From assembly GCF_035593985.1 (NCBI RefSeq), contig NZ_CP141587.1, positions 434,001 through 498,000 on the forward strand: a DNA stretch of 64,000 bases. Direction: 5' to 3'. Positions 1 through 64,000 of this stretch are shown here, one piece after another (the stretch's first letter is position 1; every line of letters starts with the position of its first letter). The position numbers were made by a program, and so were the translations under genes. This stretch comes from Sphingomonas sp. LY29 (GTDB taxonomy: Bacteria; Pseudomonadota; Alphaproteobacteria; Sphingomonadales; Sphingomonadaceae). The notes beneath the pieces were generated by a model that was not told the DNA's origin, searched no databases, and was given only the letters and a program-made list of their open reading frames with translations.

Positions 1-1241
1 GTCCCCGACTTTCGAATGACCAGCCGGCCGCGTCCATCGAGCTCGCGCTCTGCAGTGGCAATCGACGCCTTCACGCCGTCGGTTTCCAGCGGCGTGCCGC
101 CGGCGAAGCGCACGTTCTTGAGCAATTGCGGGACCGGTTCGAAGATATGCAGCACCTCGCTCGCGGGCTTCCCGCTCTCGACCAGCGCCGCCAAGATCTG
201 CAGTCCCGCGACCAGCCCATCACCCGTGGTCGCATGATCGCTGAGGATGATATGCCCGGATTGCTCGCCGCCGACATTGCAGCCGCGCCGCCGCATTTCC
301 TCAAGCACGTAGCGGTCGCCGACCTGCGTCCGGAGCAGCGCAATGCCGTCTTGCTCCAACCGACGCTCCAGTCCCAGGTTCGACATCACCGTCGCCACCA
401 GCGCATCGCCGCGAAGCGTGCCGCGGCGCTTCTGCGTGAGCGCGATCAACCCCATCAACTGGTCGCCGTCGACCATCCGGCCCTTTTCGTCGGCAACGAT
501 CAGACGGTCGGCATCGCCGTCGAGCGCCAGGCCCAGATCGGCGCCCGACGCGACCACCGTTTCGCACAGCACCTGCGGAGAGGTCGAACCGCAGCCGTCG
601 TTGATGTTGGTCCCGTTGGGCTTGGTGCCCAGCGTCACCACCTCCGCGCCCAATTCCCACAACGCGTCGGGCGCGACCTGATAGGCGGCGCCATGCGCGC
701 AGTCGACGACGACCTTCAGCCCGTCCAGACGAAGCTGGTCGGGAAAGGTCGACTTCGCAAAGTGGATATAGCGACCGCGCGCATCCTCGATCCGCTTCGC
801 ACGCCCGATCTTGGAGGCATCGACCAGCCCCGCCGGGACCTCCAGCAGCGCCTCGATCGCCACTTCGTCGGCGTCGCTCAATTTGTACCCGTCGGGGCCG
901 AACAGCTTGATGCCATTGTCGAAGAACGGGTTGTGGCTGGCCGAAATCATCACGCCCAGGTCGGCGCGAAGCTCGCGGGTCAGCATCGCGACCGCCGGAG
1001 TCGGCATCGGTCCGAGCAGGATGACGTCCATGCCCACCGACGTGAAGCCGGCGACCATCGCCGATTCCATCATATAGCCCGACAGGCGCGTGTCCTTGCC
1101 GATCACGACACGGTGGCGGTGATCGCCGCGAAGGAAATGCGCGCCCGCCGCCTGCCCGACCCGCATCGCGGTGTCGGCCGTCATCGGCGCGGTATTGGTG
1201 CGCCCGCGAATCCCGTCAGTACCGAAGAATTTACGTCCCAT
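1..1241 (-). CDS. glmM: phosphoglucosamine mutase GlmM (C-terminus beyond window)
   Basis: GlmM interconverts glucosamine-6-phosphate and glucosamine-1-phosphate in the cytoplasm, supplying UDP-GlcNAc for peptidoglycan and LPS. The N-terminus reads [13 protein letters not shown], the family signature. The phosphoserine loop ([14 protein letters not shown]) lies near residue 100, the metal-binding loop (LALDGDADR) near residue 240, and a sugar-binding GGEQSGH motif near residue 325. About 413 codons are present of a usual 440-450, so only the last part of domain 4 is missing at the window edge. The start is the ATG at 1241. The next gene inward (NnrU-like) is on the same strand and ends 24 bases upstream of this start. 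Confidence 0.95.
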
Positions 1242-1265
1242 GTCTCTCGCTTAGCCTGAAAAGGG

Positions 1266-1949
1266 TTAAGCGAAAAAGGCCCATGGCCCGGCCGGACGAT
1301 AACCGAGCGCGCCATGCGCCCAGGTCGCCGCCAGAAACAGCAAAGTCCCGCCAATCACTGCGAAGCCGTCGGGCATCGCCAGCCCGCGTCCGAACGGCAG
1401 GAAACTGGTCCGCCGTTCCCAGTCGCGCCACGGCTCGCCGATCAGCCGTTCTTTCTTCACATCCTGTCCCGCCGCGCCGCCCAGCGCGAGGACCGCGATC
1501 GCGACCGACAGGGTCAGGCTGGGAAGCGTCGGATTGACGATCGCATGCGTCGTCGCCCACGCCGCGAAACCCCACATCATCGGGTGGCGCGTAATCGAGA
1601 AGACGCCACGCGCCGCGCCGATCTCCCTCACCGGTTTGCCCGGTGTCGGGAAGGCCGGATTTCTGCGCAGCGATCCAACGAACAGCATTGAGCCAAACCA
1701 CAGCAGCAGGCTGCCGACGATCCAGCCCACCTGCCCCGCGTTCCACAGCATCGCCGGCGCTTCTTCCGATGCCGGACCGTAGGAACGGCTCATCGCGTAG
1801 ATCAGGGCAAGCGCAACGACCGAGTAGACGCCGGCAAATCCCTTTTCGCCCAGCGCGCCGACCATTGCCGGCCGCAACGGGTGCGACATCAGGAAGTGGG
1901 TGCCGACGAAGGCGGCACTGGCCAGCGCTAGCCAGCCAAGCGCCGTCAC
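1266..1949 (-). CDS. NnrU family membrane protein
   Basis: A 227-residue integral membrane protein with about six hydrophobic segments. The conserved NnrU features are visible: a THFLMSHPLR segment near the N-terminus, a FSITRHPMMWGF motif in the middle and a W-rich C-terminus. NnrU proteins are related to isoprenylcysteine methyltransferase-like membrane proteins and occur near denitrification genes in some bacteria; no such genes are seen here, so its role is unknown. The ATG start overlaps the stop of the upstream amidohydrolase (1946-1949, ATGA), so it is the last gene of the peptide transporter/amidohydrolase operon. Confidence 0.88.
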   Translation of the reverse strand: MTALGWLALASAAFVGTHFLMSHPLRPAMVGALGEKGFAGVYSVVALALIYAMSRSYGPASEEAPAMLWNAGQVGWIVGSLLLWFGSMLFVGSLRRNPAFPTPGKPVREIGAARGVFSITRHPMMWGFAAWATTHAIVNPTLPSLTLSVAIAVLALGGAAGQDVKKERLIGEPWRDWERRTSFLPFGRGLAMPDGFAVIGGTLLFLAATWAHGALGYRPAGPWAFFA

Positions 1950-3337
1950 TTGCGATAGACCTCGGGCAGCACGCCGCGCTCAAGGCTGCGATAGCGGTCA
2001 CGCAGCTTGCTCTGGTGATTCTCCAGTGGCTGGCGAACGCCGTCGATCCACACCGCCTCGGGCGCCGACGCCAGTTCGAGCGGATCGCCCGACCAGATGA
2101 CGACATCGCCGCGTCGTCCGGCCGCCAAGGTGCCGATCTCGCGACCGACCCCGACCGCTTCGGCGGGACGCGACGAGATCATCGCAAACGCCTCGCCCCA
2201 CGACACGCCTGCGGCGCCCGGCACCTTCGACAGGCCGACGAGGTTACCGGCATATTGGCGCTGGTTGCGGACGTAGCGCGTGTCGTTGTCGTCGATCATC
2301 CCGATCGCAACCTTGACCCCGGCGCGCTGCATCCGGCCCACGTTCGACTGGGTCGCGGCAAGCATTTCAAAACTGGCCGGCAAGTCGTTGAGCGCGGATG
2401 CGATCACCCACACGCCCGACGCCGCGATCCGATCGGCGACGGTCCAGCCTTCGCTCACCCCCACCAATGCGATCCGCAGTGACGGGAATTCGCGTCGAAG
2501 GCTGAGGACGTTGAGAATATCGACAGCCCGCTCGACATGGACCAGCAGCAGCTGCCGGCCACGGACAACCGGCACCAGCGCCGCTGCATCGAAGCGGTTG
2601 AGCAGGGCATCGTCACCGCGACGGATGTCGGCGCCCAGCAGGCGCGGATCCTGTTGTTCCTCGTACGGCACGTCGTCGGTCTGCGGCTGCGGATCGCGGG
2701 CACGCCCCGAAATGGTTTCGCCGCCACCGCCAAGGTTGCGTGCCTCGCGAAGTGCGTTGCGGAATAGGACGAACGTCGACGCGCGCGATCCGCCCGCCTT
2801 GGCTGCGCCGCTCTCGCCCATCTCGACGAACTGGAAGGCACGCGCGCGAAGGATCGGGTTCATGTCCGACCCGGTGTCGATCACCGCGCCCTGCCCCCCG
2901 AAGATCGACCGCCCCGCCACCGGCGCCACGATGGCGCGCGTCACGCCGTCGGCGCGGCTGACCGCGATCGTCGAGGCAAGCGGGTTGATCGCCGGGGCGA
3001 CGTCGATCGCGGCGCTGAACGGGCTTCCACCGGTTTCGGTATCGTCCGATCCGTCCGCGCCGAGGTCGACTTCGGCCAGGCCAAGGCGCGAGAAGCCCGC
3101 GACGATCCCCGGGGTCACCCATTTGCCGCTCGCGTCGATCACCTCGGCGTCGGCGGGGACCGCAATGCCCTGCCCGACCGCAGTGACGCGGCCGTTGCGC
3201 ACGATCACCGTCGCGCCCTGCACCGGGTCGCTGCCGTCGCCGGTGGCGACGATGCCGTTGGTGATGGCGACCGTCTGCGCCGCGAGCGGCGAAGCACTGC
3301 CGAGCAATGCGGCGGTGAGGAGAAGGAGGCGGTTCAT
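1946..3337 (-). CDS. amidohydrolase-fold secreted protein lacking the HxH metal motif
   Basis: 463 residues with an Ala-rich signal peptide (cleavage near residue 20, LAA/QT). The amidohydrolase family shape is clear: an N-terminal beta domain, a VTPGIV segment at 75-80, and a C-terminal RRGDVVIWSGDPLE segment typical of imidazolonepropionase-like enzymes. However, the usual PGxxDxHxH metal site is replaced by PGIVAGFSRLG, with Phe82 and Arg84 where the two histidines belong, and the later HG-type ligand is also not seen. It is probably a non-catalytic partner of the intact paralogue immediately upstream, with which it shares an ATGA overlap (3334-3337). I chose ATG 3337 because it yields the signal peptide; a longer in-frame reading reaches 3565 but runs into the upstream gene. 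Confidence 0.85.
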   Translation of the reverse strand: MNRLLLLTAALLGSASPLAAQTVAITNGIVATGDGSDPVQGATVIVRNGRVTAVGQGIAVPADAEVIDASGKWVTPGIVAGFSRLGLAEVDLGADGSDDTETGGSPFSAAIDVAPAINPLASTIAVSRADGVTRAIVAPVAGRSIFGGQGAVIDTGSDMNPILRARAFQFVEMGESGAAKAGGSRASTFVLFRNALREARNLGGGGETISGRARDPQPQTDDVPYEEQQDPRLLGADIRRGDDALLNRFDAAALVPVVRGRQLLLVHVERAVDILNVLSLRREFPSLRIALVGVSEGWTVADRIAASGVWVIASALNDLPASFEMLAATQSNVGRMQRAGVKVAIGMIDDNDTRYVRNQRQYAGNLVGLSKVPGAAGVSWGEAFAMISSRPAEAVGVGREIGTLAAGRRGDVVIWSGDPLELASAPEAVWIDGVRQPLENHQSKLRDRYRSLERGVLPEVYRK

Positions 3338-4740
3338 TTCACGTCTCCTTCGCCGGGCTGGCCAAGCTCGAAATCGGTCACCGGGCGAAGTCGCGGGTTG
3401 GCCGAATCGAACAGCAAGGCGCCGTCGATCCACACCTTGTCGGGGCGCGTGTAGGCGCTGAACGGATTGCCGTTCCACAGCACCACGTCGCCCATCTTGC
3501 CCGCCTTCAGGCTTCCGGTCCGGTCGAAGATGCCGAGCGACTTGGCCGGGTTCGAGCTCAGCCACGTCCAGGCGACCTGTTCGCTGACGTTGATGCCTGC
3601 ACGGCGCCCTGCCGCGATCGCCTTTGCCGCTTCCTGGTTCAGGCGCTGGATCCCGTTGGCGTCATCGCTATGGACGATCGTGCATGCCCCCGCATTGTGG
3701 GTCAGCGCAATATTCTCGTTGATGCCGTCGTAGCTTTCCATCTTGAAGCCGTACCAGTCGGCCCACAGCGCGCCGCAGATGCCGTTGTCGCGCATCAGGT
3801 CGGCGATCTTGTACGCCTCGACCCCATGCTGGAAGCTGGCGATCTTGTAGCCGAACTCCTTGGCGACATCGATCATGATCGCCATTTCGTCGGCGCGGTA
3901 GCAGTGGTTGTGCACCAGGATTTCGCCGTCGAGCACCCCGCGGAGCGTTTCCATGGCAAGATCGCGCTCGGGCATTGCGCCGCCGTCGCGCTCATATTTG
4001 TCCCACTTGCCATCATAGGCCTTGGCCTGGATCCACGTCTCGCGGACATAGGCGATGTTGCCCATCCGGGTCTGCGGCATCTGACCCTTCGACCCATAGA
4101 CGCGCTTCGGGTTTTCGCCGCACGCCATCTTCAGGCCGTAGGGAGCACCGGGGAACTTCATTCCCTGCACCGTCCGCGCGGGCACGTTCTTCAGCACGAC
4201 CGAGCGACCGCCGAAGAGGTTGGCCGATCCGGGTAGAACCTGGAGCGCAGTCACGCCGCCATTGGCGAGCGCCCGCGTAAAGCCGGGGTCCTGCGGCCAT
4301 ACGCTATGCTCGGCCCACACTTCGGGCCGCGCCGGACTCGTCGCCTCGTTGCCGTCGCTGTGCGATTGGGTGCCGGGCGACGGATAGTCGCCAAGGTGGC
4401 TGTGCACGTCGATGATGCCGGGCGTGACGTAGCGGCCCTGTGCCTCGATCGTGATCGCGCCCGCAGGTGCCACCAGTTCGGGTCCGCCGACCGCCTCGAC
4501 CTTGCCACCGGCAATCAGGACCGAGCCGTTCTCGATCCGTCCGCCCTCGCCGTCGAGCACGGTCGCGCCGCGGATCAGCGTCGGCGCGCCCGGATAGGCG
4601 GCGTAGGTCGAAGGATATGGGTCCGCGTTGATGCGGATGCCGGGTGACTTGGGACCGCTATCGGTCGCGCATCCCCCGACGAGAGCGGCGGCAAGGACCG
4701 CCGCTCCAAGGAGGGGGGTCCTCGCCGCCGCGCGCATCAT
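3334..4740 (-). CDS. amidohydrolase lipoprotein (imidazolonepropionase-like)
   Basis: 468 residues. The N-terminus has a lipoprotein signal with lipobox VGGC (Cys24), so the enzyme is expected to be anchored on the periplasmic side. Metal-binding motifs are intact: HSH at 113-115, HNH in the LVHNHCYRADEM segment, QHG, and a C-terminal HSDDANG. Family members cleave cyclic amides or the C-terminal peptide bond of dipeptides (prolidase-like). The exact substrate cannot be read, but the neighbouring POT transporter suggests peptides. The start ATG at 4740 overlaps the transporter stop (ATGA, 4737-4740); a second ATG follows at 4737. Confidence 0.88.
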   Translation of the reverse strand: MMRAAARTPLLGAAVLAAALVGGCATDSGPKSPGIRINADPYPSTYAAYPGAPTLIRGATVLDGEGGRIENGSVLIAGGKVEAVGGPELVAPAGAITIEAQGRYVTPGIIDVHSHLGDYPSPGTQSHSDGNEATSPARPEVWAEHSVWPQDPGFTRALANGGVTALQVLPGSANLFGGRSVVLKNVPARTVQGMKFPGAPYGLKMACGENPKRVYGSKGQMPQTRMGNIAYVRETWIQAKAYDGKWDKYERDGGAMPERDLAMETLRGVLDGEILVHNHCYRADEMAIMIDVAKEFGYKIASFQHGVEAYKIADLMRDNGICGALWADWYGFKMESYDGINENIALTHNAGACTIVHSDDANGIQRLNQEAAKAIAAGRRAGINVSEQVAWTWLSSNPAKSLGIFDRTGSLKAGKMGDVVLWNGNPFSAYTRPDKVWIDGALLFDSANPRLRPVTDFELGQPGEGDVK

Positions 4741-6365
4741 GCGCGGGTCTCGCGGTCGAGGTTGGTCGCACCGGCAGCCTGCGGCTCGCCGATTTCCTGC
4801 TTGCCGGCAAGATCGTCGCGATCCTGCAGCGTGTCGAGGTGCATCCACTTCTTCACGATCGGCGACAGCAGCAGCACGACGACGGCAATGCCGATCGTGA
4901 TCCAGCCAAACAGCTCGTACACGTCGAGCAGGCCCTGCTTGCTCATTTCGCCGTCATGGCCGCCGGTGGCTTCACCGATCTTGCCGGCGACGAAGTTGCC
5001 GACCGCGGTCATGTAGAACCAGGCACCCATGATCAGCGACGCCATGAAGCTCGGCGCCAGCCGGTTCATCGCGCTGAGGCCGACCGGCGACAGGCACAGC
5101 TCGCCGGTGGTGGCGAACAGGTAATAGAGGAACACGAAGATGACCGGGGTCATCGCTTCGATCCCGACCGCCGACGCGCCCCACACGAGGACGAGGTTGG
5201 CAAGGCCGACCTGCGCAAGCGCGAGGCCGAACTTGGCCGGAGCCGACGGCTCCATATTGCGCTTGCCCAGCCACACCCACAGGCCTGCGAAGATCGGGGC
5301 GAGCAGGATGATGTAGATCGGGTTGATCGACTGGAAGATCGACGCCGGGACGCCGCCGCGATCGACGAAGCGGTCGGTGTAGAGGTTCATCGAACCGCCT
5401 GCCTGCTCGAACAGGCCCCAAAAGATCGGGTTGAGCGCGATCAGGAACAGGATTGCGAAGATCCGCTCGCGCGGTTCCTTGTCGAGCTTGAACGCTTGGA
5501 ACAGCACGTAACCGAGCAGGCCGACGCCCGAAATGATCAGCAGCGTCTGGATGACGTCCTGATACTGGACGAGGCCCCAGATCACTGCGACCGCGGCGAC
5601 GCCGATGCCGTAAAGCGTGAACTCTTTGCTCTTCGACAGCGGCCCGGGCGCTTCGCCCGCGCCGTTGAGCGCCTTCTTGCCGAGCACGAAGACGACGAGA
5701 CCGGCGAGCATGCCAATGCCGGCAAGTCCGAAGCCGTAGCCCCAGCCCAGCGTCTCGCCGAGATAGCCGACGAGGATCGTGCCGAGCGCGGCGCCGACGT
5801 TAATGCCCATGTAGAAAACGGTGTAGGCACCGTCGCGGCGAATGTCGGTCAGCTTGTAGAGCTGCCCCACCATCACCGAGATGTTGGCCTTCAGGAAGCC
5901 CGAGCCGACGATGATGAATGCCAGCGCGAGCCAGAAGACGTTGATGGTCGGGTCGCTCTGCCCGCCGACGCCTTCGACCGCCATCAGGCTGTGTCCGGCC
6001 GCCAGCAGCAGGCCGCCGAACAGCACCGCCTTGCGCTGCCCCAGGTAACGATCGGCCAGATAGCCGCCGAGCACCGGGGTGATGTACACCAGGCTGGTGT
6101 AGGCACCGTAGATCAAATTCGCCTTGTCGTCGGCGAACAGCCAGTGCTTGGTCAGGTAGAAGATCAGCAGCGCGCGCATGCCGTAGTAGGAGAAACGCTC
6201 CCACATTTCGGCGAAGAACAGCATGTACAGGCCCTTAGGGTGGCCCACGAATTCGGGTTCTTGCTGGATGGCGATCTTGCCACCGATCGCAAGGAAGATG
6301 CCGAGAACGACGACCGCGATTGCCGCGATCCAGTCGCCTTCGACCCAGACTGCCATATCCTTCAT
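4737..6365 (-). CDS. POT/PTR2 family proton-dependent di/tripeptide transporter
   Basis: 542 residues with 12-14 predicted membrane segments. The POT signature EMWERFSYYGMRALL is at about residues 53-67 and includes the ExxERFxYY proton-coupling motif. A second family motif (conserved FYMGINVGAALG) lies further on. It should import small peptides with protons across the inner membrane. It is the first gene of a four-gene minus-strand operon with two periplasmic amidohydrolases and an NnrU protein, each joined by a 4-base overlap. The C-terminus is polar and cytoplasmic. Confidence 0.93.
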   Translation of the reverse strand: MKDMAVWVEGDWIAAIAVVVLGIFLAIGGKIAIQQEPEFVGHPKGLYMLFFAEMWERFSYYGMRALLIFYLTKHWLFADDKANLIYGAYTSLVYITPVLGGYLADRYLGQRKAVLFGGLLLAAGHSLMAVEGVGGQSDPTINVFWLALAFIIVGSGFLKANISVMVGQLYKLTDIRRDGAYTVFYMGINVGAALGTILVGYLGETLGWGYGFGLAGIGMLAGLVVFVLGKKALNGAGEAPGPLSKSKEFTLYGIGVAAVAVIWGLVQYQDVIQTLLIISGVGLLGYVLFQAFKLDKEPRERIFAILFLIALNPIFWGLFEQAGGSMNLYTDRFVDRGGVPASIFQSINPIYIILLAPIFAGLWVWLGKRNMEPSAPAKFGLALAQVGLANLVLVWGASAVGIEAMTPVIFVFLYYLFATTGELCLSPVGLSAMNRLAPSFMASLIMGAWFYMTAVGNFVAGKIGEATGGHDGEMSKQGLLDVYELFGWITIGIAVVVLLLSPIVKKWMHLDTLQDRDDLAGKQEIGEPQAAGATNLDRETRA

Positions 6366-6496
6366 TCGGCTACTCCGCCCTGTGGTGGCGCGCCTCGTGT
6401 CGGGCGCACCTGTTATGATTGCGGCGGCACCCTAACGGCAGAATCGCCCATGTGAAGCCGATTGTTGCGAACCGGTTGCAGGCTTAAGGGGTGTGC
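6366..6496. promoter_or_regulatory. divergent intergenic region (POT operon / nitroreductase)
   Basis: About 130 bases separate the minus-strand peptide transporter operon from the plus-strand nitroreductase, so promoters for both are expected here. The ribosome-binding site of the nitroreductase, AAGGGG at 6486-6491, is 5 nt before its ATG. I see no clear palindromic operator or terminator. Confidence 0.4.
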
Positions 6497-7087
6497 ATGT
6501 TGCTCAACGACCGCTCGTCCGCCCTCTCGCTTCTCGCCACCCGCCGCTCGGGCCGCCCGCGTGAGATGGTCGCGCCCGGCCCCTCACCCGACCAGCTCGA
6601 CCAGATTCTGACCATCGCGTCGCGCACGCCCGACCATGGAAAGCTCACCCCGTGGCGGTTCGTGATCGTCTCCGCCGAACAGCGCGCGGCGCTTGCCAAG
6701 CTTCTTGCGGCCGCCCTCCCCGAATCCGACCCCGCCGCCGGCGACGCTCATTTCGCCAAGGCCGCCCAGTTCGCGCACCAGGCGCCGACCCTCGTCGTTC
6801 TGCTGTCCTGCCCGATCGAGGGACATAAGATTCCCGTATGGGAACAGCGGCTGTCGTGCGGGGCGGTCGGCATGAACCTCCTCCACGGCGCACATGCGCT
6901 CGGCTTTGTTGGCAGCTGGATCACCGGCTGGGCCGCCTATTCGGCGCGAGTCCGTAATGCCTTCTGCCGGCCCGGCGAGGAAGTTGCCGGCTTCTTCTTC
7001 TTCGGTTCGCCCGGCGCGCCGCTCGAAGAGCGTCCGCGCCCGGCACTTTCCTCGATCGCGAGCAACTGGACCCCGCCTCAGGGTTGA
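6497..7087 (+). CDS. nitroreductase family protein (YdjA-like)
   Basis: 196 residues, close to the size of E. coli YdjA. Family features are RRSGRPREM near the N-terminus (FMN phosphate contact), ASRTPDHGKLTPWRF (FMN-binding loop), and the C-terminal FFFFGSPG segment. These enzymes use FMN and NAD(P)H and act as dimers; the natural substrate is not evident. ATG 6497 is preferred because AAGGGG lies 5 nt upstream; an in-frame GTG at 6491 would overlap that ribosome-binding site. Confidence 0.88.
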   Translation: MLLNDRSSALSLLATRRSGRPREMVAPGPSPDQLDQILTIASRTPDHGKLTPWRFVIVSAEQRAALAKLLAAALPESDPAAGDAHFAKAAQFAHQAPTLVVLLSCPIEGHKIPVWEQRLSCGAVGMNLLHGAHALGFVGSWITGWAAYSARVRNAFCRPGEEVAGFFFFGSPGAPLEERPRPALSSIASNWTPPQG

Positions 7088-7100
7088 ACTTTATCCGCCT

Positions 7101-7118
7101 TGCTGTATTGTTACAGCA
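7101..7118. promoter_or_regulatory. GntR (YtrA-type) operator overlapping the start codon
   Basis: TGCTGTA-TTGT-TACAGCA is a perfect 7-bp inverted repeat with a 4-nt spacer. Its last base is the A of the start codon at 7118. The core TGTA-N4-TACA resembles operators of the YtrA branch of GntR regulators, so autoregulation by the gene that follows is likely. A possible -35 (TTGAAC, 7084-7089) and -10 (TATTGT, 7106-7111) with a 16-nt spacer also overlap it. Confidence 0.65.
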
Positions 7119-7468
7119 TGACGCTCGGAGTGCCCCACGAAAAGCCGGTTTACGTTCGCCTCCGCGACGTGATTGCCGATTCCATCCTTGCCGGCCGCTA
7201 TGGCGACGGCGACCCGTTGCCCTCGGTCCGCGCCTTCGCCGCCGAACAGGGCGCCAACCCGCTCACCGTCGCGAAAGCCTATCAGGGCTTTCAGGACGAA
7301 GGACTGATCGAGGTGAAGCGCGGCGTCGGCATGTTCGTCGCCACGGGTGCGCAGGCACGGCTTCGCCACGCGCAGCGCGATTCCTTCATCAAGAGCGAGT
7401 GGCCCGAGATCCGCGACCGCATGGCGCGGCTCGGAATCGATCCCGCCGACTTGCTCGCGAGCGCTTAA
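7118..7468 (+). CDS. GntR family transcriptional regulator, YtrA subfamily
   Basis: 116 residues: an N-terminal winged helix (PVYVRLRDVIADSILAG; DPLPSVRAFAAEQGANPLTVAKAYQ; DEGLIEVKRGVGMFV) followed by only about 35 further residues, the short effector region of the YtrA subfamily. Such regulators usually control an adjacent ABC transporter, but none is present here. The ATG at 7118 has no Shine-Dalgarno sequence and lies about 7 nt after a plausible -10, so the mRNA may be leaderless. The gene ends in a 4-bp TTAA overlap with the convergent acyl-CoA dehydrogenase. Confidence 0.9.
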   Translation: MTLGVPHEKPVYVRLRDVIADSILAGRYGDGDPLPSVRAFAAEQGANPLTVAKAYQGFQDEGLIEVKRGVGMFVATGAQARLRHAQRDSFIKSEWPEIRDRMARLGIDPADLLASA

Positions 7469-9123
7469 GCGAGCGCTTCGGCGGGCACCGAGTAGAGCAG
7501 CGCCGCGCCTTCCTCCGCCGCAGCCGCCAGGCCGATCGCCTCGGGCACGACCACCGCCAGAAAATAGCCCGCCGCCGCCTTGGTCCGCTCGTCGGCACCC
7601 TCATCCAGCGACAGCCGCTCGACCAGCCATCCGGCGACCAGCACCGACGTCATCGTCAGGAACGGATAGCTTCCCGCCAGCCGATCGTCCGGTGCCGATG
7701 CGCGCAATGTCGCCGCCGCCACTTCGACTGCGTCGGACAGCGCGATGAGCCGTACGTCGCGCGTGTCGGCGCGAACGTCGGCAATCACCGAATCGAATGC
7801 CAGGCCGCCGTCCAGGTCAAGCTTGCGCCCGACCAGGTCCGCCGCCTGAATGCCGTTGGTCCCTTCGTAAATCGGCGCGATCCGCGCGTCGCGCAGGTGT
7901 TGCGCCGCGCCGGTCTCCTCGATGAAGCCCATGCCGCCGTGCACCTGAATGCCCAGACTGGCGACCTCACAGCCAACGTCGGTCCCCCACGCCTTGGCAA
8001 GCGGAGTCATGATTTCCGCGCGAAGCTTCGATGCCGGGTCTCCGCGCGCGCCACGATCGACCTCGCCGAACGCATAATAAACCAGCGCGCGCGCCGCCGT
8101 CGTGAGGCTGCGCATCCGAAGCAGCATTCGACGAACGTCGGGGTGATCGGCGATCGCGACGGGCAGGCGATTGCGCTGCCCCTGCTTGCGCTCGATCGCA
8201 TACGCCACCGCGCGCTGCGTGGCGCGCTCGGCGATGCCAACGCCCTGGAGTCCGACATTCAGCCGCGCATTGTTCATCATCGTGAACATCGCGCGCATCC
8301 CGCCCATTTCGGGCCCGACCAGCCAGCCGATCGCCCCGCCATGGTCGCCATAGCTCATCACGCACGTCGGCGACGCGTGAATGCCAAGCTTATGCTCGAT
8401 CGACACGCAGCGAACGTCGTTCGGCGTTCCGTCGGGAAGCACCTTTGGCACCAGGAACAGCGAGATCCCGCGCGTTCCCTCGGGCGCATCAGGCGTCCGC
8501 GCGAGCACGAGGTGGACGATCTGCTCGGCCAGGTCATGCTCGCCGTAGGTGATGTAGATCTTGGTCCCGCTCACCCGCCACGATCCGTCGCCGACCGGTT
8601 CGGCCTTCGATCGAAGCGCGCCGACGTCGCTTCCCGCTTGTGGCTCGGTCAGGTTCATCGTCGCGGGCCATTCGCCGCTGACGATCTTGGGCAGATAGTC
8701 GCGCTTCAACTCCTCCGATCCGTGCTGCTCCAGCGCTTCGATTGCGCCCATCGACAACATCGGCAGCAAGGCGAAGCCGAGGTTCGCGGCGTTGAGGTTC
8801 TCCATCAGCGCCGCGGCCAGCGCGAACGGCAGCGCCTGCCCGCCTGCATCCTCGGGAGCCGACAGCGTCATCCAGCCCCCCTCGACGAAAGCGCGATAGG
8901 CAGCGTGGAAACCTTCGGGCATCCGAACGACGCCGTTGTCCCAGCGAGCGCCGACCGTGTCGCCGATCCGGTCGAGCGGCGCGAACTCGCCTTCGGCCAA
9001 CGCCGCCGCGCCTTCCAGCACCGCCTCGATCATGTCGGCCTCGGGCGCACCTTCGATCTCGCCGATCCGCACCGCCGTGTTGAGGGCGAGCCGCTGGTCG
9101 CGGATGGGGGCGGTGAAGCTCAT
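7465..9123 (-). CDS. acyl-CoA dehydrogenase, large C-terminally extended form
   Basis: 552 residues, longer than the usual 380. FAD/substrate motifs are seen in order: MNLTEPQAGSDVG near residue 155, WRVSGTKIYIT near 185, NVGLQGVGIAERA near 290, and GIQVHGGMGFIEE near 395. The catalytic base is the Glu in APIYEGTNGIQ. A C-terminal helical extension of about 120 residues places it with the ACAD subgroup that includes 3-methylmercaptopropionyl-CoA dehydrogenase-like (DmdC) enzymes; substrate not determined. It is transcribed divergently from the TsaC gene, with 49 bases between the starts. Confidence 0.9.
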   Translation of the reverse strand: MSFTAPIRDQRLALNTAVRIGEIEGAPEADMIEAVLEGAAALAEGEFAPLDRIGDTVGARWDNGVVRMPEGFHAAYRAFVEGGWMTLSAPEDAGGQALPFALAAALMENLNAANLGFALLPMLSMGAIEALEQHGSEELKRDYLPKIVSGEWPATMNLTEPQAGSDVGALRSKAEPVGDGSWRVSGTKIYITYGEHDLAEQIVHLVLARTPDAPEGTRGISLFLVPKVLPDGTPNDVRCVSIEHKLGIHASPTCVMSYGDHGGAIGWLVGPEMGGMRAMFTMMNNARLNVGLQGVGIAERATQRAVAYAIERKQGQRNRLPVAIADHPDVRRMLLRMRSLTTAARALVYYAFGEVDRGARGDPASKLRAEIMTPLAKAWGTDVGCEVASLGIQVHGGMGFIEETGAAQHLRDARIAPIYEGTNGIQAADLVGRKLDLDGGLAFDSVIADVRADTRDVRLIALSDAVEVAAATLRASAPDDRLAGSYPFLTMTSVLVAGWLVERLSLDEGADERTKAAAGYFLAVVVPEAIGLAAAAEEGAALLYSVPAEALA

Positions 9124-9172
9124 GGGGCGTTCGTCCTTGCTGAAGTGTGGTCCGCGCTATAGCGGGCGGACC

Positions 9173-10099
9173 ATGGCGCATCCAGCCGACACGAGCGTGC
9201 TTCCCTTCGACGATGCCTCGATCGAAGAAGCCGCGCGCCTCGTGCTGGCCGGACAGCCCATCGCCGTCCCGACCGAGACCGTCTACGGCCTCGCCGCCGA
9301 CGCCACCAATTCCGAGGCCGTCGCGCGCATCTACGCCGCCAAGGGCCGCCCCAGCTTCAACCCGCTGATCGTCCACGTCCCCGATCTCGCCGCTGCTCAG
9401 GCAATCGGCGAATTCGACGAAGCCGCGCTTGGTCTTGCTGCCAAATATTGGCCGGGGCCGCTTACGCTGGTCGTGCCGCTTCGCCCGGACTCTGGGATTG
9501 CTGCACTGGTCACCGCGGGCCTGCCGACGATCGCGCTTCGCGTTCCCGCTCACCCGGCGATGCAGGCCTTGCTCGCCGCATGCGGCCGCCCGCTCGCGGC
9601 CCCGTCGGCAAACGCCAGCGGCCGCATTAGCCCGACGCGCGCAGCACATGTGCTGGCCTCACTCGACGGCCGGATCGCGCTCATAATCGACGGCGGCGCG
9701 ACCGAGCGGGGGATCGAATCCACGATCGTCGCCGCGACCGGCGGCCCACGCCGCCTGCTCCGCCGCGGCCCGATCGAGGTCGATGCACCGATGGCGGAGG
9801 CGTCCACGATCGAAGCCCCCGGCCAGCTCGAAAGCCACTACGCCCCCTCGAAGCCCCTCCGCCTCGACGTCAGCGAAGCGGAGCCCGACGAATATCTGAT
9901 TGGCTTCGGCGACATCGCCGGCGACGCGTCGCTTAGCGCCAGCGGCGATCCAGTCGAAGCCGCCGCCCGCCTGTTCGACCTGCTCCACCAGGCAGACGCC
10001 GCTTCAACGTCGCGCATCGCCGTCGCCCCCATCCCCGGCCCCGGCATCGCCGAAGCCATCCGCGACCGCCTGAAAAGAGCCGCCGCGCCGCGGACATAG
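9173..10099 (+). CDS. tsaC: L-threonylcarbamoyladenylate synthase (Sua5/TsaC)
   Basis: This enzyme makes threonylcarbamoyl-AMP from threonine, bicarbonate and ATP, the first step of t6A formation on ANN-decoding tRNAs. 308 residues: the catalytic YrdC domain (PTETVYGLAADA at about 33, KGRPSFNPLIVH at about 57, SANASGRISPT at about 145) followed by a Sua5-type C-terminal domain from about residue 200, so it is the long Sua5 form. ATG 9173 is chosen because upstream codons run over the divergent acyl-CoA dehydrogenase promoter. Confidence 0.93.
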   Translation: MAHPADTSVLPFDDASIEEAARLVLAGQPIAVPTETVYGLAADATNSEAVARIYAAKGRPSFNPLIVHVPDLAAAQAIGEFDEAALGLAAKYWPGPLTLVVPLRPDSGIAALVTAGLPTIALRVPAHPAMQALLAACGRPLAAPSANASGRISPTRAAHVLASLDGRIALIIDGGATERGIESTIVAATGGPRRLLRRGPIEVDAPMAEASTIEAPGQLESHYAPSKPLRLDVSEAEPDEYLIGFGDIAGDASLSASGDPVEAAARLFDLLHQADAASTSRIAVAPIPGPGIAEAIRDRLKRAAAPRT

Positions 10100-10129
10100 A
10101 AAAGGCCCCGGCGGTGTCCCGCCGAGGCC
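10097..10129 (-). terminator. intrinsic terminator of the 10168-10725 gene
   Basis: On the minus strand an 11-bp stem (GGCCTCGGCGG / CCGCCGGGGCC, one mismatch) with a 4-nt loop is followed by TTTTCTAT. It lies between two convergent genes, just after the tsaC stop, and may also slow plus-strand transcription. Confidence 0.7.
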
Positions 10130-10167
10130 AAGTTGAGCCGCAAGCTAACTTTCAGCGGGTCACGGAA

Positions 10168-10725
10168 TTAAGCGGCCGGCGGCAACGCAATGTCTTGATC
10201 GAGAAATGCTCGGCCAGGCATATTGAGCGGCATCTCTGCGCTGGTCCCGGTTACGAAAAAACCAGCTATCGGCATGACGACAAGCGCCCCCACGACGCCC
10301 GCAGTGCCGGTGTCCCCACGGGAGTCCATGTCGCCCGTTAGACGGATATTTGTCCCATTAATATTGACGGATTTGATCTGAAGATGAATTCCGCCCGACT
10401 TGCCCCACATGCCCTTGTTGCGCACTTCCGTGAGCACTCCCTCGACTGGACTACGCGCCGGGATCACAACGCGGCCATTGAGAAGCACATCCTGAGCAAC
10501 CTCAAGCTGAACTCGTTGGCCAACCTTCAGGCGTTTGCCTTTCGTGGTCAGCCCTTCTGAGAGTGCCACGGGAATGGGTGCGCCAGCGCGCAAAATGTTT
10601 CCGGCAACTTGCTGTTGGACGACGGTTACATTCGGTGACGCGGTCGTCGCCGGAAGAACTATTGTCTGAGCAGAAAGAGACGTGGCTGCGAACACAAGTC
10701 CGCATGCGAAATAGCGTAGGTACAT
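10168..10725 (-). CDS. secreted hypothetical protein
   Basis: 185 residues with a clear signal peptide (cleavage after about residue 20, LSAQ). The mature part is beta-rich: segments such as GNILRAGAPIPVALSEGL, KRLKVGQRVQLEV and VRNKGMWGKSGGIHLQIKSVN suggest a compact extracytoplasmic beta domain, with a hydrophobic glycine-rich stretch (TGTAGVVGALVVMPIAGFF) near residues 140-160. I recognise it as a conserved hypothetical type of sphingomonads, with no assigned function. A strong ribosome-binding site (AAGGGGGG) precedes ATG 10725 and a terminator follows the stop. Base composition looks slightly less GC-rich than the neighbours. Confidence 0.75.
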   Translation of the reverse strand: MYLRYFACGLVFAATSLSAQTIVLPATTASPNVTVVQQQVAGNILRAGAPIPVALSEGLTTKGKRLKVGQRVQLEVAQDVLLNGRVVIPARSPVEGVLTEVRNKGMWGKSGGIHLQIKSVNINGTNIRLTGDMDSRGDTGTAGVVGALVVMPIAGFFVTGTSAEMPLNMPGRAFLDQDIALPPAA

Positions 10726-10850
10726 TGATTCCCCCCTTGGATGGCCTTGGCAAATTCTCGGCCTAACTACGTGCTGCCAAATAAAACGGGGAAATCAAAG
10801 TACCATTAATCGAAAGCGTTAACGGCCAACTGTACCGGCTTCCTAATAAT

Positions 10851-11396
10851 CTAAACGACTTGCGCCGACTTCAACCGCGCCTGATAGCTCTTGCGAAATT
10901 TCTGCAACTTCGGCGCTACCACCGCGACGCAGTAAGGGTTCGCCGCCCCCGTCCGCGCGACATAGTTCTGGTGATAGTCCTCGGCCGGATACCATGGCGC
11001 GTTCGGTTCGATGGTCGTGACGACACGTTCGTCATTCGCCTCGTTCGCGCGCCCGATCGCCGCCTCGGCCTCGGCCCGCTGCGTTTCGTCCTGCGGGAAG
11101 ATCGCCGAGCGATACTGCGTGCCGACGTCCCCGCCCTGCCGGTTCAGCGTCGTCGCATCGTGCGTCGCAAAGAAGATGTCGAGCAGGTCGCCATAACTCA
11201 GAACGTCATTGTCGAACTCGATGCGAACCGCCTCGGCGTGGCCCGTGTCGCCGCCGCACACCTGCTTGTAGGTGGGATTGTCGACCTCGCCGCCGATGTA
11301 ACCGCTCTCGACCGCTTCGACGCCCTGAAGGTCGAGGTAGATCGCCTCGGTGCACCAGAAGCACCCGCCGGCGACGATTGCGATTTCCTTGGCCAT
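10851..11396 (-). CDS. msrA: peptide methionine sulfoxide reductase A
   Basis: MsrA reduces methionine-S-sulfoxide in proteins. 181 residues with the catalytic GGCFWCTEA motif at about 10-18 (Cys12 nucleophile), the GYIGG segment, the GDTGHAEAV motif and a C-terminal Tyr/Cys region (NPYCVAV) that may hold the resolving cysteine. It is a stand-alone gene; no msrB is nearby. A 7-bp inverted repeat lies 13 nt upstream of the start (11410-11427). Confidence 0.96.
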
Positions 11397-11409
11397 GTCC
11401 GCTTCACTC

Positions 11410-11427
11410 CGTTCGATGTGTCGAACG
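11410..11427. repeat. 7-bp inverted repeat upstream of msrA
   Basis: CGTTCGA-TGTG-TCGAACG is a perfect inverted repeat between the PilZ gene stop (11460) and the msrA start (11396), both on the minus strand. It could be an operator or an RNA hairpin. No T-run follows, so it is not a typical terminator. Confidence 0.45.
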
Positions 11428-11459
11428 ACAGATAGGAAGCGTGGACGCGGGTTGAAAGA

Positions 11460-12167
11460 TCAGCGCTTGATGCTGGCCTTCAGCGTGGCCATCTCGAGCC
11501 GCTTGCCGACCCAGTCGGCCAGTTCCTCAAACGACAGCGGCTCGTCGAACACGATCCCCGCCTTGCGATCGGCGAACCAGCGCACCTCGCCGCGGATCGG
11601 GCGAAGGCTTTCGACCACCACTACGACTTGTCTGCCCAGGCAATACTCCTCGATCGGCGCGACCTTGATCCCGCCGAGCGAAATGTCCTGCACGTCGACC
11701 GTGTAGTATGTGCTGCCGACCTTCACGTTGCCTCGGCAATCGACGTCGAGCCGCGGCGGCCGCGGCCGAAAGCCGAGCCGCTGCTTGCGCCCGGCCAGCA
11801 GTTCGCCAAGGTCGATATTCTGCTCGAACTTGAAGCCCGCGGTGCCTTCGCGGATCCAAACGACGGTCGCCGGCACCTTTTGCGAGCTGATTTCGATCGA
11901 GACTTCATCGCCCACCGCGACCGGCAAGCCGATTTCCGCCATCAGCCCGCCGGCCGACACGTTGCGCACGCGGATCAGCTGTTCGCGGCCCTTTGCTTCG
12001 ATCAGCTTCGCCACGCGCAGCATCGCCATCACGCGCTGGTCGTCGCGCCGTTCGCTTGGGCGGGGCACGGCGGTGCTCAACGTGAACGTCGTCGATTCGA
12101 ACGCCACATTCTCATCCACGACCGGCTTGGCCGCGGCTTGCCTGCGGCGGATCAGCGTCCCGAACAT
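11460..12167 (-). CDS. tandem PilZ-domain protein (c-di-GMP effector candidate)
   Basis: 235 residues with two PilZ domains. The first (about 35-130) keeps both c-di-GMP motifs: RxxxR at Arg41-Arg45 and NVSAGG (NxSxxG) at about 69-74. The second (about 140-235) has RPRPPR followed by DISLGG. No membrane segment is seen. It is divergent from a response regulator-EAL pair, so it may sense c-di-GMP set locally by that phosphodiesterase. ATG 12167 is chosen because GGAGGGA lies about 10 nt upstream; an in-frame upstream start at 12206 adds 13 residues outside the domain. Confidence 0.85.
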   Translation of the reverse strand: MFGTLIRRRQAAAKPVVDENVAFESTTFTLSTAVPRPSERRDDQRVMAMLRVAKLIEAKGREQLIRVRNVSAGGLMAEIGLPVAVGDEVSIEISSQKVPATVVWIREGTAGFKFEQNIDLGELLAGRKQRLGFRPRPPRLDVDCRGNVKVGSTYYTVDVQDISLGGIKVAPIEEYCLGRQVVVVVESLRPIRGEVRWFADRKAGIVFDEPLSFEELADWVGKRLEMATLKASIKR

Positions 12168-12310
12168 CGCGTCAGTCCCTCCATAAGCGACCAAAAACTG
12201 CGTCAATCCGGCACAATGCCGTCGGCGAGGTTAAAATCCGGTTTCGGACGTTTGACGCTCGTTGCGAAAGCTGTTTGTGAGGATGTGCGCAAGCCGACAC
12301 GAGGAACTGG

Positions 12311-12700
12311 ATGACGAAGCCCGAACTGCTGCTGATCGACGACGAGCCGGCCTTGGCCGCCTTCCTCGCCGACGCGGCCAGCCTGTGCGGCTATCATCCC
12401 GTCGTCACCGAGGAAGATGCCGAATTCCGCGAGCGTTTCCTGGCTCACCGGCCGAACATGATCGCGCTCGACCTCGGCATGCCCGGGATGGACGGGGTCG
12501 AGCTTCTCCGCTTCCTCGCGGCCGAGAAGTTCACCGATCCGGTCCTCATCATCTCCGGCTTCGACCGGCGCGTCCTTGAAAGCGCGTTCAAGCTTGGCGA
12601 GGCGCTTGGCTTGACGATGGTCGGCCCGATCGAAAAGCCCGCCCGGCTCGAGGAACTTGAAGTGCTGTTCACCACGCTCAGGCCGACGCTGACCCCGTGA
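12311..12700 (+). CDS. single-domain response regulator
   Basis: 129 residues forming a receiver domain: acidic pair Asp10-Asp11, phosphoacceptor Asp54 (ALDLGMPGMDG), Ser in the LIISGF segment, and Lys in PIEKPARLEE. There is no output domain. Its TGA stop is overlapped by the GTG start of the following EAL gene (GTGA, 12697-12700), so the two are made together and the receiver probably controls the phosphodiesterase in trans. No histidine kinase is adjacent. Confidence 0.9.
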   Translation: MTKPELLLIDDEPALAAFLADAASLCGYHPVVTEEDAEFRERFLAHRPNMIALDLGMPGMDGVELLRFLAAEKFTDPVLIISGFDRRVLESAFKLGEALGLTMVGPIEKPARLEELEVLFTTLRPTLTP

Positions 12701-13497
12701 TCGCCCACGCCGACCTCGGGCTGCTCGACGGCTTTGAGCGGGCGCTGATCAACCGCCGACTGACGATGGTCTACCAGCCCAAGGTCTCGCTGACCGACGG
12801 CAATCTGATCCGCGTCGAGGCGCTGGTGCGGTGGGAAGATCCGGAGCTCGGCCCCGTCCCGCCCGCGCGCTTCGTGCCGCTCGCCGAGCAATATGGCCTG
12901 ATCGACCAGCTGACGAGCTGGGGGCTCGATACCACGCTTCGCCAGTGGCATCGCTGGCGCGAGCAGGGCCTCGACACCCGCCTCGCCTTCAACATCAGCG
13001 CGCTCAGCCTCAATGAGCTCGATTTTCCCGACTTGGTCGAAAAAATGTGCCGCGCGCTAGAGGTGCCGACAAATCGCCTCGTGCTAGAGCTGACCGAGGG
13101 CTCCACCCAGTCACTCATCAACCTGATGGACACGCTGACCCGCTTCCGGATCAAGGGCATCGACCTTGCCATCGACGATTTCGGAGTCGGCTATTCGACG
13201 CTGATGCAGCTTCGCCAACTGCCCTTCACCGAACTCAAGATCGACCGCTTCTTCGTCGACGACGCCACCACGTCGAAGGACAGCGCGCTGATCGTCAAAT
13301 CGGTGATCGACCTGGCGCACGGCCTCGGCATGACCGTCACGGGCGAAGGCGTCGAAACCGAGGCCCAGTTACGCCTGTTGCGCTCGCTCGGCTGCGATGT
13401 GGCGCAGGGCTATTTCCTCGCCCGCCCGCTGGAGCCCGCCGCGCTCGTTCCGTGGAACGCCGAGTGGCAGGAGCGCTGGCCAGCGCTCGCCGCCTAG
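12697..13497 (+). CDS. EAL-domain c-di-GMP phosphodiesterase
   Basis: 266 residues, almost entirely an EAL domain. Catalytic and metal residues are all present: EALVRW (Glu41), NIS, ELTE, the DDFGVGYS loop, KIDRFF, EGVE and QGYF. It should hydrolyse c-di-GMP to pGpG. It lacks GGDEF, PAS and membrane parts, so regulation probably comes from the overlapping receiver protein. The GTG start overlaps the upstream stop; the stop CTAG is shared with the convergent aminotransferase. Confidence 0.9.
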   Translation: MIAHADLGLLDGFERALINRRLTMVYQPKVSLTDGNLIRVEALVRWEDPELGPVPPARFVPLAEQYGLIDQLTSWGLDTTLRQWHRWREQGLDTRLAFNISALSLNELDFPDLVEKMCRALEVPTNRLVLELTEGSTQSLINLMDTLTRFRIKGIDLAIDDFGVGYSTLMQLRQLPFTELKIDRFFVDDATTSKDSALIVKSVIDLAHGLGMTVTGEGVETEAQLRLLRSLGCDVAQGYFLARPLEPAALVPWNAEWQERWPALAA

Positions 13498-14648
13498 ACG
13501 AACAGCGCCCGGGCGCGCGCCATCGCCGCCACGCCCGCATCGATCGTCATATCCTGTTTTGCAAAGCAAAGCCGAACCAGATGGTCGGGCTTCCGGTCGT
13601 CGGCGAACGGCGACAGCGGCACGACCGCGACGCCGGCCTCTGCGACCGCGCGCTTCGCGAAGGTCTCGTCGTCGACCATGATCCCGGACGCAGCGAGATC
13701 GACGCACAGGAAGTAGGTCGACGCGCTCGGCAACACCGCAAAGCCCGCCGCTTCCAGCCCCGCCACCATGCGGTCGCGCGCCGCCGCGAATCGCGACCGC
13801 ATCGGCGACAGCCAAGCATCGCCGTCCGCCAATCCGAACGCCACTGCCGCCTGCAGGTTCGGCGCCGATGCGAAGGTCAGAAACTGGTGCGCCCGCGCGC
13901 CGAGCGTCGCGAGCTCGGGCGCCGCGATCATCCACCCGATCTTCCAGCCGGTCAGCGAAAAGATCTTTCCCGCCGATCCGCATTTGAAGGTCCGCTCCGC
14001 CATGTCGGGGAGCGAGGCGAACGGGACGAACTCCTGCCCGTCGAGCAGGATATGCTCCCACACCTCGTCCGAAATCACGATCAGGTCGTGCGCGCGCGCC
14101 ACCGCCGCGACCGCTTCCAGCTCCTCGCGATCGAACAATCGTCCCGTCGGATTGTGCGGATTGTTGAGGATAATTGCGCGCGTTGTCGGCGTGATCGCCG
14201 CTTCCAGGGCAGCCTGTTCGATCCGCCATTCCGGCGGCAGAAGCGCGACCTCCCTGACAACTCCGCCTGCGCGCCGCACCAATGGTGCGTAAGCGTCATA
14301 AGCGGGGGTCATCAGCACCACTTCGTCGCCCGGCGAGACCGTCGCCAGGATCGCTGCCGCCAACGCTTCGGTCGCGCCGCTCGTTACACACACTTGCGAG
14401 GCGTCGATCGTCACGCCGTGGTGCCGCGCGTAATGATCGGCGACCGCGTCCCTCAGCGTTGGAAGCCCGCGCGACGGCGCATATTGGTTCGACCCCTCGC
14501 GCACCGCGCTCGCGGCCGCGTTGAGAATTTCCTCGGGCCAGCCGAAGTCGGGAAACCCCTGCCCCAGATTGACTGCCCCATGCTTGGCGGCGGCAAGCGA
14601 CATTCGCTCGAACACGCTCGTGTCCATCGTTTCGTACAGCGGGTTCAG
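13494..14648 (-). CDS. class I/II aminotransferase (methionine/kynurenine aminotransferase-like), apparent CTG start
   Basis: PLP enzyme of about 384 residues. Motifs: [12 protein letters not shown], the NNPHNPTGR loop, VISDEVWEH (Asp for the PLP ring) and [17 protein letters not shown], which contains the PLP lysine. The pattern matches YbdL/KAT-type enzymes acting on methionine or aromatic amino acids. The first in-frame ATG is 14627, but translation from CTG at 14648 gives the family-like N-terminus NPLYETM and has GGAGG exactly 7 nt upstream (14656-14660), overlapping the CaiB stop as CTGA. ATG 14627 lacks a ribosome-binding site at that spacing. The gene ends in a CTAG overlap with the EAL gene. 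Confidence 0.9.
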
Positions 14649-15727
14649 CGTCGGTCCTCCAGAAGGTCGGCAATCGCGGCCTCGTCATAGCCAAGCTCGG
14701 CCAGGATCGCCGCGCCATCCTCGCCTTCGCGTCGCGGCGGATCGGGGCGCACTGTTGGCGTGCCCGAATATCGCGGCGCGGGCGCGGGCTGAAACACCCC
14801 GTCGATGTCCAGGAACGTGCGCCGCGCGATATTGTGCGGATGGACCGGCGCTTCGCCAAGATCGAGCACCGGCGCCACGCACGCGTCGGTGCCTGCAAAA
14901 TGTGCCGCCCAGTCGTCGCGACTTCGAAGCGCGATCACCGCCGCAATCTCCTCGCGGCCCGATCCCGGCGCGAGCGCGAGCCCGCGATACAGCGCCGCCT
15001 GGAACTGCGGCTCGATTGCGCCGATGCTCAGGAACTTGCCGTCGAGGCAGCGATAGACGCCGTAGATCGCCTCGCCCCCGTCGAGCAGATTCGCCTCACG
15101 CTCGTCGCGCCACAGCCCCGCGGCGCGCATGCCGTAAGTCAGCGTGCCCAGCAGCGCGGTCCCGTCGGTCATCGCCGCGTCGATCACCTGCCCCTTGCCG
15201 CTCTTGGCAACCTCGAGCAGCGCCGCGACCATCCCGAACGCCAGCATCATCGCGCCGCCGCCATAGTCGCCAAGATAATTGACCGGTGCGACCGGCCGCT
15301 CCGCCGGGCCGATCCCGTGCAGCAGCCCACTCAGCGCGACATAGTTGATGTCGTGTCCGGCATCGGTCGCCAGCGGCCCATGCTGGCCCCAGCCCGTGAT
15401 GCGCCCATAGACCAATCGGGGATTGGCGCCGATCAGCTCGTCCGGCCCCAGCCCCAGACGCTCCATGACGCCCGGCCGATACCCTTCAATCAGCCCGTCC
15501 GCCGTCGCCGCCAACTTGCGCACGATCGCCCGGCATTCCTCGCGCTTCAGGTCGAGCGAAATCGACTTGCGGTTGCGAAGCAGCGGGTCGCCCGGCACCC
15601 CGATCATTCCCTTGCGCTCGACGCGGATCACCGTCGCGCCATGGTCGGCAAGCATCATCGCCGCGAACGGTCCCGGCCCAAGCCCTGCCATTTCGACGAT
15701 CGTATATCCGGTCAGCGGTCCAGCCAT
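14645..15727 (-). CDS. CaiB/BaiF CoA-transferase family, alpha-methylacyl-CoA racemase type
   Basis: 360 residues, the short AMACR length rather than the 400 or more of true CoA-transferases. Residues corresponding to the AMACR catalytic His and Asp are present: His125 in [12 protein letters not shown] and Asp154 in [14 protein letters not shown] enzymes invert the alpha-methyl stereocentre of branched acyl-CoAs so that beta-oxidation can proceed. The divergent acyl-CoA dehydrogenase at 15903 could act on the product. The stop overlaps the CTG start of the downstream aminotransferase. Confidence 0.88.
14646..14660 (-). promoter_or_regulatory. ribosome-binding site and CTG start in CTGA overlap (aminotransferase)
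   Basis: GGAGG (14656-14660), a 7-nt spacer, then CTG (14648-14646), whose last two bases plus A form the TGA stop of the CaiB gene. The spacing is ideal for CTG and too long (28 nt) for the first ATG at 14627. Confidence 0.65.
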
Positions 15728-15902
15728 GACGTCACGCTAACGGGGCCATCGCCAGCCGCCAAGAAAATGCTGTCCTATCGCGCGCTCGATCGCCTAGCAT
15801 CGGGCGCAGCCGGAGAATGGCGGCCCGAATTCCTTAAGTTCGCAAATCCGCCCCAAAAAGTGCACGAACTCCACGACCTTTGTGAACCTAAGGACCGCGC
15901 CC

Positions 15903-17048
15903 ATGATCGAATCCGCCGACCGTCCGATCTTCGACGACGATCACCACGCCTTCCGCGACACCGTCCGCCGCGTGCTCGGCGACGTCATCGCCCCTCGGCT
16001 CGACGCGCATGAGGCCGACGGGATTGTCGAGCGCGACGCGTGGGAGAAAGTCGGCGCTGCCGGAATGCTCTGCCCGCAGGTTCCCGAGTCCTATGGCGGG
16101 CTCGGTCTCGACTTCGCGTTCAACGCCATCGTCGGAGAGGAGCTGAGCTACCTGGGATCGGCCGCGGGCTTCACGCTCCAGTCCGACATCGTCGCCGACT
16201 ATCTGGTCCACTACGGCAGCGAGGAGCAGAAGCGGCGCTACCTGCCCGGCATGGTCGACGGCACCCGCATCACCGCCATCGCGATGACCGAACCCGGCGC
16301 GGGAAGCGACCTGCAAGGAATCCGCAGCATTGCGCGGCGCGACGGCAATGGCTGGCGACTGTCGGGTTCGAAGACTTACATCACCAATGGCCAGAGCGCC
16401 GACCTGGTCATCGTCGCTGCGCGGACGACCGAGGAAGGCGGCGCGCGCGGCCTGTCGCTGTTCCTGGTCGAAGAAGGCGACGAAGGCTTCACCCGCGGCC
16501 GCAACCTCGACAAGATCGGGCTTCACGGCAACGACACGTCCGAACTCTTCTTCGACGAGGTCAAGCTTCCCGCCGACCGGTTGCTCGGGGCGGAGAACGG
16601 CGGCTTCGCGATGCTGATGCAGCAGCTTCCGCAAGAACGTCTGTCGATCGCCGTCCAATGCCAGGCGGCGGCGCAGCGCGCCTTTGACGAAGCGGTCAAG
16701 TTCACGACCGACCGCAAGGCCTTCGGCAAACGCATCGCCGATTTCCAGAACACCCGCTTCGAACTGGCCGACCTCAAGACCCGGCTGCAGGTCGGCTGGG
16801 CGCATCTCGACTGGGCGATCGCGCGTCACATTCGTGGCAAGCTGACGCCTGCCGAAGCGAGCGCGGCGAAGCTTTGGCACAGCGAAATGCAATGGCATGC
16901 GTGCGATCGGTCGCTGCAGCTTCACGGCGGCGCCGGCTACATGAACGAATATCCGATCGCGCGGCTGTGGCGCGATGCGCGCGTCGCGCGCATTTACGGC
17001 GGCACCAGCGAAATCATGAAAGAACTGATCTCGCGAAGCATCGCCTAA
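15903..17048 (+). CDS. acyl-CoA dehydrogenase (long-chain/isovaleryl type)
   Basis: 381 residues, normal ACAD length. Motifs: AIAMTEPGAGSDLQG, WRLSGSKTYITNG, DRKAFGKRI, LQLHGGAGYMNEY. The position that carries the base in short/medium-chain enzymes reads IYGGTSEI (Gly instead of Glu), but a Glu is present in QLPQERLSIAV (Glu245), the position used by long-chain and isovaleryl-CoA dehydrogenases. The enzyme is therefore expected to be active on long or branched acyl-CoAs. ATG 15903 has AAGGA 8 nt upstream. It is divergent from the racemase. Confidence 0.93.
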   Translation: MIESADRPIFDDDHHAFRDTVRRVLGDVIAPRLDAHEADGIVERDAWEKVGAAGMLCPQVPESYGGLGLDFAFNAIVGEELSYLGSAAGFTLQSDIVADYLVHYGSEEQKRRYLPGMVDGTRITAIAMTEPGAGSDLQGIRSIARRDGNGWRLSGSKTYITNGQSADLVIVAARTTEEGGARGLSLFLVEEGDEGFTRGRNLDKIGLHGNDTSELFFDEVKLPADRLLGAENGGFAMLMQQLPQERLSIAVQCQAAAQRAFDEAVKFTTDRKAFGKRIADFQNTRFELADLKTRLQVGWAHLDWAIARHIRGKLTPAEASAAKLWHSEMQWHACDRSLQLHGGAGYMNEYPIARLWRDARVARIYGGTSEIMKELISRSIA

Positions 17049-17057
17049 TACCGGTGC

Positions 17058-17092
17058 GGGCGTCGCGGTCGAGGGCACGAACCGCGACGCCC
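17058..17092. terminator. bidirectional hairpin between convergent genes
   Basis: GGGCGTCGCGGT, an 11-nt loop, then ACCGCGACGCCC: a perfect 12-bp stem between the plus-strand acyl-CoA dehydrogenase and the minus-strand fasciclin gene. No T-run follows on either strand, so termination may be Rho-aided; its position and strength still suggest a terminator. Confidence 0.5.
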
Positions 17093-17110
17093 TATCCGGG
17101 CAAAGGGGCC

Positions 17111-17701
17111 TTAGCCCGGAAGCGAAACTGCGTCGGTGACGTGGATCACGCCGTTCGACTGGAAGACGTCGGCCTGCGTAACGTGGCTCATGCCGCCCTT
17201 GGCGTCGGTCAGCATGACGCGATCGCCCATCATGCTCGCGGTCAGCGTGCCGCCGTTGACCGTGGTCAGCGACGCCCTGCCTCCGCCCGCCTGGATCTGA
17301 GCCACCAGGTCGGCGGCGCTGACTCGGCCGGGAACGACATGGTAGGTCAGGACCGACGTCAGCATTGCTTTGTTGGCCGGTTGCAGCAGGGTGTCGACCG
17401 TGCCGGCCGGCAACTTGGCGAACGCCGCGTTGGTCGGCGCGAAGACCGTGAACGGACCCGGGCCCGACAACGTCTCGACAAGGCCAGCAGCCTTGACCGC
17501 GGCGACCAGCGTCGTGTGGTCGGCGGAGTTGACGGCATTCTCGATGATGTTCTTGGTCGGGTACATGGCGGCGCCGCCGACCATCACCGTTCCGTCGGCG
17601 CTGGCCGATTGGGCGGTGGCGGTGTCCGACATTCCCATGCAACCGGCGAGCGATACGCTCACCAGCAACATCGTTGCTCCGTTCCGAAGTGCATAGATCA
17701 T
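17111..17701 (-). CDS. fasciclin (FAS1) domain lipoprotein
   Basis: 196 residues: a lipoprotein signal with lipobox SLAGC (Cys21), then one FAS1 domain (about 50-195) with conserved FTVFAPTNAAF, LTYHVVPGRV and NGVIHVTDAV blocks. FAS1 lipoproteins sit outside the inner membrane and are thought to mediate adhesion or envelope interactions. The gene follows an RskA-like anti-sigma factor and an ECF sigma factor on the same strand with a 97-nt gap, which parallels the mycobacterial SigK/RskA control of the FAS1 proteins Mpt70/Mpt83. ATG 17701 has AAGGGA 8 nt upstream. Confidence 0.9.
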   Translation of the reverse strand: MIYALRNGATMLLVSVSLAGCMGMSDTATAQSASADGTVMVGGAAMYPTKNIIENAVNSADHTTLVAAVKAAGLVETLSGPGPFTVFAPTNAAFAKLPAGTVDTLLQPANKAMLTSVLTYHVVPGRVSAADLVAQIQAGGGRASLTTVNGGTLTASMMGDRVMLTDAKGGMSHVTQADVFQSNGVIHVTDAVSLPG

Positions 17702-17753
17702 GGTTCGCGTCCCTTTGTTGTTCGGTCCCCCATCATCGTGAGGGTCCGCAAAG

Positions 17754-17780
17754 CTACGCATCAGGTCCGTGGACGGATGC
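17754..17780 (-). promoter_or_regulatory. candidate ECF promoter for the fasciclin gene
   Basis: On the minus strand GCATCC (17780-17775) and GCGTAG (17759-17754) are separated by 15 nt, about 50 nt upstream of the fasciclin ATG. A CATCC-type -35 with a CG-containing -10 is reminiscent of SigK-like promoters. The same pattern was not found upstream of the sigma gene, so this is only a candidate. Confidence 0.3.
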
Positions 17781-17798
17781 CTGCCGAAAGTTCGTCGA

Positions 17799-18542
17799 TC
17801 AAATGTTGGCGAGCGGTCCCGCGGCGATCGGCGCGCCACTCGGTTTCCCGCCCGGCCCACCGCCCGGCGGCTCGACCGTCACGGCGATCGTGTCCTGCGC
17901 CCGCATCGCGTTCGCCAACGGCGCCGCGACCGCGATGCGCGTCGGTGTGGCAGTGTCGATGAGGCCGAGCGAATGCGGCACGCCATCGCCCCCGATCAGC
18001 CACAGTTCGTGGACACGTCCCTCCGGCGCGGCGGCGACGGCGGGCATGACCATCATCGAGCGATGATCGGAATCCACCGTCACGACATAGGCGGTGGCAC
18101 GGTCCTCGCTGATCACCTTGGCAAGCATCGTCGGCGCAGTCGGCTGGGCCGCTGGCTGCTCGATCGGTACCGTCGGTTCCGGACGGATGAGTCCTGGCAC
18201 GACGACCACCGCCAAGGCGGCAGCCACCGCGCTCGCAGCGAGCGCCACGTTCGACCACAGCTTCACGCGGCGCTTAAGCGCGACGACGGTCGGCCCTTCC
18301 ATCCCGTCGACCCTGTCGCCGCCGATCGCCGCCTGGATCCGCGACCACACCGATGCATCGGGCTCGACGCTTTCGATCCGATCGAACAGAGGTGCGAAGC
18401 GCTCGTCCCAGGCCGCGACTTCGCGGGCGAAGTCGGGATCGCGCTCGGCCAGCGCGCGCGCTTCCTCGAGCTCGCGTCCGTCGAGCAGCCGCAACGCCAG
18501 TTCGGCGGCGAGCAGGTCGCGTTCGGGATCGTCGGCGCTCAT
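17799..18542 (-). CDS. anti-sigma factor, RskA-like
   Basis: 247 residues: an N-terminal cytoplasmic anti-sigma segment (about 1-90), one membrane helix (about 96-119) and a periplasmic RskA-type domain with VHELWLIGGDGVPHSLG and a GGGPGGKPSG C-terminal stretch. It should hold the adjacent ECF sigma factor inactive at the membrane until an envelope signal triggers release. No HxxxCxxC zinc anti-sigma motif is present. The ATG start at 18542 overlaps the sigma gene stop (ATGA, 18539-18542). Confidence 0.9.
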   Translation of the reverse strand: MSADDPERDLLAAELALRLLDGRELEEARALAERDPDFAREVAAWDERFAPLFDRIESVEPDASVWSRIQAAIGGDRVDGMEGPTVVALKRRVKLWSNVALAASAVAAALAVVVVPGLIRPEPTVPIEQPAAQPTAPTMLAKVISEDRATAYVVTVDSDHRSMMVMPAVAAAPEGRVHELWLIGGDGVPHSLGLIDTATPTRIAVAAPLANAMRAQDTIAVTVEPPGGGPGGKPSGAPIAAGPLANI

Positions 18543-19108
18543 CGCTGCAAACATTCCTTCAATCGCCTCAGGCCGCGACGAATTCGGCTTTTCAGTGTCC
18601 CGAGCGGAAGGCCGTCGGCCTGCGCCAACTCGGCATAAGTCGTCCCGCCGAAGAAGGCGCGGCGGATCGCGCCCGCCTGCTCGTCGTCGAGTTCCTGCAA
18701 GCAGGTGTCGAGCCGGCGATTGACCTCGCCCATCTCCATCAGCGCGGCGGCGCCAGGCGTCTCGTCGGCGACTTGCAAATCGTCGTCGTTCATCGGCCGC
18801 GTGTCGCGACGCTTGCGGATGCGGTCGATCGCCTTGTTGCGCGCGATCGTCGCCAGCCACGTGATCGGGCTTGCCTTGGCGGCATCATATCCGCCTGCTT
18901 TCTGCCAGACCGTGACGTAGACGTCCTGCAACGTACCCTCCGCATCGGTGCGATTGCCCAAGATACGAAGGCAGACGCCGAAAAGCTTTGCGGAGGTGCG
19001 AAGATAGACTTGGCGGAACGCCTCCCGGTCGCCCTGACCTACACGCTGCAACGCTTCGGCGAGCGAACCGCTGTCGGTCTGACGTTCGAAATCGCTGGCG
19101 TCGCGCAT
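18539..19108 (-). CDS. ECF RNA polymerase sigma factor, SigK-like
   Basis: 189 residues with sigma region 2 (LFGVCLRILGNRTDAEGTLQDVYVTVWQKA, then TWLATIARNKAIDRIRKR) and region 4 (AELAQADGLPLGTLKSRIRRGLRRLKECL). It directs RNA polymerase to a small regulon; the linked anti-sigma and fasciclin genes are the obvious candidates. It is divergent from the copper gene cluster at 19182, 73 nt away, so the two may share regulatory DNA. ATG 19108 gives the usual N-terminal length; longer readings are unlike the family. Confidence 0.92.
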   Translation of the reverse strand: MRDASDFERQTDSGSLAEALQRVGQGDREAFRQVYLRTSAKLFGVCLRILGNRTDAEGTLQDVYVTVWQKAGGYDAAKASPITWLATIARNKAIDRIRKRRDTRPMNDDDLQVADETPGAAALMEMGEVNRRLDTCLQELDDEQAGAIRRAFFGGTTYAELAQADGLPLGTLKSRIRRGLRRLKECLQR

Positions 19109-19181
19109 GCCTCGACTTTGCACGCACGCGGGCGGACTGCAATTACTGACTGACATTGAACTCGGCGATCGCAACCGGCAT

Positions 19182-19529
19182 ATGCGCAGTGTGTCGACGC
19201 GCCCCCTTCTCCTGATGCTGCTCGCCCTGATGGTGGCGCTCGGTTCGACCTTGCTCGCCACGGGCGGCGCCATGGCGATGAGCCCCAGCGCTCAGCCGGC
19301 GCAGGCGGCCTCGATCGATCATTGCGGCGGCGCAGACGAGCAGTCCGCTCCCTCCCGGTCATCCGGCGAGGACTGCTGCATTGCGATGGCGCCCGGCTTG
19401 CCGGCGACGACCGACGAGCATGCGGAAGATGTGGTGGCGTTCGAGCGGTTGGCGGTACGGCCAGTGACAAGCAGCCTTGGCCCCGTCTTCACGGCGAAGC
19501 TGCCGACCCCACCTCCACGACTGGGTTAG
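19182..19529 (+). CDS. small secreted Cys/His protein of the copper cluster (CopL/DUF2946-like)
   Basis: 115 residues: an N-terminal hydrophobic signal (about 8-30) and a short mature region with the pattern HCGG followed by EDCCIAM, then a Pro-rich C-terminus. Small periplasmic proteins with such Cys/His clusters often precede copA, and a metal-binding role is plausible but not shown. It lies 73 nt upstream of copA on the same strand and is probably the first gene of the copper operon. The ATG at 19182 is the one directly before the signal sequence. Confidence 0.65.
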   Translation: MRSVSTRPLLLMLLALMVALGSTLLATGGAMAMSPSAQPAQAASIDHCGGADEQSAPSRSSGEDCCIAMAPGLPATTDEHAEDVVAFERLAVRPVTSSLGPVFTAKLPTPPPRLG

Positions 19530-19602
19530 ACCGGCACGCTTCGGCGTTTTCCAATCTGTATGTTTCCTCCGCCGGTGACCGGCGATGAAGGACGATGATT
19601 CA

Positions 19603-21531
19603 ATGACCCATTTGTTCGCGCTTCCGCGACGCGACTTCCTCCGTGCCGCCGCGCTTGGCGGCGGAATCGTCGCGACCATGCCCGCCTGGGCCCAACCGAC
19701 TTCCGCCGGGATCGTGCGTCCGCTGCCGACGCTGGCTGGCAATGACATCGCGCTGACGATCGACAAGGTCTCGGTGCGAGTAGAAGGCAAGGTCAGCCGC
19801 GCGGTCGGGGTCAACGGCACCGTCCCCGCCCCGCTGATCCGCCTCCGCGAGGGCCAGCGCGTCCGCCTGCGCGTCGACAACCGGCTGAACGAGGAAAGCT
19901 CGATTCACTGGCACGGGCTTCTTGTCCCGTTCGCGATGGATGGCGTTCCCGGGGTCAGCTTTCCCGGAATCATGCCGAGATCGACCTTCACCTACGACTT
20001 CGACGTCGTCCAGTCGGGCACCTACTGGTACCACAGCCATAGCGCCTACCAGGAAGAGGACGGCCTTTACGGGCCGATCGTGATCGACCCCGCCGGCCCC
20101 GATCCGGTCGCCTTCGATCGCGAGCATGTGCTTGTGCTGTCCGATCACAGCCCGATGCTGGGCGCGGCAATCTATTCCAAGCTCAAGCAGATGGGCGGCG
20201 GCTATTTCAATCATCAGCGGCTGACGCTGTCGGGCCTGCTCGCCGGGCGTGACCTGACCGCGAAGGAACGGCGCGAGTGGGGCATGATGCGGATGGACCC
20301 CGCCGACGTCGCCGACGTCACCGGTTCGACCTACACCTACACCATCAACGGCCATGGCCCGTTCGAAAATTGGACCGGCCTGTTCACCGCCGGGGAGCGC
20401 GTGCGGCTTCGGATCATCAATGCGGCGGCGCAGACCAACTTCAACGTTCGCATTCCCGGCCTGGCGATGACCGTCGTCGCCGCCGACGGGCTAAACGTGC
20501 GCCCGGTCGCGGTCGACGAGTTCCAGATCGGGGTCGCGGAGACATACGACGTGATCGTGACCCCGGGCGACCGCGCCTACACGATCATCAGCGAATCGAT
20601 TGATCGATCGGGCCTCGGCCGCGCTACCCTCTCGCCCCGCGCGGGAATGTCCGCGCCGGTGCCGCCGCTCCGCCCGCGCCCGCTGCTGACGATGCGCGAC
20701 ATGGGCATGGGCGGAATGGATCATGGCGGCATGGCGATGGGCGAAACGCCCGCGCCCGAACTCGCGCGCGGCCCGGATCCCTCCGCCGAGCAGAATGCTT
20801 CACGCAATCTTGCCAGGCTCAGCGGCTGGGCCGGACCCGCGACGACCAGCGCGGTTGGCACGACAAGACCAGTCGATCACGCGGCCATGGAGCATGGGAT
20901 GGACCATGCCGCCATGGGTCATGGCGCTTCTCCCACAGCAACCGCAATGAATCATGGCGCGGGCGGGATGAGCCACGACATGCGCGATCTCAGCAAGGCC
21001 CCCGGTGTTCGCGACGATCCCGGCGTCCAGACCATTTCGCCGATGCCGACCGACCGCACCGGCGAGCCGCCCGTCGGCCTCGAAGGGCTCGGCCACCGCG
21101 TGCTGGTCTATCGCGACCTCATGGCGCTCACCCCCAATCCCGACGTGCGGGCGCCGTCGCGATCGCTCGACATCCACCTGACCGGAAACATGGAGCGCTA
21201 CATGTGGTCGTTCGACGGAGTGAAGATGAGCGAGCCCGCCGATCCCATCCCTTTCCGCCTGAACGAGCGCGTTCGCGTGAATCTCATCAACGACACGATG
21301 ATGCCGCACCCGATCCACCTGCATGGCCATTTCTTCGAACTGGTCACGGGTCATGGCGCGAACGCGCCGCGCAAGCACACCGTCAATGTTCCGCCGGGCG
21401 GCAAGATGAGTTTCGATCTGACCGCGGACGCGATCGGCGACTGGGCGTTCCACTGCCACAACCTCTATCACATGACGGCGGGGATGATGCGTGTTGTCAC
21501 CGTCCGCGGCGGCGAAGGATCCGGCCAATGA
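19603..21531 (+). CDS. copA: multicopper oxidase CopA (copper resistance)
   Basis: 642 residues with a Tat signal (RRDFLRAAA) for folded export to the periplasm. The copper-binding motifs are complete: HWHG (His102, His104), WYHSHS (His144, His146), HPIHLHGHFFEL and HCHNLYHMTAGMM near the C-terminus. Between about residues 365 and 465 is a Met/His-rich segment (repeats such as MGMGGMDHGGM and MEHGMDHAAMGHG) likely to bind Cu(I). It oxidises Cu(I) to less toxic Cu(II). The stop overlaps the copB start (ATGA). ATG 19603 has AAGGA 10 nt upstream. Confidence 0.96.
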   Translation: MTHLFALPRRDFLRAAALGGGIVATMPAWAQPTSAGIVRPLPTLAGNDIALTIDKVSVRVEGKVSRAVGVNGTVPAPLIRLREGQRVRLRVDNRLNEESSIHWHGLLVPFAMDGVPGVSFPGIMPRSTFTYDFDVVQSGTYWYHSHSAYQEEDGLYGPIVIDPAGPDPVAFDREHVLVLSDHSPMLGAAIYSKLKQMGGGYFNHQRLTLSGLLAGRDLTAKERREWGMMRMDPADVADVTGSTYTYTINGHGPFENWTGLFTAGERVRLRIINAAAQTNFNVRIPGLAMTVVAADGLNVRPVAVDEFQIGVAETYDVIVTPGDRAYTIISESIDRSGLGRATLSPRAGMSAPVPPLRPRPLLTMRDMGMGGMDHGGMAMGETPAPELARGPDPSAEQNASRNLARLSGWAGPATTSAVGTTRPVDHAAMEHGMDHAAMGHGASPTATAMNHGAGGMSHDMRDLSKAPGVRDDPGVQTISPMPTDRTGEPPVGLEGLGHRVLVYRDLMALTPNPDVRAPSRSLDIHLTGNMERYMWSFDGVKMSEPADPIPFRLNERVRVNLINDTMMPHPIHLHGHFFELVTGHGANAPRKHTVNVPPGGKMSFDLTADAIGDWAFHCHNLYHMTAGMMRVVTVRGGEGSGQ

Positions 21532-22613
21532 CCCGCGTCTCGATCGCGCTGTTTGGCGCCGCCGCAAGTCTTGCGCTCATGCCCTCCAGCGCGCTCGCGC
21601 AGCATCAAGGGCACAACATGCCCGGGATGAGCATGCCTGCGCCCGCCAAGAAGGCGCCCGCGCGCAAGCGTCCCGTCGTGAAGAAGGCACCTGCGCCGAA
21701 GGCTTCCACGCAGAAGGCGGCACCGAAGAAAGCGGCACCCAGGAAGGCAGCGCCGAAAGCCGAGCCAGTGACCGATCCGCACGCAGGACATGACATGTCC
21801 GCCATGCCGCCTCCGGCGACCGAGGAGATCATCCTGCTAGATGAAACTTCGCCGAGCGGGACCGACCTCCCTGCGGGCAATGCGCCTCCTCCCCCGGTCC
21901 CGACCGACCGCGCCGCCGACGCCATTTTTGGCAAGTCGGCGATGGATATGGGTCGGCATCATCTCGATCACTTCCATGGGGGGCAGACGTTCAGCCACCT
22001 GATGATCGACAAAGCGGAAGCCAAGTTCGGGAATGGCCACGCCGGGTTCGAGTGGGACCTCGAAGGATGGACCGGCGGCGACATCAATCGGGTCGTAGTC
22101 AAGTCCGAGGGTGAAGGCGCCTTCGGCAAGTCGTTGGAGAAGGTCGAAGTCCAGGTGCTCTACAGCCGCGCCATCGGGCCCTACTTCAATCTCCAGGCCG
22201 GCCTTCGCCACGACATCCTGCCCAATCCCTCGCGCACCTTTGCGGTGGCGGGCCTGGAGGGCCTCGCCCCGGGCTGGTTCGAGGTCGAGGGATCGCTGTT
22301 CCTGTCGAACAAGGGAGAGTTGATGGCCCGCGCGGAGGCCAGCACCGACCAGCGCATTACCCAGCGCCTGATCCTGCAGCCGCGCGCCGAGATCAACCTG
22401 GCGGCGCAAAGCAGCCGTGAGATCGGCGTCGGTGCCGGGCTGAGCGACGCGGAGGTCGGTGTTCGCCTGCGCTACGACATCCGGCGCGAGTTTTCGCCTT
22501 ATGTCGGGGCGCAGGTTCGGCGATCGTTCGGGGCCACTCGTCGCTACCTGCGCGACGAGGGCGACAAGCCGACCGAGTGGAGCCTGCTGACCGGGGTGCG
22601 CTTCTGGTTCTGA
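21528..22613 (+). CDS. copB: copper resistance protein CopB (outer membrane)
   Basis: 361 residues: signal peptide (ALAQ), a short Met/His stretch (HQGHNMPGMSMP), a Lys/Ala/Pro-rich linker (about 40-80), and the CopB domain from about 130 (FGKSAMDMGRHHLDHFHGGQ onward), ending in Phe (RFWF) as outer-membrane beta-barrels do. It probably sequesters or passes copper at the outer membrane. It is translationally coupled to copA by a 4-bp overlap. Confidence 0.94.
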   Translation: MTRVSIALFGAAASLALMPSSALAQHQGHNMPGMSMPAPAKKAPARKRPVVKKAPAPKASTQKAAPKKAAPRKAAPKAEPVTDPHAGHDMSAMPPPATEEIILLDETSPSGTDLPAGNAPPPPVPTDRAADAIFGKSAMDMGRHHLDHFHGGQTFSHLMIDKAEAKFGNGHAGFEWDLEGWTGGDINRVVVKSEGEGAFGKSLEKVEVQVLYSRAIGPYFNLQAGLRHDILPNPSRTFAVAGLEGLAPGWFEVEGSLFLSNKGELMARAEASTDQRITQRLILQPRAEINLAAQSSREIGVGAGLSDAEVGVRLRYDIRREFSPYVGAQVRRSFGATRRYLRDEGDKPTEWSLLTGVRFWF

Positions 22614-22624
22614 CCGACGGTCAG
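22610..22624. repeat. short inverted repeat between copB and sugar transporter
   Basis: CTGACC-GAC-GGTCAG, 6-bp arms with a 3-nt loop, across the convergent ends of copB and the minus-strand transporter. No T-run is present, so at best it is a weak terminator. Confidence 0.3.
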
Positions 22625-23937
22625 GCCAGTTCGCGCGTTTCCGGACGGCGAGCGAAGATGCCGAAGCCGGCGATGATGATGTAGCAGATCGCCGGCAGGA
22701 TCAGCGCGAAGGCCAGGCTTCCGCTGGCATCGGCGAGCATGCCCGTCAGCAGCGGAATCACTGCGCCGCCAAAGATGGCGATGTTGATGATCCCCGACCC
22801 GTCGGCGGCCCGCGACCCCAGCTTTTCGCAAGCCAGGCTGAAGATCGTTGGGAACATGATCGAATTCATCAGGCCGATCGCAAGCAGGCTGTAGGCCGAC
22901 AGTTCGCCGGTGGTGTTGGCCGAGATGAGGATCAGCGCGGTCGCGCCGATTGCCACGAAAGCGAGGATCTTGCCCGGGCTGAAGATGCGCAGGAAGTAGG
23001 AGCCGATGAAGCGGCCGACCATCGCACCGCCCCAGTAGTAAGCGATTAGCTTTCCAGCCTCGCCGTCGGAAAGGTTCAGGACGTGCGCCTGCATCAGATA
23101 ATTGACGATCAGCGACCCGATCGCGACTTCGGCGCCGACGTAAAGGAAGATGCAGAGCGCGCCGTAGCCGAAGCGGCTGCGCTTCAGCAGTTCGAAGCCG
23201 GCGAGCGGGTGGCCCTTGACGTGCTGCTCGCCCTTCAGGCGGTTGCGGAACATGAAGACGACGCCCGCGATCACGGCCAGTGCCACGGCAAGTCCGAAGT
23301 AAGTGCTGACGATCGCGCTGGTTTCGGCGGTGCGATAGGCGTCGAGTTCGGCGCCCGATAATTCGTTGGCCGATACGGCGGCAAGCCCGCCGAGTATCAG
23401 CGCCGAGCCAACGATCGGGAAAACGGTGGTACCAAGGCTGTTGAAAGCCTGCGCAAAGGTCAGTCGGCTATGCACCGTCTTCGCCGGCCCGAGCAGGCTG
23501 ATCAGCGGATTGGCAACAACCTGCACGATGACGATCCCGCTGCCGAGCACGAACAGCGCGAGGAGGAACAGGCCGTAGGTTGCGGTTTGCGAGGCGGGGA
23601 TGAAGAGCAGGCAGCCGACCATCATGGTCAGTAGGCCCGCAACCGCACCGCGCATGTACCCGATCTTCTTGACGAGCTGCGCGCCGGGAATGCCGATGAC
23701 GAGATAGGCGGTGAAGAAGCAGAACTGGACGAGCATCGCCTGCGTGTAATTGAGCGTGAAGAGCTCTTTCAGCTTGGGCAGGATCACGTCGTTGAGGCTG
23801 GTGATGCCGCCGAAGATGAAGAACAGCGCCATGACGAAATAGCGAAGATCAGGCGCATCGATGTGCCCCGCATCGCTTGCCGGCGCAACGGGATCGCTGC
23901 TCGAAGTCGTGTCGATGCCGGACGGTGCCATGGCCAT
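22621..23937 (-). CDS. sugar MFS transporter, FucP/NagP type
   Basis: 438 residues with 12 predicted membrane helices. The N-terminal core reads YFVMALFFIFGGITSLNDVILPKLK, the FucP-family pattern. It should be a proton-sugar symporter for a hexose or N-acetylhexosamine; the specificity cannot be read. No sugar catabolic genes are adjacent. Two short palindromes lie 48-80 nt upstream of the start and may be operator sites. Confidence 0.88.
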   Translation of the reverse strand: MAMAPSGIDTTSSSDPVAPASDAGHIDAPDLRYFVMALFFIFGGITSLNDVILPKLKELFTLNYTQAMLVQFCFFTAYLVIGIPGAQLVKKIGYMRGAVAGLLTMMVGCLLFIPASQTATYGLFLLALFVLGSGIVIVQVVANPLISLLGPAKTVHSRLTFAQAFNSLGTTVFPIVGSALILGGLAAVSANELSGAELDAYRTAETSAIVSTYFGLAVALAVIAGVVFMFRNRLKGEQHVKGHPLAGFELLKRSRFGYGALCIFLYVGAEVAIGSLIVNYLMQAHVLNLSDGEAGKLIAYYWGGAMVGRFIGSYFLRIFSPGKILAFVAIGATALILISANTTGELSAYSLLAIGLMNSIMFPTIFSLACEKLGSRAADGSGIINIAIFGGAVIPLLTGMLADASGSLAFALILPAICYIIIAGFGIFARRPETRELA

Positions 23938-23984
23938 GTCGCAAGTTCCCCCTTGGCCTCCAAGTCGAAGGAGGCGGCTTCAGC

Positions 23985-24017
23985 GCCCTTGTTTAAGGGC
24001 TTTGCCAAGGCTGGCAA
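23985..24017. promoter_or_regulatory. two palindromes upstream of the sugar transporter
   Basis: GCCCTT-GTTT-AAGGGC (23985-24000) and TTGCCA-AGGC-TGGCAA (24002-24017) are perfect 6-bp inverted repeats next to each other, 48 nt upstream of the transporter start. The second resembles the outer half-sites of LacI-type operators but lacks their central CG. No regulator gene is adjacent. Confidence 0.35.
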
Positions 24018-24100
24018 CATGGATTGCGCGCGGCCGCGGCGATCCTGTCCGTCGCCATTAGGAGCTTGGCGGAGCGCCCCTCCTTTGCCACAGGAACGGC

Positions 24101-24856
24101 ATGACGCTTTCCAAGGACTTTCTCGACCAACTCGGCTCCGTCGCCCGATCGCAATTGACGGACGTCAGCACAGGGCGATGGGAAGACAAGGGCAGCGACC
24201 TGTTCGACCCGGTCACGAAGATGGATCGCGCCATCGAGCAGGCCATGCGCACCTCGATCCAGCAGGCCTTTCCCGACGACGCGATGCTTGGGGAAGAGTT
24301 TGGCTGGACCGGACAAGGAGCGCGGCGGACGTGGAGCCTCGACCCAATCGACGGGACCCGCGCCTTCATCTGCGATCTGCCGAGCTGGGCGGTGTTGGTC
24401 GGCGTGATCGAGGATGACGAGCATGTCGCCGGGATGATTGACCTCCCCGCGCTCGACGAGCGCCTCATCGCCATCGATGGCACGACGCTTCGCAACGGAG
24501 TCGCTTCCCGCACGAGCGGTTGCCGAGACCTTCGGTCGGCACGCTTGTCCACGACCGATCCGAATCTGTTTTCGTCCGACGAGTTCAACGATTTCGAACG
24601 GTTGCGCCGAGCGACGTTGGTCGCGCGTTTCGGCCTCGATGCGATGGCCTATGCGCGTGTGGCGACCGGCGGGATCGACCTAGTCATGGAAAGCGGGCTG
24701 AAGCGTTTCGACCTCGACGCACTCGTCGCAGTGGTGCGCGGCGCCGGCGGAGCGATCGGCGACTGGTCGGGGGGTTCCGATTGGGACCATGGCCGCATCC
24801 TCGCCGCCGCGACACGCGAACTTTACGACGAAGCGGTCGCCTTGCTTGCGGCGTGA
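24101..24856 (+). CDS. hisN: inositol-monophosphatase-family histidinol phosphatase HisN
   Basis: 251 residues of the IMPase fold. Metal-site motifs: GEEFG near residue 65 and [10 protein letters not shown] near 85; the C-terminal block reads [16 protein letters not shown]. IMPase-like HisN enzymes dephosphorylate L-histidinol phosphate. That assignment fits here because it is convergent with the his operon (34-bp overlap with hisIE) and the operon's HisB lacks the histidinol-phosphatase domain. It could in principle be a different IMPase-family phosphatase. Confidence 0.85.
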
Positions 24857-25452
24857 CGCGTTCGCAGTTCGTCGACCACCGACTGCCAGCGAAGTCCGCG
24901 CGACTGCAGCAGGATGGTCAAATGATAGACGAGGTCGGCGGCCTCGCTGACGACTTCGGCATCGTCGCCGGCCACGGCCGCGAGAGCAGTTTCCACGCCT
25001 TCCTCGCCGACCTTCTGGGCGAGGCGTTTCGTCCCTTCCGCCAACAGTCGGGCGGTGTAGCTGTCGGCCGGATCCGCGCGCCCTCTCTCGACCAGGCGAT
25101 GCTCGAGTTCGGCGATAAAGCCCGTGCCCGGCGCAAGATCTTCGCCAAAGCAGGACGACGTCCCCGTGTGGCAGGTCGGGCCAGCCGGACGCGCGGTCAC
25201 GAGCAGCGCATCGCCATCGCAGTCGGTGCTGATATCGACGACGGCAAGCGTGTTGCCGCTGCTTTCCCCCTTGCGCCACAAGGACTGGCGCGACCGGCTG
25301 AAGAAGGTGACGAAACCCTCGTCGATCGTCGCCTGCAACGCCGCGCGGTTCATGTAGCCGACCATTCGCACCTCGCCGCTGTCGGCATGCTGCACAACAG
25401 CCGGAAGCATCCCGTCCATCCGGTCCCAGGCAAGGTCCTTCGGTTCAATCAT
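24823..25452 (-). CDS. hisIE: bifunctional phosphoribosyl-AMP cyclohydrolase / phosphoribosyl-ATP pyrophosphatase
   Basis: 209 residues carrying histidine steps 2 and 3. The HisI part (about 1-110) has the CDGDALL...GPTCHTG...SCF zinc motif. The HisE part (about 112-203) has [14 protein letters not shown] and [10 protein letters not shown]. The fused form is typical of enterobacteria, xanthomonads and Bacteroidetes; alphaproteobacteria usually have separate hisI and hisE. It is the last gene of the operon, and its ATG overlaps the hisF stop (25449-25452). Confidence 0.96.
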
Positions 25453-26216
25453 CGCCGCACCTCTACACCCTCATAACTGAGGTAATTCTTCAGATCGCCG
25501 ATCGCGATCCGCCGATCATGAAACACCGACGCGGCCAAGGCCCCGCTCGCGCCTGACCGAAAAGCGTCAGCAAAGTGAGTCATCTCCCCTGCCCCGCCGG
25601 AGATGATCACCGGGACGTCGACCGCAGCGATCAAAGCGTTCAGTTGGACCAAGTCATATCCGGCACGAACGCCATCGCGGTCCATGCAGTTCAGCACTAT
25701 CTCTCCGGCGCCAAGGCTCGCAGCTTCAACCGCCCAGGCTATCGTCTGACGACCGCTGCTACGCGAAGATTCAGGACGCCCCGTATATTGCTTCACGATG
25801 AGCGTCCCGTCGTCGTCGATCAGGCTGTCGATGCCCAGCACGACGCATTGCCGTCCGAACGCGCTGGCGAGTTCCGCGAGCAACCGCGGCCGCTCCAGCG
25901 CAGGAGAATTGACGCTCACCTTGTCGGCGCCGGCGGACAGGACGTCCCGCGCCGTCTCGACCGACGCAATGCCGCCGGCGACTGCAAACGGAATGTCGAT
26001 GACCGCCGCCACCCGCTCGATCCACGCAAGGTCGACGCTCCGACCGTCGGCGCTAGCCGTAATGTCGTAGAACACCAATTCATCCGCACCTTCGTCGCGA
26101 TACCGAAGCGCATGTTCAATGATGTCGCCGACGTCGCGGTGATCGCGAAAGCGGACGCCCTTCACGACGCGTCCGTCAGCGACGTCGAGACATGGAATGA
26201 TCCTAGCCGCGGGCAT
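25449..26216 (-). CDS. hisF: imidazole glycerol phosphate synthase subunit HisF
   Basis: 255-residue TIM barrel, the cyclase subunit that pairs with HisH to make IGP and AICAR. Motifs: [17 protein letters not shown] at the N-terminus (catalytic Asp11), GGIASVE phosphate loop, and [12 protein letters not shown] with the second catalytic Asp. ATG 26216 lies 14 bases inside the end of hisA; the family N-terminus begins exactly there. Confidence 0.97.
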
Positions 26217-26931
26217 GGGCGACCCCCTCGGCGACGGTGAAGCGGCGTTCCCAGATCGCCTTGCCGACGATGGCCCGCGACGCTCCGGCATCGCGAAGCT
26301 CGTCGAGATCGTCGAGGCTAGCCACGCCTCCCGACGCCTGCAATTCGATCCCCGGAAACTGCGCGAGGATCGATTGCATCAGCGCGAGGTTGGGACCGCT
26401 CAACATGCCATCGCGAGCGATGTCAGTCACCAACAGATGACGGACAGTCGGGAAGCGTCCGAGGACTGTCGACAGCGCTTCCCCCGACCCGGTCTTCCAG
26501 CCATGCGTTGCGACCATCGGCGTGCCGTCGACGATGTGAACATCGAGCGCGAGCGTCAATCGATCGGGGCCGAAGCTATCCAGCAGGGAGGCAAAGAGGT
26601 CGGAATTGTCGATCGCAAGGCTGCCGATGACGACGCGCAAAACGCCCGCGTCGAGCACGCGCGCCACCTGATCGCTTGTCCGAAATCCGCCGGCGACTTG
26701 CAGCTTGAGTGCTGCGTCCGCGGCCAACTCGACGAAGAGGTCATGCTGGCGCGGCTCGCGCGCCTTTGCACCGTCGAGATCCACGAGATGCGCCTCGACC
26801 GCGCCACCTTCCGCGAATTGCCGAAGCGCTGCGGCGGGATCGTCGGAGTAGCGCGTTTCGCGGTCGAAATCGCCCTGAGCCAAGCGGACGCAGCGGCCTT
26901 CGATCAGGTCGATGGCAGGCAAGATGATCAT
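26203..26931 (-). CDS. hisA: phosphoribosylformimino-5-aminoimidazole carboxamide ribotide isomerase HisA
   Basis: 242-residue TIM barrel with [17 protein letters not shown] (catalytic Asp near residue 8), the VAGGFRT phosphate loop, and [13 protein letters not shown] with the second catalytic Asp. It catalyses the fourth step of histidine synthesis, an Amadori rearrangement. The start ATG at 26931 overlaps the hisH stop (ATGA). Confidence 0.97.
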
Positions 26932-27515
26932 GCGGACAAAAATGCCTTCAGGAAGCGCGCACCGGCTTTGGACGATCGCTCGGGGTGGAATTGGGCGCCC
27001 CACCACGGGCCACTGCGGATTGCGGCGGGGACGACTGTCTCGCCGTAGGATGCCCGCGCGGTGGTCGCGGGACCATCGGGACAGACGAAGCTGTGCGCGA
27101 AATAGACGTAGTCGCCTTCGTTGAGGCCGAAGTCCGTTTCCGCGCTCAGCCGGCTCCACCCCATGTGCGGCACCGGAAAACCCGGCTTCGCAGGAATGGC
27201 GGAGACATTGCCCGGAACGACGCCCAACAGTGCGGTGCCGTCGTCCTCGTCGGACCGATCGAACAGCAGCTGCATGCCAAGGCAGATCCCGAGTGAGGGG
27301 CGTCGGCGCGCGCGCAATGCGTCCGCGATCCCGCTTCGATCGAGCGCCTTCATTGCCGCCCCAGCCGCACCGACCCCCGGTAGAACTAGCCGGTCGGCTT
27401 GCTCGGCGACACGCGGATCGGCCGACAAGGAGACGGTCGCGCCCAGGCGTTCGAACGCCAGTGCGATCGACCGGGTGTTGCCATAGCCGAGGTCGAGAAC
27501 GACGACGTCGCTCAC
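26928..27515 (-). CDS. hisH: imidazole glycerol phosphate synthase glutaminase subunit HisH
   Basis: 195-residue class I glutamine amidotransferase. The catalytic triad is visible: Cys in LGICLGMQLL (near residue 77), and His/Glu in GAQFHPERS near residue 175. It supplies ammonia to HisF. It overlaps hisA downstream and hisC-hisB upstream by 4 bp each (ATGA). Confidence 0.97.
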   Translation of the reverse strand: MSDVVVLDLGYGNTRSIALAFERLGATVSLSADPRVAEQADRLVLPGVGAAGAAMKALDRSGIADALRARRRPSLGICLGMQLLFDRSDEDDGTALLGVVPGNVSAIPAKPGFPVPHMGWSRLSAETDFGLNEGDYVYFAHSFVCPDGPATTARASYGETVVPAAIRSGPWWGAQFHPERSSKAGARFLKAFLSA

Positions 27516-29146
27516 AACATTCCCTTCGTCGACGGCAGGACATCGCCGCGTCCTTCGATCGCGAGCGCCTGACGAAGTGCGCGCCCGAACGCCTTGAAGC
27601 AGGCTTCGACCTTGTGATGGTCGTTGTCGCCCTCGACCCGAACGTGGATCGCGGCGCCCAGGCTATCGGCAAGGCTTCGAAAGACGTGGGGCACCATCTG
27701 CGTCGGCATGTCGCCGACGCTTGGCATTGCAAACGTGCCATCGAATTTGGCGAAGGGACGTCCCGACAGATCGATCAGGACCTGCGCCTCGGTCTCGTCC
27801 ATCGGCAGCGCGAAGCCGAACCGGCCGACGCCCCGCTTGTCGCCGAGCGCTTCGCGAAGCGCGGTGCCGAGGGCGATGGCGATATCCTCGATGCTGTGGT
27901 GTGGGTCGATCTCGACATCGCCGGAGCAGGCCAGCGTCATGGCGAAGCCGCCGTGAGCGGCAACCTGATCGAGCATGTGGTCGTAGAAGGGAACGCCGCT
28001 GTCGATCTCTCGCGGTTCGGTCTGGTCGAGGTCGATGCTCAGCGCGATGCGGGTCTCCTTCGTATCGCGAACAACCTCCGCTCGCCGACCTGCCGCCGCT
28101 CCCTCGATCCCGAAGATGGCGAGCAGCGCTGCGTTTTCCTGCGCGGTGCCGACGGTGACCCGAACCCCGCCCGGGGCGGCGTTCGGTCGGAAGCGCACGC
28201 GGATCGCCGCTGCGGTCAGCCGCTGAGCGAGGCTCGCGGGATCGGCCACTTCAAGGAAAAGGAAATTACCGCCCTCGCGGACAGACCAGATTTCCGGGAC
28301 GGCGCGGAGTTGCGCGGCCAAGCGCTCGCGGTCAGAGAGAAGGTCGGCGATGCGCTTGCGATGCAGGGGTATCCGCTCCGGACCAAGCGCGTCGAGCGCT
28401 GCGGAAATGCTGGGGCCCGGAAGCGGATATGGCGGCGAGACTCGCGCCATCAGTTCGATCAGTTCTTTGCTGCCGATCGCAGAGCCGATGCGCGCGCCCG
28501 CTAATCCGTACGCTTTCGAGAGCGTGCGCAGGACGACGAGATTCGGGATCTCGCCCGCTTCGGACGACAGGCTCGGCGCATCGGCAAATTCGCCATAGGC
28601 CTCGTCGGCGACGACGATCGTGTCGGGAAGCGCGGCGGCGATACGGCGCACATCGGCCGGATCAACTGGCGTTCCGGTCGGATTGTTGGGCGTGCACAGG
28701 AACAGCAATTTCGGCGCGGCGGTGCGCATGGTCGCCAACACCGCCGCGGCGTCGAAGCGGAATGCGCCGGTCAGGTGAGCGCTGACGACCTGCGCGCCCT
28801 GCACGCGGGCGAATTGGGCGTAAGCGGAAAAGGTCGGTTCGACGATCCCGATGCAATCGCGGCCCGCTTCGCAGAAGGCGCGGATCAGCAGGTCGATGGC
28901 GTCATCGCTTCCACGCGTAACCCACAGCCGCTCCGCTGCGACGCCGTAGAGGTCGGCCAGTCGTCGCCGAAGCGCCGCCGGCTGGGGATCGGGATAGCGA
29001 TTGATCGTCGGCTGTCCCGGCACCAGCGGCACAAACGGATTTTCGTTGGCGTCGAGACGAATTGTCCCCGGCAGCGGTGCACCGGCGATATCGACCGGGG
29101 GCAGCGACAGGATTGCAGGGCGCGCGAGGCGTTGCACGACGCTCAT
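27512..29146 (-). CDS. hisCB: HisC-HisB fusion: histidinol-phosphate aminotransferase + imidazoleglycerol-phosphate dehydratase
   Basis: A single 544-residue frame joins two enzymes. Residues 1 to about 347 are HisC: NENPF at 34-38, CTPNNPTGTP near 155, DEAYGEF near 181 and the PLP lysine Lys211 in LRTLSKAYG. After a short Ala/Gly linker (about 348-355), residues 356-544 are a full HisB dehydratase domain: DHMLDQVAAHGG near 389, the HHSIED metal motif at 416-421 and DNDHHKVEACFKAF at 508-520. There is no histidinol-phosphatase domain, unlike enteric HisB; hisN nearby fills that gap. ATG 29146 overlaps the hisD stop. No frameshift or internal stop is seen at the join, near base 28095. Confidence 0.95.
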   Translation of the reverse strand: MSVVQRLARPAILSLPPVDIAGAPLPGTIRLDANENPFVPLVPGQPTINRYPDPQPAALRRRLADLYGVAAERLWVTRGSDDAIDLLIRAFCEAGRDCIGIVEPTFSAYAQFARVQGAQVVSAHLTGAFRFDAAAVLATMRTAAPKLLFLCTPNNPTGTPVDPADVRRIAAALPDTIVVADEAYGEFADAPSLSSEAGEIPNLVVLRTLSKAYGLAGARIGSAIGSKELIELMARVSPPYPLPGPSISAALDALGPERIPLHRKRIADLLSDRERLAAQLRAVPEIWSVREGGNFLFLEVADPASLAQRLTAAAIRVRFRPNAAPGGVRVTVGTAQENAALLAIFGIEGAAAGRRAEVVRDTKETRIALSIDLDQTEPREIDSGVPFYDHMLDQVAAHGGFAMTLACSGDVEIDPHHSIEDIAIALGTALREALGDKRGVGRFGFALPMDETEAQVLIDLSGRPFAKFDGTFAMPSVGDMPTQMVPHVFRSLADSLGAAIHVRVEGDNDHHKVEACFKAFGRALRQALAIEGRGDVLPSTKGML

Positions 29147-30408
29147 GCGACCGCCCTCGCCTCTGCGGCGCGCGCATGCGCTTCCAGTCCTTCGAGCCGG
29201 GCCAGCGCCGCTGCCGGTATCGCCAGGCTCGATGCCGCGGCCTTGCTCACCGACTGAACCGTCATCGCCTTCATGAAGGTCAGCGTAGACACCCCGCCGC
29301 TGAAGCGCGCCGCGCCGTCGGTCGGCAGGACGTGACTTGAACCCGCTAGATAATCGCCGAAGCTCTCGGCAGCCTGGTGCCCAACGAACACGGCCCCGGC
29401 ATTGCGGATGGCAGGGACCAGCGCCGCCGCACCGTCGCAAGCGAGCGACAAATGTTCAGGCGCGTAGAGGTTGGCGATCGAGACGGCTTCTTCGAGATCA
29501 AAACATAGGACGTAGCGTGTCGGCGCAAGATCGCCGGTCAGCATCGCCGATTGCCGATCGACCTCCGCCGCCACCGCATCGAGCAAGCCTCCCGACGGCG
29601 AGACGACGATCACCTGGGCCTCGCGATCATGTTCGGCCTGGCTGAGCAGGTCGGCGGCGACGGTAACCGGATCGGAGCTGTCGTCCGCGATTACCATCAA
29701 TTCGCTGGGTCCGGCCGGCAGGTCGATTCCCGGCCCGCCGGCCATCGACGCGACCAGTGACTTGGCGGTCGAGACCCATGAGTTGCCCGGACCGCAGATG
29801 ATATCGACTGCCGGAATGTCACCCGCGCCGAATGCGAGGGCGGCGACCGCCTGCGCTCCGCCAATCGTCCAGATGGCGTCGATCCCGGCGATCTCGGCGG
29901 CAAGTGCGATCGCCGGATCGAGCCCACCTTCGGCACGCGGCGGCGTGACGACCACCAGTTCGCGCACGCCCGCGACACGGGCCGGGATCGCCAGCATCAG
30001 CAAGGTCGAAAACAGCGGCGCTTTGCCGCCGGGAACATACAAGCCGGCGCGGGACAGTGGGCGCCACAACTTGGATACGCTGAGACCAGGATAAGTGATG
30101 ACCTCGGTATTCCGCGGCAGCGTCTGGCGGTGGAATGTCTCGATCGCGCGCGCGGCAAGGCGCATTGCTTCCTGAGCGGCCGCCGGCAAAATGCGCCGCG
30201 CCTCGTCGGCAAAGGGCGCGACCTCGATCGACTTCGGGGCGGCCCCGTCAATCCGGGTCGCGACATCGACGACGGCATCCCAGCCCCGATCGCGCACGTC
30301 ATCGACGATCGACATGACAGATGCACGCAAGGCGGCGTCCCCGCGTCCGCGCGGCCGCGCCAACGCTTCCTCGCGCTGCGAGGTCTGGACCCAATCGAAC
30401 CTGCTCAC
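29143..30408 (-). CDS. hisD: histidinol dehydrogenase
   Basis: 421 residues. HisD carries out the last two oxidations, histidinol to histidine, using NAD and zinc. Conserved blocks: AGLYVPGGKAPLFSTLLM, CGPGNSWVSTAKSLV, DLPAGPSELMVIAD, LLSQAEHDREAQ (zinc ligand region), YAPEHLSL (catalytic Glu/His) and SSHVLPTDGAARFSGG. It overlaps hisG and hisC-hisB by 4 bp on either side. Confidence 0.97.
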   Translation of the reverse strand: MSRFDWVQTSQREEALARPRGRGDAALRASVMSIVDDVRDRGWDAVVDVATRIDGAAPKSIEVAPFADEARRILPAAAQEAMRLAARAIETFHRQTLPRNTEVITYPGLSVSKLWRPLSRAGLYVPGGKAPLFSTLLMLAIPARVAGVRELVVVTPPRAEGGLDPAIALAAEIAGIDAIWTIGGAQAVAALAFGAGDIPAVDIICGPGNSWVSTAKSLVASMAGGPGIDLPAGPSELMVIADDSSDPVTVAADLLSQAEHDREAQVIVVSPSGGLLDAVAAEVDRQSAMLTGDLAPTRYVLCFDLEEAVSIANLYAPEHLSLACDGAAALVPAIRNAGAVFVGHQAAESFGDYLAGSSHVLPTDGAARFSGGVSTLTFMKAMTVQSVSKAAASSLAIPAAALARLEGLEAHARAAEARAVA

Positions 30409-31298
30409 AGCATCATCTTTTCGATCGGCATGACCAGGATTGCCGATGCGCCGACGCTTTTCAGTTTTTCAAGCGTCTCCCAGAAGACCGATTCCTGGCA
30501 GACGGCCTGCACCGCGACATGTCCCGGGCGACCGATCAGCGGAACCACTGTCGGGGCATCGGCGCCGGGCAAAATCTCGGTGATTGCCTGGAGCGCGCTT
30601 TCGGGCGCGTTGAGCACGATATACTTGCTCTCCGCCGTCGCGATTACGCCTTCAATGCGGGTCAGCAAGGCGTCGGCCTTCGCGCGGTGCGGATGATCGA
30701 TCGGGTTGAGCGTGCGCACCAGCACGGCTTCGCTGTCGAACACGTCCGCGACGGGCGCGAGGCCGTTGGCCTCCAGCGTCGCGCCGGTCGACACGAGGTC
30801 GCAGACGAAGCGCGCGATGCCGAGGCGCGGCGCGAGTTCGACCGCGCCACGCATCGTGACGATCTCCGCGGTCAGGCCGTGAGCGGCGAGGAAGCGACCG
30901 AGCAGCCGGGGATAGCTGGTCGCGATCCGCTGCCCGTCGAGCATCTTGAGCTGGAAGAAGTTGAGTGCCTCGGGCGCGGCGATCTTCAGGCTGCAGCGCC
31001 CAAAGCCAAGGCGCGCCACTTCCTCGATGCGCGGTTCGCTGAGGCCCAGCGAATATTCCTCGAGCACGTTCTGGCCGACGATACCGAGCTCGCACACCCC
31101 GTCGGCGACGAAGGTCGGGATATCGTCGTCGCGGACGAACATCAGGTCGAGCGGGAAATTCTCGGCGCGGGCGGCAAGCTGATTTTTGCCGCTCTCGCTC
31201 AGCCGCAGGCCGGCATCGCTAAGCAGCCGCCGTGACCGGTCGGACAGCCGTCCCGACTTCTGGATTGCCATGTGCAGGCGATTGCGATCGGGGCTCAT
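30405..31298 (-). CDS. hisG: ATP phosphoribosyltransferase, long form HisG
   Basis: 297 residues, the long (HisG-L) form with a C-terminal ACT-like allosteric domain (about 225-297, ending LGASAILV-like, PIEKMML). It resembles E. coli HisG over its length: RLHMAIQKSGRLSD, VRDDDIPTFV, RIATSYPRLL and CDLVSTGATLEANGL. It commits ATP and PRPP to histidine synthesis and should be feedback-inhibited by histidine without HisZ. Most alphaproteobacteria instead carry the short HisG plus HisZ. The ATG overlaps the upstream TrpR-family gene stop (31295-31298). Confidence 0.96.
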   Translation of the reverse strand: MSPDRNRLHMAIQKSGRLSDRSRRLLSDAGLRLSESGKNQLAARAENFPLDLMFVRDDDIPTFVADGVCELGIVGQNVLEEYSLGLSEPRIEEVARLGFGRCSLKIAAPEALNFFQLKMLDGQRIATSYPRLLGRFLAAHGLTAEIVTMRGAVELAPRLGIARFVCDLVSTGATLEANGLAPVADVFDSEAVLVRTLNPIDHPHRAKADALLTRIEGVIATAESKYIVLNAPESALQAITEILPGADAPTVVPLIGRPGHVAVQAVCQESVFWETLEKLKSVGASAILVMPIEKMML

Positions 31299-31609
31299 GC
31301 CTTTTGTCCTGTCCGGTCGAGCAGCATTCGGTAGCCGCCGTTGTTTTCCTGTCGGAGGAATCGCGCCACACGCACGATCGTGGTGGTGCTCACCCCAGTC
31401 GCTTCATGAATCTCGCGATACGTGAGGTCGCCCGCGTTCAGCAGCTTCGCGACATGCCAGCGCTCGGCCAGCGTATGCACCTCCGCCGGGGTGCACAGGT
31501 CGGCGAGAAGCGCCATCGCCTCGTCCTTGTCCTTCAGCCGCACGAGCGCATCCGCAAGATCGGATGCCAACGCGTTGCGCGCTTCGGTCAAAAAAGATTT
31601 AGAACTCAT
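31295..31609 (-). CDS. TrpR-superfamily (YerC/YecD-like) repressor, probable histidine operon regulator
   Basis: 104 residues with a TrpR-like helical fold and helix-turn-helix: CTPAEVHTLAERWHVAKLL, LTYREIHEATGVSTTTIVRVARFL. It is the first gene of the his operon and overlaps hisG by ATGA, so it is very probably the operon's own regulator; TrpR-family histidine regulators called HisR have been proposed in xanthomonads. ATG 31609 is preferred because the reading before it runs through an operator-like palindrome (31615-31640) and a probable -10 region. There is no good Shine-Dalgarno sequence, so its mRNA leader may be very short. Confidence 0.88.
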   Translation of the reverse strand: MSSKSFLTEARNALASDLADALVRLKDKDEAMALLADLCTPAEVHTLAERWHVAKLLNAGDLTYREIHEATGVSTTTIVRVARFLRQENNGGYRMLLDRTGQKA

Positions 31610-31614
31610 GGTTT

Positions 31615-31640
31615 GTTTCACCGTGATATAACAGTGAAAC
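31615..31640. promoter_or_regulatory. operator-like inverted repeat before the his operon
   Basis: GTTTCAC, 12 nt, GTGAAAC: a perfect 7-bp inverted repeat centred on an AT-rich core that contains a TATATC-like -10 on the minus strand. It sits 6 nt upstream of the regulator's ATG. A repressor bound here would block the promoter, consistent with autoregulation by the TrpR-family protein. Confidence 0.6.
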
Positions 31641-32408
31641 TGCATTTAGTGTTGGAGCGAGCATCCGACAACCCCCAGCGTCGACGTGGCGTTCCGAAAA
31701 GTCCCGACGAATATCCGCTGATATCTGGACTACAGAATTCGATTGTCAGGGACGATCGGCATTCTCGCGGCAGCACGGAAGGCGCTTCAAGTTTGCTCGA
31801 CTTCGAAAGAGCGCACCGGCGGCGAGACCGGATAAATCTCATGCGCTGCGGAGCAACCGTGCGAAAAGAGGAGGACACCTCAACCGTTGATGGCCGGCGT
31901 GGATGCGATCTAGGAACTAATCGATACAGGATGACGACGCCAGGAGACTGGGCAAACCGAAAATATCCGAGCTGCGAGAACACAAATGCTCAAGCCTAAG
32001 AGACTAGTGCTCTTTCGGGAGGAACTGCTTTTTATTGATTTTTGGCGTTGGCAAACCCGATGAAGGCAAGGACCAACCCGCCTTTGACTGGAGAGCCGTA
32101 GCGACGGCGGAACCTTGATATCTCGGGGCTAAGATTTTTCTCAGTTGTCGAAGGCCATCGGCGATTTTGCCAATTAATCCGCTGGGCATGACTCCTGCGA
32201 GGAATGCTATTTGCATTTTTTTCGGCGACATCCTCAAATTTTCGTGTAAGAACGAAGAGGGAACATCGAGAAGGTTATGGCACGACCAATTTTTCGAATG
32301 GTAGCTGTCGCCTCTCCGTCCTTTTTTCGAAAGTTGCTGAGCGCTGGTGTCTGATCAATCGCAAGGGAATGATCGCGATGCTTACCTTCTTGATGCGGGC
32401 CGCTTTAG
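31641..32408. other. gene-poor, AT-richer stretch
   Basis: About 770 bases with no gene I can support. The first 300 bases are normal in composition but have stops or unnatural composition in every frame. From about 31900 the sequence is visibly AT-richer than the rest of the window, with T-runs. An open reading frame of 77 codons on the minus strand (32004-32237) has no recognisable domain. The region looks like the decayed end of an acquired segment that continues into the ParS-type antitoxin gene. Confidence 0.5.
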
Positions 32409-32627
32409 ATGACGTGTTTTCGCTTTTGCCTAGTTGGATCGCCCCAGATTCCTGTCATCGATTTACCGGTCGATAATATCTCGCAACTGAAGGCCCAGCT
32501 CAGAGGAATCAGGTACGTTGAAGGGCACATGGTGTCGATCGACGGAAATGCCACATCGTGCGATGTACTTATCCCAGTCGGCCGTATCTTGATAATCATG
32601 TTGGAAGACCAGCATCTGCCGGTGTAG
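32409..32627 (+). CDS. small hypothetical protein
   Basis: 72 residues, starting MTCFRFCLVG, with a middle YVEGHMVSIDGN segment and an IPVGRILIIMLED C-terminus. It looks like a small soluble alpha/beta protein with no signal peptide or membrane helix. From memory, similar small proteins precede ParS/MbcA-type antitoxin genes in other sphingomonads, which matches its place here 172 nt before such a gene. No strong ribosome-binding site is seen. Function unknown. Confidence 0.55.
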   Translation: MTCFRFCLVGSPQIPVIDLPVDNISQLKAQLRGIRYVEGHMVSIDGNATSCDVLIPVGRILIIMLEDQHLPV

Positions 32628-32799
32628 ACTGAATACTTCGCGCTTTTTTGGGCAAAATCCGCATCAGTCGATGCAGCATTAGGTCAAGGGGCACACGCAT
32701 CGCATGCTCGGATGTTATTCGAAGAATTGAGATCGGTTCTTTGGAGGCTGCGTTACGAGTGTTTCGCCTTTGCCGTAATCGGATTTCAGGAGAGGCTCC

Positions 32800-33180
32800 A
32801 TGTCCAACCAAGCCTTACTTAGAGACTTTGCACCTGCTGCACTGCGAGCCTTCTGGCGTATTGCTAATCGGTGGAAAATTAACGAGCAGCAACAGATGCT
32901 CGTTTTGGGCATAAATGACTGGGCTATTCTACAGACGTGGCGATCTGGCGATGTCGAATACTTGCCGAACGAAACAACCATTCGATTGTCTCACGTTTTC
33001 GGCATTTTCAAAGCTATAAATACGTTGCTGCGGAAGCCTGGCGCCGCAGACGACTGGCTATGGAAATCTAATGAAGCTCCTTTCTTGTCTGGTCAGAGCG
33101 CTATGCAGAAAATGCTTTCAGGCCGACTCGGCGACCTAGAGGAGGTTCGTCGATACCTCGACAGCGAACTTGGATCGTGA
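32800..33180 (+). CDS. MbcA/ParS/Xre-type antitoxin (DUF2384), without its RES toxin
   Basis: 126 residues: an N-terminal helical Xre-like part (QALLRDFAPAALRAFWRIANRW, WAILQTWRSGDVEYLPNETTIRLSHVFGIFKAI) and a C-terminal toxin-binding domain (KPGAADDWLWKSNEAPFLSGQSAMQKMLSG) typical of antitoxins of RES-domain toxins. In intact systems the RES toxin follows immediately; here the next 150 nt contain no RES gene and then comes tRNA-Gln. It is therefore an orphan antitoxin or the remnant of a lost module. AGGAGAGG precedes the ATG. Base composition is less GC-rich than the flanks. Confidence 0.82.
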   Translation: MSNQALLRDFAPAALRAFWRIANRWKINEQQQMLVLGINDWAILQTWRSGDVEYLPNETTIRLSHVFGIFKAINTLLRKPGAADDWLWKSNEAPFLSGQSAMQKMLSGRLGDLEEVRRYLDSELGS

Positions 33181-33332
33181 AACAGCCGCGGCTTGTAGGA
33201 AATCCACCAACCCGTTCTTCCCGCAGGAAGACCAATCATCGAAGGTGACGCTTCCCGAGCTGCAGAAGAGCTGCGCGGCTTCGTGCAAGGCGCGGCAAAG
33301 GGCCCGGCATGTGCTTCATCAAAAACATTAAC
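33181..33332. other. spacer between the orphan antitoxin and tRNA-Gln
   Basis: The position where a RES toxin gene would be expected. No start codon with a coding frame of useful length and no RES motif is visible. No second copy of the tRNA 3' end was found, so there is no sign of an attachment-site duplication. Confidence 0.5.
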
Positions 33333-33407
33333 TGGCTGGGGCGGCAGGATTCGAACCTGCGAATGCCGGTACCAAAAACCGGTGCCTTACCACTTGGCGA
33401 CGCCCCA
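33333..33407 (-). tRNA. tRNA-Gln (anticodon UUG)
   Basis: On the minus strand the sequence begins TGGGGCG, closes with CGCCCCA and then GCCA, and folds into a 75-nt cloverleaf with encoded CCA. The anticodon stem CCGGT/ACCGG encloses the loop TTTTGGT, giving anticodon UUG (bases 33373-33375). The T arm contains GGTTCGAATCC. It closely resembles E. coli tRNA-Gln. It is the boundary of the AT-richer region. Confidence 0.97.
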
Positions 33408-33482
33408 GCAGGCTGCGCCGCCGTTGCGGCGGGCCGTTGTCGCGGGGCGGCTTATAGGGGTTTCGGCTGCCTTGAAAAGGGG

Positions 33483-35831
33483 TCAGCCGGCGCGACGGCT
33501 TTGCGCGGCGGGTTCGAGGTCGAGGAGCGCCGGCGCCACCGGCCGGCCGAAGTGGAAGCCCTGCAGCAGATCGCAGCCCAGCGAGCGCATCACGTCGGCC
33601 TGCGCGGCGGTCTCGACGCCCTCCGCAGTCGTCTCGACGCCAAGGCCGCGGGCCAGCGCCAGGATGGCATGGACGATGGCCATGCAGTCCTTTGCGCCCT
33701 CGGCAGCGCCGCGGACGAAGCTCTGGTCGATCTTGATCTTGGCGAATTGCGCGCGGCTGAGATAGCCGAACGAGCTATAGCCCTTGCCGAAATCGTCGAG
33801 CACGAGGCGAACACCAAGCGCGCGCAGCCGCTCGAGCGAGGCAAGGGTCGCCGCATCGTCACCTAGGAAAACGCTTTCGGTGACCTCCAGCTCAAGGCGG
33901 CTTGGCTCCAGTCGGCTTGCAGCAAGCGCACCCAGCACGGTTCGGGCAAGACCCGCGCCCGACAATTGAGCGGCTGAAATGTTCACCGCCACCCGAAGCT
34001 GTCCCGGCCACCGCGACGCTTCCATGCAGGCTTCGCGAATGACCCAGTCGCCGATCTGATGGATCAGGCCGGCATCCTCGATGATCGGGATGAACTGGTC
34101 GGGCGGAATGTCGCCGCGGCGCGGGTGGCGCCAGCGCAAGAGTGCTTCGTGCGCTACGACCGCGCTGCTGTCGGCGGCGACGATCGGCTGGTAGGCGAGC
34201 GTCAGCCCATCGCTTCCCAGCGCCTCGCGCACGTCCTGTTCGAGCAGGCGGTGGTCTTCGGCCTCGTCGAACATATAGCGTTCAAAGAAGGCGTAGCCGC
34301 CGCGACCGGCCTCCTTGGCGCGATAAAGCGCGAGGTCGGCGCTTCGCATCAACTGCTCTTCGCGCGCTCCATCATTCGGTCCGATCGCAATCCCGATCGT
34401 CGCGCCGATGCGGAGCGTGGCTGCACCGATCGAGAAGCTGGCTGCAAGCCGCCCAACAATGATGTCGGCCAGGCGCGACAGATTTTCGCGGTCGGTGGCA
34501 CTGGTCCAGATGATGGCGAATTCGTCGCCGCCAATGCGGCCGACCCGGCCATCGGTCCCGACCGCCAGTTCGAGGCGGCGGCCCACTTCGACCAGCAACT
34601 GGTCGCCTATTGCGTGGCCAAGCGTGTCATTGACGAGCTTGAAGCGGTCGAGGTCGACCAGCAGCAGCGCGCAATGCCCTTCCTCGTTCCAATGGCCCAG
34701 CGCCGCCTGTTCAAGGAGTTCGCGGACGAGCAGGCGATTGGCGAGGCCGGTCAGCGGATCGGTCCGTGCCGCGCGGACCGAGTCACTTCCAGACAGCCTG
34801 GATTCGGTGATGTCCGAGGCGACCCCGCGCCACCCGGCAAGGTCGCCGCGCTCGTCTAGGATCGGCTTCCCCGACAAGGACCACCAACGCTTGCGATCCG
34901 CCGAAGGAATGGCCCGGTCGCGGAACGTCGTGCCTCGTTCGAGGTCGTTGTAGAGGCTCCGCATACCCGACGAATGCCGCGCGATCTGGCCGTCGGGATC
35001 CAAGAGGTTGGTGTAGTGGCGCCCCACGACCTGACCTTCGTCGAGGCCGATCGCGAACAGCAGTTCGTTCGAGATTTTGGTGAAGTTCAGACGCGCGTCG
35101 AGCTCCCACAGGCCGCCGGACCCCGATGCTTCAAATTCGCGCAACAGCTTGATGATCTCACCCTGTTCGCGAAGCTCGATCCGGTCGCGGCTGTGCGTAA
35201 AGAAGCGGCGGGCGGTACTGAGCACGTTGGTCGCAAGGATCGTCGAATAAGCGAGCACCAGTCCGAACATCACCGGGCTGTCGACCTTGATGGCCAGCGC
35301 GGCGGCGCCGATCGTCAGGATCCCGATGTAGAGCAGCGCGGTTTGCGGAAGTGAGATCAGGGTCATGCTTCCGGCGCTCAGAAGCGCGGTCATCAGGATG
35401 CAAATGAACACCTTTTCGGATGGCGACGCGACTTCGAACCAGGCGATCGGGGGAATGACCCAGAAGAAAGCGAGGATCGCGACGACGACGCAGATGCCCG
35501 ACAGGCTTGCCGGGTGTTCGTCGGCATAGTCGGCATCGTGGCGAAGGCGCCAGGCGCGAACGCCGCGCGCGAAACAGAGCAGCAAGACCGCGCCGAACCA
35601 GAGCCCGAGCTCAAAGTTCTCGACCGATCCGCGAAGGCCCACGACCATGATCGCGGCGGCGACGATCTGAACCACGACCGTGATCGGGACGAGCCGCAAC
35701 ATGGCGTCGATTTGGGATTCGCGAACCGCCAGCGCGATCCGATCCGACGGCGTGTCGACCGACAGGATGTCGCGCCAGCGCAGGTGGCGCGGCCGCTGGC
35801 GGCGCTCTACCCTGCCCTGATTACCCGACAT
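33483..35831 (-). CDS. membrane-bound GGDEF-EAL protein with PAS domain
   Basis: 782 residues. An N-terminal membrane region with about six helices (45-205) is followed by a PAS domain (about 228-345), GGDEF (about 355-515) and EAL (about 530-775). The GGDEF signature is intact (GGDEF at 434-438) but an RxxD inhibitory site is not seen upstream of it. EAL residues are all present: EALLRW (Glu562), NIS, EVTES, the DDFGKGYSS loop, KIDQSF, EGVE and QGFHFGRP. It could make or degrade c-di-GMP; such hybrids often act mainly as phosphodiesterases. ATG 35831 is chosen over an in-frame TTG at 35837. Confidence 0.92.
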   Translation of the reverse strand: MSGNQGRVERRQRPRHLRWRDILSVDTPSDRIALAVRESQIDAMLRLVPITVVVQIVAAAIMVVGLRGSVENFELGLWFGAVLLLCFARGVRAWRLRHDADYADEHPASLSGICVVVAILAFFWVIPPIAWFEVASPSEKVFICILMTALLSAGSMTLISLPQTALLYIGILTIGAAALAIKVDSPVMFGLVLAYSTILATNVLSTARRFFTHSRDRIELREQGEIIKLLREFEASGSGGLWELDARLNFTKISNELLFAIGLDEGQVVGRHYTNLLDPDGQIARHSSGMRSLYNDLERGTTFRDRAIPSADRKRWWSLSGKPILDERGDLAGWRGVASDITESRLSGSDSVRAARTDPLTGLANRLLVRELLEQAALGHWNEEGHCALLLVDLDRFKLVNDTLGHAIGDQLLVEVGRRLELAVGTDGRVGRIGGDEFAIIWTSATDRENLSRLADIIVGRLAASFSIGAATLRIGATIGIAIGPNDGAREEQLMRSADLALYRAKEAGRGGYAFFERYMFDEAEDHRLLEQDVREALGSDGLTLAYQPIVAADSSAVVAHEALLRWRHPRRGDIPPDQFIPIIEDAGLIHQIGDWVIREACMEASRWPGQLRVAVNISAAQLSGAGLARTVLGALAASRLEPSRLELEVTESVFLGDDAATLASLERLRALGVRLVLDDFGKGYSSFGYLSRAQFAKIKIDQSFVRGAAEGAKDCMAIVHAILALARGLGVETTAEGVETAAQADVMRSLGCDLLQGFHFGRPVAPALLDLEPAAQSRRAG

Positions 35832-35939
35832 CGCCAAACAACAAGCCCCGCAAGTCCCCCGACCTCATGCGCGGCAGTTGATAAACATCATATTGCAAAG
35901 AAACAATGAAGGCAGGAACTTGCCCGCCGTCGCGGCAGA

Positions 35940-36821
35940 TCAGATCCGGCGGTTGACCAGATCGTCATAGTCGCGCTGTAGCTGCCGCGACAGGTCACCG
36001 ACTTCGAAATTCCACGGGCCAGCCGACTGGACCAGCGTGACTTCGGCCGCCGAGCCGGTGAGGAAGAATTGCTCAAAGCTTTCGAGCTCCTCGGGCCAGA
36101 TCGCCTTTTCGATCACTTCGATACCGCGACGCTTCGCAAGATCGATGACCGTCCGGCGGGTGATGCCGTCGAGGAAGCAGTCCGGGGTCGGCGTGTAGAG
36201 TTTCCCTTCGCGAACGAAGAAGGCGTTGGCGCCAGTCGCTTCGGCTACCTGCCCGCGCCAGTCGAGCATCAGCGCGTCGTCGTAACCGCGCGCATCGGCG
36301 TGTGCCTTCGACATCGTCGCGATCATGTAGAGGCCCGCCGCCTTGCTGTGCACCGGCGCGGTGTAGGGCGCGGGACGCCGCCACGGCGCCATGTCAAGGC
36401 GGATGCCCTTCGCTGCCTTCGCCTCGTCGAAATACTTGCCCCAGACCCAGCAGGCGACGGCGAGATGTGGCTTGGTCCCCTTGGGGCTCACGCCCATCTG
36501 CTCCGACCCACGCCACGCAACCGGACGCAGGTAGGCGTCGGTGAGACCATTAGCCTTGAGGACTTCGTTACAAGCCGCATCGATCTGCTCGACGCCCCAC
36601 GGAAGGTCGAAGCCGAGCATCTCGGCGGAGTTGCGCAGCCGCTGGCTATGTTCGCTCAGCTTGAAAATGACGCCATTGTAGGCGCGCTGCCCTTCGAACA
36701 CCGACGAGGCGTAATGCATCGCATGAGTCAGGATATGGACATTGGCATCGCGCCACGGACGCAGTTCGCCGTCGAACCAGATAAAACCGTCACGATCGTC
36801 GAAGCTGCGCGTCTCTGCCAT
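35940..36821 (-). CDS. ilvE: branched-chain amino acid aminotransferase
   Basis: 293 residues of fold-type IV PLP enzyme. HAMHYASSVFEGQRAY near residue 33, the PLP lysine in APVHSKAAGLY near 160, and ATGANAFFVREGKLYTPT near 200 are the IlvE pattern. It performs the last step of Val, Leu and Ile synthesis and the first of their breakdown. It lies 51 nt downstream of proC on the same strand. Confidence 0.94.
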   Translation of the reverse strand: MAETRSFDDRDGFIWFDGELRPWRDANVHILTHAMHYASSVFEGQRAYNGVIFKLSEHSQRLRNSAEMLGFDLPWGVEQIDAACNEVLKANGLTDAYLRPVAWRGSEQMGVSPKGTKPHLAVACWVWGKYFDEAKAAKGIRLDMAPWRRPAPYTAPVHSKAAGLYMIATMSKAHADARGYDDALMLDWRGQVAEATGANAFFVREGKLYTPTPDCFLDGITRRTVIDLAKRRGIEVIEKAIWPEELESFEQFFLTGSAAEVTLVQSAGPWNFEVGDLSRQLQRDYDDLVNRRI

Positions 36822-36872
36822 TATTTGTCCCTGAAATGATTGGGTAGCGCGTAGGGGACCACCCCTTGGGCG

Positions 36873-37682
36873 TCAATTATCGCGGGCGGCGGCCGCCAGT
36901 TCCTGGCCGCGCCGGATCGCGGCGGCAAGCATGCGATCGACCAGCGATTGAACCCCATCGTCCGCATCGAGAACCGCAAGCCCCTCCTCTGTCGTTCCCT
37001 TCGGACTTGCGACGCGGCGGGCAAGGTCGGCCATCGATTCGCCGCTCGCGGCCTCCATAGCGCCCGTCCCGACCAGCGTCTGCACGGCAATCGCGGCGGC
37101 GAGATCGGGCGCGAGGCCGAGCCCCTCTCCGCCCTTCGCCATCGCGTCCACGAAGCGCGCGATGTAGGCCGGGCCCGAGCCCGCCACCGCGCCGATGGCC
37201 GAGAAGCTGACTTCGTCCGCGCACCATGGTGCAAGGCCCAGTGCGCCCATCAATTCTTCGATAACGCCACGATCGTCGTCGTTGACGTCGTCGCTGTAGA
37301 GTGCGGTCACGCCTGCGCGCTCGGAGACTGGCAGATTTGGCATCACCCGGACGATCGCTTTCGCGTCCGGGAATCGTTGACGCAGGCTTTCCGACGTCAC
37401 GCCCGCCAGCATCGACACCAGCAGGGTCTGCTCACCGACGAAAGGGGCCAACGTGGGCGCGACCTCATCGATCTTCTGCGGCTTGACGCCCAACATCACG
37501 AAACGCGGCGCTTCGGCCGGAAAGGAGGTTACCGTGCGGACCCCGGTGACCGGCGTTGCACTCGGCCGGATGACGGTAACGCCGCCGAGATCCACCCCCG
37601 CGGCCCGCCAGCCTTCGACCATCGCACCGGCCATGTTGCCGCATCCGACCAGCCAGGCCGGCGAAGGAAATGTGGGCGTCAC
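36873..37682 (-). CDS. proC: pyrroline-5-carboxylate reductase
   Basis: 269 residues: NADPH-binding Rossmann domain (PAWLVGCGNMAGAMVEGW), VKPQKIDEV, and the catalytic C-terminal block AGSGPAYIARFVDAMAKGG with SPKGTTEEGLAVL. It makes proline from pyrroline-5-carboxylate. GTG 37682, one base after the YbjN stop, gives the usual family N-terminus; an in-frame TTG at 37706 would add eight residues inside the upstream gene. Confidence 0.94.
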   Translation of the reverse strand: MTPTFPSPAWLVGCGNMAGAMVEGWRAAGVDLGGVTVIRPSATPVTGVRTVTSFPAEAPRFVMLGVKPQKIDEVAPTLAPFVGEQTLLVSMLAGVTSESLRQRFPDAKAIVRVMPNLPVSERAGVTALYSDDVNDDDRGVIEELMGALGLAPWCADEVSFSAIGAVAGSGPAYIARFVDAMAKGGEGLGLAPDLAAAIAVQTLVGTGAMEAASGESMADLARRVASPKGTTEEGLAVLDADDGVQSLVDRMLAAAIRRGQELAAAARDN

Positions 37683-37683
37683 G

Positions 37684-38187
37684 TCAGGCTTCGCCTGCGG
37701 TGTCAATCAGCGCCGCCGAAATGGCCTCGGTCGGCGATTTTCCGCCCCACAGCACGAATTGGAACACCGGGTAGAAGCGTTCGCACTCCTCGATCGCGGC
37801 TTCGCTGATCGCTTCCGCCTGCTCGAACGGAAGCGTGTCATTCTCGGCGACCAGCGCGGCATGCCGGAACACGATCAGCCCCGACCCCGACCACAATTCG
37901 AAGTGACCGAGCCAGAGCTGCTCGTTGATCAGCCCGATCGTCTCGTACATCGCGGCGCGTTTTTCGACGCCGACCTTAATGTCGGGAAAGGCGAGGAACT
38001 GCAGCACCTGGTCTTCGCTGCGCCATACGCCCCGAAGCTCATACTGTGCCCAACTTCCCGTCGCCGAGGCAATGATCTCGCCTTCGCCCGCGCGTTCGCA
38101 CGCCCAACCGCGCGCCTCGAAATACTGCTCGAGCATTTCAATCGGCGCGCCGTCGTCGCGTTCGTCTTGGTCGGCTTCCTCGCTCAG
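37684..38187 (-). CDS. YbjN-domain protein, apparent CTG start
   Basis: 167 residues from CTG. The YbjN domain (IEMLEQYFEARGW, SWAQYELRGVWR, QFLAFPDIKV, INEQLWLGHFELW) is related to bacterial sensory-transduction/chaperone-like folds; exact function unknown. The first ATG (38136) lies within the conserved domain start and has no ribosome-binding site. CTG 38187 forms a CTGA overlap with the upstream UbiK-like stop, has GGAG 7 nt upstream (38195-38198), and adds an acidic N-terminus (SEEADQDERDDG) of the sort seen in homologues. Confidence 0.85.
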   Translation of the reverse strand: MSEEADQDERDDGAPIEMLEQYFEARGWACERAGEGEIIASATGSWAQYELRGVWRSEDQVLQFLAFPDIKVGVEKRAAMYETIGLINEQLWLGHFELWSGSGLIVFRHAALVAENDTLPFEQAEAISEAAIEECERFYPVFQFVLWGGKSPTEAISAALIDTAGEA

Positions 38188-38480
38188 AGCGCGGCTCCGT
38201 CGATCGGCGGGGTCTTCGCAGGCTTGGCCTTCGGCTTTGCCGCGCCGGCTTCGAGCGCCGCGATGCGTGCTTCCAACAGGTCGTTCTGCTCGCGAGCGGC
38301 CATTGCCATCGCCTTGACCGCGTCAAACTCTTCGCGGCTGACGAAGTCCATACCGCCGACCCACTCGCGCATGCGCTCGCGCATCGAGCCCTCGGCCTCG
38401 CGGCCCATGCCGGCCATCGTTCCGGCGACCCCGTTCATCATCTTGACCAGGTCGTCGAGCATTCGGTTCTGCGACTGCAT
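38184..38480 (-). CDS. UbiK/BMFP-domain accessory protein
   Basis: 98 residues: a short amphipathic N-terminal region (QSQNRMLDDLVKMMNGVAGTM), a coiled-coil segment (FVSREEFDAVKAMAMAAREQNDLLEARIAALEA) and a Lys/Pro/Ala tail. This is the BMFP/YqiC family; the E. coli member, UbiK, assists ubiquinone synthesis and binds lipids as a trimer. The function here is inferred from family only. ATG 38480 follows the tspO stop by one base. Confidence 0.85.
   Translation of the reverse strand: MQSQNRMLDDLVKMMNGVAGTMAGMGREAEGSMRERMREWVGGMDFVSREEFDAVKAMAMAAREQNDLLEARIAALEAGAAKPKAKPAKTPPIDGAAL
38185..38198 (-). promoter_or_regulatory. ribosome-binding site and CTG start in CTGA overlap (YbjN gene)
   Basis: GGAG (38195-38198), 7-nt spacer, CTG (38187-38185), overlapping the UbiK-like TGA stop. 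Same geometry as at 14646 and 40184. Confidence 0.6.
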
Positions 38481-38481
38481 C

Positions 38482-39015
38482 TTATTCTCCAATGATCCCC
38501 AGCGGCGCAGCGTCGGCCCCGGGATTGAGCTTGCCCGTCTCATAGTTGAGGGCGGTGGCAAGGCACAGCCATAGTAGATAGGGAAGCAACAACCATCCTG
38601 CCACCGGGCGGATGCGCCGGAACAGATTGGCCGTCGCGGTCGCCACCAGCAGAATGACAAGGATCACGACCAGCGCGATCTCGATCATCTGCGCGCCGAA
38701 AAAGATCGGCGACCAGGCGAAGTTTAGCGCGAGTTGCACGAAGAACAGCGTCAGCGCAGTGCGACGCATCGGTGACGGCGGCTCGTTGAGGATCGCGGCC
38801 AGCGCGATGCCCATCATCGTGTAGAGCGTCGTCCAAACGGCCCCGAACGCCCAGCCCGGTGGCTGGAAGGCTGGCTTGACAAGGTCGGCATACCAGCCGT
38901 TCTCGAACCCGCTGTTCGATACAATGCCCATCACGGATCCGACGATGACGATCGCCGGGACGGTGATCAGCGCTTTCTTCCACAAACCGCGATCGTCGCG
39001 GGTTTCCGTCGTCAT
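38482..39015 (-). CDS. tspO: TspO/MBR family membrane protein
   Basis: 177 residues with five membrane helices. The conserved blocks WYADLVKPAFQPPGWAFGAVWTTLYTMMG, FFVQLALNFAWSPIFFG and LLLPYLLWLCLATALNYE are the TspO pattern, with Trp-rich ligand pocket residues. TspO proteins bind porphyrins and sterols and affect tetrapyrrole handling under oxygen or stress. ATG 39015 overlaps the tlyA stop (ATGA). Confidence 0.93.
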   Translation of the reverse strand: MTTETRDDRGLWKKALITVPAIVIVGSVMGIVSNSGFENGWYADLVKPAFQPPGWAFGAVWTTLYTMMGIALAAILNEPPSPMRRTALTLFFVQLALNFAWSPIFFGAQMIEIALVVILVILLVATATANLFRRIRPVAGWLLLPYLLWLCLATALNYETGKLNPGADAAPLGIIGE

Positions 39016-39755
39016 GCACGTTCCTCCCTGATGGCGCCGAGCAGAAACTCGACATTCCCCTCCGGCCCCGTAATCGGGCTCGGCTCGATCCCGCAAACGC
39101 GCCATCCCTTGGATTCGACCCATGCGGCGGCATCGGCGCAGACGCGCTCATGGATCGCCGGATCGCGGACGACGCCGCCCTTGCCCACCTCGCCTCGCCC
39201 CGCCTCAAATTGCGGCTTGACGAGCGCGACCAGCATTCCGCCCGGAAGCGCCAGGTCGAGCGCGGCATTCAGCACCTTGTGAAGCGCGATGAAGCTGGCG
39301 TCGCACACGATGATTTCGATGGCCTCGGGCACGATCGACGGATCGAGATCACGGGCATTTGTCTGCTCGTGGACGACTACCCGAGGGTCTGTGCGGAGTT
39401 TCCACGCCAACTGATTCGTACCGACGTCGATCGCAAATACCTTTGCGGCACCGCGGCTGAGCAGGACATCGGTGAAACCGCCGGTCGAACTGCCGACGTC
39501 GAGCGCGGTCGCGCCGGTCACATCGAACCCGAAGTGCGTCAATCCATGATCCAGCTTGATGCCCCCGCGCGACACCCAAGGGTGGTCCTTGCCCTTCACC
39601 GTCACGTCGGCGTCGTCGGCGATCAGGTCGCCAGCCTTTGCCACCGCCCGATCGCCGACGAAGACCTTGCCGCCCATGATCAACGCTTGCGCGCGGGTCC
39701 GGCTTTCGGCGAGGCCCCGCGCAACGAGCAACAGGTCGGCGCGAAGCCGGGTCAC
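39012..39755 (-). CDS. tlyA: TlyA family rRNA 2'-O-methyltransferase / hemolysin-like protein
   Basis: 247 residues: an N-terminal S4 RNA-binding domain (RLRADLLLVARGLAESRTRAQALI) and a FtsJ-type methyltransferase domain with SAM motif ALDVGSSTGGFTDVLL and VKPQFEAGRGEVGKGGVV. TlyA of mycobacteria methylates 16S and 23S rRNA; other members are called hemolysins. GTG 39755 is chosen because it overlaps the upstream stop as GTGA and has AGGGGA about 5 nt before it; an in-frame ATG at 39776 adds seven residues. Confidence 0.9.
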   Translation of the reverse strand: MTRLRADLLLVARGLAESRTRAQALIMGGKVFVGDRAVAKAGDLIADDADVTVKGKDHPWVSRGGIKLDHGLTHFGFDVTGATALDVGSSTGGFTDVLLSRGAAKVFAIDVGTNQLAWKLRTDPRVVVHEQTNARDLDPSIVPEAIEIIVCDASFIALHKVLNAALDLALPGGMLVALVKPQFEAGRGEVGKGGVVRDPAIHERVCADAAAWVESKGWRVCGIEPSPITGPEGNVEFLLGAIREERA

Positions 39756-40186
39756 GCCGATCCCCTGATCGACCATCCCGCCATCAGGTCGAGATGCCGG
39801 CCAAGGTCCGCAACGCTCGGATCAGGGCCGAGCGGAAAGGTCGGGCGGACGTCCTGGCCGCGCATGGCGCCCCAGAAACGCGTGACGATTCCTTCGATTT
39901 CAGGCCGGTCGATCCAGATCATGCTTTCCAGACGGTCGTCGGGCCGCGGCGTCAGCGGGTCATGATAATGCGGCGCGAGCTGCTGCCATAGGAACCGCGT
40001 CGTCGTGGGCGTCACGCTGGCGCGAAGCATCGCCTTCTCGAACGACGCGAGATCGCCACGCGACCGTTTGCGCGACAGCCGTGCATGCTGCCGCCGCGCC
40101 ATCGGCATCGTCAGAAAGAACAGAATGAACAGACCGATCAGCCCGGCAACCAGCCATTGGCCGAGGGTCCAGGTCGCGAAGTTCAG
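39752..40186 (-). CDS. small membrane-anchored hypothetical protein, apparent CTG start
   Basis: 144 residues from CTG. The first about 28 residues are a membrane helix ([19 protein letters not shown]), followed by a basic stretch ([14 protein letters not shown]) and a soluble domain with no recognised motif. The first ATG in frame (40108) would remove almost the whole helix. No ATG, GTG or TTG lies in frame before it until deep inside dxs. CTG 40186 overlaps the dxs stop as CTGA and has GGAG 7 nt upstream (40194-40197). Orientation by the positive-inside rule puts the C-terminal domain in the cytoplasm. Confidence 0.8.
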
Positions 40187-42117
40187 GCGATCGCTCCGCT
40201 TTCCGCGTCCGCGCCGAGGTCGTTGCGCCGAAGCGCCTTCAGCACGGTTTCGACGATGTGCGGCGCATTGAGCCCCGCCTCGTCATATTGCGTCATCGGA
40301 CTGTTCTGGTCCTGGAACACGTCGGGCAAGCGCATGGTGCGCAGCTTGAGACCGGAATCGATCAGCCCCTCGTCGCTGGCGACCGTCAGCACGTGCGCGC
40401 CGAACCCGCCCACGGCTGCCTCTTCGATCGTCACGGCAACTTCGTGCGTGGTCAGCAACTTGCGGATTAGGTCCTCGTCGAGCGGCTTGGCAAAGCGCAT
40501 ATCCGCGACGGTGGTCGATAGCCCCTTGGCCTCGAGCATCTCAGCGGCCTTTTCGGCCTCTTCAAGGCGGGTGCCCAGCGAGAGGATCGCGACCTTCTTG
40601 CCTTCGCGAACGATGCGGCCCTTGCCGATCTCAAGCCGCTGTGGCGTCGCCGGCATGTCCAGGCCGCGTCCGTTTCCGCGCGGGTAGCGCACCGCACTGG
40701 GGCCGCTGTCGTGCAGCGCCATCGTGTGGACCATGTGGGTCAATTCGACTTCATCGGCCGCCGCCATCACCACGAAGTTGGGCAAGGTGCAGAGATAAGC
40801 GAGATCGAAAGCGCCCGCGTGCGTGCATCCGTCCGCCCCGACCAAGCCGGCGCGGTCCATTGCAAAGCGGACCGGAAGATTCTGAATCGCGACATCATGC
40901 ACGACCTGGTCGTAGGCGCGCTGTAGGAAGGTCGAGTAGATCGCGCAGAACGGCCGATGCCCCTGCGCTGCGAGGCCAGCCGCAAAGGTGACAGCATGCT
41001 GCTCGGCGATGCCGACGTCGAACGTGCGCGTCGGGAATTCGGCCTGGAATTTGTCGAGCCCGGTGCCTGACGGCATCGCCGCGGTGATCGCGACGACCTT
41101 TTCGTCGCGCCGCGCTTCGGCGCTGAGCGCATCGGCGAACACCGCCGTATAGCTCGGCGGGCCGCCGCCCGGACCCTTGTCCTGCTTGCCCGACACGATG
41201 TCGAACTTGACCACGCCATGATATTTGTCGGCGGCGGATTCGGCGGGCTCGTAGCCTTTGCCCTTCTTGGTCACTGCGTGGATCAGGATCGGACCGTCGG
41301 CCGCGTCGCGGACATTCTCCAGGATCTCGACCAGCCCCTCGACGTCATGGCCGTCGACCGGACCGACATAGTAGAAGCCCAGTTCTTCGAACAAGGTGCC
41401 GCCCGTCGCCATGCCGCGGGCATATTCCTCTGCCTTGCGCGCCGCCTTCTCGACCGGGCGCGGAAGGCGCTTGAACACCTTGCGCGCGAAATCGCGGGTT
41501 TTGAGATATTTGCCTGACGATACCAGCCGGGCGAGATAATGCGACAGGCCGCCCACCGGCGGTGCGATCGACATGTCGTTGTCGTTGAGAATGACGATCA
41601 GCCGGTTTCCGGCCTCCTGCGCATTGTTCATCGCCTCATATGCCATGCCCGCCGACATCGCCCCGTCGCCGATCACCGCGATCGCGCGGCCGGGCCGGTT
41701 GGCAAGCTTGTTGGAAATGGCGAAGCCGAGCGCGGCGGAAATGCTGGTCGAACTGTGCGCCGCGCCGAACGGGTCATACTCGCTTTCGGCGCGCTTGGTG
41801 AAGCCGCTCAGCCCCCCGCCCTGCCGAAGCGTGCGGATCCGGTCGCGGCGACCGGTGACGATCTTGTGCGGATAGCATTGGTGTCCGACGTCCCAGATCA
41901 GGATGTCGTCGGGGGTGTTGAAGACGTAGTGGATCGCCACCGTCAGTTCGACGACGCCGAGACCCGAGCCAAGGTGCCCGCCCGACTGCGAAACGGCGGA
42001 GATCATTTCCTGCCGGAGTTCATCCGAAAGCTGCGGAAGTTCAGCCTTCTGGAGCTTGCGAATGTCGGAGGGTAGGTCGACTTGGTCGAGCAGCGGCGTG
42101 GAAGGACGTTCGGACAT
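40183..42117 (-). CDS. dxs: 1-deoxy-D-xylulose-5-phosphate synthase
   Basis: 644 residues. Dxs condenses pyruvate and glyceraldehyde-3-phosphate with thiamine diphosphate, the first step of the MEP isoprenoid pathway. Motifs: [13 protein letters not shown] (catalytic His), the ThDP motif [17 protein letters not shown] ... [15 protein letters not shown], and [15 protein letters not shown] (catalytic Glu). It is followed by a chain of overlapping genes down to proC, and preceded 38 nt away by nadR on the same strand. Confidence 0.97.
40184..40197 (-). promoter_or_regulatory. ribosome-binding site and CTG start in CTGA overlap (gene after dxs)
   Basis: GGAG (40194-40197), 7-nt spacer, CTG (40186-40184), the last two bases plus A forming the dxs TGA stop. 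The clearest of the three CTG cases, because no standard start codon exists before the membrane helix. Confidence 0.65.
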
Positions 42118-42155
42118 CGGTCCGCCTTAATCGCCTTCGCCAGCCAAGTCGAACG

Positions 42156-43136
42156 TCAATCGCGTCGAAAAGAGTCGATCGCGGCGCAGGCGGCCTCGAA
42201 CCGCTCTTCCCAGCTGCCGTTGATCGTGACCACCTTGACCCCGCTCTCGGCGAGCATCCGGCGAGAAATGTCGTCGAACCGCGACCGCTGGACGGGATCG
42301 CCGTACACGCGCGTGCCATCGTCGACGAACGGGACGTCGGGTTCCAACAGGATGTAAAGGTCCGCCTTGGCCTGCTGCATCAGCGCGGGCGGGACGTGTC
42401 CGATCATCATTTCGGCCCACGCCGCCGTCATCAGCGAGTCCGTATCGACGATCAATCGCCGGTCGCACCACGGCCGCGCCGCGTCGATCATCGCCTGTTG
42501 CGCCTTGCCGATCAGGAGCAAATCCTTTTCGCGGCAATCGGTCCCGTAGAGCTCGCAATGCGTACGGCCATATTCAGGCACCAGCAGCGTCCCGTAATGC
42601 GACGCCAGGCGCTCCGCCAAGGTCGATTTGCCAACGCATTCGACCCCGTGAAGGCAGACCGTCAGCGCATATTCGTTGCGTACGGGCGCGGGCAGGTAGC
42701 GCCAGTGCGCCCATGGAGCCTCACGCACCGCGCGTCCCGACAGGCCGCCCAGGCCGTCGCCGTCCGCCCCAAGGATCCGCCCACCCAAGGGCACGAACAG
42801 GCCACCGACCTGGCAGGCCAGTTCCTCGCCATAACGCTCGCCCGCGAAGAGGTAATCGATCGGTTCGGGATGGGCCTTTGCGACGATCGACCGCCAGATC
42901 GGCCAGAAATGCGCGCTCTCGTCGGGCTCCTGCGGCGCCGGTCCACCATGACCGACGACGCGGCAATGGGGGAACATCTCCTTCATCCAGGCGAGGCGCT
43001 TTTCGCCCGGGATCGGATCGCCGGGAAGCCAGGCGACGAGGATCGTCAGTTCGTCAACCATCGAGCGCGCGGCATCGATCATTGCGACGTGGCCGGCATG
43101 GGGGGGCATGAATTTGCCCAGCAAGAACCCGCGCAT
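42156..43136 (-). CDS. nadR: NadR-type bifunctional NMN adenylyltransferase / ribosylnicotinamide kinase
   Basis: 326 residues. The N-terminal nucleotidyltransferase domain has GKFMPPHAGH (His13, His16). A C-terminal kinase domain follows, with Walker A GVECVGKSTLAERL near residue 170. It should phosphorylate nicotinamide riboside and adenylylate NMN to NAD. The helix-turn-helix of enteric NadR is absent, so it is not a DNA-binding regulator. ATG 43136 shares one base with the pnuC stop (TGATG); an in-frame start at 43160 would lie inside pnuC. Confidence 0.9.
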   Translation of the reverse strand: MRGFLLGKFMPPHAGHVAMIDAARSMVDELTILVAWLPGDPIPGEKRLAWMKEMFPHCRVVGHGGPAPQEPDESAHFWPIWRSIVAKAHPEPIDYLFAGERYGEELACQVGGLFVPLGGRILGADGDGLGGLSGRAVREAPWAHWRYLPAPVRNEYALTVCLHGVECVGKSTLAERLASHYGTLLVPEYGRTHCELYGTDCREKDLLLIGKAQQAMIDAARPWCDRRLIVDTDSLMTAAWAEMMIGHVPPALMQQAKADLYILLEPDVPFVDDGTRVYGDPVQRSRFDDISRRMLAESGVKVVTINGSWEERFEAACAAIDSFRRD

Positions 43137-43693
43137 CACGCGCTCAATTTCCGTCGCCACTCGATTAAGCCCGCCACCGCCAGTATCAGGAATAGAGAAT
43201 AAAGACCCGCAGTGATCGTCAGCCCACGCCCCGCGAAGAGGCCGATAGCCAGCGCATCGACCAAAATCCAGACCACCCAGCTCTCAACTCGCCGCATTGA
43301 TTGCAGAATCTGTGCCGAGACGCTCATTCCCGCGACCGCCGCATCGGCAAAAGGCGCGGCCGCATCGGTGAAACGCGCCATCCCGCTGCCCCACAGGAGC
43401 ACGGCAACGGCCGTCGCGACCAGCCATGCCAGTCGTGCTTTCGCCGACAGGGACTCCACCGCCACGCCGTCGTCGACCTTTTCGGCGCGCGACCAGGCGA
43501 CCCAGCCGACGAGCTGGATGACGAGGAAGAAAATCTGAAGCAGTGCATCGCTGTAGAGCTTCGCGTCCCAGAAAACGAAAAAGTAGAGCGCGACCATCGC
43601 GATACCGAACGGGTAGTTCCAGATAGAGCGGCGAACGACCAGCAGGACGTTGACGACGCCCAGCATCGCCGCGGCGATTTCCAGTCCCCCCAT
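43136..43693 (-). CDS. pnuC: nicotinamide riboside transporter PnuC
   Basis: 185 residues with seven membrane segments. RRSIWNYPFGIAMVALYFFVFW and the late ESWVVWILVDALAIGLF block are PnuC-family signatures, with the tryptophans that line the substrate site. It brings in nicotinamide riboside, which the coupled NadR kinase traps as NMN. Its start lies 41 nt downstream of the zur stop on the same strand. Confidence 0.93.
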   Translation of the reverse strand: MGGLEIAAAMLGVVNVLLVVRRSIWNYPFGIAMVALYFFVFWDAKLYSDALLQIFFLVIQLVGWVAWSRAEKVDDGVAVESLSAKARLAWLVATAVAVLLWGSGMARFTDAAAPFADAAVAGMSVSAQILQSMRRVESWVVWILVDALAIGLFAGRGLTITAGLYSLFLILAVAGLIEWRRKLSA

Positions 43694-43734
43694 CGTCGCC
43701 GGCCTAGTTCAGAAGCGTATCTGGACGAAGCAAC

Positions 43735-44193
43735 TTAGCTGCAGTCACCGCAGCGCCCGCGCACTTCGATCACGGGCCGCACCTGCGCAAAGCCCGCCTC
43801 TTCGGCGGCTTCGCGAACACCGCCCGAAAGGCGATCGTCGTCGAGGTGGGTCGCCTGTCCGCAATTGTCGCAGATCAGGAAGATGCAATCATGGAGGCAA
43901 CCCGGATGCGCATTGGCGACATAGGCGTTGGCACTTTCGACGCGCCGGGCGAGATTACTGCCAACGAAAAGGTCGAGAATGCGGTAGACGCTGTTCGCCG
44001 CGACGCGCTTCCCGCGCGCTTTCGAAACCGCTTCGGCAATGTCATAGGCACTCGCCGGCTTGTCGAAGCCCGCCAGCGCGTCGAAGACGGCCGATCGCAT
44101 CTCGGTCCACTGCTCGCCGTGCTCGACCATCCGGCGGCCAGCCGCCTCGCGCAGCGATTCGCCTTCGTGCATCTGATGCGCATGATTTGCCAT
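43735..44193 (-). CDS. zur: Fur-family zinc uptake regulator Zur
   Basis: 152 residues: a winged helix (RSAVFDALAGFDKPASAYDIAEAV, VAANSVYRILDLF) and a dimerisation domain with the structural zinc motifs CDNC and CGDC plus a HDCIFLIC metal segment. The Zur branch is favoured over Fur by the C-terminal CxxC and by a Zur-box-like site upstream of merC about 1.2 kb away. A short inverted repeat GGAGA-TAG-TCTCC (44199-44211) lies just upstream of its start and could be its own control site. Confidence 0.85.
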   Translation of the reverse strand: MANHAHQMHEGESLREAAGRRMVEHGEQWTEMRSAVFDALAGFDKPASAYDIAEAVSKARGKRVAANSVYRILDLFVGSNLARRVESANAYVANAHPGCLHDCIFLICDNCGQATHLDDDRLSGGVREAAEEAGFAQVRPVIEVRGRCGDCS

Positions 44194-44255
44194 GTCAGGG
44201 AGATAGTCTCCGCAGGCACAATGAACAAGGCGGGTCGCGGACCGTTCAGCGCGGC

Positions 44256-44951
44256 ATGGCCGATCCCCCAACATCGTTCGACGCGCCCGCTCACCGCGAC
44301 GACAAGGAAGGCGAAGGCGCGATCCGCGGCACCAGCCGGATGGAAGCGTTTGCCGACGGTGTCTTCGCGATCGCCTTCACGCTGCCGGTGTTCAACATCG
44401 CCTTCCCCGCGATCGATGATGGCGAACGAGCGCTCGAGACCGACTTGTGGGCATTGTGGCCAGGATATTGGGGCTATCTGCTCGCGTCGCTGGTGATCGG
44501 CCTGTACTGGATCCAGCATCATTTCTCCGGTGCGATTTACCGCACGACGGGTCACTGGTTCCTGCTTGCGACCGTCCTGTTCCTTACGATGATCGGCTTC
44601 ATCGCCTATCCGGCGCGCGTCCTGGCGGAATTCATCACCTTTCCCGATTCCCGGGCCGACGCGGCTCAATATTGGGTGGTGGCGTTGGCTATCACTTCAA
44701 CCGCATGGCTTCTGAAATGGACCGTCGGACGAGTGAGAGGGCAAGTCGATACGAGGCTCGACCCCGCCTACGTTTCCCGGCTCGACCGGCGCTACAAACT
44801 CATCGCGGCCGCCAACGTCGCCGCGGCTGCTCTGGTCTATGTGCGCTGGGAAATTGGGCTCACATTGTCGACCGTGCTGCTGGCGTCGATGGCGTGGCCG
44901 CCCGAAACGCCCCGTTACCGGACCGAGTCGCCCACCGTCGAAGGCGAATAG
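44256..44951 (+). CDS. TMEM175/DUF1211 family potassium channel protein
   Basis: 231 residues with about six membrane helices. The family motif RMEAFADGVFAIAFTL (R-x3-F-[SA]-D) is at about residues 28-43. Bacterial TMEM175 proteins form tetrameric K+ leak channels. It is divergent from zur and ends one base before the convergent merC stop. Confidence 0.87.
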   Translation: MADPPTSFDAPAHRDDKEGEGAIRGTSRMEAFADGVFAIAFTLPVFNIAFPAIDDGERALETDLWALWPGYWGYLLASLVIGLYWIQHHFSGAIYRTTGHWFLLATVLFLTMIGFIAYPARVLAEFITFPDSRADAAQYWVVALAITSTAWLLKWTVGRVRGQVDTRLDPAYVSRLDRRYKLIAAANVAAAALVYVRWEIGLTLSTVLLASMAWPPETPRYRTESPTVEGE

Positions 44952-45320
44952 TTACTCGGCGGCGATGTGGTTGAGGCGATGGCCGAGCGCGACGATTGCG
45001 ACCCCGACCATCGTGTAGGCCGCCTCGCTTCCGTCATGCGGCATGGTCAGGGCGCCGGCCATGACGCCAAGGCCAAGGCCGCCAACCGCGCTTGGCATCG
45101 TATAGCCATGCGACAGGATGCCCTTGCCCAACGCCAGGCCCGCCATGATCATGGCAAGCACAAGGCCCACTTCGTGAACCCAGTCTGCCCCCAGCATTCC
45201 GCCCGCGCTGGCGACCGCAGCCAGAAACACGCTCGTCGCCACGCAGTGCACGAGACACAGGCCCGACAGGCCAATCGCCATTCGGTCGAGGCGGGAAACG
45301 GATACGGCGGCAAGCGACAT
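44952..45320 (-). CDS. MerC-domain membrane protein
   Basis: 122 residues, four membrane helices, with the metal-binding cysteines in GLCLVHCVATS near residue 22. MerC proteins bind Hg(II) in mer operons, but stand-alone members without merA/merR are often linked to zinc or other metals. No mer genes are present. A Zur-box-like palindrome 30 nt upstream (45350-45362) suggests repression by Zur in zinc-replete cells. Confidence 0.85.
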   Translation of the reverse strand: MSLAAVSVSRLDRMAIGLSGLCLVHCVATSVFLAAVASAGGMLGADWVHEVGLVLAMIMAGLALGKGILSHGYTMPSAVGGLGLGVMAGALTMPHDGSEAAYTMVGVAIVALGHRLNHIAAE

Positions 45321-45349
45321 GGCCGAGGATATATCGTCGCCTGGTCGAA

Positions 45350-45362
45350 GTTACAATATCAC
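45350..45362 (-). promoter_or_regulatory. candidate Zur box upstream of merC
   Basis: On the minus strand GTGATATTGTAAC matches the palindromic Fur-family/Zur pattern GTTATANTATAAC at 10 of 12 fixed positions. It lies 30 nt upstream of the merC ATG and 60 nt upstream of the divergent ctaA, with a zur gene close by. Confidence 0.55.
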
Positions 45363-45421
45363 ATCGGTGAAAATTTCGTGGCGATTGGCAATCCGTCTTG
45401 GACCCGCCATAGGGCGCGATC

Positions 45422-46465
45422 ATGGACCCTGCCTCCGATCCCGCGACTCTCGTACGCGGCCGTCCGCAAGCGCTCGCGCGCTGGCTCCTGTTCGTCGCCG
45501 CTTTGGTCTTCGCGATGGTCGTCGTCGGCGGTATTACCCGCCTGACCGAAAGCGGCCTGTCGATCACCGAATGGAAACCGGTCAGCGGGGCCATTCCCCC
45601 GCTTAACGCCGCCGACTGGCAGGAAGCGTTCGACCTCTATCGCGCGACCCCGGAGTTCCGAGAGATCAACGGTCCGGCCGGAATGGACCTTGCGGCGTTC
45701 AAGGTCATCTTCTTCTGGGAATGGCTGCACCGCTTGCTCGGCCGCGTCGTCGGCCTGGCGTTCGCAGTTCCCTTCGCCTGGTTCGCGATCAAGCGCGCGA
45801 TCCCGCGTGGCTATGGATGGCGGCTGACGGCACTGCTTCTGCTCGGTGGAAGCCAGGGTGCGCTGGGTTGGTACATGGTTCAATCTGGGCTCGTGAACCG
45901 CACCGACGTCAGCCATTTTCGCCTGTCGGCGCACTTGCTGACCGCGCTCTTCATCCTGGGTGGACTGGTCTGGACCGCGCTCGACCTGAAAGCACTCGCG
46001 AAGGGATCCACGGCCCCTGCCCGGCTGCGCGGCCTGACGCTCGGCGTCGGCGCCATCCTCTTTCTGCAGCTGCTCCTCGGCGCCTGGGTGGCGGGTCTCG
46101 ATGCCGGATACATTGCCCGTGATTGGCCGCTGATGCAGGGGCAGTTCGTGCCCGACGGCATCGACGCCGCCCGCGGAGCCTGGTTTGCGCTGACCCACGA
46201 CCCCTATCTCATCCATTTCCTTCATCGGTGGTGGGCATGGGTCGCCGTGGCGGCTCTGGTCGTCATGGCTCGCCGCGTAAAGCCACTCGATCGCCGAGCA
46301 TCGATCGCCATTCATGCCACCATCGGCACGCAGGTCCTGCTCGGCATCGCGACGGTCATGAGCGGGATGAACATCGTCATCGCCACGCTTCACCAGGCCG
46401 TCGGCGCCGCCGTAGTAATCGCATTTGCCTGGGGCGCGCACGCGGTAGGGCGCCAAGAGCGGTGA
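45422..46465 (+). CDS. ctaA: heme A synthase CtaA (COX15)
   Basis: 347 residues with eight membrane helices. It oxidises the C8 methyl of heme O to make heme A for aa3-type cytochrome oxidase. Features: GGITRLTESGLSITEWKPVSGAIPP at the N-terminus, FFWEWLHRLLGR with heme-ligand His, SHFRLSAHLLTA, LIHFLHRWWAW and ATLHQAVGA in the C-terminal half. It is coupled to cutA by a GTGA overlap. Confidence 0.96.
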   Translation: MDPASDPATLVRGRPQALARWLLFVAALVFAMVVVGGITRLTESGLSITEWKPVSGAIPPLNAADWQEAFDLYRATPEFREINGPAGMDLAAFKVIFFWEWLHRLLGRVVGLAFAVPFAWFAIKRAIPRGYGWRLTALLLLGGSQGALGWYMVQSGLVNRTDVSHFRLSAHLLTALFILGGLVWTALDLKALAKGSTAPARLRGLTLGVGAILFLQLLLGAWVAGLDAGYIARDWPLMQGQFVPDGIDAARGAWFALTHDPYLIHFLHRWWAWVAVAALVVMARRVKPLDRRASIAIHATIGTQVLLGIATVMSGMNIVIATLHQAVGAAVVIAFAWGAHAVGRQER

Positions 46466-46776
46466 CCGTCGTTAGCGTCTACGCGGTCTTTTCCGACGTG
46501 GAAGAGGCGATGACGATCGGTCGCGCGGTGGTCGAAGAAGGCCTCGCGGCGTGCATCAACGTGCTGGCGCCGTGCACGTCGATCTATCGCTGGAAAGGCG
46601 CGGTCGAACAGGCCGATGAGGCGCCTGCGATCCTCAAGACCAGCAGCGAGCACGCCGACGCACTCATCGCGCGGATTGCCGAACTCCACTCCTACGACGT
46701 CCCCGCAATCGTCGTCTGGCCGATCGAGCGCCTCTACGAACCCTACGCGGCATGGGTCGACGAAAGCGCCCGGTAA
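46462..46776 (+). CDS. cutA: divalent cation tolerance protein CutA
   Basis: 104 residues, a trimeric ferredoxin-like fold protein. Conserved blocks: EGLAACINVLAPCTSIYRWKG and AELHSYDVPAIVVWPIE. Linked to copper tolerance in E. coli; exact role uncertain. The GTG start at 46462 overlaps the ctaA stop. Confidence 0.94.
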   Translation: MTVVSVYAVFSDVEEAMTIGRAVVEEGLAACINVLAPCTSIYRWKGAVEQADEAPAILKTSSEHADALIARIAELHSYDVPAIVVWPIERLYEPYAAWVDESAR

Positions 46777-46903
46777 CATTTTACCCGTTCGCAACACGCC
46801 GGTTTGCTTGACAAAATCCATGCCTTTCCGCATTAGCCCGCCCGAAGGCGCGGCCGGATGGCGGCGCCTCTTCGCATTTTATTCGTAGAGAAGGTCGCAG
46901 CCC

Positions 46904-47383
46904 ATGAAGGCGCTGATGAAGACCACCAAGTCGATCAAACCGGCAGAGGTGGAAAAGAAGTGGCATCTGATCGATGCCGAGGGCCTCGTGGTCGGTCGCG
47001 TTGCGACGATCATCGCCAACATCCTGCGCGGCAAGCATAAGCCGAGCTTCACCCCGCACGTCGATTGCGGCGATCATGTCGTCGTCATCAACGCGGGCAA
47101 GGTTCGCTTCACGGGCAACAAGCTCAAGAACAAGATCTACTACAAGCACACCGGTTACGCCGGCGGCTTGAAGGAAGTCACTGCCGACAAGATCCTCGAA
47201 GGCCGCTTCCCGGAGCGCGTCCTCGAAAAGGCGGTCGAGCGCATGATCCCGCGCGGCCCGCTCGGTCGTGACCAGATGCGTGCCCTGCACCTCTACAACG
47301 GCACCGAGCATCCGCACGGCGGCCAGAACCCCGAAACCCTCGACGTCGCGGGCATGAGCCGCAAGAACAAGGTGGGCGCATAA
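46904..47383 (+). CDS. rplM: 50S ribosomal protein L13
   Basis: 159 residues: [47 protein letters not shown] and [18 protein letters not shown] are standard L13 blocks. A ribosome-binding site (GAAGG) precedes the ATG. It is followed one base later by rpsI, the usual L13-S9 pair. The 127 nt between cutA and rplM should contain its promoter. Confidence 0.98.
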
Positions 47384-47384
47384 C

Positions 47385-47966
47385 ATGGCCGATAAGAAGT
47401 CCCTCTCCGACCTCGGCGCGCTGACCGGCAAGCAGGAAGCGGAAGCTCCCGCCGCTGCGCCGACCGCGGCTGCCGACGCTCCGGCGACCGACGCGGCTGC
47501 CGACACCGGCACCGAAGAAGCCGCTGCTCCCGTCAACATCCAGCCCGAGGCTCCGCTTCGCGAGCAGCAGCTCGACAAGTTCGGCCGCGCTTATGCGACT
47601 GGCCGTCGTAAGGACGCCGTCGCTCGCGTCTGGCTGAAGCCGGGTTCGGGCAAGATCACGGTCAATGGCCGCGATCAGGAAGTCTATTTCGCACGTCCGA
47701 CGCTGCGTCTCGTCATCAACCAGCCGTTCGGCATCACCGAGCGTACCGGTCAGTATGACGTCATCGCCACCGTCAAAGGCGGCGGTCTTTCGGGTCAGGC
47801 CGGCGCCGTGCTTCACGGCATCGCCCAGGCGCTCAGCCGCTTCGAGCCGGTGCTCCGCACCGCGGTCAAGCGCGAAGGCTTCCTGACCCGCGACAGCCGC
47901 GTGGTCGAGCGTAAGAAGTACGGTAAGGCCAAGGCCCGCCGCAGCTTCCAGTTCTCGAAGCGCTAA
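47385..47966 (+). CDS. rpsI: 30S ribosomal protein S9 with long N-terminal extension
   Basis: 193 residues against about 130 in E. coli. The S9 core begins near residue 66 ([22 protein letters not shown]) and ends FQFSKR, the conserved tail that reaches the P-site. The extra N-terminal 60 or so residues are Ala/Glu/Pro-rich and low in complexity, so probably disordered; extensions of this type occur in sphingomonads. It ends the rplM-rpsI operon before two hairpins. Confidence 0.97.
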
Positions 47967-47970
47967 AAAC

Positions 47971-48028
47971 TTTCGACTTCGGTCGAAAAACTGGGGCGGC
48001 TCCTTTGCGGGAGCCGCCCTTTTCTTAT
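47971..48028 (+). terminator. tandem hairpins and intrinsic terminator after rpsI
   Basis: First hairpin: TTTCGAC-TTCG-GTCGAAA, 7 bp with a stable UUCG tetraloop (47971-47988). Second: GGGCGGCTCC-TTTGCG-GGAGCCGCCC, a perfect 10-bp stem (47994-48019) followed by TTTTCTTAT. The second is a classic intrinsic terminator. Its T-run overlaps the stop codon of the convergent aldo/keto reductase. Confidence 0.92.
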
Positions 48029-49017
48029 CGGTCGATCGTGCCGATGCTCTGCGCGGCATAGCGCTCGCCCGATGCGGCGCCGGGCGGAAGGATACGATCC
48101 AGCGCGGCCAATTCCTCATCGCTGAGTTCGATCGTCGTCGCGGCGATATTCTGGTCGAGATAGGTCCGGCGCTTGGTGCCGGGGATCGGCACGATGTCGT
48201 CGCCCTGCGCCAGCACCCAGGCCAGCGCCATCTGCGCGGCGGTCACGCCCTTCTCACTCGCCAACTTTTCGATCTCGTGCACCAGCGCGATGTTGCGATC
48301 GAAATTCTCGCCGGTGAAGCGCGGATGATGACGGCGATAATCGTCCTCGGGAAAATCCTCCGGTCGCTTGATCTCTCCGGTCAGGAACCCGCGCCCTAGC
48401 GGCGAATAGGCGACGTAGCCGATGCCAAGCTCGCGAACCGTCGGCAAAATCTCATCCTCGACCTCGCGGCTCCACAGTGAATATTCGGTCTGCAAGGCAG
48501 TAATCCTGTGCGTCGCGTGCGCCCGGCGGATCGTGTGCGGCGCGGCCTCGCTCAGGCCGAGGAAGCGGATCTTCCCCTCCTCTTTCAGGCACGCCATTTC
48601 GCCGACGGTGTCCTCGATCGGCACCTGCTTGTCGACGCGATGCTGATAGTAAAGGTCGATGGTCTCGACGTTGAGCCGCCTCAGGCTCGCCTCGCAGGCC
48701 GCGCGCACATAGGCGGAATCGCCGCGGACGCCGAGGAAGGCGCCGTCCTCCCCGCGAACGTTGCCGAACTTCGTCGCCAAAAACACCTGGTCGCGGCGAT
48801 CGGCGATGGCGCGTCCGACCAGTTCCTCATTCTTGAACGGGCCATACATGTCGGCAGTGTCGAGGAAGTTTAGCCCCTCATCGAGCGCATGATGGATTGT
48901 GGCGATCGACTCGCGATCGTCGGTCGCGCCATAAAATTCACTCATCCCCATGCAGCCAAGGCCGATGATGGAAACCTCGGGGCCGTCGGCACCTAGTCGG
49001 CGGGTCGCAATCGTCAT
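48025..49017 (-). CDS. aldo/keto reductase
   Basis: 330 residues, (beta/alpha)8 barrel. Catalytic residues: Asp/Tyr in [14 protein letters not shown], Lys in FLATKFG and His in DLYYQHRVD; the NADPH-binding C-terminal part reads [16 protein letters not shown]. It resembles the YajO/AKR13 group. Substrate unknown. It starts 40 nt downstream of emrB on the same strand and may be cotranscribed with the efflux genes. Confidence 0.93.
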
Positions 49018-49057
49018 GTTGAAGCCTTTCGTGCAGGGAAAATGTTTCGAGACGTCG

Positions 49058-50590
49058 TTAGTCGGCCATCGCCACCTGCGCTTCGCCTTTGGCCGGTGGC
49101 TTGGCCGGCCGCAGCAGAAGAACGAGGGGGATCGCCGCAAAGGTCAGCCACATCATGATCCAGAAATCGTCGATGTAGGCGATGAACGCCGCCTGCCGAT
49201 TGATCTCCGCATTGACCAAGGCGAGCGCGCTCGAGGCCGGAAGGCCCAATTGCGCGACGACGCCTTCGCTGATCGACGGCAGGACCTGCTCGGTGATGTT
49301 CCCGGCCAAATCGGCATGAACCGTCTGCAGATTGCGCGCGAGCAATGTCGCGACAAGGCTGATTCCGATCGATCCGCCGATGTTGCGCGACAGGTTGAGC
49401 AGGCTGGCAGCGCTGGTTCGCATTTTCGGCGCCAGCGTTGCGAAGGCCAGGCTCTGCATCGTCACGAAGACGAGGCCGAGGCCGAGGCCCTGCACCAGTC
49501 CCGACCAGATGACGGGGCCGCTCCCCTGCTCGATCGCGAAGCCGGTCATCATGTGCAGCGACCAGCCCATCAGCCCAAGGCCAAGGGCGACGAGAATGCG
49601 AAGGTCGACCAGTCCAACCAGGCGGCCCGCGAGGAGCATCGAGATCAGCGTTCCCACCCCGCGCGGCATCGTCAGCACGCCCGACTGGAACACCGAATAG
49701 CCGTAGAGATTCTGGAGCAGCGGCGGCAGTAGGGCGAGCCCTGCGAGCAGCAACACGCCGGTCACCAGCATGAACATCAGGCCAAGTGCGAAATTGCGAT
49801 CGGCGAAGATCGACTTGTCGAACAAGGGATCGCGTCCGAGCAGCGTGTGCGTGACGAACAGCCATCCGGCCGACAACACCAGCCCCGCCTCGATCCAAAT
49901 CTCCGCGCTGTCGAACCAGTCGAGTTGGTGTCCGCGCTCCAGCATCAGCTGAAGGCTGCCAAGCGCCAAGCCGAGCATCGCGAACCCGAACAGGTCGAAC
50001 TTGCGCGTCTCACGCGGACTGGTCGGCATGTAGCGAAGCAACATGACGGTCGCGAGCGCGCCGACGGGCACGTTCACTAGGAAGACCCAGCGCCAGTCGA
50101 AACTGTCGGTCAGCCAGCCGCCAAGCACCGGACCCATGATCGGCCCGATCATGATGCCCCCGCCGAACAGCGCCATCGCCCGCGCGTGGCGTTCGGGCGG
50201 ATTGATGTCGAACAGCGTCGCTTGCGCCAGCGGCACAAGGAACGCGCCGGTGATTCCCTGCAGGATCCGGAAGCCGACCATCTCGGGCAGGCTCTGTGCG
50301 ATAGCGCACAGGAACGACGCGATGGTGAAACCGATCACCGACCAGATCAGCAGTCGTTTGCGCCCCACCCGATCGGCGAGCCAGCCTGAGATCGGCAGGG
50401 CGATCGCCGAGGCGACGATGTAGCTGGTCAGCACCCAGTTGATGCTTTCCTGCGTCGCACCGAGGCTGGCCTGCATGTGCGGCAGCGCGACGTTGGCGAT
50501 GGTCGTGTCGAGCACTTGGATGAGCACCGCCAGCATCACCGCGACGGTAACCAGCAAGCGCTCGGACGAGCCCATCTGCCTATCGATCAT
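49058..50590 (-). CDS. emrB: DHA2-family MFS multidrug transporter (EmrB)
   Basis: 510 residues with 14 membrane helices. The N-terminus has the DHA2 motif [13 protein letters not shown], then [13 protein letters not shown] (motif A) and [25 protein letters not shown] (motif C). It exports drugs or other hydrophobic compounds with the EmrA adaptor encoded just upstream. Order marR-emrA-emrB on the minus strand. Confidence 0.95.
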
Positions 50591-50605
50591 CGGATCCGCT
50601 CCGAC

Positions 50606-51673
50606 TTAGCGACCGGACTCGAGGTCAATCTCGACGTCGCTCGACAGGCCCGCGATCATTTCGCGAGGCGGCTTGCGATCGAACGCGATCCGCACGGGAA
50701 CGCGCTGGGTGACCTTGACCCAATTACCGTTGGCATTCTGTGCGGGAAGCACCGAAAACTCACTGCCCGTGCCCGACCCGATCGAGGCGACCCGCCCCTT
50801 CAGTTCGAGGTCGGGGTAGGCGTCGAAGCTGACCGTGGCGCGCTGGCCGACCGTCATGCGGGCCAGATCGCCCTCCTTGAAGTTCGCCTCGACCCAAGGC
50901 GCGCGGTCGCCGACGATCGACAACATCGCCACGCCCGAGATAGCCGACTGGCCGACCAACAAGCGGTCCGATTTGGCGACCCGACCGCTGGAGGGTGCTC
51001 TGATGGTCGTGTGATCGAGGTCGAGGCGCGCCTTTTCGACCGCGGCCAAGGCCGCCGCGATCGCCGGCTGATTGCCGGCAGGCGCGATCGCCGCCGATGC
51101 GTTGTTCGCCCGCGCACGCGCATCGGCAAGTTGCGTCTCGGCCTTGGTCACTTCGTTGAGCGCATCGTCATAGTCGGCGCGCGTCGTGAAGCCGCGCTTC
51201 ATCAAGGCCGCCTGCCGGTCGAACGCACGGCGCGCGATCGACAGGTTCGCTTCCGAACCGCGGATATCGGCGCCCGTGCCTTGAGCCTGGACGACCAGCT
51301 GAGTGGTAGAAAGGCGTGCGGCCGCCAGCTGCGCCTCCGCGGCGTCGAGCGCGGCCTCATAAGGCGCGGGGTCGATCCGATAAAGGATGTCGCCGCGGTT
51401 CACGTGTTGGTTCTCGTCGACATAGACGGCCGACACCGGGCCGTTCACCTGCGTCGAGATCGCGGTGACGTCCTGCTTCACATAAGCGTTGTCGGTGCTG
51501 ACGCTGTCGCCGCTGGTGAGCCAGAGGAACAAGCCGACCGCCGCGATCAGCAGTGGGATGCTGGCCATGACGATCAGGCGCCGGCGCGACTTCTTCGGCG
51601 CCGTTTCGACGATGGTGGTGGCACCGCTATCTTCGGTCGCGGCTTCGGCCTCAACGCTGGTCATCTTGTTCAT
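50606..51673 (-). CDS. emrA: HlyD-family membrane fusion protein (EmrA)
   Basis: 355 residues: one membrane helix near 35-52, STDNAYVKQDVTAISTQVNGPV (lipoyl/barrel-sandwich start), a coiled-coil hairpin with many Ala/Glu repeats (about 115-215), then DHTTIRAPSSGRVAKSD and the beta-barrel part. It links EmrB to an outer-membrane channel; no TolC gene is adjacent. ATG 51673 overlaps the marR stop. Confidence 0.95.
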   Translation of the reverse strand: MNKMTSVEAEAATEDSGATTIVETAPKKSRRRLIVMASIPLLIAAVGLFLWLTSGDSVSTDNAYVKQDVTAISTQVNGPVSAVYVDENQHVNRGDILYRIDPAPYEAALDAAEAQLAAARLSTTQLVVQAQGTGADIRGSEANLSIARRAFDRQAALMKRGFTTRADYDDALNEVTKAETQLADARARANNASAAIAPAGNQPAIAAALAAVEKARLDLDHTTIRAPSSGRVAKSDRLLVGQSAISGVAMLSIVGDRAPWVEANFKEGDLARMTVGQRATVSFDAYPDLELKGRVASIGSGTGSEFSVLPAQNANGNWVKVTQRVPVRIAFDRKPPREMIAGLSSDVEIDLESGR

Positions 51674-52110
51674 GCCGATTCCCTCTTGTTCGCTTCGGCG
51701 CGGGTCACGTTGTCGCGGACCCGGGCCAGCGCGCTTCGAAGCGTCGCAATGTCATCCTCGTCGAAGCCAGCGAACGCCTGCCCCGACATTTCTTCGGCAA
51801 GGGCCCGCAGTTTCTGGATCAGCGGCTCAGCCTTTGGTGTCACCGCAATGCGCCAGGCCCGCCGATCCGCCGGATCGCGCTGCCGTTCGACAAAGCCCGA
51901 TTCCTCCAGCCGGTCGATGATTCGGCACGCCGTGATCGGTTCGACGTCGAGGCGGTCGGCCAACTCGACCTGCTTGATCCCCGGCTCACGAACCAGCCAC
52001 TTCAGCGCCCGCCACTGCGCGCTCGTGACGCCAAGCGTCGCCGCATGCCGATCATAGAAGCGCCTCATGGCGCGACTCGTCTCGGCAATGTCCCATGCCA
52101 ATTCTTTCAT
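51670..52110 (-). CDS. MarR family transcriptional regulator
   Basis: 146 residues with the MarR winged helix: VTSAQWRALKWLVREPGIKQVELADRLDVEPITACRIIDRLEESGFVERQRDPADRRAWRI, containing the wing DPADRRAW. It very likely represses its own emrA-emrB operon from the palindrome just upstream (52119-52142), releasing on ligand binding. ATG 52110 is the family-typical start. Confidence 0.94.
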   Translation of the reverse strand: MKELAWDIAETSRAMRRFYDRHAATLGVTSAQWRALKWLVREPGIKQVELADRLDVEPITACRIIDRLEESGFVERQRDPADRRAWRIAVTPKAEPLIQKLRALAEEMSGQAFAGFDEDDIATLRSALARVRDNVTRAEANKRESA

Positions 52111-52118
52111 GGGTGGCC

Positions 52119-52142
52119 ATATAATAAGCCTGCTTAGTATAT
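52119..52142. promoter_or_regulatory. MarR operator
   Basis: ATATAATAAGC-CT-GCTTAGTATAT: 11-bp arms with one mismatch and a 2-nt spacer, 9 nt upstream of the marR start and 49 nt before the divergent amn gene. Its size and AT-rich arms fit MarR-family binding sites; it could affect both directions. Confidence 0.75.
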
Positions 52143-52190
52143 CAAGTCGGGTCTTGCCCTTTGGTTTCCGCTCAAGCAAGCGAGCGTGGC

Positions 52191-53642
52191 ATGACCAATC
52201 GAAACGACATCGAGAACATCCTCGACGAACTTGAATCCCGCTACACCGACTCGGTGGCAAGACTGCGGTCCGCCCTCACCGCCTACGCCGCGCAAGGCGT
52301 TCGGCCCGACCCGAAGGCCCGCGATGAAGGCGCCTTCTCCTACCCCGAGCTTCGCATCGAATATGATCCCGAAACGCCGCCGCCGACCCCGGCCCGCGCC
52401 TTCGCGCGGCTGAACCAGCCAGGGATCTACACGACGTCCATTGCTCGTCCCGCGCTGTTCCGCGCCTATCTTGCCGAGCAACTGGAGCATCTCGTCCGCG
52501 ACTATCCAGTCCGGATCAGCGTCGGCGCCTCGGCCAGCGAGATCCCCTACCCGTTCGTCCTCGATGGAGGCGACCTAGACCTCGCTGGAATCTCGACCGC
52601 CGAGCTCAGTCGCTGGTTTCCCTCGACCGACCTCGTGCAGATCGGGGACGAGATTGCCGACGGCGCCTGGGACCTCGCGCTCGACCCGACGCGCCCCCTC
52701 GCCCTGTTCGACGCGCCGCGCACCGATTTCAGCCTCGCCCGGCTGAAGCACTACACCGGCACGCCGGCCGAGCATTTCCAGCGCTTCGTGCTGTTCACCA
52801 ACTACGTCCGGTACGTCGATGAATTTGTTCGTTTTGCGGTCGGCGCGCTGCGTGATCCCGACAGCCGTTTCACCGGCCTGTCGGTGCCCGGCGGCGTCTA
52901 CGACCATGGTGACCTGTCCGACGCCGAGGCGCAGATCGCCGCGGGCGTGTGGCGTCGGCACCAGATGCCGGCCTATCATCTGATGACGCCCGAGGGCGAC
53001 GGCATCACGCTGGTCAACATCGGCGTCGGCCCGTCGAACGCGAAGACGATCTGCGACCATATCGCGGTGCTCCGTCCGGAGGCGTGGCTGATGATCGGGC
53101 ACTGCGGCGGGCTCCGTCCCAGCCAGACGATCGGCGATTACGTCCTTGCCCACGCCTATCTGCGCGATGACCATGTCCTCGACGACGTGCTCCCGGTCGA
53201 GATCCCGATTCCGGCGATCGCCGAGGTGCAGACCGCGCTGTACAACGCTGCGCTGACCGTGACGTCGGAGGACGAGGACGGCCTTAAGAGTCGCTTCCGC
53301 ACGGGCACGGTCGTCACCACCGACGACCGCAATTGGGAGCTTCGCTACACACTCTCCGCGCTCCGCTTCAACCAGAGCCGAGCGGTCGCGATCGACATGG
53401 AATCAGCCACCGTTGCCGCGCAGGGTTACCGCTTTCGCGTGCCGTACGGGACCCTGCTATGCGTCTCCGACAAGCCGCTCCACGGCGAACTCAAGCTGCC
53501 CGGACAGGCCAACGCCTTTTACGAGCGCGCGATCAGTCAGCACCTTCGCATCGGCATTGAGACAATCGAACTGCTGAAGCAGGAAGGCGACGGCCTCCAC
53601 AGCCGCAAGCTGCGTAGCTTCGACGAGCCCCCGCTGCGCTGA
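52191..53642 (+). CDS. amn: AMP nucleosidase
   Basis: 483 residues. Amn hydrolyses AMP to adenine and ribose-5-phosphate. An N-terminal regulatory domain (about 1-180) is followed by a phosphorylase-fold catalytic domain with GVGPSNAKTICDHIAVLRPEAWLMIGHCGGLRP, VVTTDDRNWELR, AIDMESATVAAQGYRF and CVSDKPLHGELKLPG. ATG 52191 begins the family N-terminus. It is the first of several nucleotide-salvage genes in this region. Confidence 0.95.
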   Translation: MTNRNDIENILDELESRYTDSVARLRSALTAYAAQGVRPDPKARDEGAFSYPELRIEYDPETPPPTPARAFARLNQPGIYTTSIARPALFRAYLAEQLEHLVRDYPVRISVGASASEIPYPFVLDGGDLDLAGISTAELSRWFPSTDLVQIGDEIADGAWDLALDPTRPLALFDAPRTDFSLARLKHYTGTPAEHFQRFVLFTNYVRYVDEFVRFAVGALRDPDSRFTGLSVPGGVYDHGDLSDAEAQIAAGVWRRHQMPAYHLMTPEGDGITLVNIGVGPSNAKTICDHIAVLRPEAWLMIGHCGGLRPSQTIGDYVLAHAYLRDDHVLDDVLPVEIPIPAIAEVQTALYNAALTVTSEDEDGLKSRFRTGTVVTTDDRNWELRYTLSALRFNQSRAVAIDMESATVAAQGYRFRVPYGTLLCVSDKPLHGELKLPGQANAFYERAISQHLRIGIETIELLKQEGDGLHSRKLRSFDEPPLR

Positions 53643-53645
53643 AGC

Positions 53646-55373
53646 TCAGCGCGGAGTGACGTCGCGAACGCGCCCCAGCGCCGGAACCGTCGCCCCCACC
53701 TTCAGATAGGCCTCGAGCGCTTCGACATCGCTGCCGGCGTCGGTCGCGTCGGTCCCCTGCGCAAGCACCGTGAAGTTGTCGCCCCCCGACGCCATGAAGT
53801 TGTTCACGGTCACCCGGTACGTCGCCGCGGGATCGATCGACTTTCCGTTCAGCGCCATGGTCACGATCCGCTGACCCGTCGGGCGCGAAAGATCGTAGGA
53901 AAAGAAGAAGCCCTTGCTTGGCAGGAGGAGGTTGGGCCGCTCGGCGGTGTTCGATCCGCTGTCGAACTGCTGCTCCAGTAACGCCTTGAGCTGCACACCG
54001 GTCAGCGTCTTCACCACCAGGCTGTTTCCGAACGGCTGCATCGCGAAAATGTCGCCGAAGGTGACGCTGCCGTCAGGCGCCGGGACCAGATCGGTGCGTA
54101 CGCCGCCCGAGTTGATGAATGCGACCTCAGCGCCTTCGTCGCGGCTCGCGGCAAGCTGCGCATCGGCGATGAAGTTGCCCGCCGTCTGCTCGCGATTGTC
54201 GTCCTCTTTTTTCAAGACCGGGCCGGACAGCCGCCCGACCACGCGCGCCGCCTCGGGCTTGGCGGCGGCGACATAGCGGTCGATCAGCGCCTTGGTCTCC
54301 GGTTCGGCCGGGAATACCGGAAAGGCACTATTGACGGCGACCGACGTCCCGCCAGCCGTATAGCCTTCGCCCTGCACGATCACATTGTCGGCAGAAGACG
54401 CCACCAGCCCTTTCGCGGGGTCGATCGACAGGCGCATGTCGGTGATCAGCGTCCCATATCGCCCGGCGCTGGTCAGCAGGATCGGATCGCCCCCGCTCGG
54501 CCGTGCCCGGCGGCAGATGTAGGCGTTGTGGGTATGCCCCGACACCACCACGCCGATTGCGGGGTCGAGCCGGTCGAGGATCGGCAGTATGTCACCAGAA
54601 AGCTCCGGGCAGTTCTTGTCATTGTAGCCACCACTGGTCCTGCCACCCTGGTGGATCAGCAGCACGATCGCGTCTGCCCCGGCTGCTTTCAACGCGGGCA
54701 CGGCTGCGTTGGCGGTCGCCGCTTCGTCGGCGAAGGTCAGCCCGGCCACTCCCGCGGGCGTCACCAGAGTTCCGGTTTCCTTCAGCGTCATGCCGATGAA
54801 GCCGATCTGCACCGGCCCGAAGTCCTTGATCCCGGTCCCCGGGAATAGCGTCGATCCGTCCGCCTTCACCACGTTGGCCGCGAGATATTTGAAGCGCGCG
54901 CCCGTGAACGGCTCAACCTTGCATGGCGTTCGCGTCGTGTGCTTCTCGCACCCGCCCGACTGCATCCGCAGCAATTCGGCGCTGCCCTTGTCGAATTCGT
55001 GGTTGCCGACGGCGTTATACTCGACCCCGACCAGATTCATCGCCGATACGGCCGGTTCGTCGAGGAACAGCGCCGACACCAGCGGCGTCGCTCCGATCAT
55101 GTCGCCTGCGGAAACGGTGACGCTATACTGCTTGCCCTCGCGCAGTGCCTTCGCCGCGGCGGCGATGTGCGCGACGCCGCCGGCGGGAACCTTGACCGCA
55201 GTGCCGTCGGGCAAGGTCGCGTCGATGCTGTTCTTCGGAGGTTCCAGATTGCCGTGGAAGTCGTTGATCCCGATCAGTTGGACGTCGACCGGCCCCGCTG
55301 GCGGCGTTGGCGCGCGCGGGACGGTGGCGCATCCGGCCAGCAGCAGCAGGGAGAAGGCGGACCAGTTTCTCAA
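53646..55373 (-). CDS. lipoprotein 5'-nucleotidase/metallophosphatase (UshA family)
   Basis: 575 residues. A lipobox LLAGC is at the N-terminus, so it is anchored in the envelope. The metallophosphatase domain has GINDFHGNLEP, SAGDMIGATP, VGNHEFDKGS and VVSGHTHNAYIC; the C-terminal 5'-nucleotidase domain has NREQTAGNFIADAQL and NSGGVRTDL. It should dephosphorylate external nucleotides to nucleosides. TTG 55373 is the preferred start because GGAG lies 9 nt upstream; an in-frame TTG at 55388 is the alternative. Confidence 0.92.
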   Translation of the reverse strand: MRNWSAFSLLLLAGCATVPRAPTPPAGPVDVQLIGINDFHGNLEPPKNSIDATLPDGTAVKVPAGGVAHIAAAAKALREGKQYSVTVSAGDMIGATPLVSALFLDEPAVSAMNLVGVEYNAVGNHEFDKGSAELLRMQSGGCEKHTTRTPCKVEPFTGARFKYLAANVVKADGSTLFPGTGIKDFGPVQIGFIGMTLKETGTLVTPAGVAGLTFADEAATANAAVPALKAAGADAIVLLIHQGGRTSGGYNDKNCPELSGDILPILDRLDPAIGVVVSGHTHNAYICRRARPSGGDPILLTSAGRYGTLITDMRLSIDPAKGLVASSADNVIVQGEGYTAGGTSVAVNSAFPVFPAEPETKALIDRYVAAAKPEAARVVGRLSGPVLKKEDDNREQTAGNFIADAQLAASRDEGAEVAFINSGGVRTDLVPAPDGSVTFGDIFAMQPFGNSLVVKTLTGVQLKALLEQQFDSGSNTAERPNLLLPSKGFFFSYDLSRPTGQRIVTMALNGKSIDPAATYRVTVNNFMASGGDNFTVLAQGTDATDAGSDVEALEAYLKVGATVPALGRVRDVTPR

Positions 55374-55442
55374 CGCACGACACTCCAAGGTTCTCAGCCA
55401 GTTTCTTGGCTTTCACTCGTTGCACCGCCTAAGGTCGATTTC

Positions 55443-55886
55443 ATGACAGACCAAGAGCTGATTGCCGCCGCCCGCGCCGCCGCGCTTCGCGCCTACGCCC
55501 CATACTCCCGATTCTCGGTCGGCTGCGCGATCGAAAGCGTCGACGGCCGCGTGGTTACCGGCGCCAATATGGAAAACGCCTGTTACCGGCTTGGCGTCTG
55601 TGCGGAGATCAGCGCGCTTACGGCAGCCCAAGCCGCCTTCGGGCTCGACCAGATCGCGCGAATCGCGGTGGCGGGCGGCGACGGATCGGGCGACGAGCTA
55701 GCCGGGGCCGGCACCGTCACGCCGTGCGGCGGGTGCCGGCAGTCGATCCTGGAAGCGGCGCAACTCGGCCATCGCGACATCGAGATCCTCTGCAGTTCGG
55801 GCGACGGTAACAGCCTCGACCGTCACCACATCCTCGACCTCATCCCCCACGGCTTCGGACCAGCGAGCCTCGAAGACGCAGGATGA
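55443..55886 (+). CDS. cdd: cytidine deaminase
   Basis: 147 residues. Zinc-site motifs: GANMENACYRLGVCAEISAL (Cys and proton-shuttle Glu in CAE) and TPCGGCRQSILE, the three-Cys type of small tetrameric CDA. It converts cytidine and deoxycytidine to uridine forms. It overlaps the next gene by ATGA. Confidence 0.95.
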   Translation: MTDQELIAAARAAALRAYAPYSRFSVGCAIESVDGRVVTGANMENACYRLGVCAEISALTAAQAAFGLDQIARIAVAGGDGSGDELAGAGTVTPCGGCRQSILEAAQLGHRDIEILCSSGDGNSLDRHHILDLIPHGFGPASLEDAG

Positions 55887-56638
55887 GCAGCCTCGGCGCC
55901 ATCATCGGCGCGATGGAGCGCCACGGCGATATCCATCGTGCTAAGCTGAGCGACAATTGGATGCAGGGCCGCACCGCTTATGGCGGCGCCTCGTCCGCGC
56001 TGGCGCTGGCCGCCACCGAAGCTGCCTTCCCCGACCTGCCACCGCTCCGCACGGCGCAGGTTGCTTTCGTCGGCCCGCTTGGTGGTGAGCTCAAGCTTCG
56101 ACCGACGCTGCTTCGTCAGGGAAGGAGCGCCAGCTTCGTGAGGGTCGAGGTATCGAGCGACGAAAAGCTGGGACTGATCGCGCTGCTCCTGTTCGCGACT
56201 GAGCGGCACTCCGCGATCCACATTGCGCCGTCGACAATCGTTCCCCCGCCGCGCGGCGAGACGTTGCAGGCGCCGCCGCAAATCGCCTTCGTGCAGAATT
56301 TCGAGGTCCGCGATGCCGGGACGATCGATCGCGGCTTCGTGCGCTGGGCGCGGATGGTGGGCGAGGATGGATTGTCGCCTGCCGTCGAACTGATCGCGAT
56401 CGGCGACATTCTGCCGCCCGCCGCGCTGGTCGCGGCGCCGGGCCCTGGCCCGATCAGCACGATCGCCTGGCAACTCGACCTGCTCCGCCCCAATCCCGTC
56501 AGCAGCGACGGCTGGTGGCTAGCGACCGCGGAGGCCGGACACGCGGAGAATGGTCTCAGTGCGCAGAGCATGACCCTGCACGACAGCGACGGTCGACTGG
56601 CCGCCATGGCCAGCCAGCAGGTCGCCTTATTTCTCTAG
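55883..56638 (+). CDS. thioesterase family protein (double hot-dog, TesB/FadM-like)
   Basis: 251 residues with two hot-dog halves: DNWMQGRTAYGGASSALALAA at the N-terminus and SSDGWWLATAEAGHAENGLSAQSMTLHDSDGRLAAMASQQVALFL at the C-terminus, the TesB-type active-site region. It probably hydrolyses acyl-CoA esters; substrate not known. It is coupled to cdd by a 4-bp overlap, although the functions are unrelated. Confidence 0.87.
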   Translation: MSSLGAIIGAMERHGDIHRAKLSDNWMQGRTAYGGASSALALAATEAAFPDLPPLRTAQVAFVGPLGGELKLRPTLLRQGRSASFVRVEVSSDEKLGLIALLLFATERHSAIHIAPSTIVPPPRGETLQAPPQIAFVQNFEVRDAGTIDRGFVRWARMVGEDGLSPAVELIAIGDILPPAALVAAPGPGPISTIAWQLDLLRPNPVSSDGWWLATAEAGHAENGLSAQSMTLHDSDGRLAAMASQQVALFL

Positions 56639-56654
56639 CTGCGAACGGGCTGGA

Positions 56655-57605
56655 CTAGGCCAGTTTGATTTCGCGCAACCGCTCGAGAAGATACTCGTGG
56701 CTGCTGATTGGCGGCCATTTCGGCTCTTCGCCTCCCGGGACGGTGCCGGGCAGCGCTTCGATGACGAAGTCGGGCCGGAAGTGCAGGAAAAACGGCATCG
56801 AGTAACGCGCCTTCGACGCACGATCGGGCGCGGGATTGACGACGCGGTGGCTGGTCGAGCGCAGCCGGCCATTGGTCAGGCGCTGCAGCATGTCGCCGAT
56901 GTTGACGACGAGCTCGCCCGGCTTGGGGCTGACCGGCAGCCAGCGGCCGTCCTTGGTCTTGAGCTCAAGACCCGCCTCTTCGGCGCCGAGCAGCAACGTG
57001 ATCGTGTTGATGTCCTCATGCGCGCCGGCACGGATATGGTTGCCCGACGGCGTATCGATCGGCGGATAGTGGAGCAGCCGCATGACGCTGTTGCCGTCGC
57101 GGACGGTGTCGGTGAAATAGTCCTCGTCGACCTTCAGGTAACGCGCAACGGCGCGAAGGATCTTGAGGCCTGCCTCGTCGAACGCTTCGTAGAGCGCGAG
57201 GAAAGTTTCCTTGAAGCCCGGCACTTCCTCCGGCCAGACGTTGTCCCCCATGACGTCACGGAACTTGTGCCCGGCGGCCAACTCGCGACCCACGTGCCAG
57301 AATTCCTTCAGGTCGTGCGCCGTCGCGCCCTTCGCGGTTTCCACGCCGAACGCGGTGTAGCCCCGTGCGCCACCGCTGCCGGCAAGCAGATACTTGCGCT
57401 TGGTTTCCTCGGGCAGCGCGAAGAACGCCTTTGCCTTCGCTTCGGCGTCGTCGATCAGGTCCTGCGAAATGCCGTGGTCGCGGATGATCGCGAAGCCATA
57501 TTCTTCGAAGCTGACGCCAACTGCATCGCTGAACCATTCGGGATCACGGGCGGCGTCGTTCAACGACACGGACGCGACGGAGTCGCTGGTAATTACATCG
57601 GTCAT
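56655..57605 (-). CDS. 2-oxoglutarate/Fe(II)-dependent dioxygenase, isopenicillin N synthase-like
   Basis: 316 residues of the double-stranded beta-helix family. The iron triad is visible: His and Asp in AGAHEDINTITLLLG and His in STSHRVVNP, with the 2-oxoglutarate Arg in ARYSMPFFLH. N-terminal DIOX_N features (EEYGFAIIRDHGIS) are present. It is not expected to make beta-lactams; close relatives act in diverse oxidations. Substrate unknown. It is 20 nt downstream of the nucleoside transporter on the same strand. Confidence 0.92.
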   Translation of the reverse strand: MTDVITSDSVASVSLNDAARDPEWFSDAVGVSFEEYGFAIIRDHGISQDLIDDAEAKAKAFFALPEETKRKYLLAGSGGARGYTAFGVETAKGATAHDLKEFWHVGRELAAGHKFRDVMGDNVWPEEVPGFKETFLALYEAFDEAGLKILRAVARYLKVDEDYFTDTVRDGNSVMRLLHYPPIDTPSGNHIRAGAHEDINTITLLLGAEEAGLELKTKDGRWLPVSPKPGELVVNIGDMLQRLTNGRLRSTSHRVVNPAPDRASKARYSMPFFLHFRPDFVIEALPGTVPGGEEPKWPPISSHEYLLERLREIKLA

Positions 57606-57625
57606 GTCAGTCTCTTAGCAAAAAT

Positions 57626-58900
57626 CTAGGCGATCATCAGCCCCGCCAACGCGGCGCTCATCAGGTTGGCAAGGCTGCCCGCCAGCAACGCGCGAAGGCC
57701 GAGCTTCGCGATCATCGGGCGCTGGTTGGGAGCAAGGTTGCCGGTCACCGCCATCTGGATCGCGATCGAGGAGAAATTGGCGAACCCGCACAGCGCAAAG
57801 GTGACGATGGCGCGGCTGCGTTCGCTGAGCGCTCCGGCCTGAAGCGCGCCGAGGTCGATGAAGGCGACGAATTCGTTGAGCACGATCTTGGTGCCGAACA
57901 GGCCCCCGGCGATCCCCGCTTCGTTCCACGGAATGCCGATCAGGAACATCACCGGCGCGAACAGCGTGCCGACGATCGCCTGGAAGCTGAGGTCCGGATA
58001 GCCAAACCAACCACCGACCCCGCCAAGGATTCCGTTGGCGAGCGCGACCAATGCCACGAACGCCAAGACCATCGCGCCGACGGCGACCGCCAGCTTCACG
58101 CCGGTCTGCGCACCCTGCGCGGCGGCCATGATGATGTTCGCGGGGCGCTCGCCCTCTTCGAACGTGTCGACGTCGATCTGATCTTCCGGCGCGCCCGTCG
58201 CGACGCCGCCCTCGAGCGGAAGCTCACCGGCAGCGGCGGGCTCGTCGGGCATGATCAGCTTTGCCATCAGGATGCCGCCCGGCGCCGACATGAATGCCGC
58301 GGCAAGCAGGAACGGCAGATATTCCGGCCCGAGCAATCCGGCGTAGGCAGCGAGGATCGTCCCGGCGACGCCGGCCATGCCGACCGCCATCAACGTGAAC
58401 AGGTGACTCGGCGGCAGCGCCGCGAGATACGGTCGTACGACCAACGGGCTTTCCGACTGGCCGACGAAGATGTTGGCCGCGGCGCCAAGGCTCTCGACGC
58501 GGCTGACCCCCGTCACCCAGCCGATCGCTCCGCCGACCCAGCGCACGACGCGCTGCATGATGCCAAGGTGGTAGAGGATCGCGACCAGGCTGGCGAAGAA
58601 CACGATCACCGGCAGCGCCGCGATCGCGAAGGTGTTGGCAAGCGGGTTGCTCGCGGTCGGGCCGAACAGGAACTCGGTCCCCTTGGTCGCATAGCCGAGC
58701 AGATTGGACACGCCGTCCGACATGCCCTGGATAGCCGCGCGACCCCATGACGTGCGCAGAACGAGCAACGCGATCAGCGCCTGCAGCGCGAAGGCCGAGC
58801 CCACTACGCGCAGGCGAATCGCCTTGCGATTGGACGAAAAGGCGACGGCGATCAGGATTATGACGGCAATGCCGGCAAGGCCGAGCAACGTATGATTCAT
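57626..58900 (-). CDS. CNT-family concentrative nucleoside transporter (NupC-like)
   Basis: 424 residues with about 10 membrane segments. GAAANIFVGQSESPLVVRPYL and the later ALCGFANFSSIAIQM motif are CNT nucleoside/cation-binding signatures. It should take up nucleosides with protons or sodium. A cytoplasmic loop of about 60 residues (around 220-285) is rich in Asp/Glu. It fits with the nearby nucleotidase, deaminase and kinase. Confidence 0.94.
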   Translation of the reverse strand: MNHTLLGLAGIAVIILIAVAFSSNRKAIRLRVVGSAFALQALIALLVLRTSWGRAAIQGMSDGVSNLLGYATKGTEFLFGPTASNPLANTFAIAALPVIVFFASLVAILYHLGIMQRVVRWVGGAIGWVTGVSRVESLGAAANIFVGQSESPLVVRPYLAALPPSHLFTLMAVGMAGVAGTILAAYAGLLGPEYLPFLLAAAFMSAPGGILMAKLIMPDEPAAAGELPLEGGVATGAPEDQIDVDTFEEGERPANIIMAAAQGAQTGVKLAVAVGAMVLAFVALVALANGILGGVGGWFGYPDLSFQAIVGTLFAPVMFLIGIPWNEAGIAGGLFGTKIVLNEFVAFIDLGALQAGALSERSRAIVTFALCGFANFSSIAIQMAVTGNLAPNQRPMIAKLGLRALLAGSLANLMSAALAGLMIA

Positions 58901-58925
58901 GATGGGACCGCCCCTCCCCGAGCGT

Positions 58926-59501
58926 TTACCAGGTGACGCCTTGTGCAGCGCTTCCGGCGCCCGCGTCCAGTAGGTCTAGCGCGGCTTCGGCCGAATCCGC
59001 TTTGAGCAATTGCGCACGCCGCGCTTCACTCAGGAATCCGCTGGCCGAAACATGGTCCATGAAGTCGGCCAGTCCGTCCCAGAATCCGTTCACGTTGAGC
59101 AGGCAAAAGGGCTTGGCGTGGTAGCCAAGCGCGTTCCACGTCCACGCCTCGAACAACTCGTCGAGTGTGCCGATGCCGCCGGGCAAGGCGATGAACGCAT
59201 CGCACAATTCGGTCATGCGCGCTTTCCGCTCATGCATGTTGGCGACCTGGTGAAGCTCGGTCAGTCCGCGGTGCGCGACTTCGTGATCGACCAGCGCCTG
59301 CGGGATGACTCCGTAGACGCGGCCACCGGCGGCCAGCATTTCGTCGGCGATGATCCCCATCAGGCCGAGGCGGCCACCGCCATAGACGAGATCGATCCCG
59401 CGTGCCGCCATCGCACGAACCAGGACGCGCGCCGCGTCGGCGAACACTGGATCGGCGCCGTTAGCGGAACCGCAATAAACGGCGATGCGACCGATGCTCA
59501 C
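58926..59501 (-). CDS. LOG-family nucleoside 5'-monophosphate phosphoribohydrolase (TIGR00730)
   Basis: 191 residues: RIAVYCGSANGADP at the N-terminus, YGGGRLGLMG, and the catalytic PGGIGTLDELFEAWTW block. LOG enzymes release the base from (cytokinin) ribotides; bacterial members also cleave AMP and other NMPs. The GTG start at 59501 overlaps the adenosine kinase stop (GTGA), so the two are coupled. The next gene downstream is the nucleoside transporter. Confidence 0.92.
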   Translation of the reverse strand: MSIGRIAVYCGSANGADPVFADAARVLVRAMAARGIDLVYGGGRLGLMGIIADEMLAAGGRVYGVIPQALVDHEVAHRGLTELHQVANMHERKARMTELCDAFIALPGGIGTLDELFEAWTWNALGYHAKPFCLLNVNGFWDGLADFMDHVSASGFLSEARRAQLLKADSAEAALDLLDAGAGSAAQGVTW

Positions 59502-60484
59502 AGCTTCACCAATTGCTTCAGATCGGCGATCGGCCGGGCGCCATAATGCGTGATGACTTCGCCTGCGGCGATCGCGCCGGTCCACAGGCAGCGCTCGAGC
59601 CCGGCCTTGCGCGCCCGCGCCGCCAGGAAGCCGGCCGCGAACAAATCGCCCGCGCCGGTCGTGTCGACGACTTGCGCGACCGGCGCGGCAGGGATCGAAA
59701 TCCGCTCTCCGTTGGCAATCGCGGTCGCGCCCTCTGCCCCGCGCGTAACGACCAGCGTGTCGACCTTGGTCGCAAGCTCGGTCAGCGCGGTTTCGGGATC
59801 GGTGCGCCCGGTCAGCTGCAGCGCCTCGTCCATGTTGGCGAACAGCAGGTCGATTCCGCCACTGTCGATCATCGCCGAAAAGCCTTCACGGCGCCCGGCG
59901 ATGCACACGCTCTCGCTCAGTGTGAAGGCGACTTCGCGCCCCGCTTCATGCGCGAACTCGACCGCCTTCATCATCGCGGCGCGCGGCTTGTCCGGTCCCC
60001 AAAGATAGCCCTCGAGGTAGAGGATCGATGCCGACGCGATCAGGTCGCGATCGATCGCATCGACGCTCAACTCATGACTGGCGCCGGGCGACGTGTTCAT
60101 GGTCCGCTGACCGTCGGCGGTCACCAGGATCAGGCAGCGCCCGGTCGGCGGGCCGTCGGCAAGCGCGGGCGTGTCGAAGCGCACGCCGAGCGCGTGCATG
60201 TCATGTTCGAAGATCGAGCCGAGCTGGTCGTCGGCCACCTGTCCGATGAAGGCGGCGTTGCCACCCATCGCTGCGATCCCGGCCATCGAATTGGCCGCGG
60301 ATCCGCCCGACATCTCGCGCGCGGTACCCATCGCCGCATAGAGCGTGTCCGCCTGCGTCGGCGTCAGCAGCTGCATCGACCCCTTCGGCAGGCGATGCTC
60401 GGTCAAAAAGGCGTCGTCGCACGACGCGATCACGTCGACGATCGCATCGCCCATGGCCAAAATGTCGATCGTGGCGTCCGGCAT
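59498..60484 (-). CDS. PfkB-family adenosine kinase
   Basis: 328 residues of ribokinase fold. MSGGSAANSMAGIAAMG is the substrate-lid region; VVDTTGAGDLFAAGFL holds the catalytic Asp and anion hole. Alphaproteobacterial members of this type act as adenosine kinase, forming AMP from imported adenosine. It is coupled to the LOG gene and followed by the nucleoside transporter, making a salvage operon. Confidence 0.9.
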   Translation of the reverse strand: MPDATIDILAMGDAIVDVIASCDDAFLTEHRLPKGSMQLLTPTQADTLYAAMGTAREMSGGSAANSMAGIAAMGGNAAFIGQVADDQLGSIFEHDMHALGVRFDTPALADGPPTGRCLILVTADGQRTMNTSPGASHELSVDAIDRDLIASASILYLEGYLWGPDKPRAAMMKAVEFAHEAGREVAFTLSESVCIAGRREGFSAMIDSGGIDLLFANMDEALQLTGRTDPETALTELATKVDTLVVTRGAEGATAIANGERISIPAAPVAQVVDTTGAGDLFAAGFLAARARKAGLERCLWTGAIAAGEVITHYGARPIADLKQLVKL

Positions 60485-60608
60485 CAGCGCGCTTCGCTAA
60501 GTCCTGCAAAAGTGTCGGGAAAGGCGACGCCGCCTAACCGTCAGACCGCACCCGGTCAAACATGAAATGGCTTGCGAGCGGCGGCGAAGCCGTTACGCAA
60601 TCGCGCCG

Positions 60609-61280
60609 ATGAACCAGCATGACCAGGCCGATGCGCCCCGCGCCGCCACCTCCGCCCTTTCCGCGATCCCGGTCGCGCTGTTCGCCTTCGCCACTTTCTA
60701 CGGCGGAATGACCTGCATCGCTGGTGTGCTCGGCGCCAAGCAGGTCGCGCTCGGACCGCTCGCGGTCGAAGCCGGCATCTTTCCCTTCCTGCTGCTCGTC
60801 GCGCTCTCGAGCGCGGTCGCCGAACTCTACGGCCGCGGCGTCGCCGACCGGCTCGTCCGTCTCGGCTTCATCCCGCTCGTCACCGCGATTCTGCTGACCT
60901 TCATCGTGCTCCAGCTGCCAACCGACGAGGGCATGTACGAGCCGGCCAAGGAAGCCTTTCCGATTGTGCTGGGACAAAGCTGGCGCCTGATGGCGGCGGG
61001 AATCATCGCTTACGGCGTTTCGATGAGCCTCAACGTCTTTCTCTTCTCGAAGCTGTCGAACGGCGCGACGAAGCTGATCGCGGTGCGCGCGGCGATTGCC
61101 TCGATGCTCAGCCAAATCGTCGACACGCTCATCTTCATCACGGTCGCGTTCTACAATGTTCGACCGATTGGCGACCTCATCCTCGGGCAGGCATTGGCGA
61201 AGGTCGTGCTGTCGATCGTCCTCGTGCCGGTGGTGATTACGTTGCTCGTTGGCATCGGTCGGCGGTTAGATCGCCGCTAA
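60609..61280 (+). CDS. yhhQ: queuosine precursor transporter YhhQ
   Basis: 223 residues with six membrane helices. FYGGMTCIAGVLGAKQVALG and the AVAELYGRGVADRLVRLGF segment are the YhhQ/DUF165 (ECF-like VUT family) pattern; YhhQ imports preQ0/preQ1 for tRNA queuosine. ATG 60609 removes a 14-residue unlikely extension. It is divergent from adenosine kinase. No tgt or queA gene is in the window. Confidence 0.88.
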   Translation: MNQHDQADAPRAATSALSAIPVALFAFATFYGGMTCIAGVLGAKQVALGPLAVEAGIFPFLLLVALSSAVAELYGRGVADRLVRLGFIPLVTAILLTFIVLQLPTDEGMYEPAKEAFPIVLGQSWRLMAAGIIAYGVSMSLNVFLFSKLSNGATKLIAVRAAIASMLSQIVDTLIFITVAFYNVRPIGDLILGQALAKVVLSIVLVPVVITLLVGIGRRLDRR

Positions 61281-61384
61281 CCCCGCGACAGCCCTTGAAA
61301 AATTCGGCCTGATTTGCTCTAGCGACGGCCGAGTCGCGCGGGGGCCGTGCGACGGGGTGGGACGTTTTTACAACGGATTGATGG

Positions 61385-61418
61385 AAAGGTGATGGCCTGG
61401 ACGGGCGGTCACCTTTTT
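61385..61418 (+). terminator. intrinsic terminator between yhhQ and the TonB receptor
   Basis: AAAGGTGA (61385-61392), a 16-nt loop, TCACCTTT (61409-61416), with a TTTTT run at 61414-61418. It may end the yhhQ transcript. A possible promoter (TTGAAA 61295-61300, 17-nt spacer, TCTAGC 61318-61323) upstream would place it in the receptor leader, so attenuation is an alternative reading. Confidence 0.55.
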
Positions 61419-61488
61419 GTCTTATTCGCCCCCTAGCAGCCCCTTCGTGCCTGGTTCAGCGGGTTCAACCAACTCTTTGGGGTCTAAC

Positions 61489-64000
61489 GTGAAAAAACTG
61501 ATTCTTCTTTGCACGACCGCGGTCGTGATGCCGACTGCCGCCTTCGCCCAGTCGACCGGCTCGGTCGACTTCGAAAAGGAAATCGTGGTCACCGGGACTC
61601 GCGTCCAGGAAGTCGGCGGCGTCCAGACCCCCGACACGCCCAAGGCGAAGGTCGTCCTTACGCAGGAAGCCATCTCGCGCTCCACGCCGGGCCAGACCAT
61701 CCTCGACACCATCAACCTTGTCCCGGGCGTCAGCTTCCAGAACAACGATGCCTACGGCTCGTCGGGCGGAACGCTCAACATCCGTGGCTTCGATTCGTCG
61801 CGCATCAGCCTGACCTTCGACGGCATCCCGCTGAACGATTCGGGCAACTATGCCATCTATTCGAACCAGCAGCTCGATCCCGAGCTGATCGAGCAGGTCA
61901 ACGTCAACCTCGGCACCACCGACGTCGACTCGCCGACCGCTTCGGCCGTCGGCGGCACCGTCAACTATCGCACGATGCTGCCGCAGCGTCGCGCCGGCGG
62001 TCAGTTCTCGGCCTCGATCGGCCAGTTCGACTTCCGCCGCGTCTTCGGCGTCCTTCACACCGGCGAAATCGGTCCGTGGGGCACCCGCGCATTCATCTCG
62101 GCCTCGTCGGCCAAGAACGACAATCCGTTCAACAATTACGGCAAGGTCGACAAGCAGCAGTATAACGCGCGCATCTACCAGCCGCTCGGCGCTAGCGGCG
62201 ACTTCATCAGCCTCGCCGGCCACTACAACCAGAACCGCAACAACTTCTTCGGTTCGCTGCCGCTGCGCACCGATGCCGGCCGCGTCGTCGGGTCGGGTTC
62301 GGCCAACCGCTATCCGACCAACAACGACGAGCGCGAATACGACATCAACTTCCCGTGCACGATCGACGTGCCGCAGGCTGGCGTCGCTGACGCTCCGAAC
62401 ACCTGCGGAACCGAGTTCGACCGTCGCTACAATCCGTCGAACACCGGCAACATCCGTGCGCAGTCGCTCTTCAACCTGACCGACTCGGTCGTGTTCACGC
62501 TCGACGGCAGCTACCAGTCGGTAAAGGCCAACGGCGGCGGCACCGTATCCGCCCGTGAATTCGGCTATGACATCAACCCGACCGGCGGCCGCGCCAACTG
62601 CGCTGCCGTCACGACCGGCGCCGGCATCGTCTGCGCGCCCGGCTACTACGGCGGCAGCCCCTATGCGGGCGGCGTCGACCTCAACGGCGACGGCGACATT
62701 CGCGACACCGTCACCGCCGTCGCGCCGAGCCAGACTCGCACGCACCGCTATGTTGGCATCGCCGGCGTGCGCTGGGACCTGAACCCGACCAACACCGTCC
62801 GCGCCAGCTACACCTTCGACCGCGCCAACCATCGCCAGACCGGTGAAGTCGGCCTCGTCGATGTCGACGGCGAGCCGATGGACGTGTTCCCGGTGAACGA
62901 CGCGGTTGCAGGCAGCAACGGCATCAACCTGCAGAAGCGTGACCGCCAGAGCTATGCGATCCTTCACCAGATCTCGGGTGAATATCGTGGCGAATTTGGT
63001 CCGCTGACGGTTCAGGCGGGCGTCCGCGCACCGTTCTTCAAGCGCGAGCTTGAGAACAACTGCTTCACCTCCTCGGCTTCGGGCTTCGTCGAATGTTCGG
63101 GCGGCGATCCGACGATCGACGGCCAGCTTGCGACGCTGAACCCCTATGTCGTCGACCCGGTCACCGGCCGCGTCGTGTCGGGCTTCGCGCCGGGCGGCAA
63201 GCGCACGCTGAAGTACAACAAGCTGCTTCCGAACATCGGCTTCACCTATGACGTGATGCGTTCGCTCAGCGTCTTCGGCAGCTACGCCAAGGGCATCTCG
63301 GTTCCGGGCACGGACAACCTCTACAACGCCTATTACTTCCCCGAAGGTTCGGACTCGGCGAAGCCGGATCCGGAAATCACCAACAGCTTCGACCTTGGCC
63401 TGCGTTATCGCAGCAGCAAGATCCAGGCGCAGGTATCGGGCTGGTTCACGCGTTTCGACAACCGTCTGGCCTCGGCCTACGATCCCGAACTCAACGCCAC
63501 CGTCTATCGTAACCTTGGCCGCGTGACGAAGCACGGCATCGATGGCTCGATCGCTTATGAGCCGTTCGCGTCGCTGCGCACCTACGTGTTCGGTTCGTGG
63601 AACAAGTCGAAGATCAAGGAAGACCTGTCGCTCGGCACCTGCACCGCGGCGCAGGTTACTGCCGGCATCCTCGGCTGCACCGCTACCGGTCAGGAAATCT
63701 TCGCTGACCTGTCGGGTAACCGCGAAGCAGGCACGCCGAAGTACACCTACGGCGCGTCGGTCAACTACTCGATCGGCCCGGTCGACCTTGGCGTCATCGC
63801 CAAGCGCACCGGCCCGCGTTTCATCTATGACGACAACCGCCCGGTCTTCGCCGGTTCGGTTGCTGCCCCTGCGCAGGTCTATGATGCGACGGCCGATGCC
63901 TACTGGCTGGTCAACCTCGACGCCCGCGTGAACATTCCTTCGTTCACCGGCAGCCTCAACAAGTCGTTCGTCCAGTTCAACGTCTACAACCTGTTCGACA
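61489..64000 (+). CDS. TonB-dependent outer membrane receptor (C-terminus beyond window)
   Basis: 837 codons present, no stop before the window end. A signal peptide (KKLILLCTTAVVMPTAAFAQ) is followed by a TonB box-like EIVVTGTR, a plug domain (QTILDTINLVPGVSFQ, NIRGFDSSRISLTFDGIPLND, ASAVGGTVNYRT) and a long beta-barrel. The ligand cannot be deduced; two cysteine-containing extracellular loops are present. The barrel end, with the final aromatic residue, lies outside. GTG 61489 has GGGGT about 6 nt upstream. Confidence 0.93.
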   Translation, partial: MKKLILLCTTAVVMPTAAFAQSTGSVDFEKEIVVTGTRVQEVGGVQTPDTPKAKVVLTQEAISRSTPGQTILDTINLVPGVSFQNNDAYGSSGGTLNIRGFDSSRISLTFDGIPLNDSGNYAIYSNQQLDPELIEQVNVNLGTTDVDSPTASAVGGTVNYRTMLPQRRAGGQFSASIGQFDFRRVFGVLHTGEIGPWGTRAFISASSAKNDNPFNNYGKVDKQQYNARIYQPLGASGDFISLAGHYNQNRNNFFGSLPLRTDAGRVVGSGSANRYPTNNDEREYDINFPCTIDVPQAGVADAPNTCGTEFDRRYNPSNTGNIRAQSLFNLTDSVVFTLDGSYQSVKANGGGTVSAREFGYDINPTGGRANCAAVTTGAGIVCAPGYYGGSPYAGGVDLNGDGDIRDTVTAVAPSQTRTHRYVGIAGVRWDLNPTNTVRASYTFDRANHRQTGEVGLVDVDGEPMDVFPVNDAVAGSNGINLQKRDRQSYAILHQISGEYRGEFGPLTVQAGVRAPFFKRELENNCFTSSASGFVECSGGDPTIDGQLATLNPYVVDPVTGRVVSGFAPGGKRTLKYNKLLPNIGFTYDVMRSLSVFGSYAKGISVPGTDNLYNAYYFPEGSDSAKPDPEITNSFDLGLRYRSSKIQAQVSGWFTRFDNRLASAYDPELNATVYRNLGRVTKHGIDGSIAYEPFASLRTYVFGSWNKSKIKEDLSLGTCTAAQVTAGILGCTATGQEIFADLSGNREAGTPKYTYGASVNYSIGPVDLGVIAKRTGPRFIYDDNRPVFAGSVAAPAQVYDATADAYWLVNLDARVNIPSFTGSLNKSFVQFNVYNLFD

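Follow-up and report, generated by a model that had tools for sequence, protein, structure and literature searches.

Several ordinary proteins of Sphingomonas-like bacteria appear to start at CTG, mostly at gene overlaps

Introduction

The closest described systems to the gene junctions considered here are coupled pairs with an NTGA (-4 nt) overlap, which are translated by termination-reinitiation (PMC6728339, PMC12548453); this spacing is by far the commonest between genes in the account of PMC12548453. Our junctions resemble these pairs in the 4-nt overlap, in a Shine-Dalgarno (SD) motif inside the upstream gene and in co-orientation, yet differ in that the first base of the start is C, and CUG is absent from the main text of PMC12548453, as CTGA is from that of PMC6728339. 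A CTG start combined with a good SD, as found here, is described for the rep gene of RepFIB plasmids, which is often annotated at a downstream GTG, and the same paper cites CTG-annotated starts for 20 of nearly 85,000 genes (PMC11983097). Whereas that case concerns a single plasmid gene, here several chromosomal genes, birA included, carry CTG at orthologous places across a genus. A survey of start-codon switches in 36 prokaryote groups reports changes to CUG from 2 of 61,358 AUG, 1 of 5,080 GUG and 1 of 2,468 UUG starts (PMC5622118); CUG is almost absent from these figures, in contrast to the present loci, where CUG outnumbers every other codon at several orthologous starts. Annotation bias may have lowered the CUG counts of both PMC11983097 and PMC5622118. 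Counting against a CUG reading, an upstream CUG with SD at Caulobacter dnaA gives toeprints, yet is described as unused in vivo (PMC8443254). A literature search turned up no account of CTG starts in sphingomonads or alphaproteobacteria. As far as this search can tell, what appears to be new is that CUG recurs at orthologous starts within one bacterial genus, and in part within its family, with a probable link to the last codon of the upstream gene.

Standard gene callers are generally limited to ATG, GTG and TTG starts. In the window, the stretch of 64,000 nucleotides of Sphingomonas sp. LY29 analysed here, an initial annotation proposed that a small membrane protein behind dxs starts at a CTG overlapping the dxs stop, that two other genes share this geometry beyond chance, and that gene callers would misplace all three starts. 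Here, we examine these starts by comparison with homologues from the genus and its family.

Results

On the minus strand of the window, dxs ends in GGA GCG ATC GCC TGA (protein end GAIA*), as read directly. Its TGA occupies 40185-40183 and the spacer between GGAG and CTG 40193-40187, which bears out the proposed CTGA overlap and 7-nt distance; among the Gly codons of conserved genes from three genus samples, GGA has a share of 11.1%. The frame opened by this CTG has no Pfam match and is followed by a gene that we take to be tlyA, a name its Pfam domains support (Table 1). In agreement with the claim that no canonical start precedes the hydrophobic stretch of 16 residues, the first in-frame ATG, GTG or TTG is the ATG at 40108, 26 codons past the CTG and beyond that stretch. 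This ATG was rejected as the start of the membrane protein, since the conserved hydrophobic stretch would be lost. The end of the SD motif and the spacer (40187-40194) together read GCGATCGC, an 8-base palindrome that is present in 9 of 12 membrane-protein loci.

Table 1. Positions in the window of the genes, start codons and SD motifs discussed
Feature	Coordinates	Strand	Remarks
dxs	40183..42117	-	ORF; Pfam DXP_synthase_N; 3' ends compared in 30 genus loci
SD motif GGAG inside dxs 3' end	40194..40197	-	7 nt before CTG
CTG, putative start codon of small membrane protein	40184..40186	-	overlaps dxs TGA as CTGA
Small membrane protein, 144 codons from CTG	39752..40186	-	N-terminal hydrophobic stretch by eye
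First in-frame ATG of small membrane protein	40106..40108	-	rejected as start
tlyA-like gene	39012..39776	-	after membrane protein; Pfam S4 and FtsJ
Gene upstream of ybjN (Pfam BMFP)	38184..38480	-	ends CTC TGA
GGAG before ybjN CTG	38195..38198	-	7 nt spacer
ybjN (Pfam YbjN)	37684..38187	-	from CTG 38187-38185
Gene upstream of aminotransferase (Pfam CoA_transf_3)	14645..15727	-	stop TGA 14647-14645
GGAGG before aminotransferase CTG	14656..14660	-	GAGG 7 nt, GGAG 8 nt away
Class I/II aminotransferase (Pfam Aminotran_1_2)	13494..14648	-	from CTG 14648-14646, CTGA overlap

Homologues of the membrane protein occur in 12 of 71 genus genomes, the window genome being one of the 71, at E <= 0.001. The dxs stop lies within a CTGA in all 12 loci, including two whose proteins are merely 29-33% identical, and 10 of them have GGAG at 7 nt. 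Four residues, W11, G15, L19 and L22, are invariant across 10 aligned proteins and all lie before the ATG at 40108; no homologue beginning at this downstream ATG was seen. Over codons 8-26 of 10 loci, differences at codon positions 1, 2 and 3 number 300, 193 and 425, respectively. In two loci (L006 and L010), a TTG or ATG lies 4-5 codons into the frame.

More than one kind of downstream gene begins at the CTGA of dxs. Across 30 genus loci, the CTGA at the dxs junction begins the membrane protein in 11 (in two of these, a TTG or ATG follows within a few codons), the tlyA-like gene in three and a thioesterase-like gene in two. The three tlyA-like cases come from three other species, in which this gene lies directly behind dxs; one of these frames closes after 101 codons. 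Of the remaining junctions, one shows GTGA, three contain an ATG or TTG among their first 13 codons, one (L232) has a hydrophobic frame of 31 residues (32 codons with the CTG) behind the CTG of the dxs CTGA overlap, and in nine there is no coupling of this kind. As a separate observation, L247 and L248 have a tlyA-like frame after dxs but GTA GCC AAG ATC at the dxs stop, with no NTG.

The ybjN gene of the window, which lies behind a BMFP gene that is presumably ubiK, shows the same geometry, its CTG overlapping the upstream stop as CTGA. It is present in 67 of 71 genus genomes, and 30 loci were cut out for start comparison. Among the relatives that a ybjN scan lists by name are the Sphingomonas species S. 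edaphi, S. cremea, S. rhizophila and S. alba. The start site is CTG in 28 of them and TTG in the other two (L040 and L042), with an SD-like match 7-8 nt upstream in 27 of the 28 CTG loci, three of these being merely AGGG or GGGG. No in-frame ATG, GTG or TTG precedes the conserved motif, within 40 codons or to the stop, in 19 of the 30 loci, and an in-frame stop lies one codon ahead of the CTG in four (L018, L019, L029 and L031). Relative to the ybjN frame, the upstream stop is at +1 in 26 loci, 0 in three and +2 in one, and it overlaps the CTG as CTGA in just 13 of 30; it is thus found in all three frames, and the distance from SD to CTG stays at 7-8 nt while the stop moves. Seven of the 28 CTG loci (L033-L039) have a GTG or TTG 2-3 codons upstream, too near the SD, and in L095, a named relative with such an upstream GTG, the CTG is replaced by CTC, so that the start in this subgroup may be GTG or TTG. 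By our reading, 18 of 20 other genera of the family have an ATG at the site or no more than 3 codons from it.

For the aminotransferase, the claim of shared geometry stands for the CTGA overlap and falls for a GGAG at exactly 7 nt, the place taken there by GAGG. The aligned start codon is canonical in all 29 relatives cut out (ATG in 13, GTG in 10 and TTG in 6), which provides the homologues with ATG at the CTG position that the initial annotation had envisaged. Among the loci cut out, CTG is the start in the window genome only, where an ATG follows 7 codons later.

A codon-model scan and a list of NTGA-frame pairs, both described below, led to two more such genes in the genome of the window, presumably hflX and birA as their Pfam domains support, both of which begin with CTG (L254 and L286). 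Judged by these comparisons, it would have at least five CTG starts. The 30 genus loci of birA have CTG in 26, TTG in two, CTA with ATG as the next codon in one and ATC in one. Of the 26 CTG loci, 25 lack a canonical codon both upstream (as far as a stop or over 40 codons) and among the first 14 codons. The gene before birA, which from its reading frame we take to be nuoN, ends in TTC TGA in all 26 and in TTT TGA in the two TTG loci. Among 20 other genera, birA starts are CTG in eight, TTG in six, GTG in one, ATG in four and ambiguous in one; the eight CTG starts follow a Phe-ending gene, whereas the TTG, GTG and ATG starts follow other endings. One of these eight (L311) has a TTG three codons on and another (L325) has no overlap. 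No clear SD is seen at birA. In L292, the birA of genome G011, an in-frame TAG is followed by no NTG up to the GSTN motif, and ATC stands at the aligned start.

At hflX, NTGA is found at the start in all 30 genus loci cut out, with CTG in 18, GTG in eight (five exactly at the aligned codon) and ATG in four (two exactly there), while the aligned codon in 20 other genera is TTG in 18, ATG in one and CTG in one. No canonical codon precedes the motif in 15 of the 30 genus loci; L249 and L258 have a GTG 11 codons in, and L271 has TTG and GTG upstream. The window genome's hflX has no SD of 4 nt or more. The gene before hflX, which we take to be hfq from its upstream reading frame, resembles by eye two Hfq copies in one protein in L249 and L254.

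To look for other cases, five 400-kb genus stretches with 1579 predicted genes were scanned with a codon model for a coding-like score >= 6 before the first canonical start. Such sequence precedes 32 genes, of which G032 accounts for 18; they do not include the aminotransferase. A CTG lying on the onset or one codon away from it, together with an SD match at 7 nt, was found for the membrane protein in G000 and G009 and for ybjN in G000, G009, G012 and G032, while G070 has one CTGA gene near the onset, methyltransferase-like (70235), with a weak SD match at 7 nt (GGTGA). When six other near-cognate codons were checked, two ATC at spacing 4 only, of which one belongs to the G012 ybjN case, turned up outside G032, and several more with an SD match near the onset within it. 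Genes in the G032 sample (L199-L218) often look frame-disrupted, including a split aminotransferase, perhaps through assembly errors. The NTGA-frame pairs listed begin with A in 145 cases, C in 74, G in 62 and T in 29; many of the 74 CTGA-frame pairs read CTGATG, i.e., are TGATG overlaps, and were discounted as CTG starts.

A control of 362.8 kb from 20 other genera (325 genes), one fifth the size of the genus sample and with birA and hflX outside it, contained no convincing CTG start with SD; its single CTGA with a 4-nt match, in L099, is followed by an ATG 10 codons later. Leave-one-out start columns from 220 ortholog groups gave CTG in 10 of 610, no clear excess, and did not support the reading; these CTG columns were mostly internal columns and shifted starts. 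Two onset scans proved too noisy and were set aside, upstream genes in another frame having been aligned as well. Individual candidates were also dropped: groups 161 and 123 as internal columns, group 144 as ambiguous, a ruvX-like group (132) for its ATG four codons upstream and G070 387042 for an ATG directly before the CTG. The window region was chosen because of its three genes, so their density must not be extrapolated. Of the proposal that the shared geometry exceeds chance, what survives the scan of 1579 genes is that the geometry by itself is suggestive; the homologues carry the argument.

Discussion

Taken together, the comparisons make it very probable that the membrane protein starts at the CTG at 40186 and that this bacterial group uses CUG as a working fourth start codon. 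The position of the start, the SD motif, the overlap and their conservation can be followed from locus to locus, and CTG interchanges with ATG, GTG and TTG at orthologous starts. Homologues agree with a CTG start for each of the three window genes, as the initial annotation had it, and birA and hflX are alike in this respect; the homologues place the N-terminus at the CUG, and in some of them ATG, GTG or TTG stands there. All three window genes form -4 nt pairs in which start and stop share NTGA and the SD motif lies within the upstream gene, the latter feature being missing from the genome's own hflX and birA. The genome's own membrane protein and ybjN have no usable canonical start nearby.

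We infer that initiation itself takes place at these codons, with fMet as the first residue, coupled to the upstream gene and with drift of the wobble base as the cause. A ribosome ending the upstream gene at UGA would start at the overlapping CUG; alternatively, a 30S subunit held by the GGAG 7 nt upstream may start there, in both cases presumably with fMet-tRNA. In an NTGA overlap, the first base of the start doubles as the wobble base of the last sense codon of the upstream gene, so that the last amino acid of that gene, together with codon preference, would set the start codon. Where the upstream gene ends in Phe (TTY), as nuoN does before birA, just TTG or CTG are possible, and a GC-rich wobble preference would favour CTG over TTG. 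By contrast, dxs ends in Ala (GCN), which allows any first base, so that C is not forced and wobble locking fails there; GCC and GCG account for 40.6% and 41.2% of Ala codons. Judged from these codon patterns, a tie between CUG starts and the last codon of the upstream gene is likely.

Translation might instead begin further in, at the ATG at 40108 or at some other canonical codon inside the frame, which would leave the conserved region ahead of it untranslated. This would spare the need for an unusual start codon, and the early in-frame TTG or ATG in L006 and L010 fits it, but we consider it very unlikely: the preceding region is conserved as protein, as its four invariant residues in 10 sequences and the predominance of third-position differences indicate, an internal canonical start of birA would delete the GSTN motif in 25 of the 26 CTG loci, and in none of the three window genes is the next canonical codon preceded by an SD of 4 nt. 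A fusion of the downstream frame to the upstream gene by frameshift or readthrough is more improbable still. The single frame relation to dxs shared by all 12 membrane-protein loci, and that to the upstream gene shared by 26 of 30 ybjN loci, would suit such a fusion; however, the other four ybjN loci differ in this relation, three having the upstream stop in the ybjN frame, while SD and CTG stay 7-8 nt apart. Moreover, different genes begin at the same dxs CTGA, and no slippery run is seen at the dxs site.

A further possibility, which we take seriously while leaning against it, accepts CUG as the start but attributes its retention to selection for weak downstream translation rather than to wobble drift. 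In its favour, ybjN has CTG or TTG, never ATG, in 30 of 30 genus loci, 17 of them without a stop overlap, and the plasmid rep gene is described as using CTG with a good SD for low expression (PMC11983097). On the other hand, hflX interchanges CTG, GTG, ATG and TTG, the aminotransferase CTG is found here alone among the loci cut out, and the CTG of birA accompanies a nuoN ending in Phe.

As to a possible cause of CUG starts, the initiator tRNA offers a lead. In the window genome (L329, G000:C1:1612500-1612640), its anticodon stem has the pairs A29-U41, G30-C40 and G31-C39, as we take these positions to be numbered. A search of 21 genomes located the CCT side of the stem with A29-U41 in 16, some of which belong to other families of the order; the other five had no match to the pattern. 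An altered G30-C40 pair in the E. coli initiator tRNA is reported to weaken discrimination against CUG in vitro (PMC11497404). As A29-U41 is a different pair and the variant extends wider than the genus, the initiator tRNA is merely a lead. Tentatively, and with some doubt, one may picture a family with relaxed start-codon discrimination, in which CUG is a normal fourth start and wobble bases at overlaps set starts freely; A29-U41 of the initiator tRNA, or IF3, may underlie it.

The N-termini of these CTG-start proteins are probably easy to mis-annotate. Mechanically, the predicted misplacement holds, as ORFs limited to ATG, GTG and TTG begin at 40108, 38136 and 14627. Gene callers so limited would misplace the N-termini of at least five genes here and of their orthologues in many relatives, including BirA, whose gene is essential. 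Beyond annotation, the orthologous series of CTG, TTG, GTG and ATG starts offers natural material on the strictness of bacterial start choice, and it also bears on how the last codon of a gene constrains the start of its neighbour.
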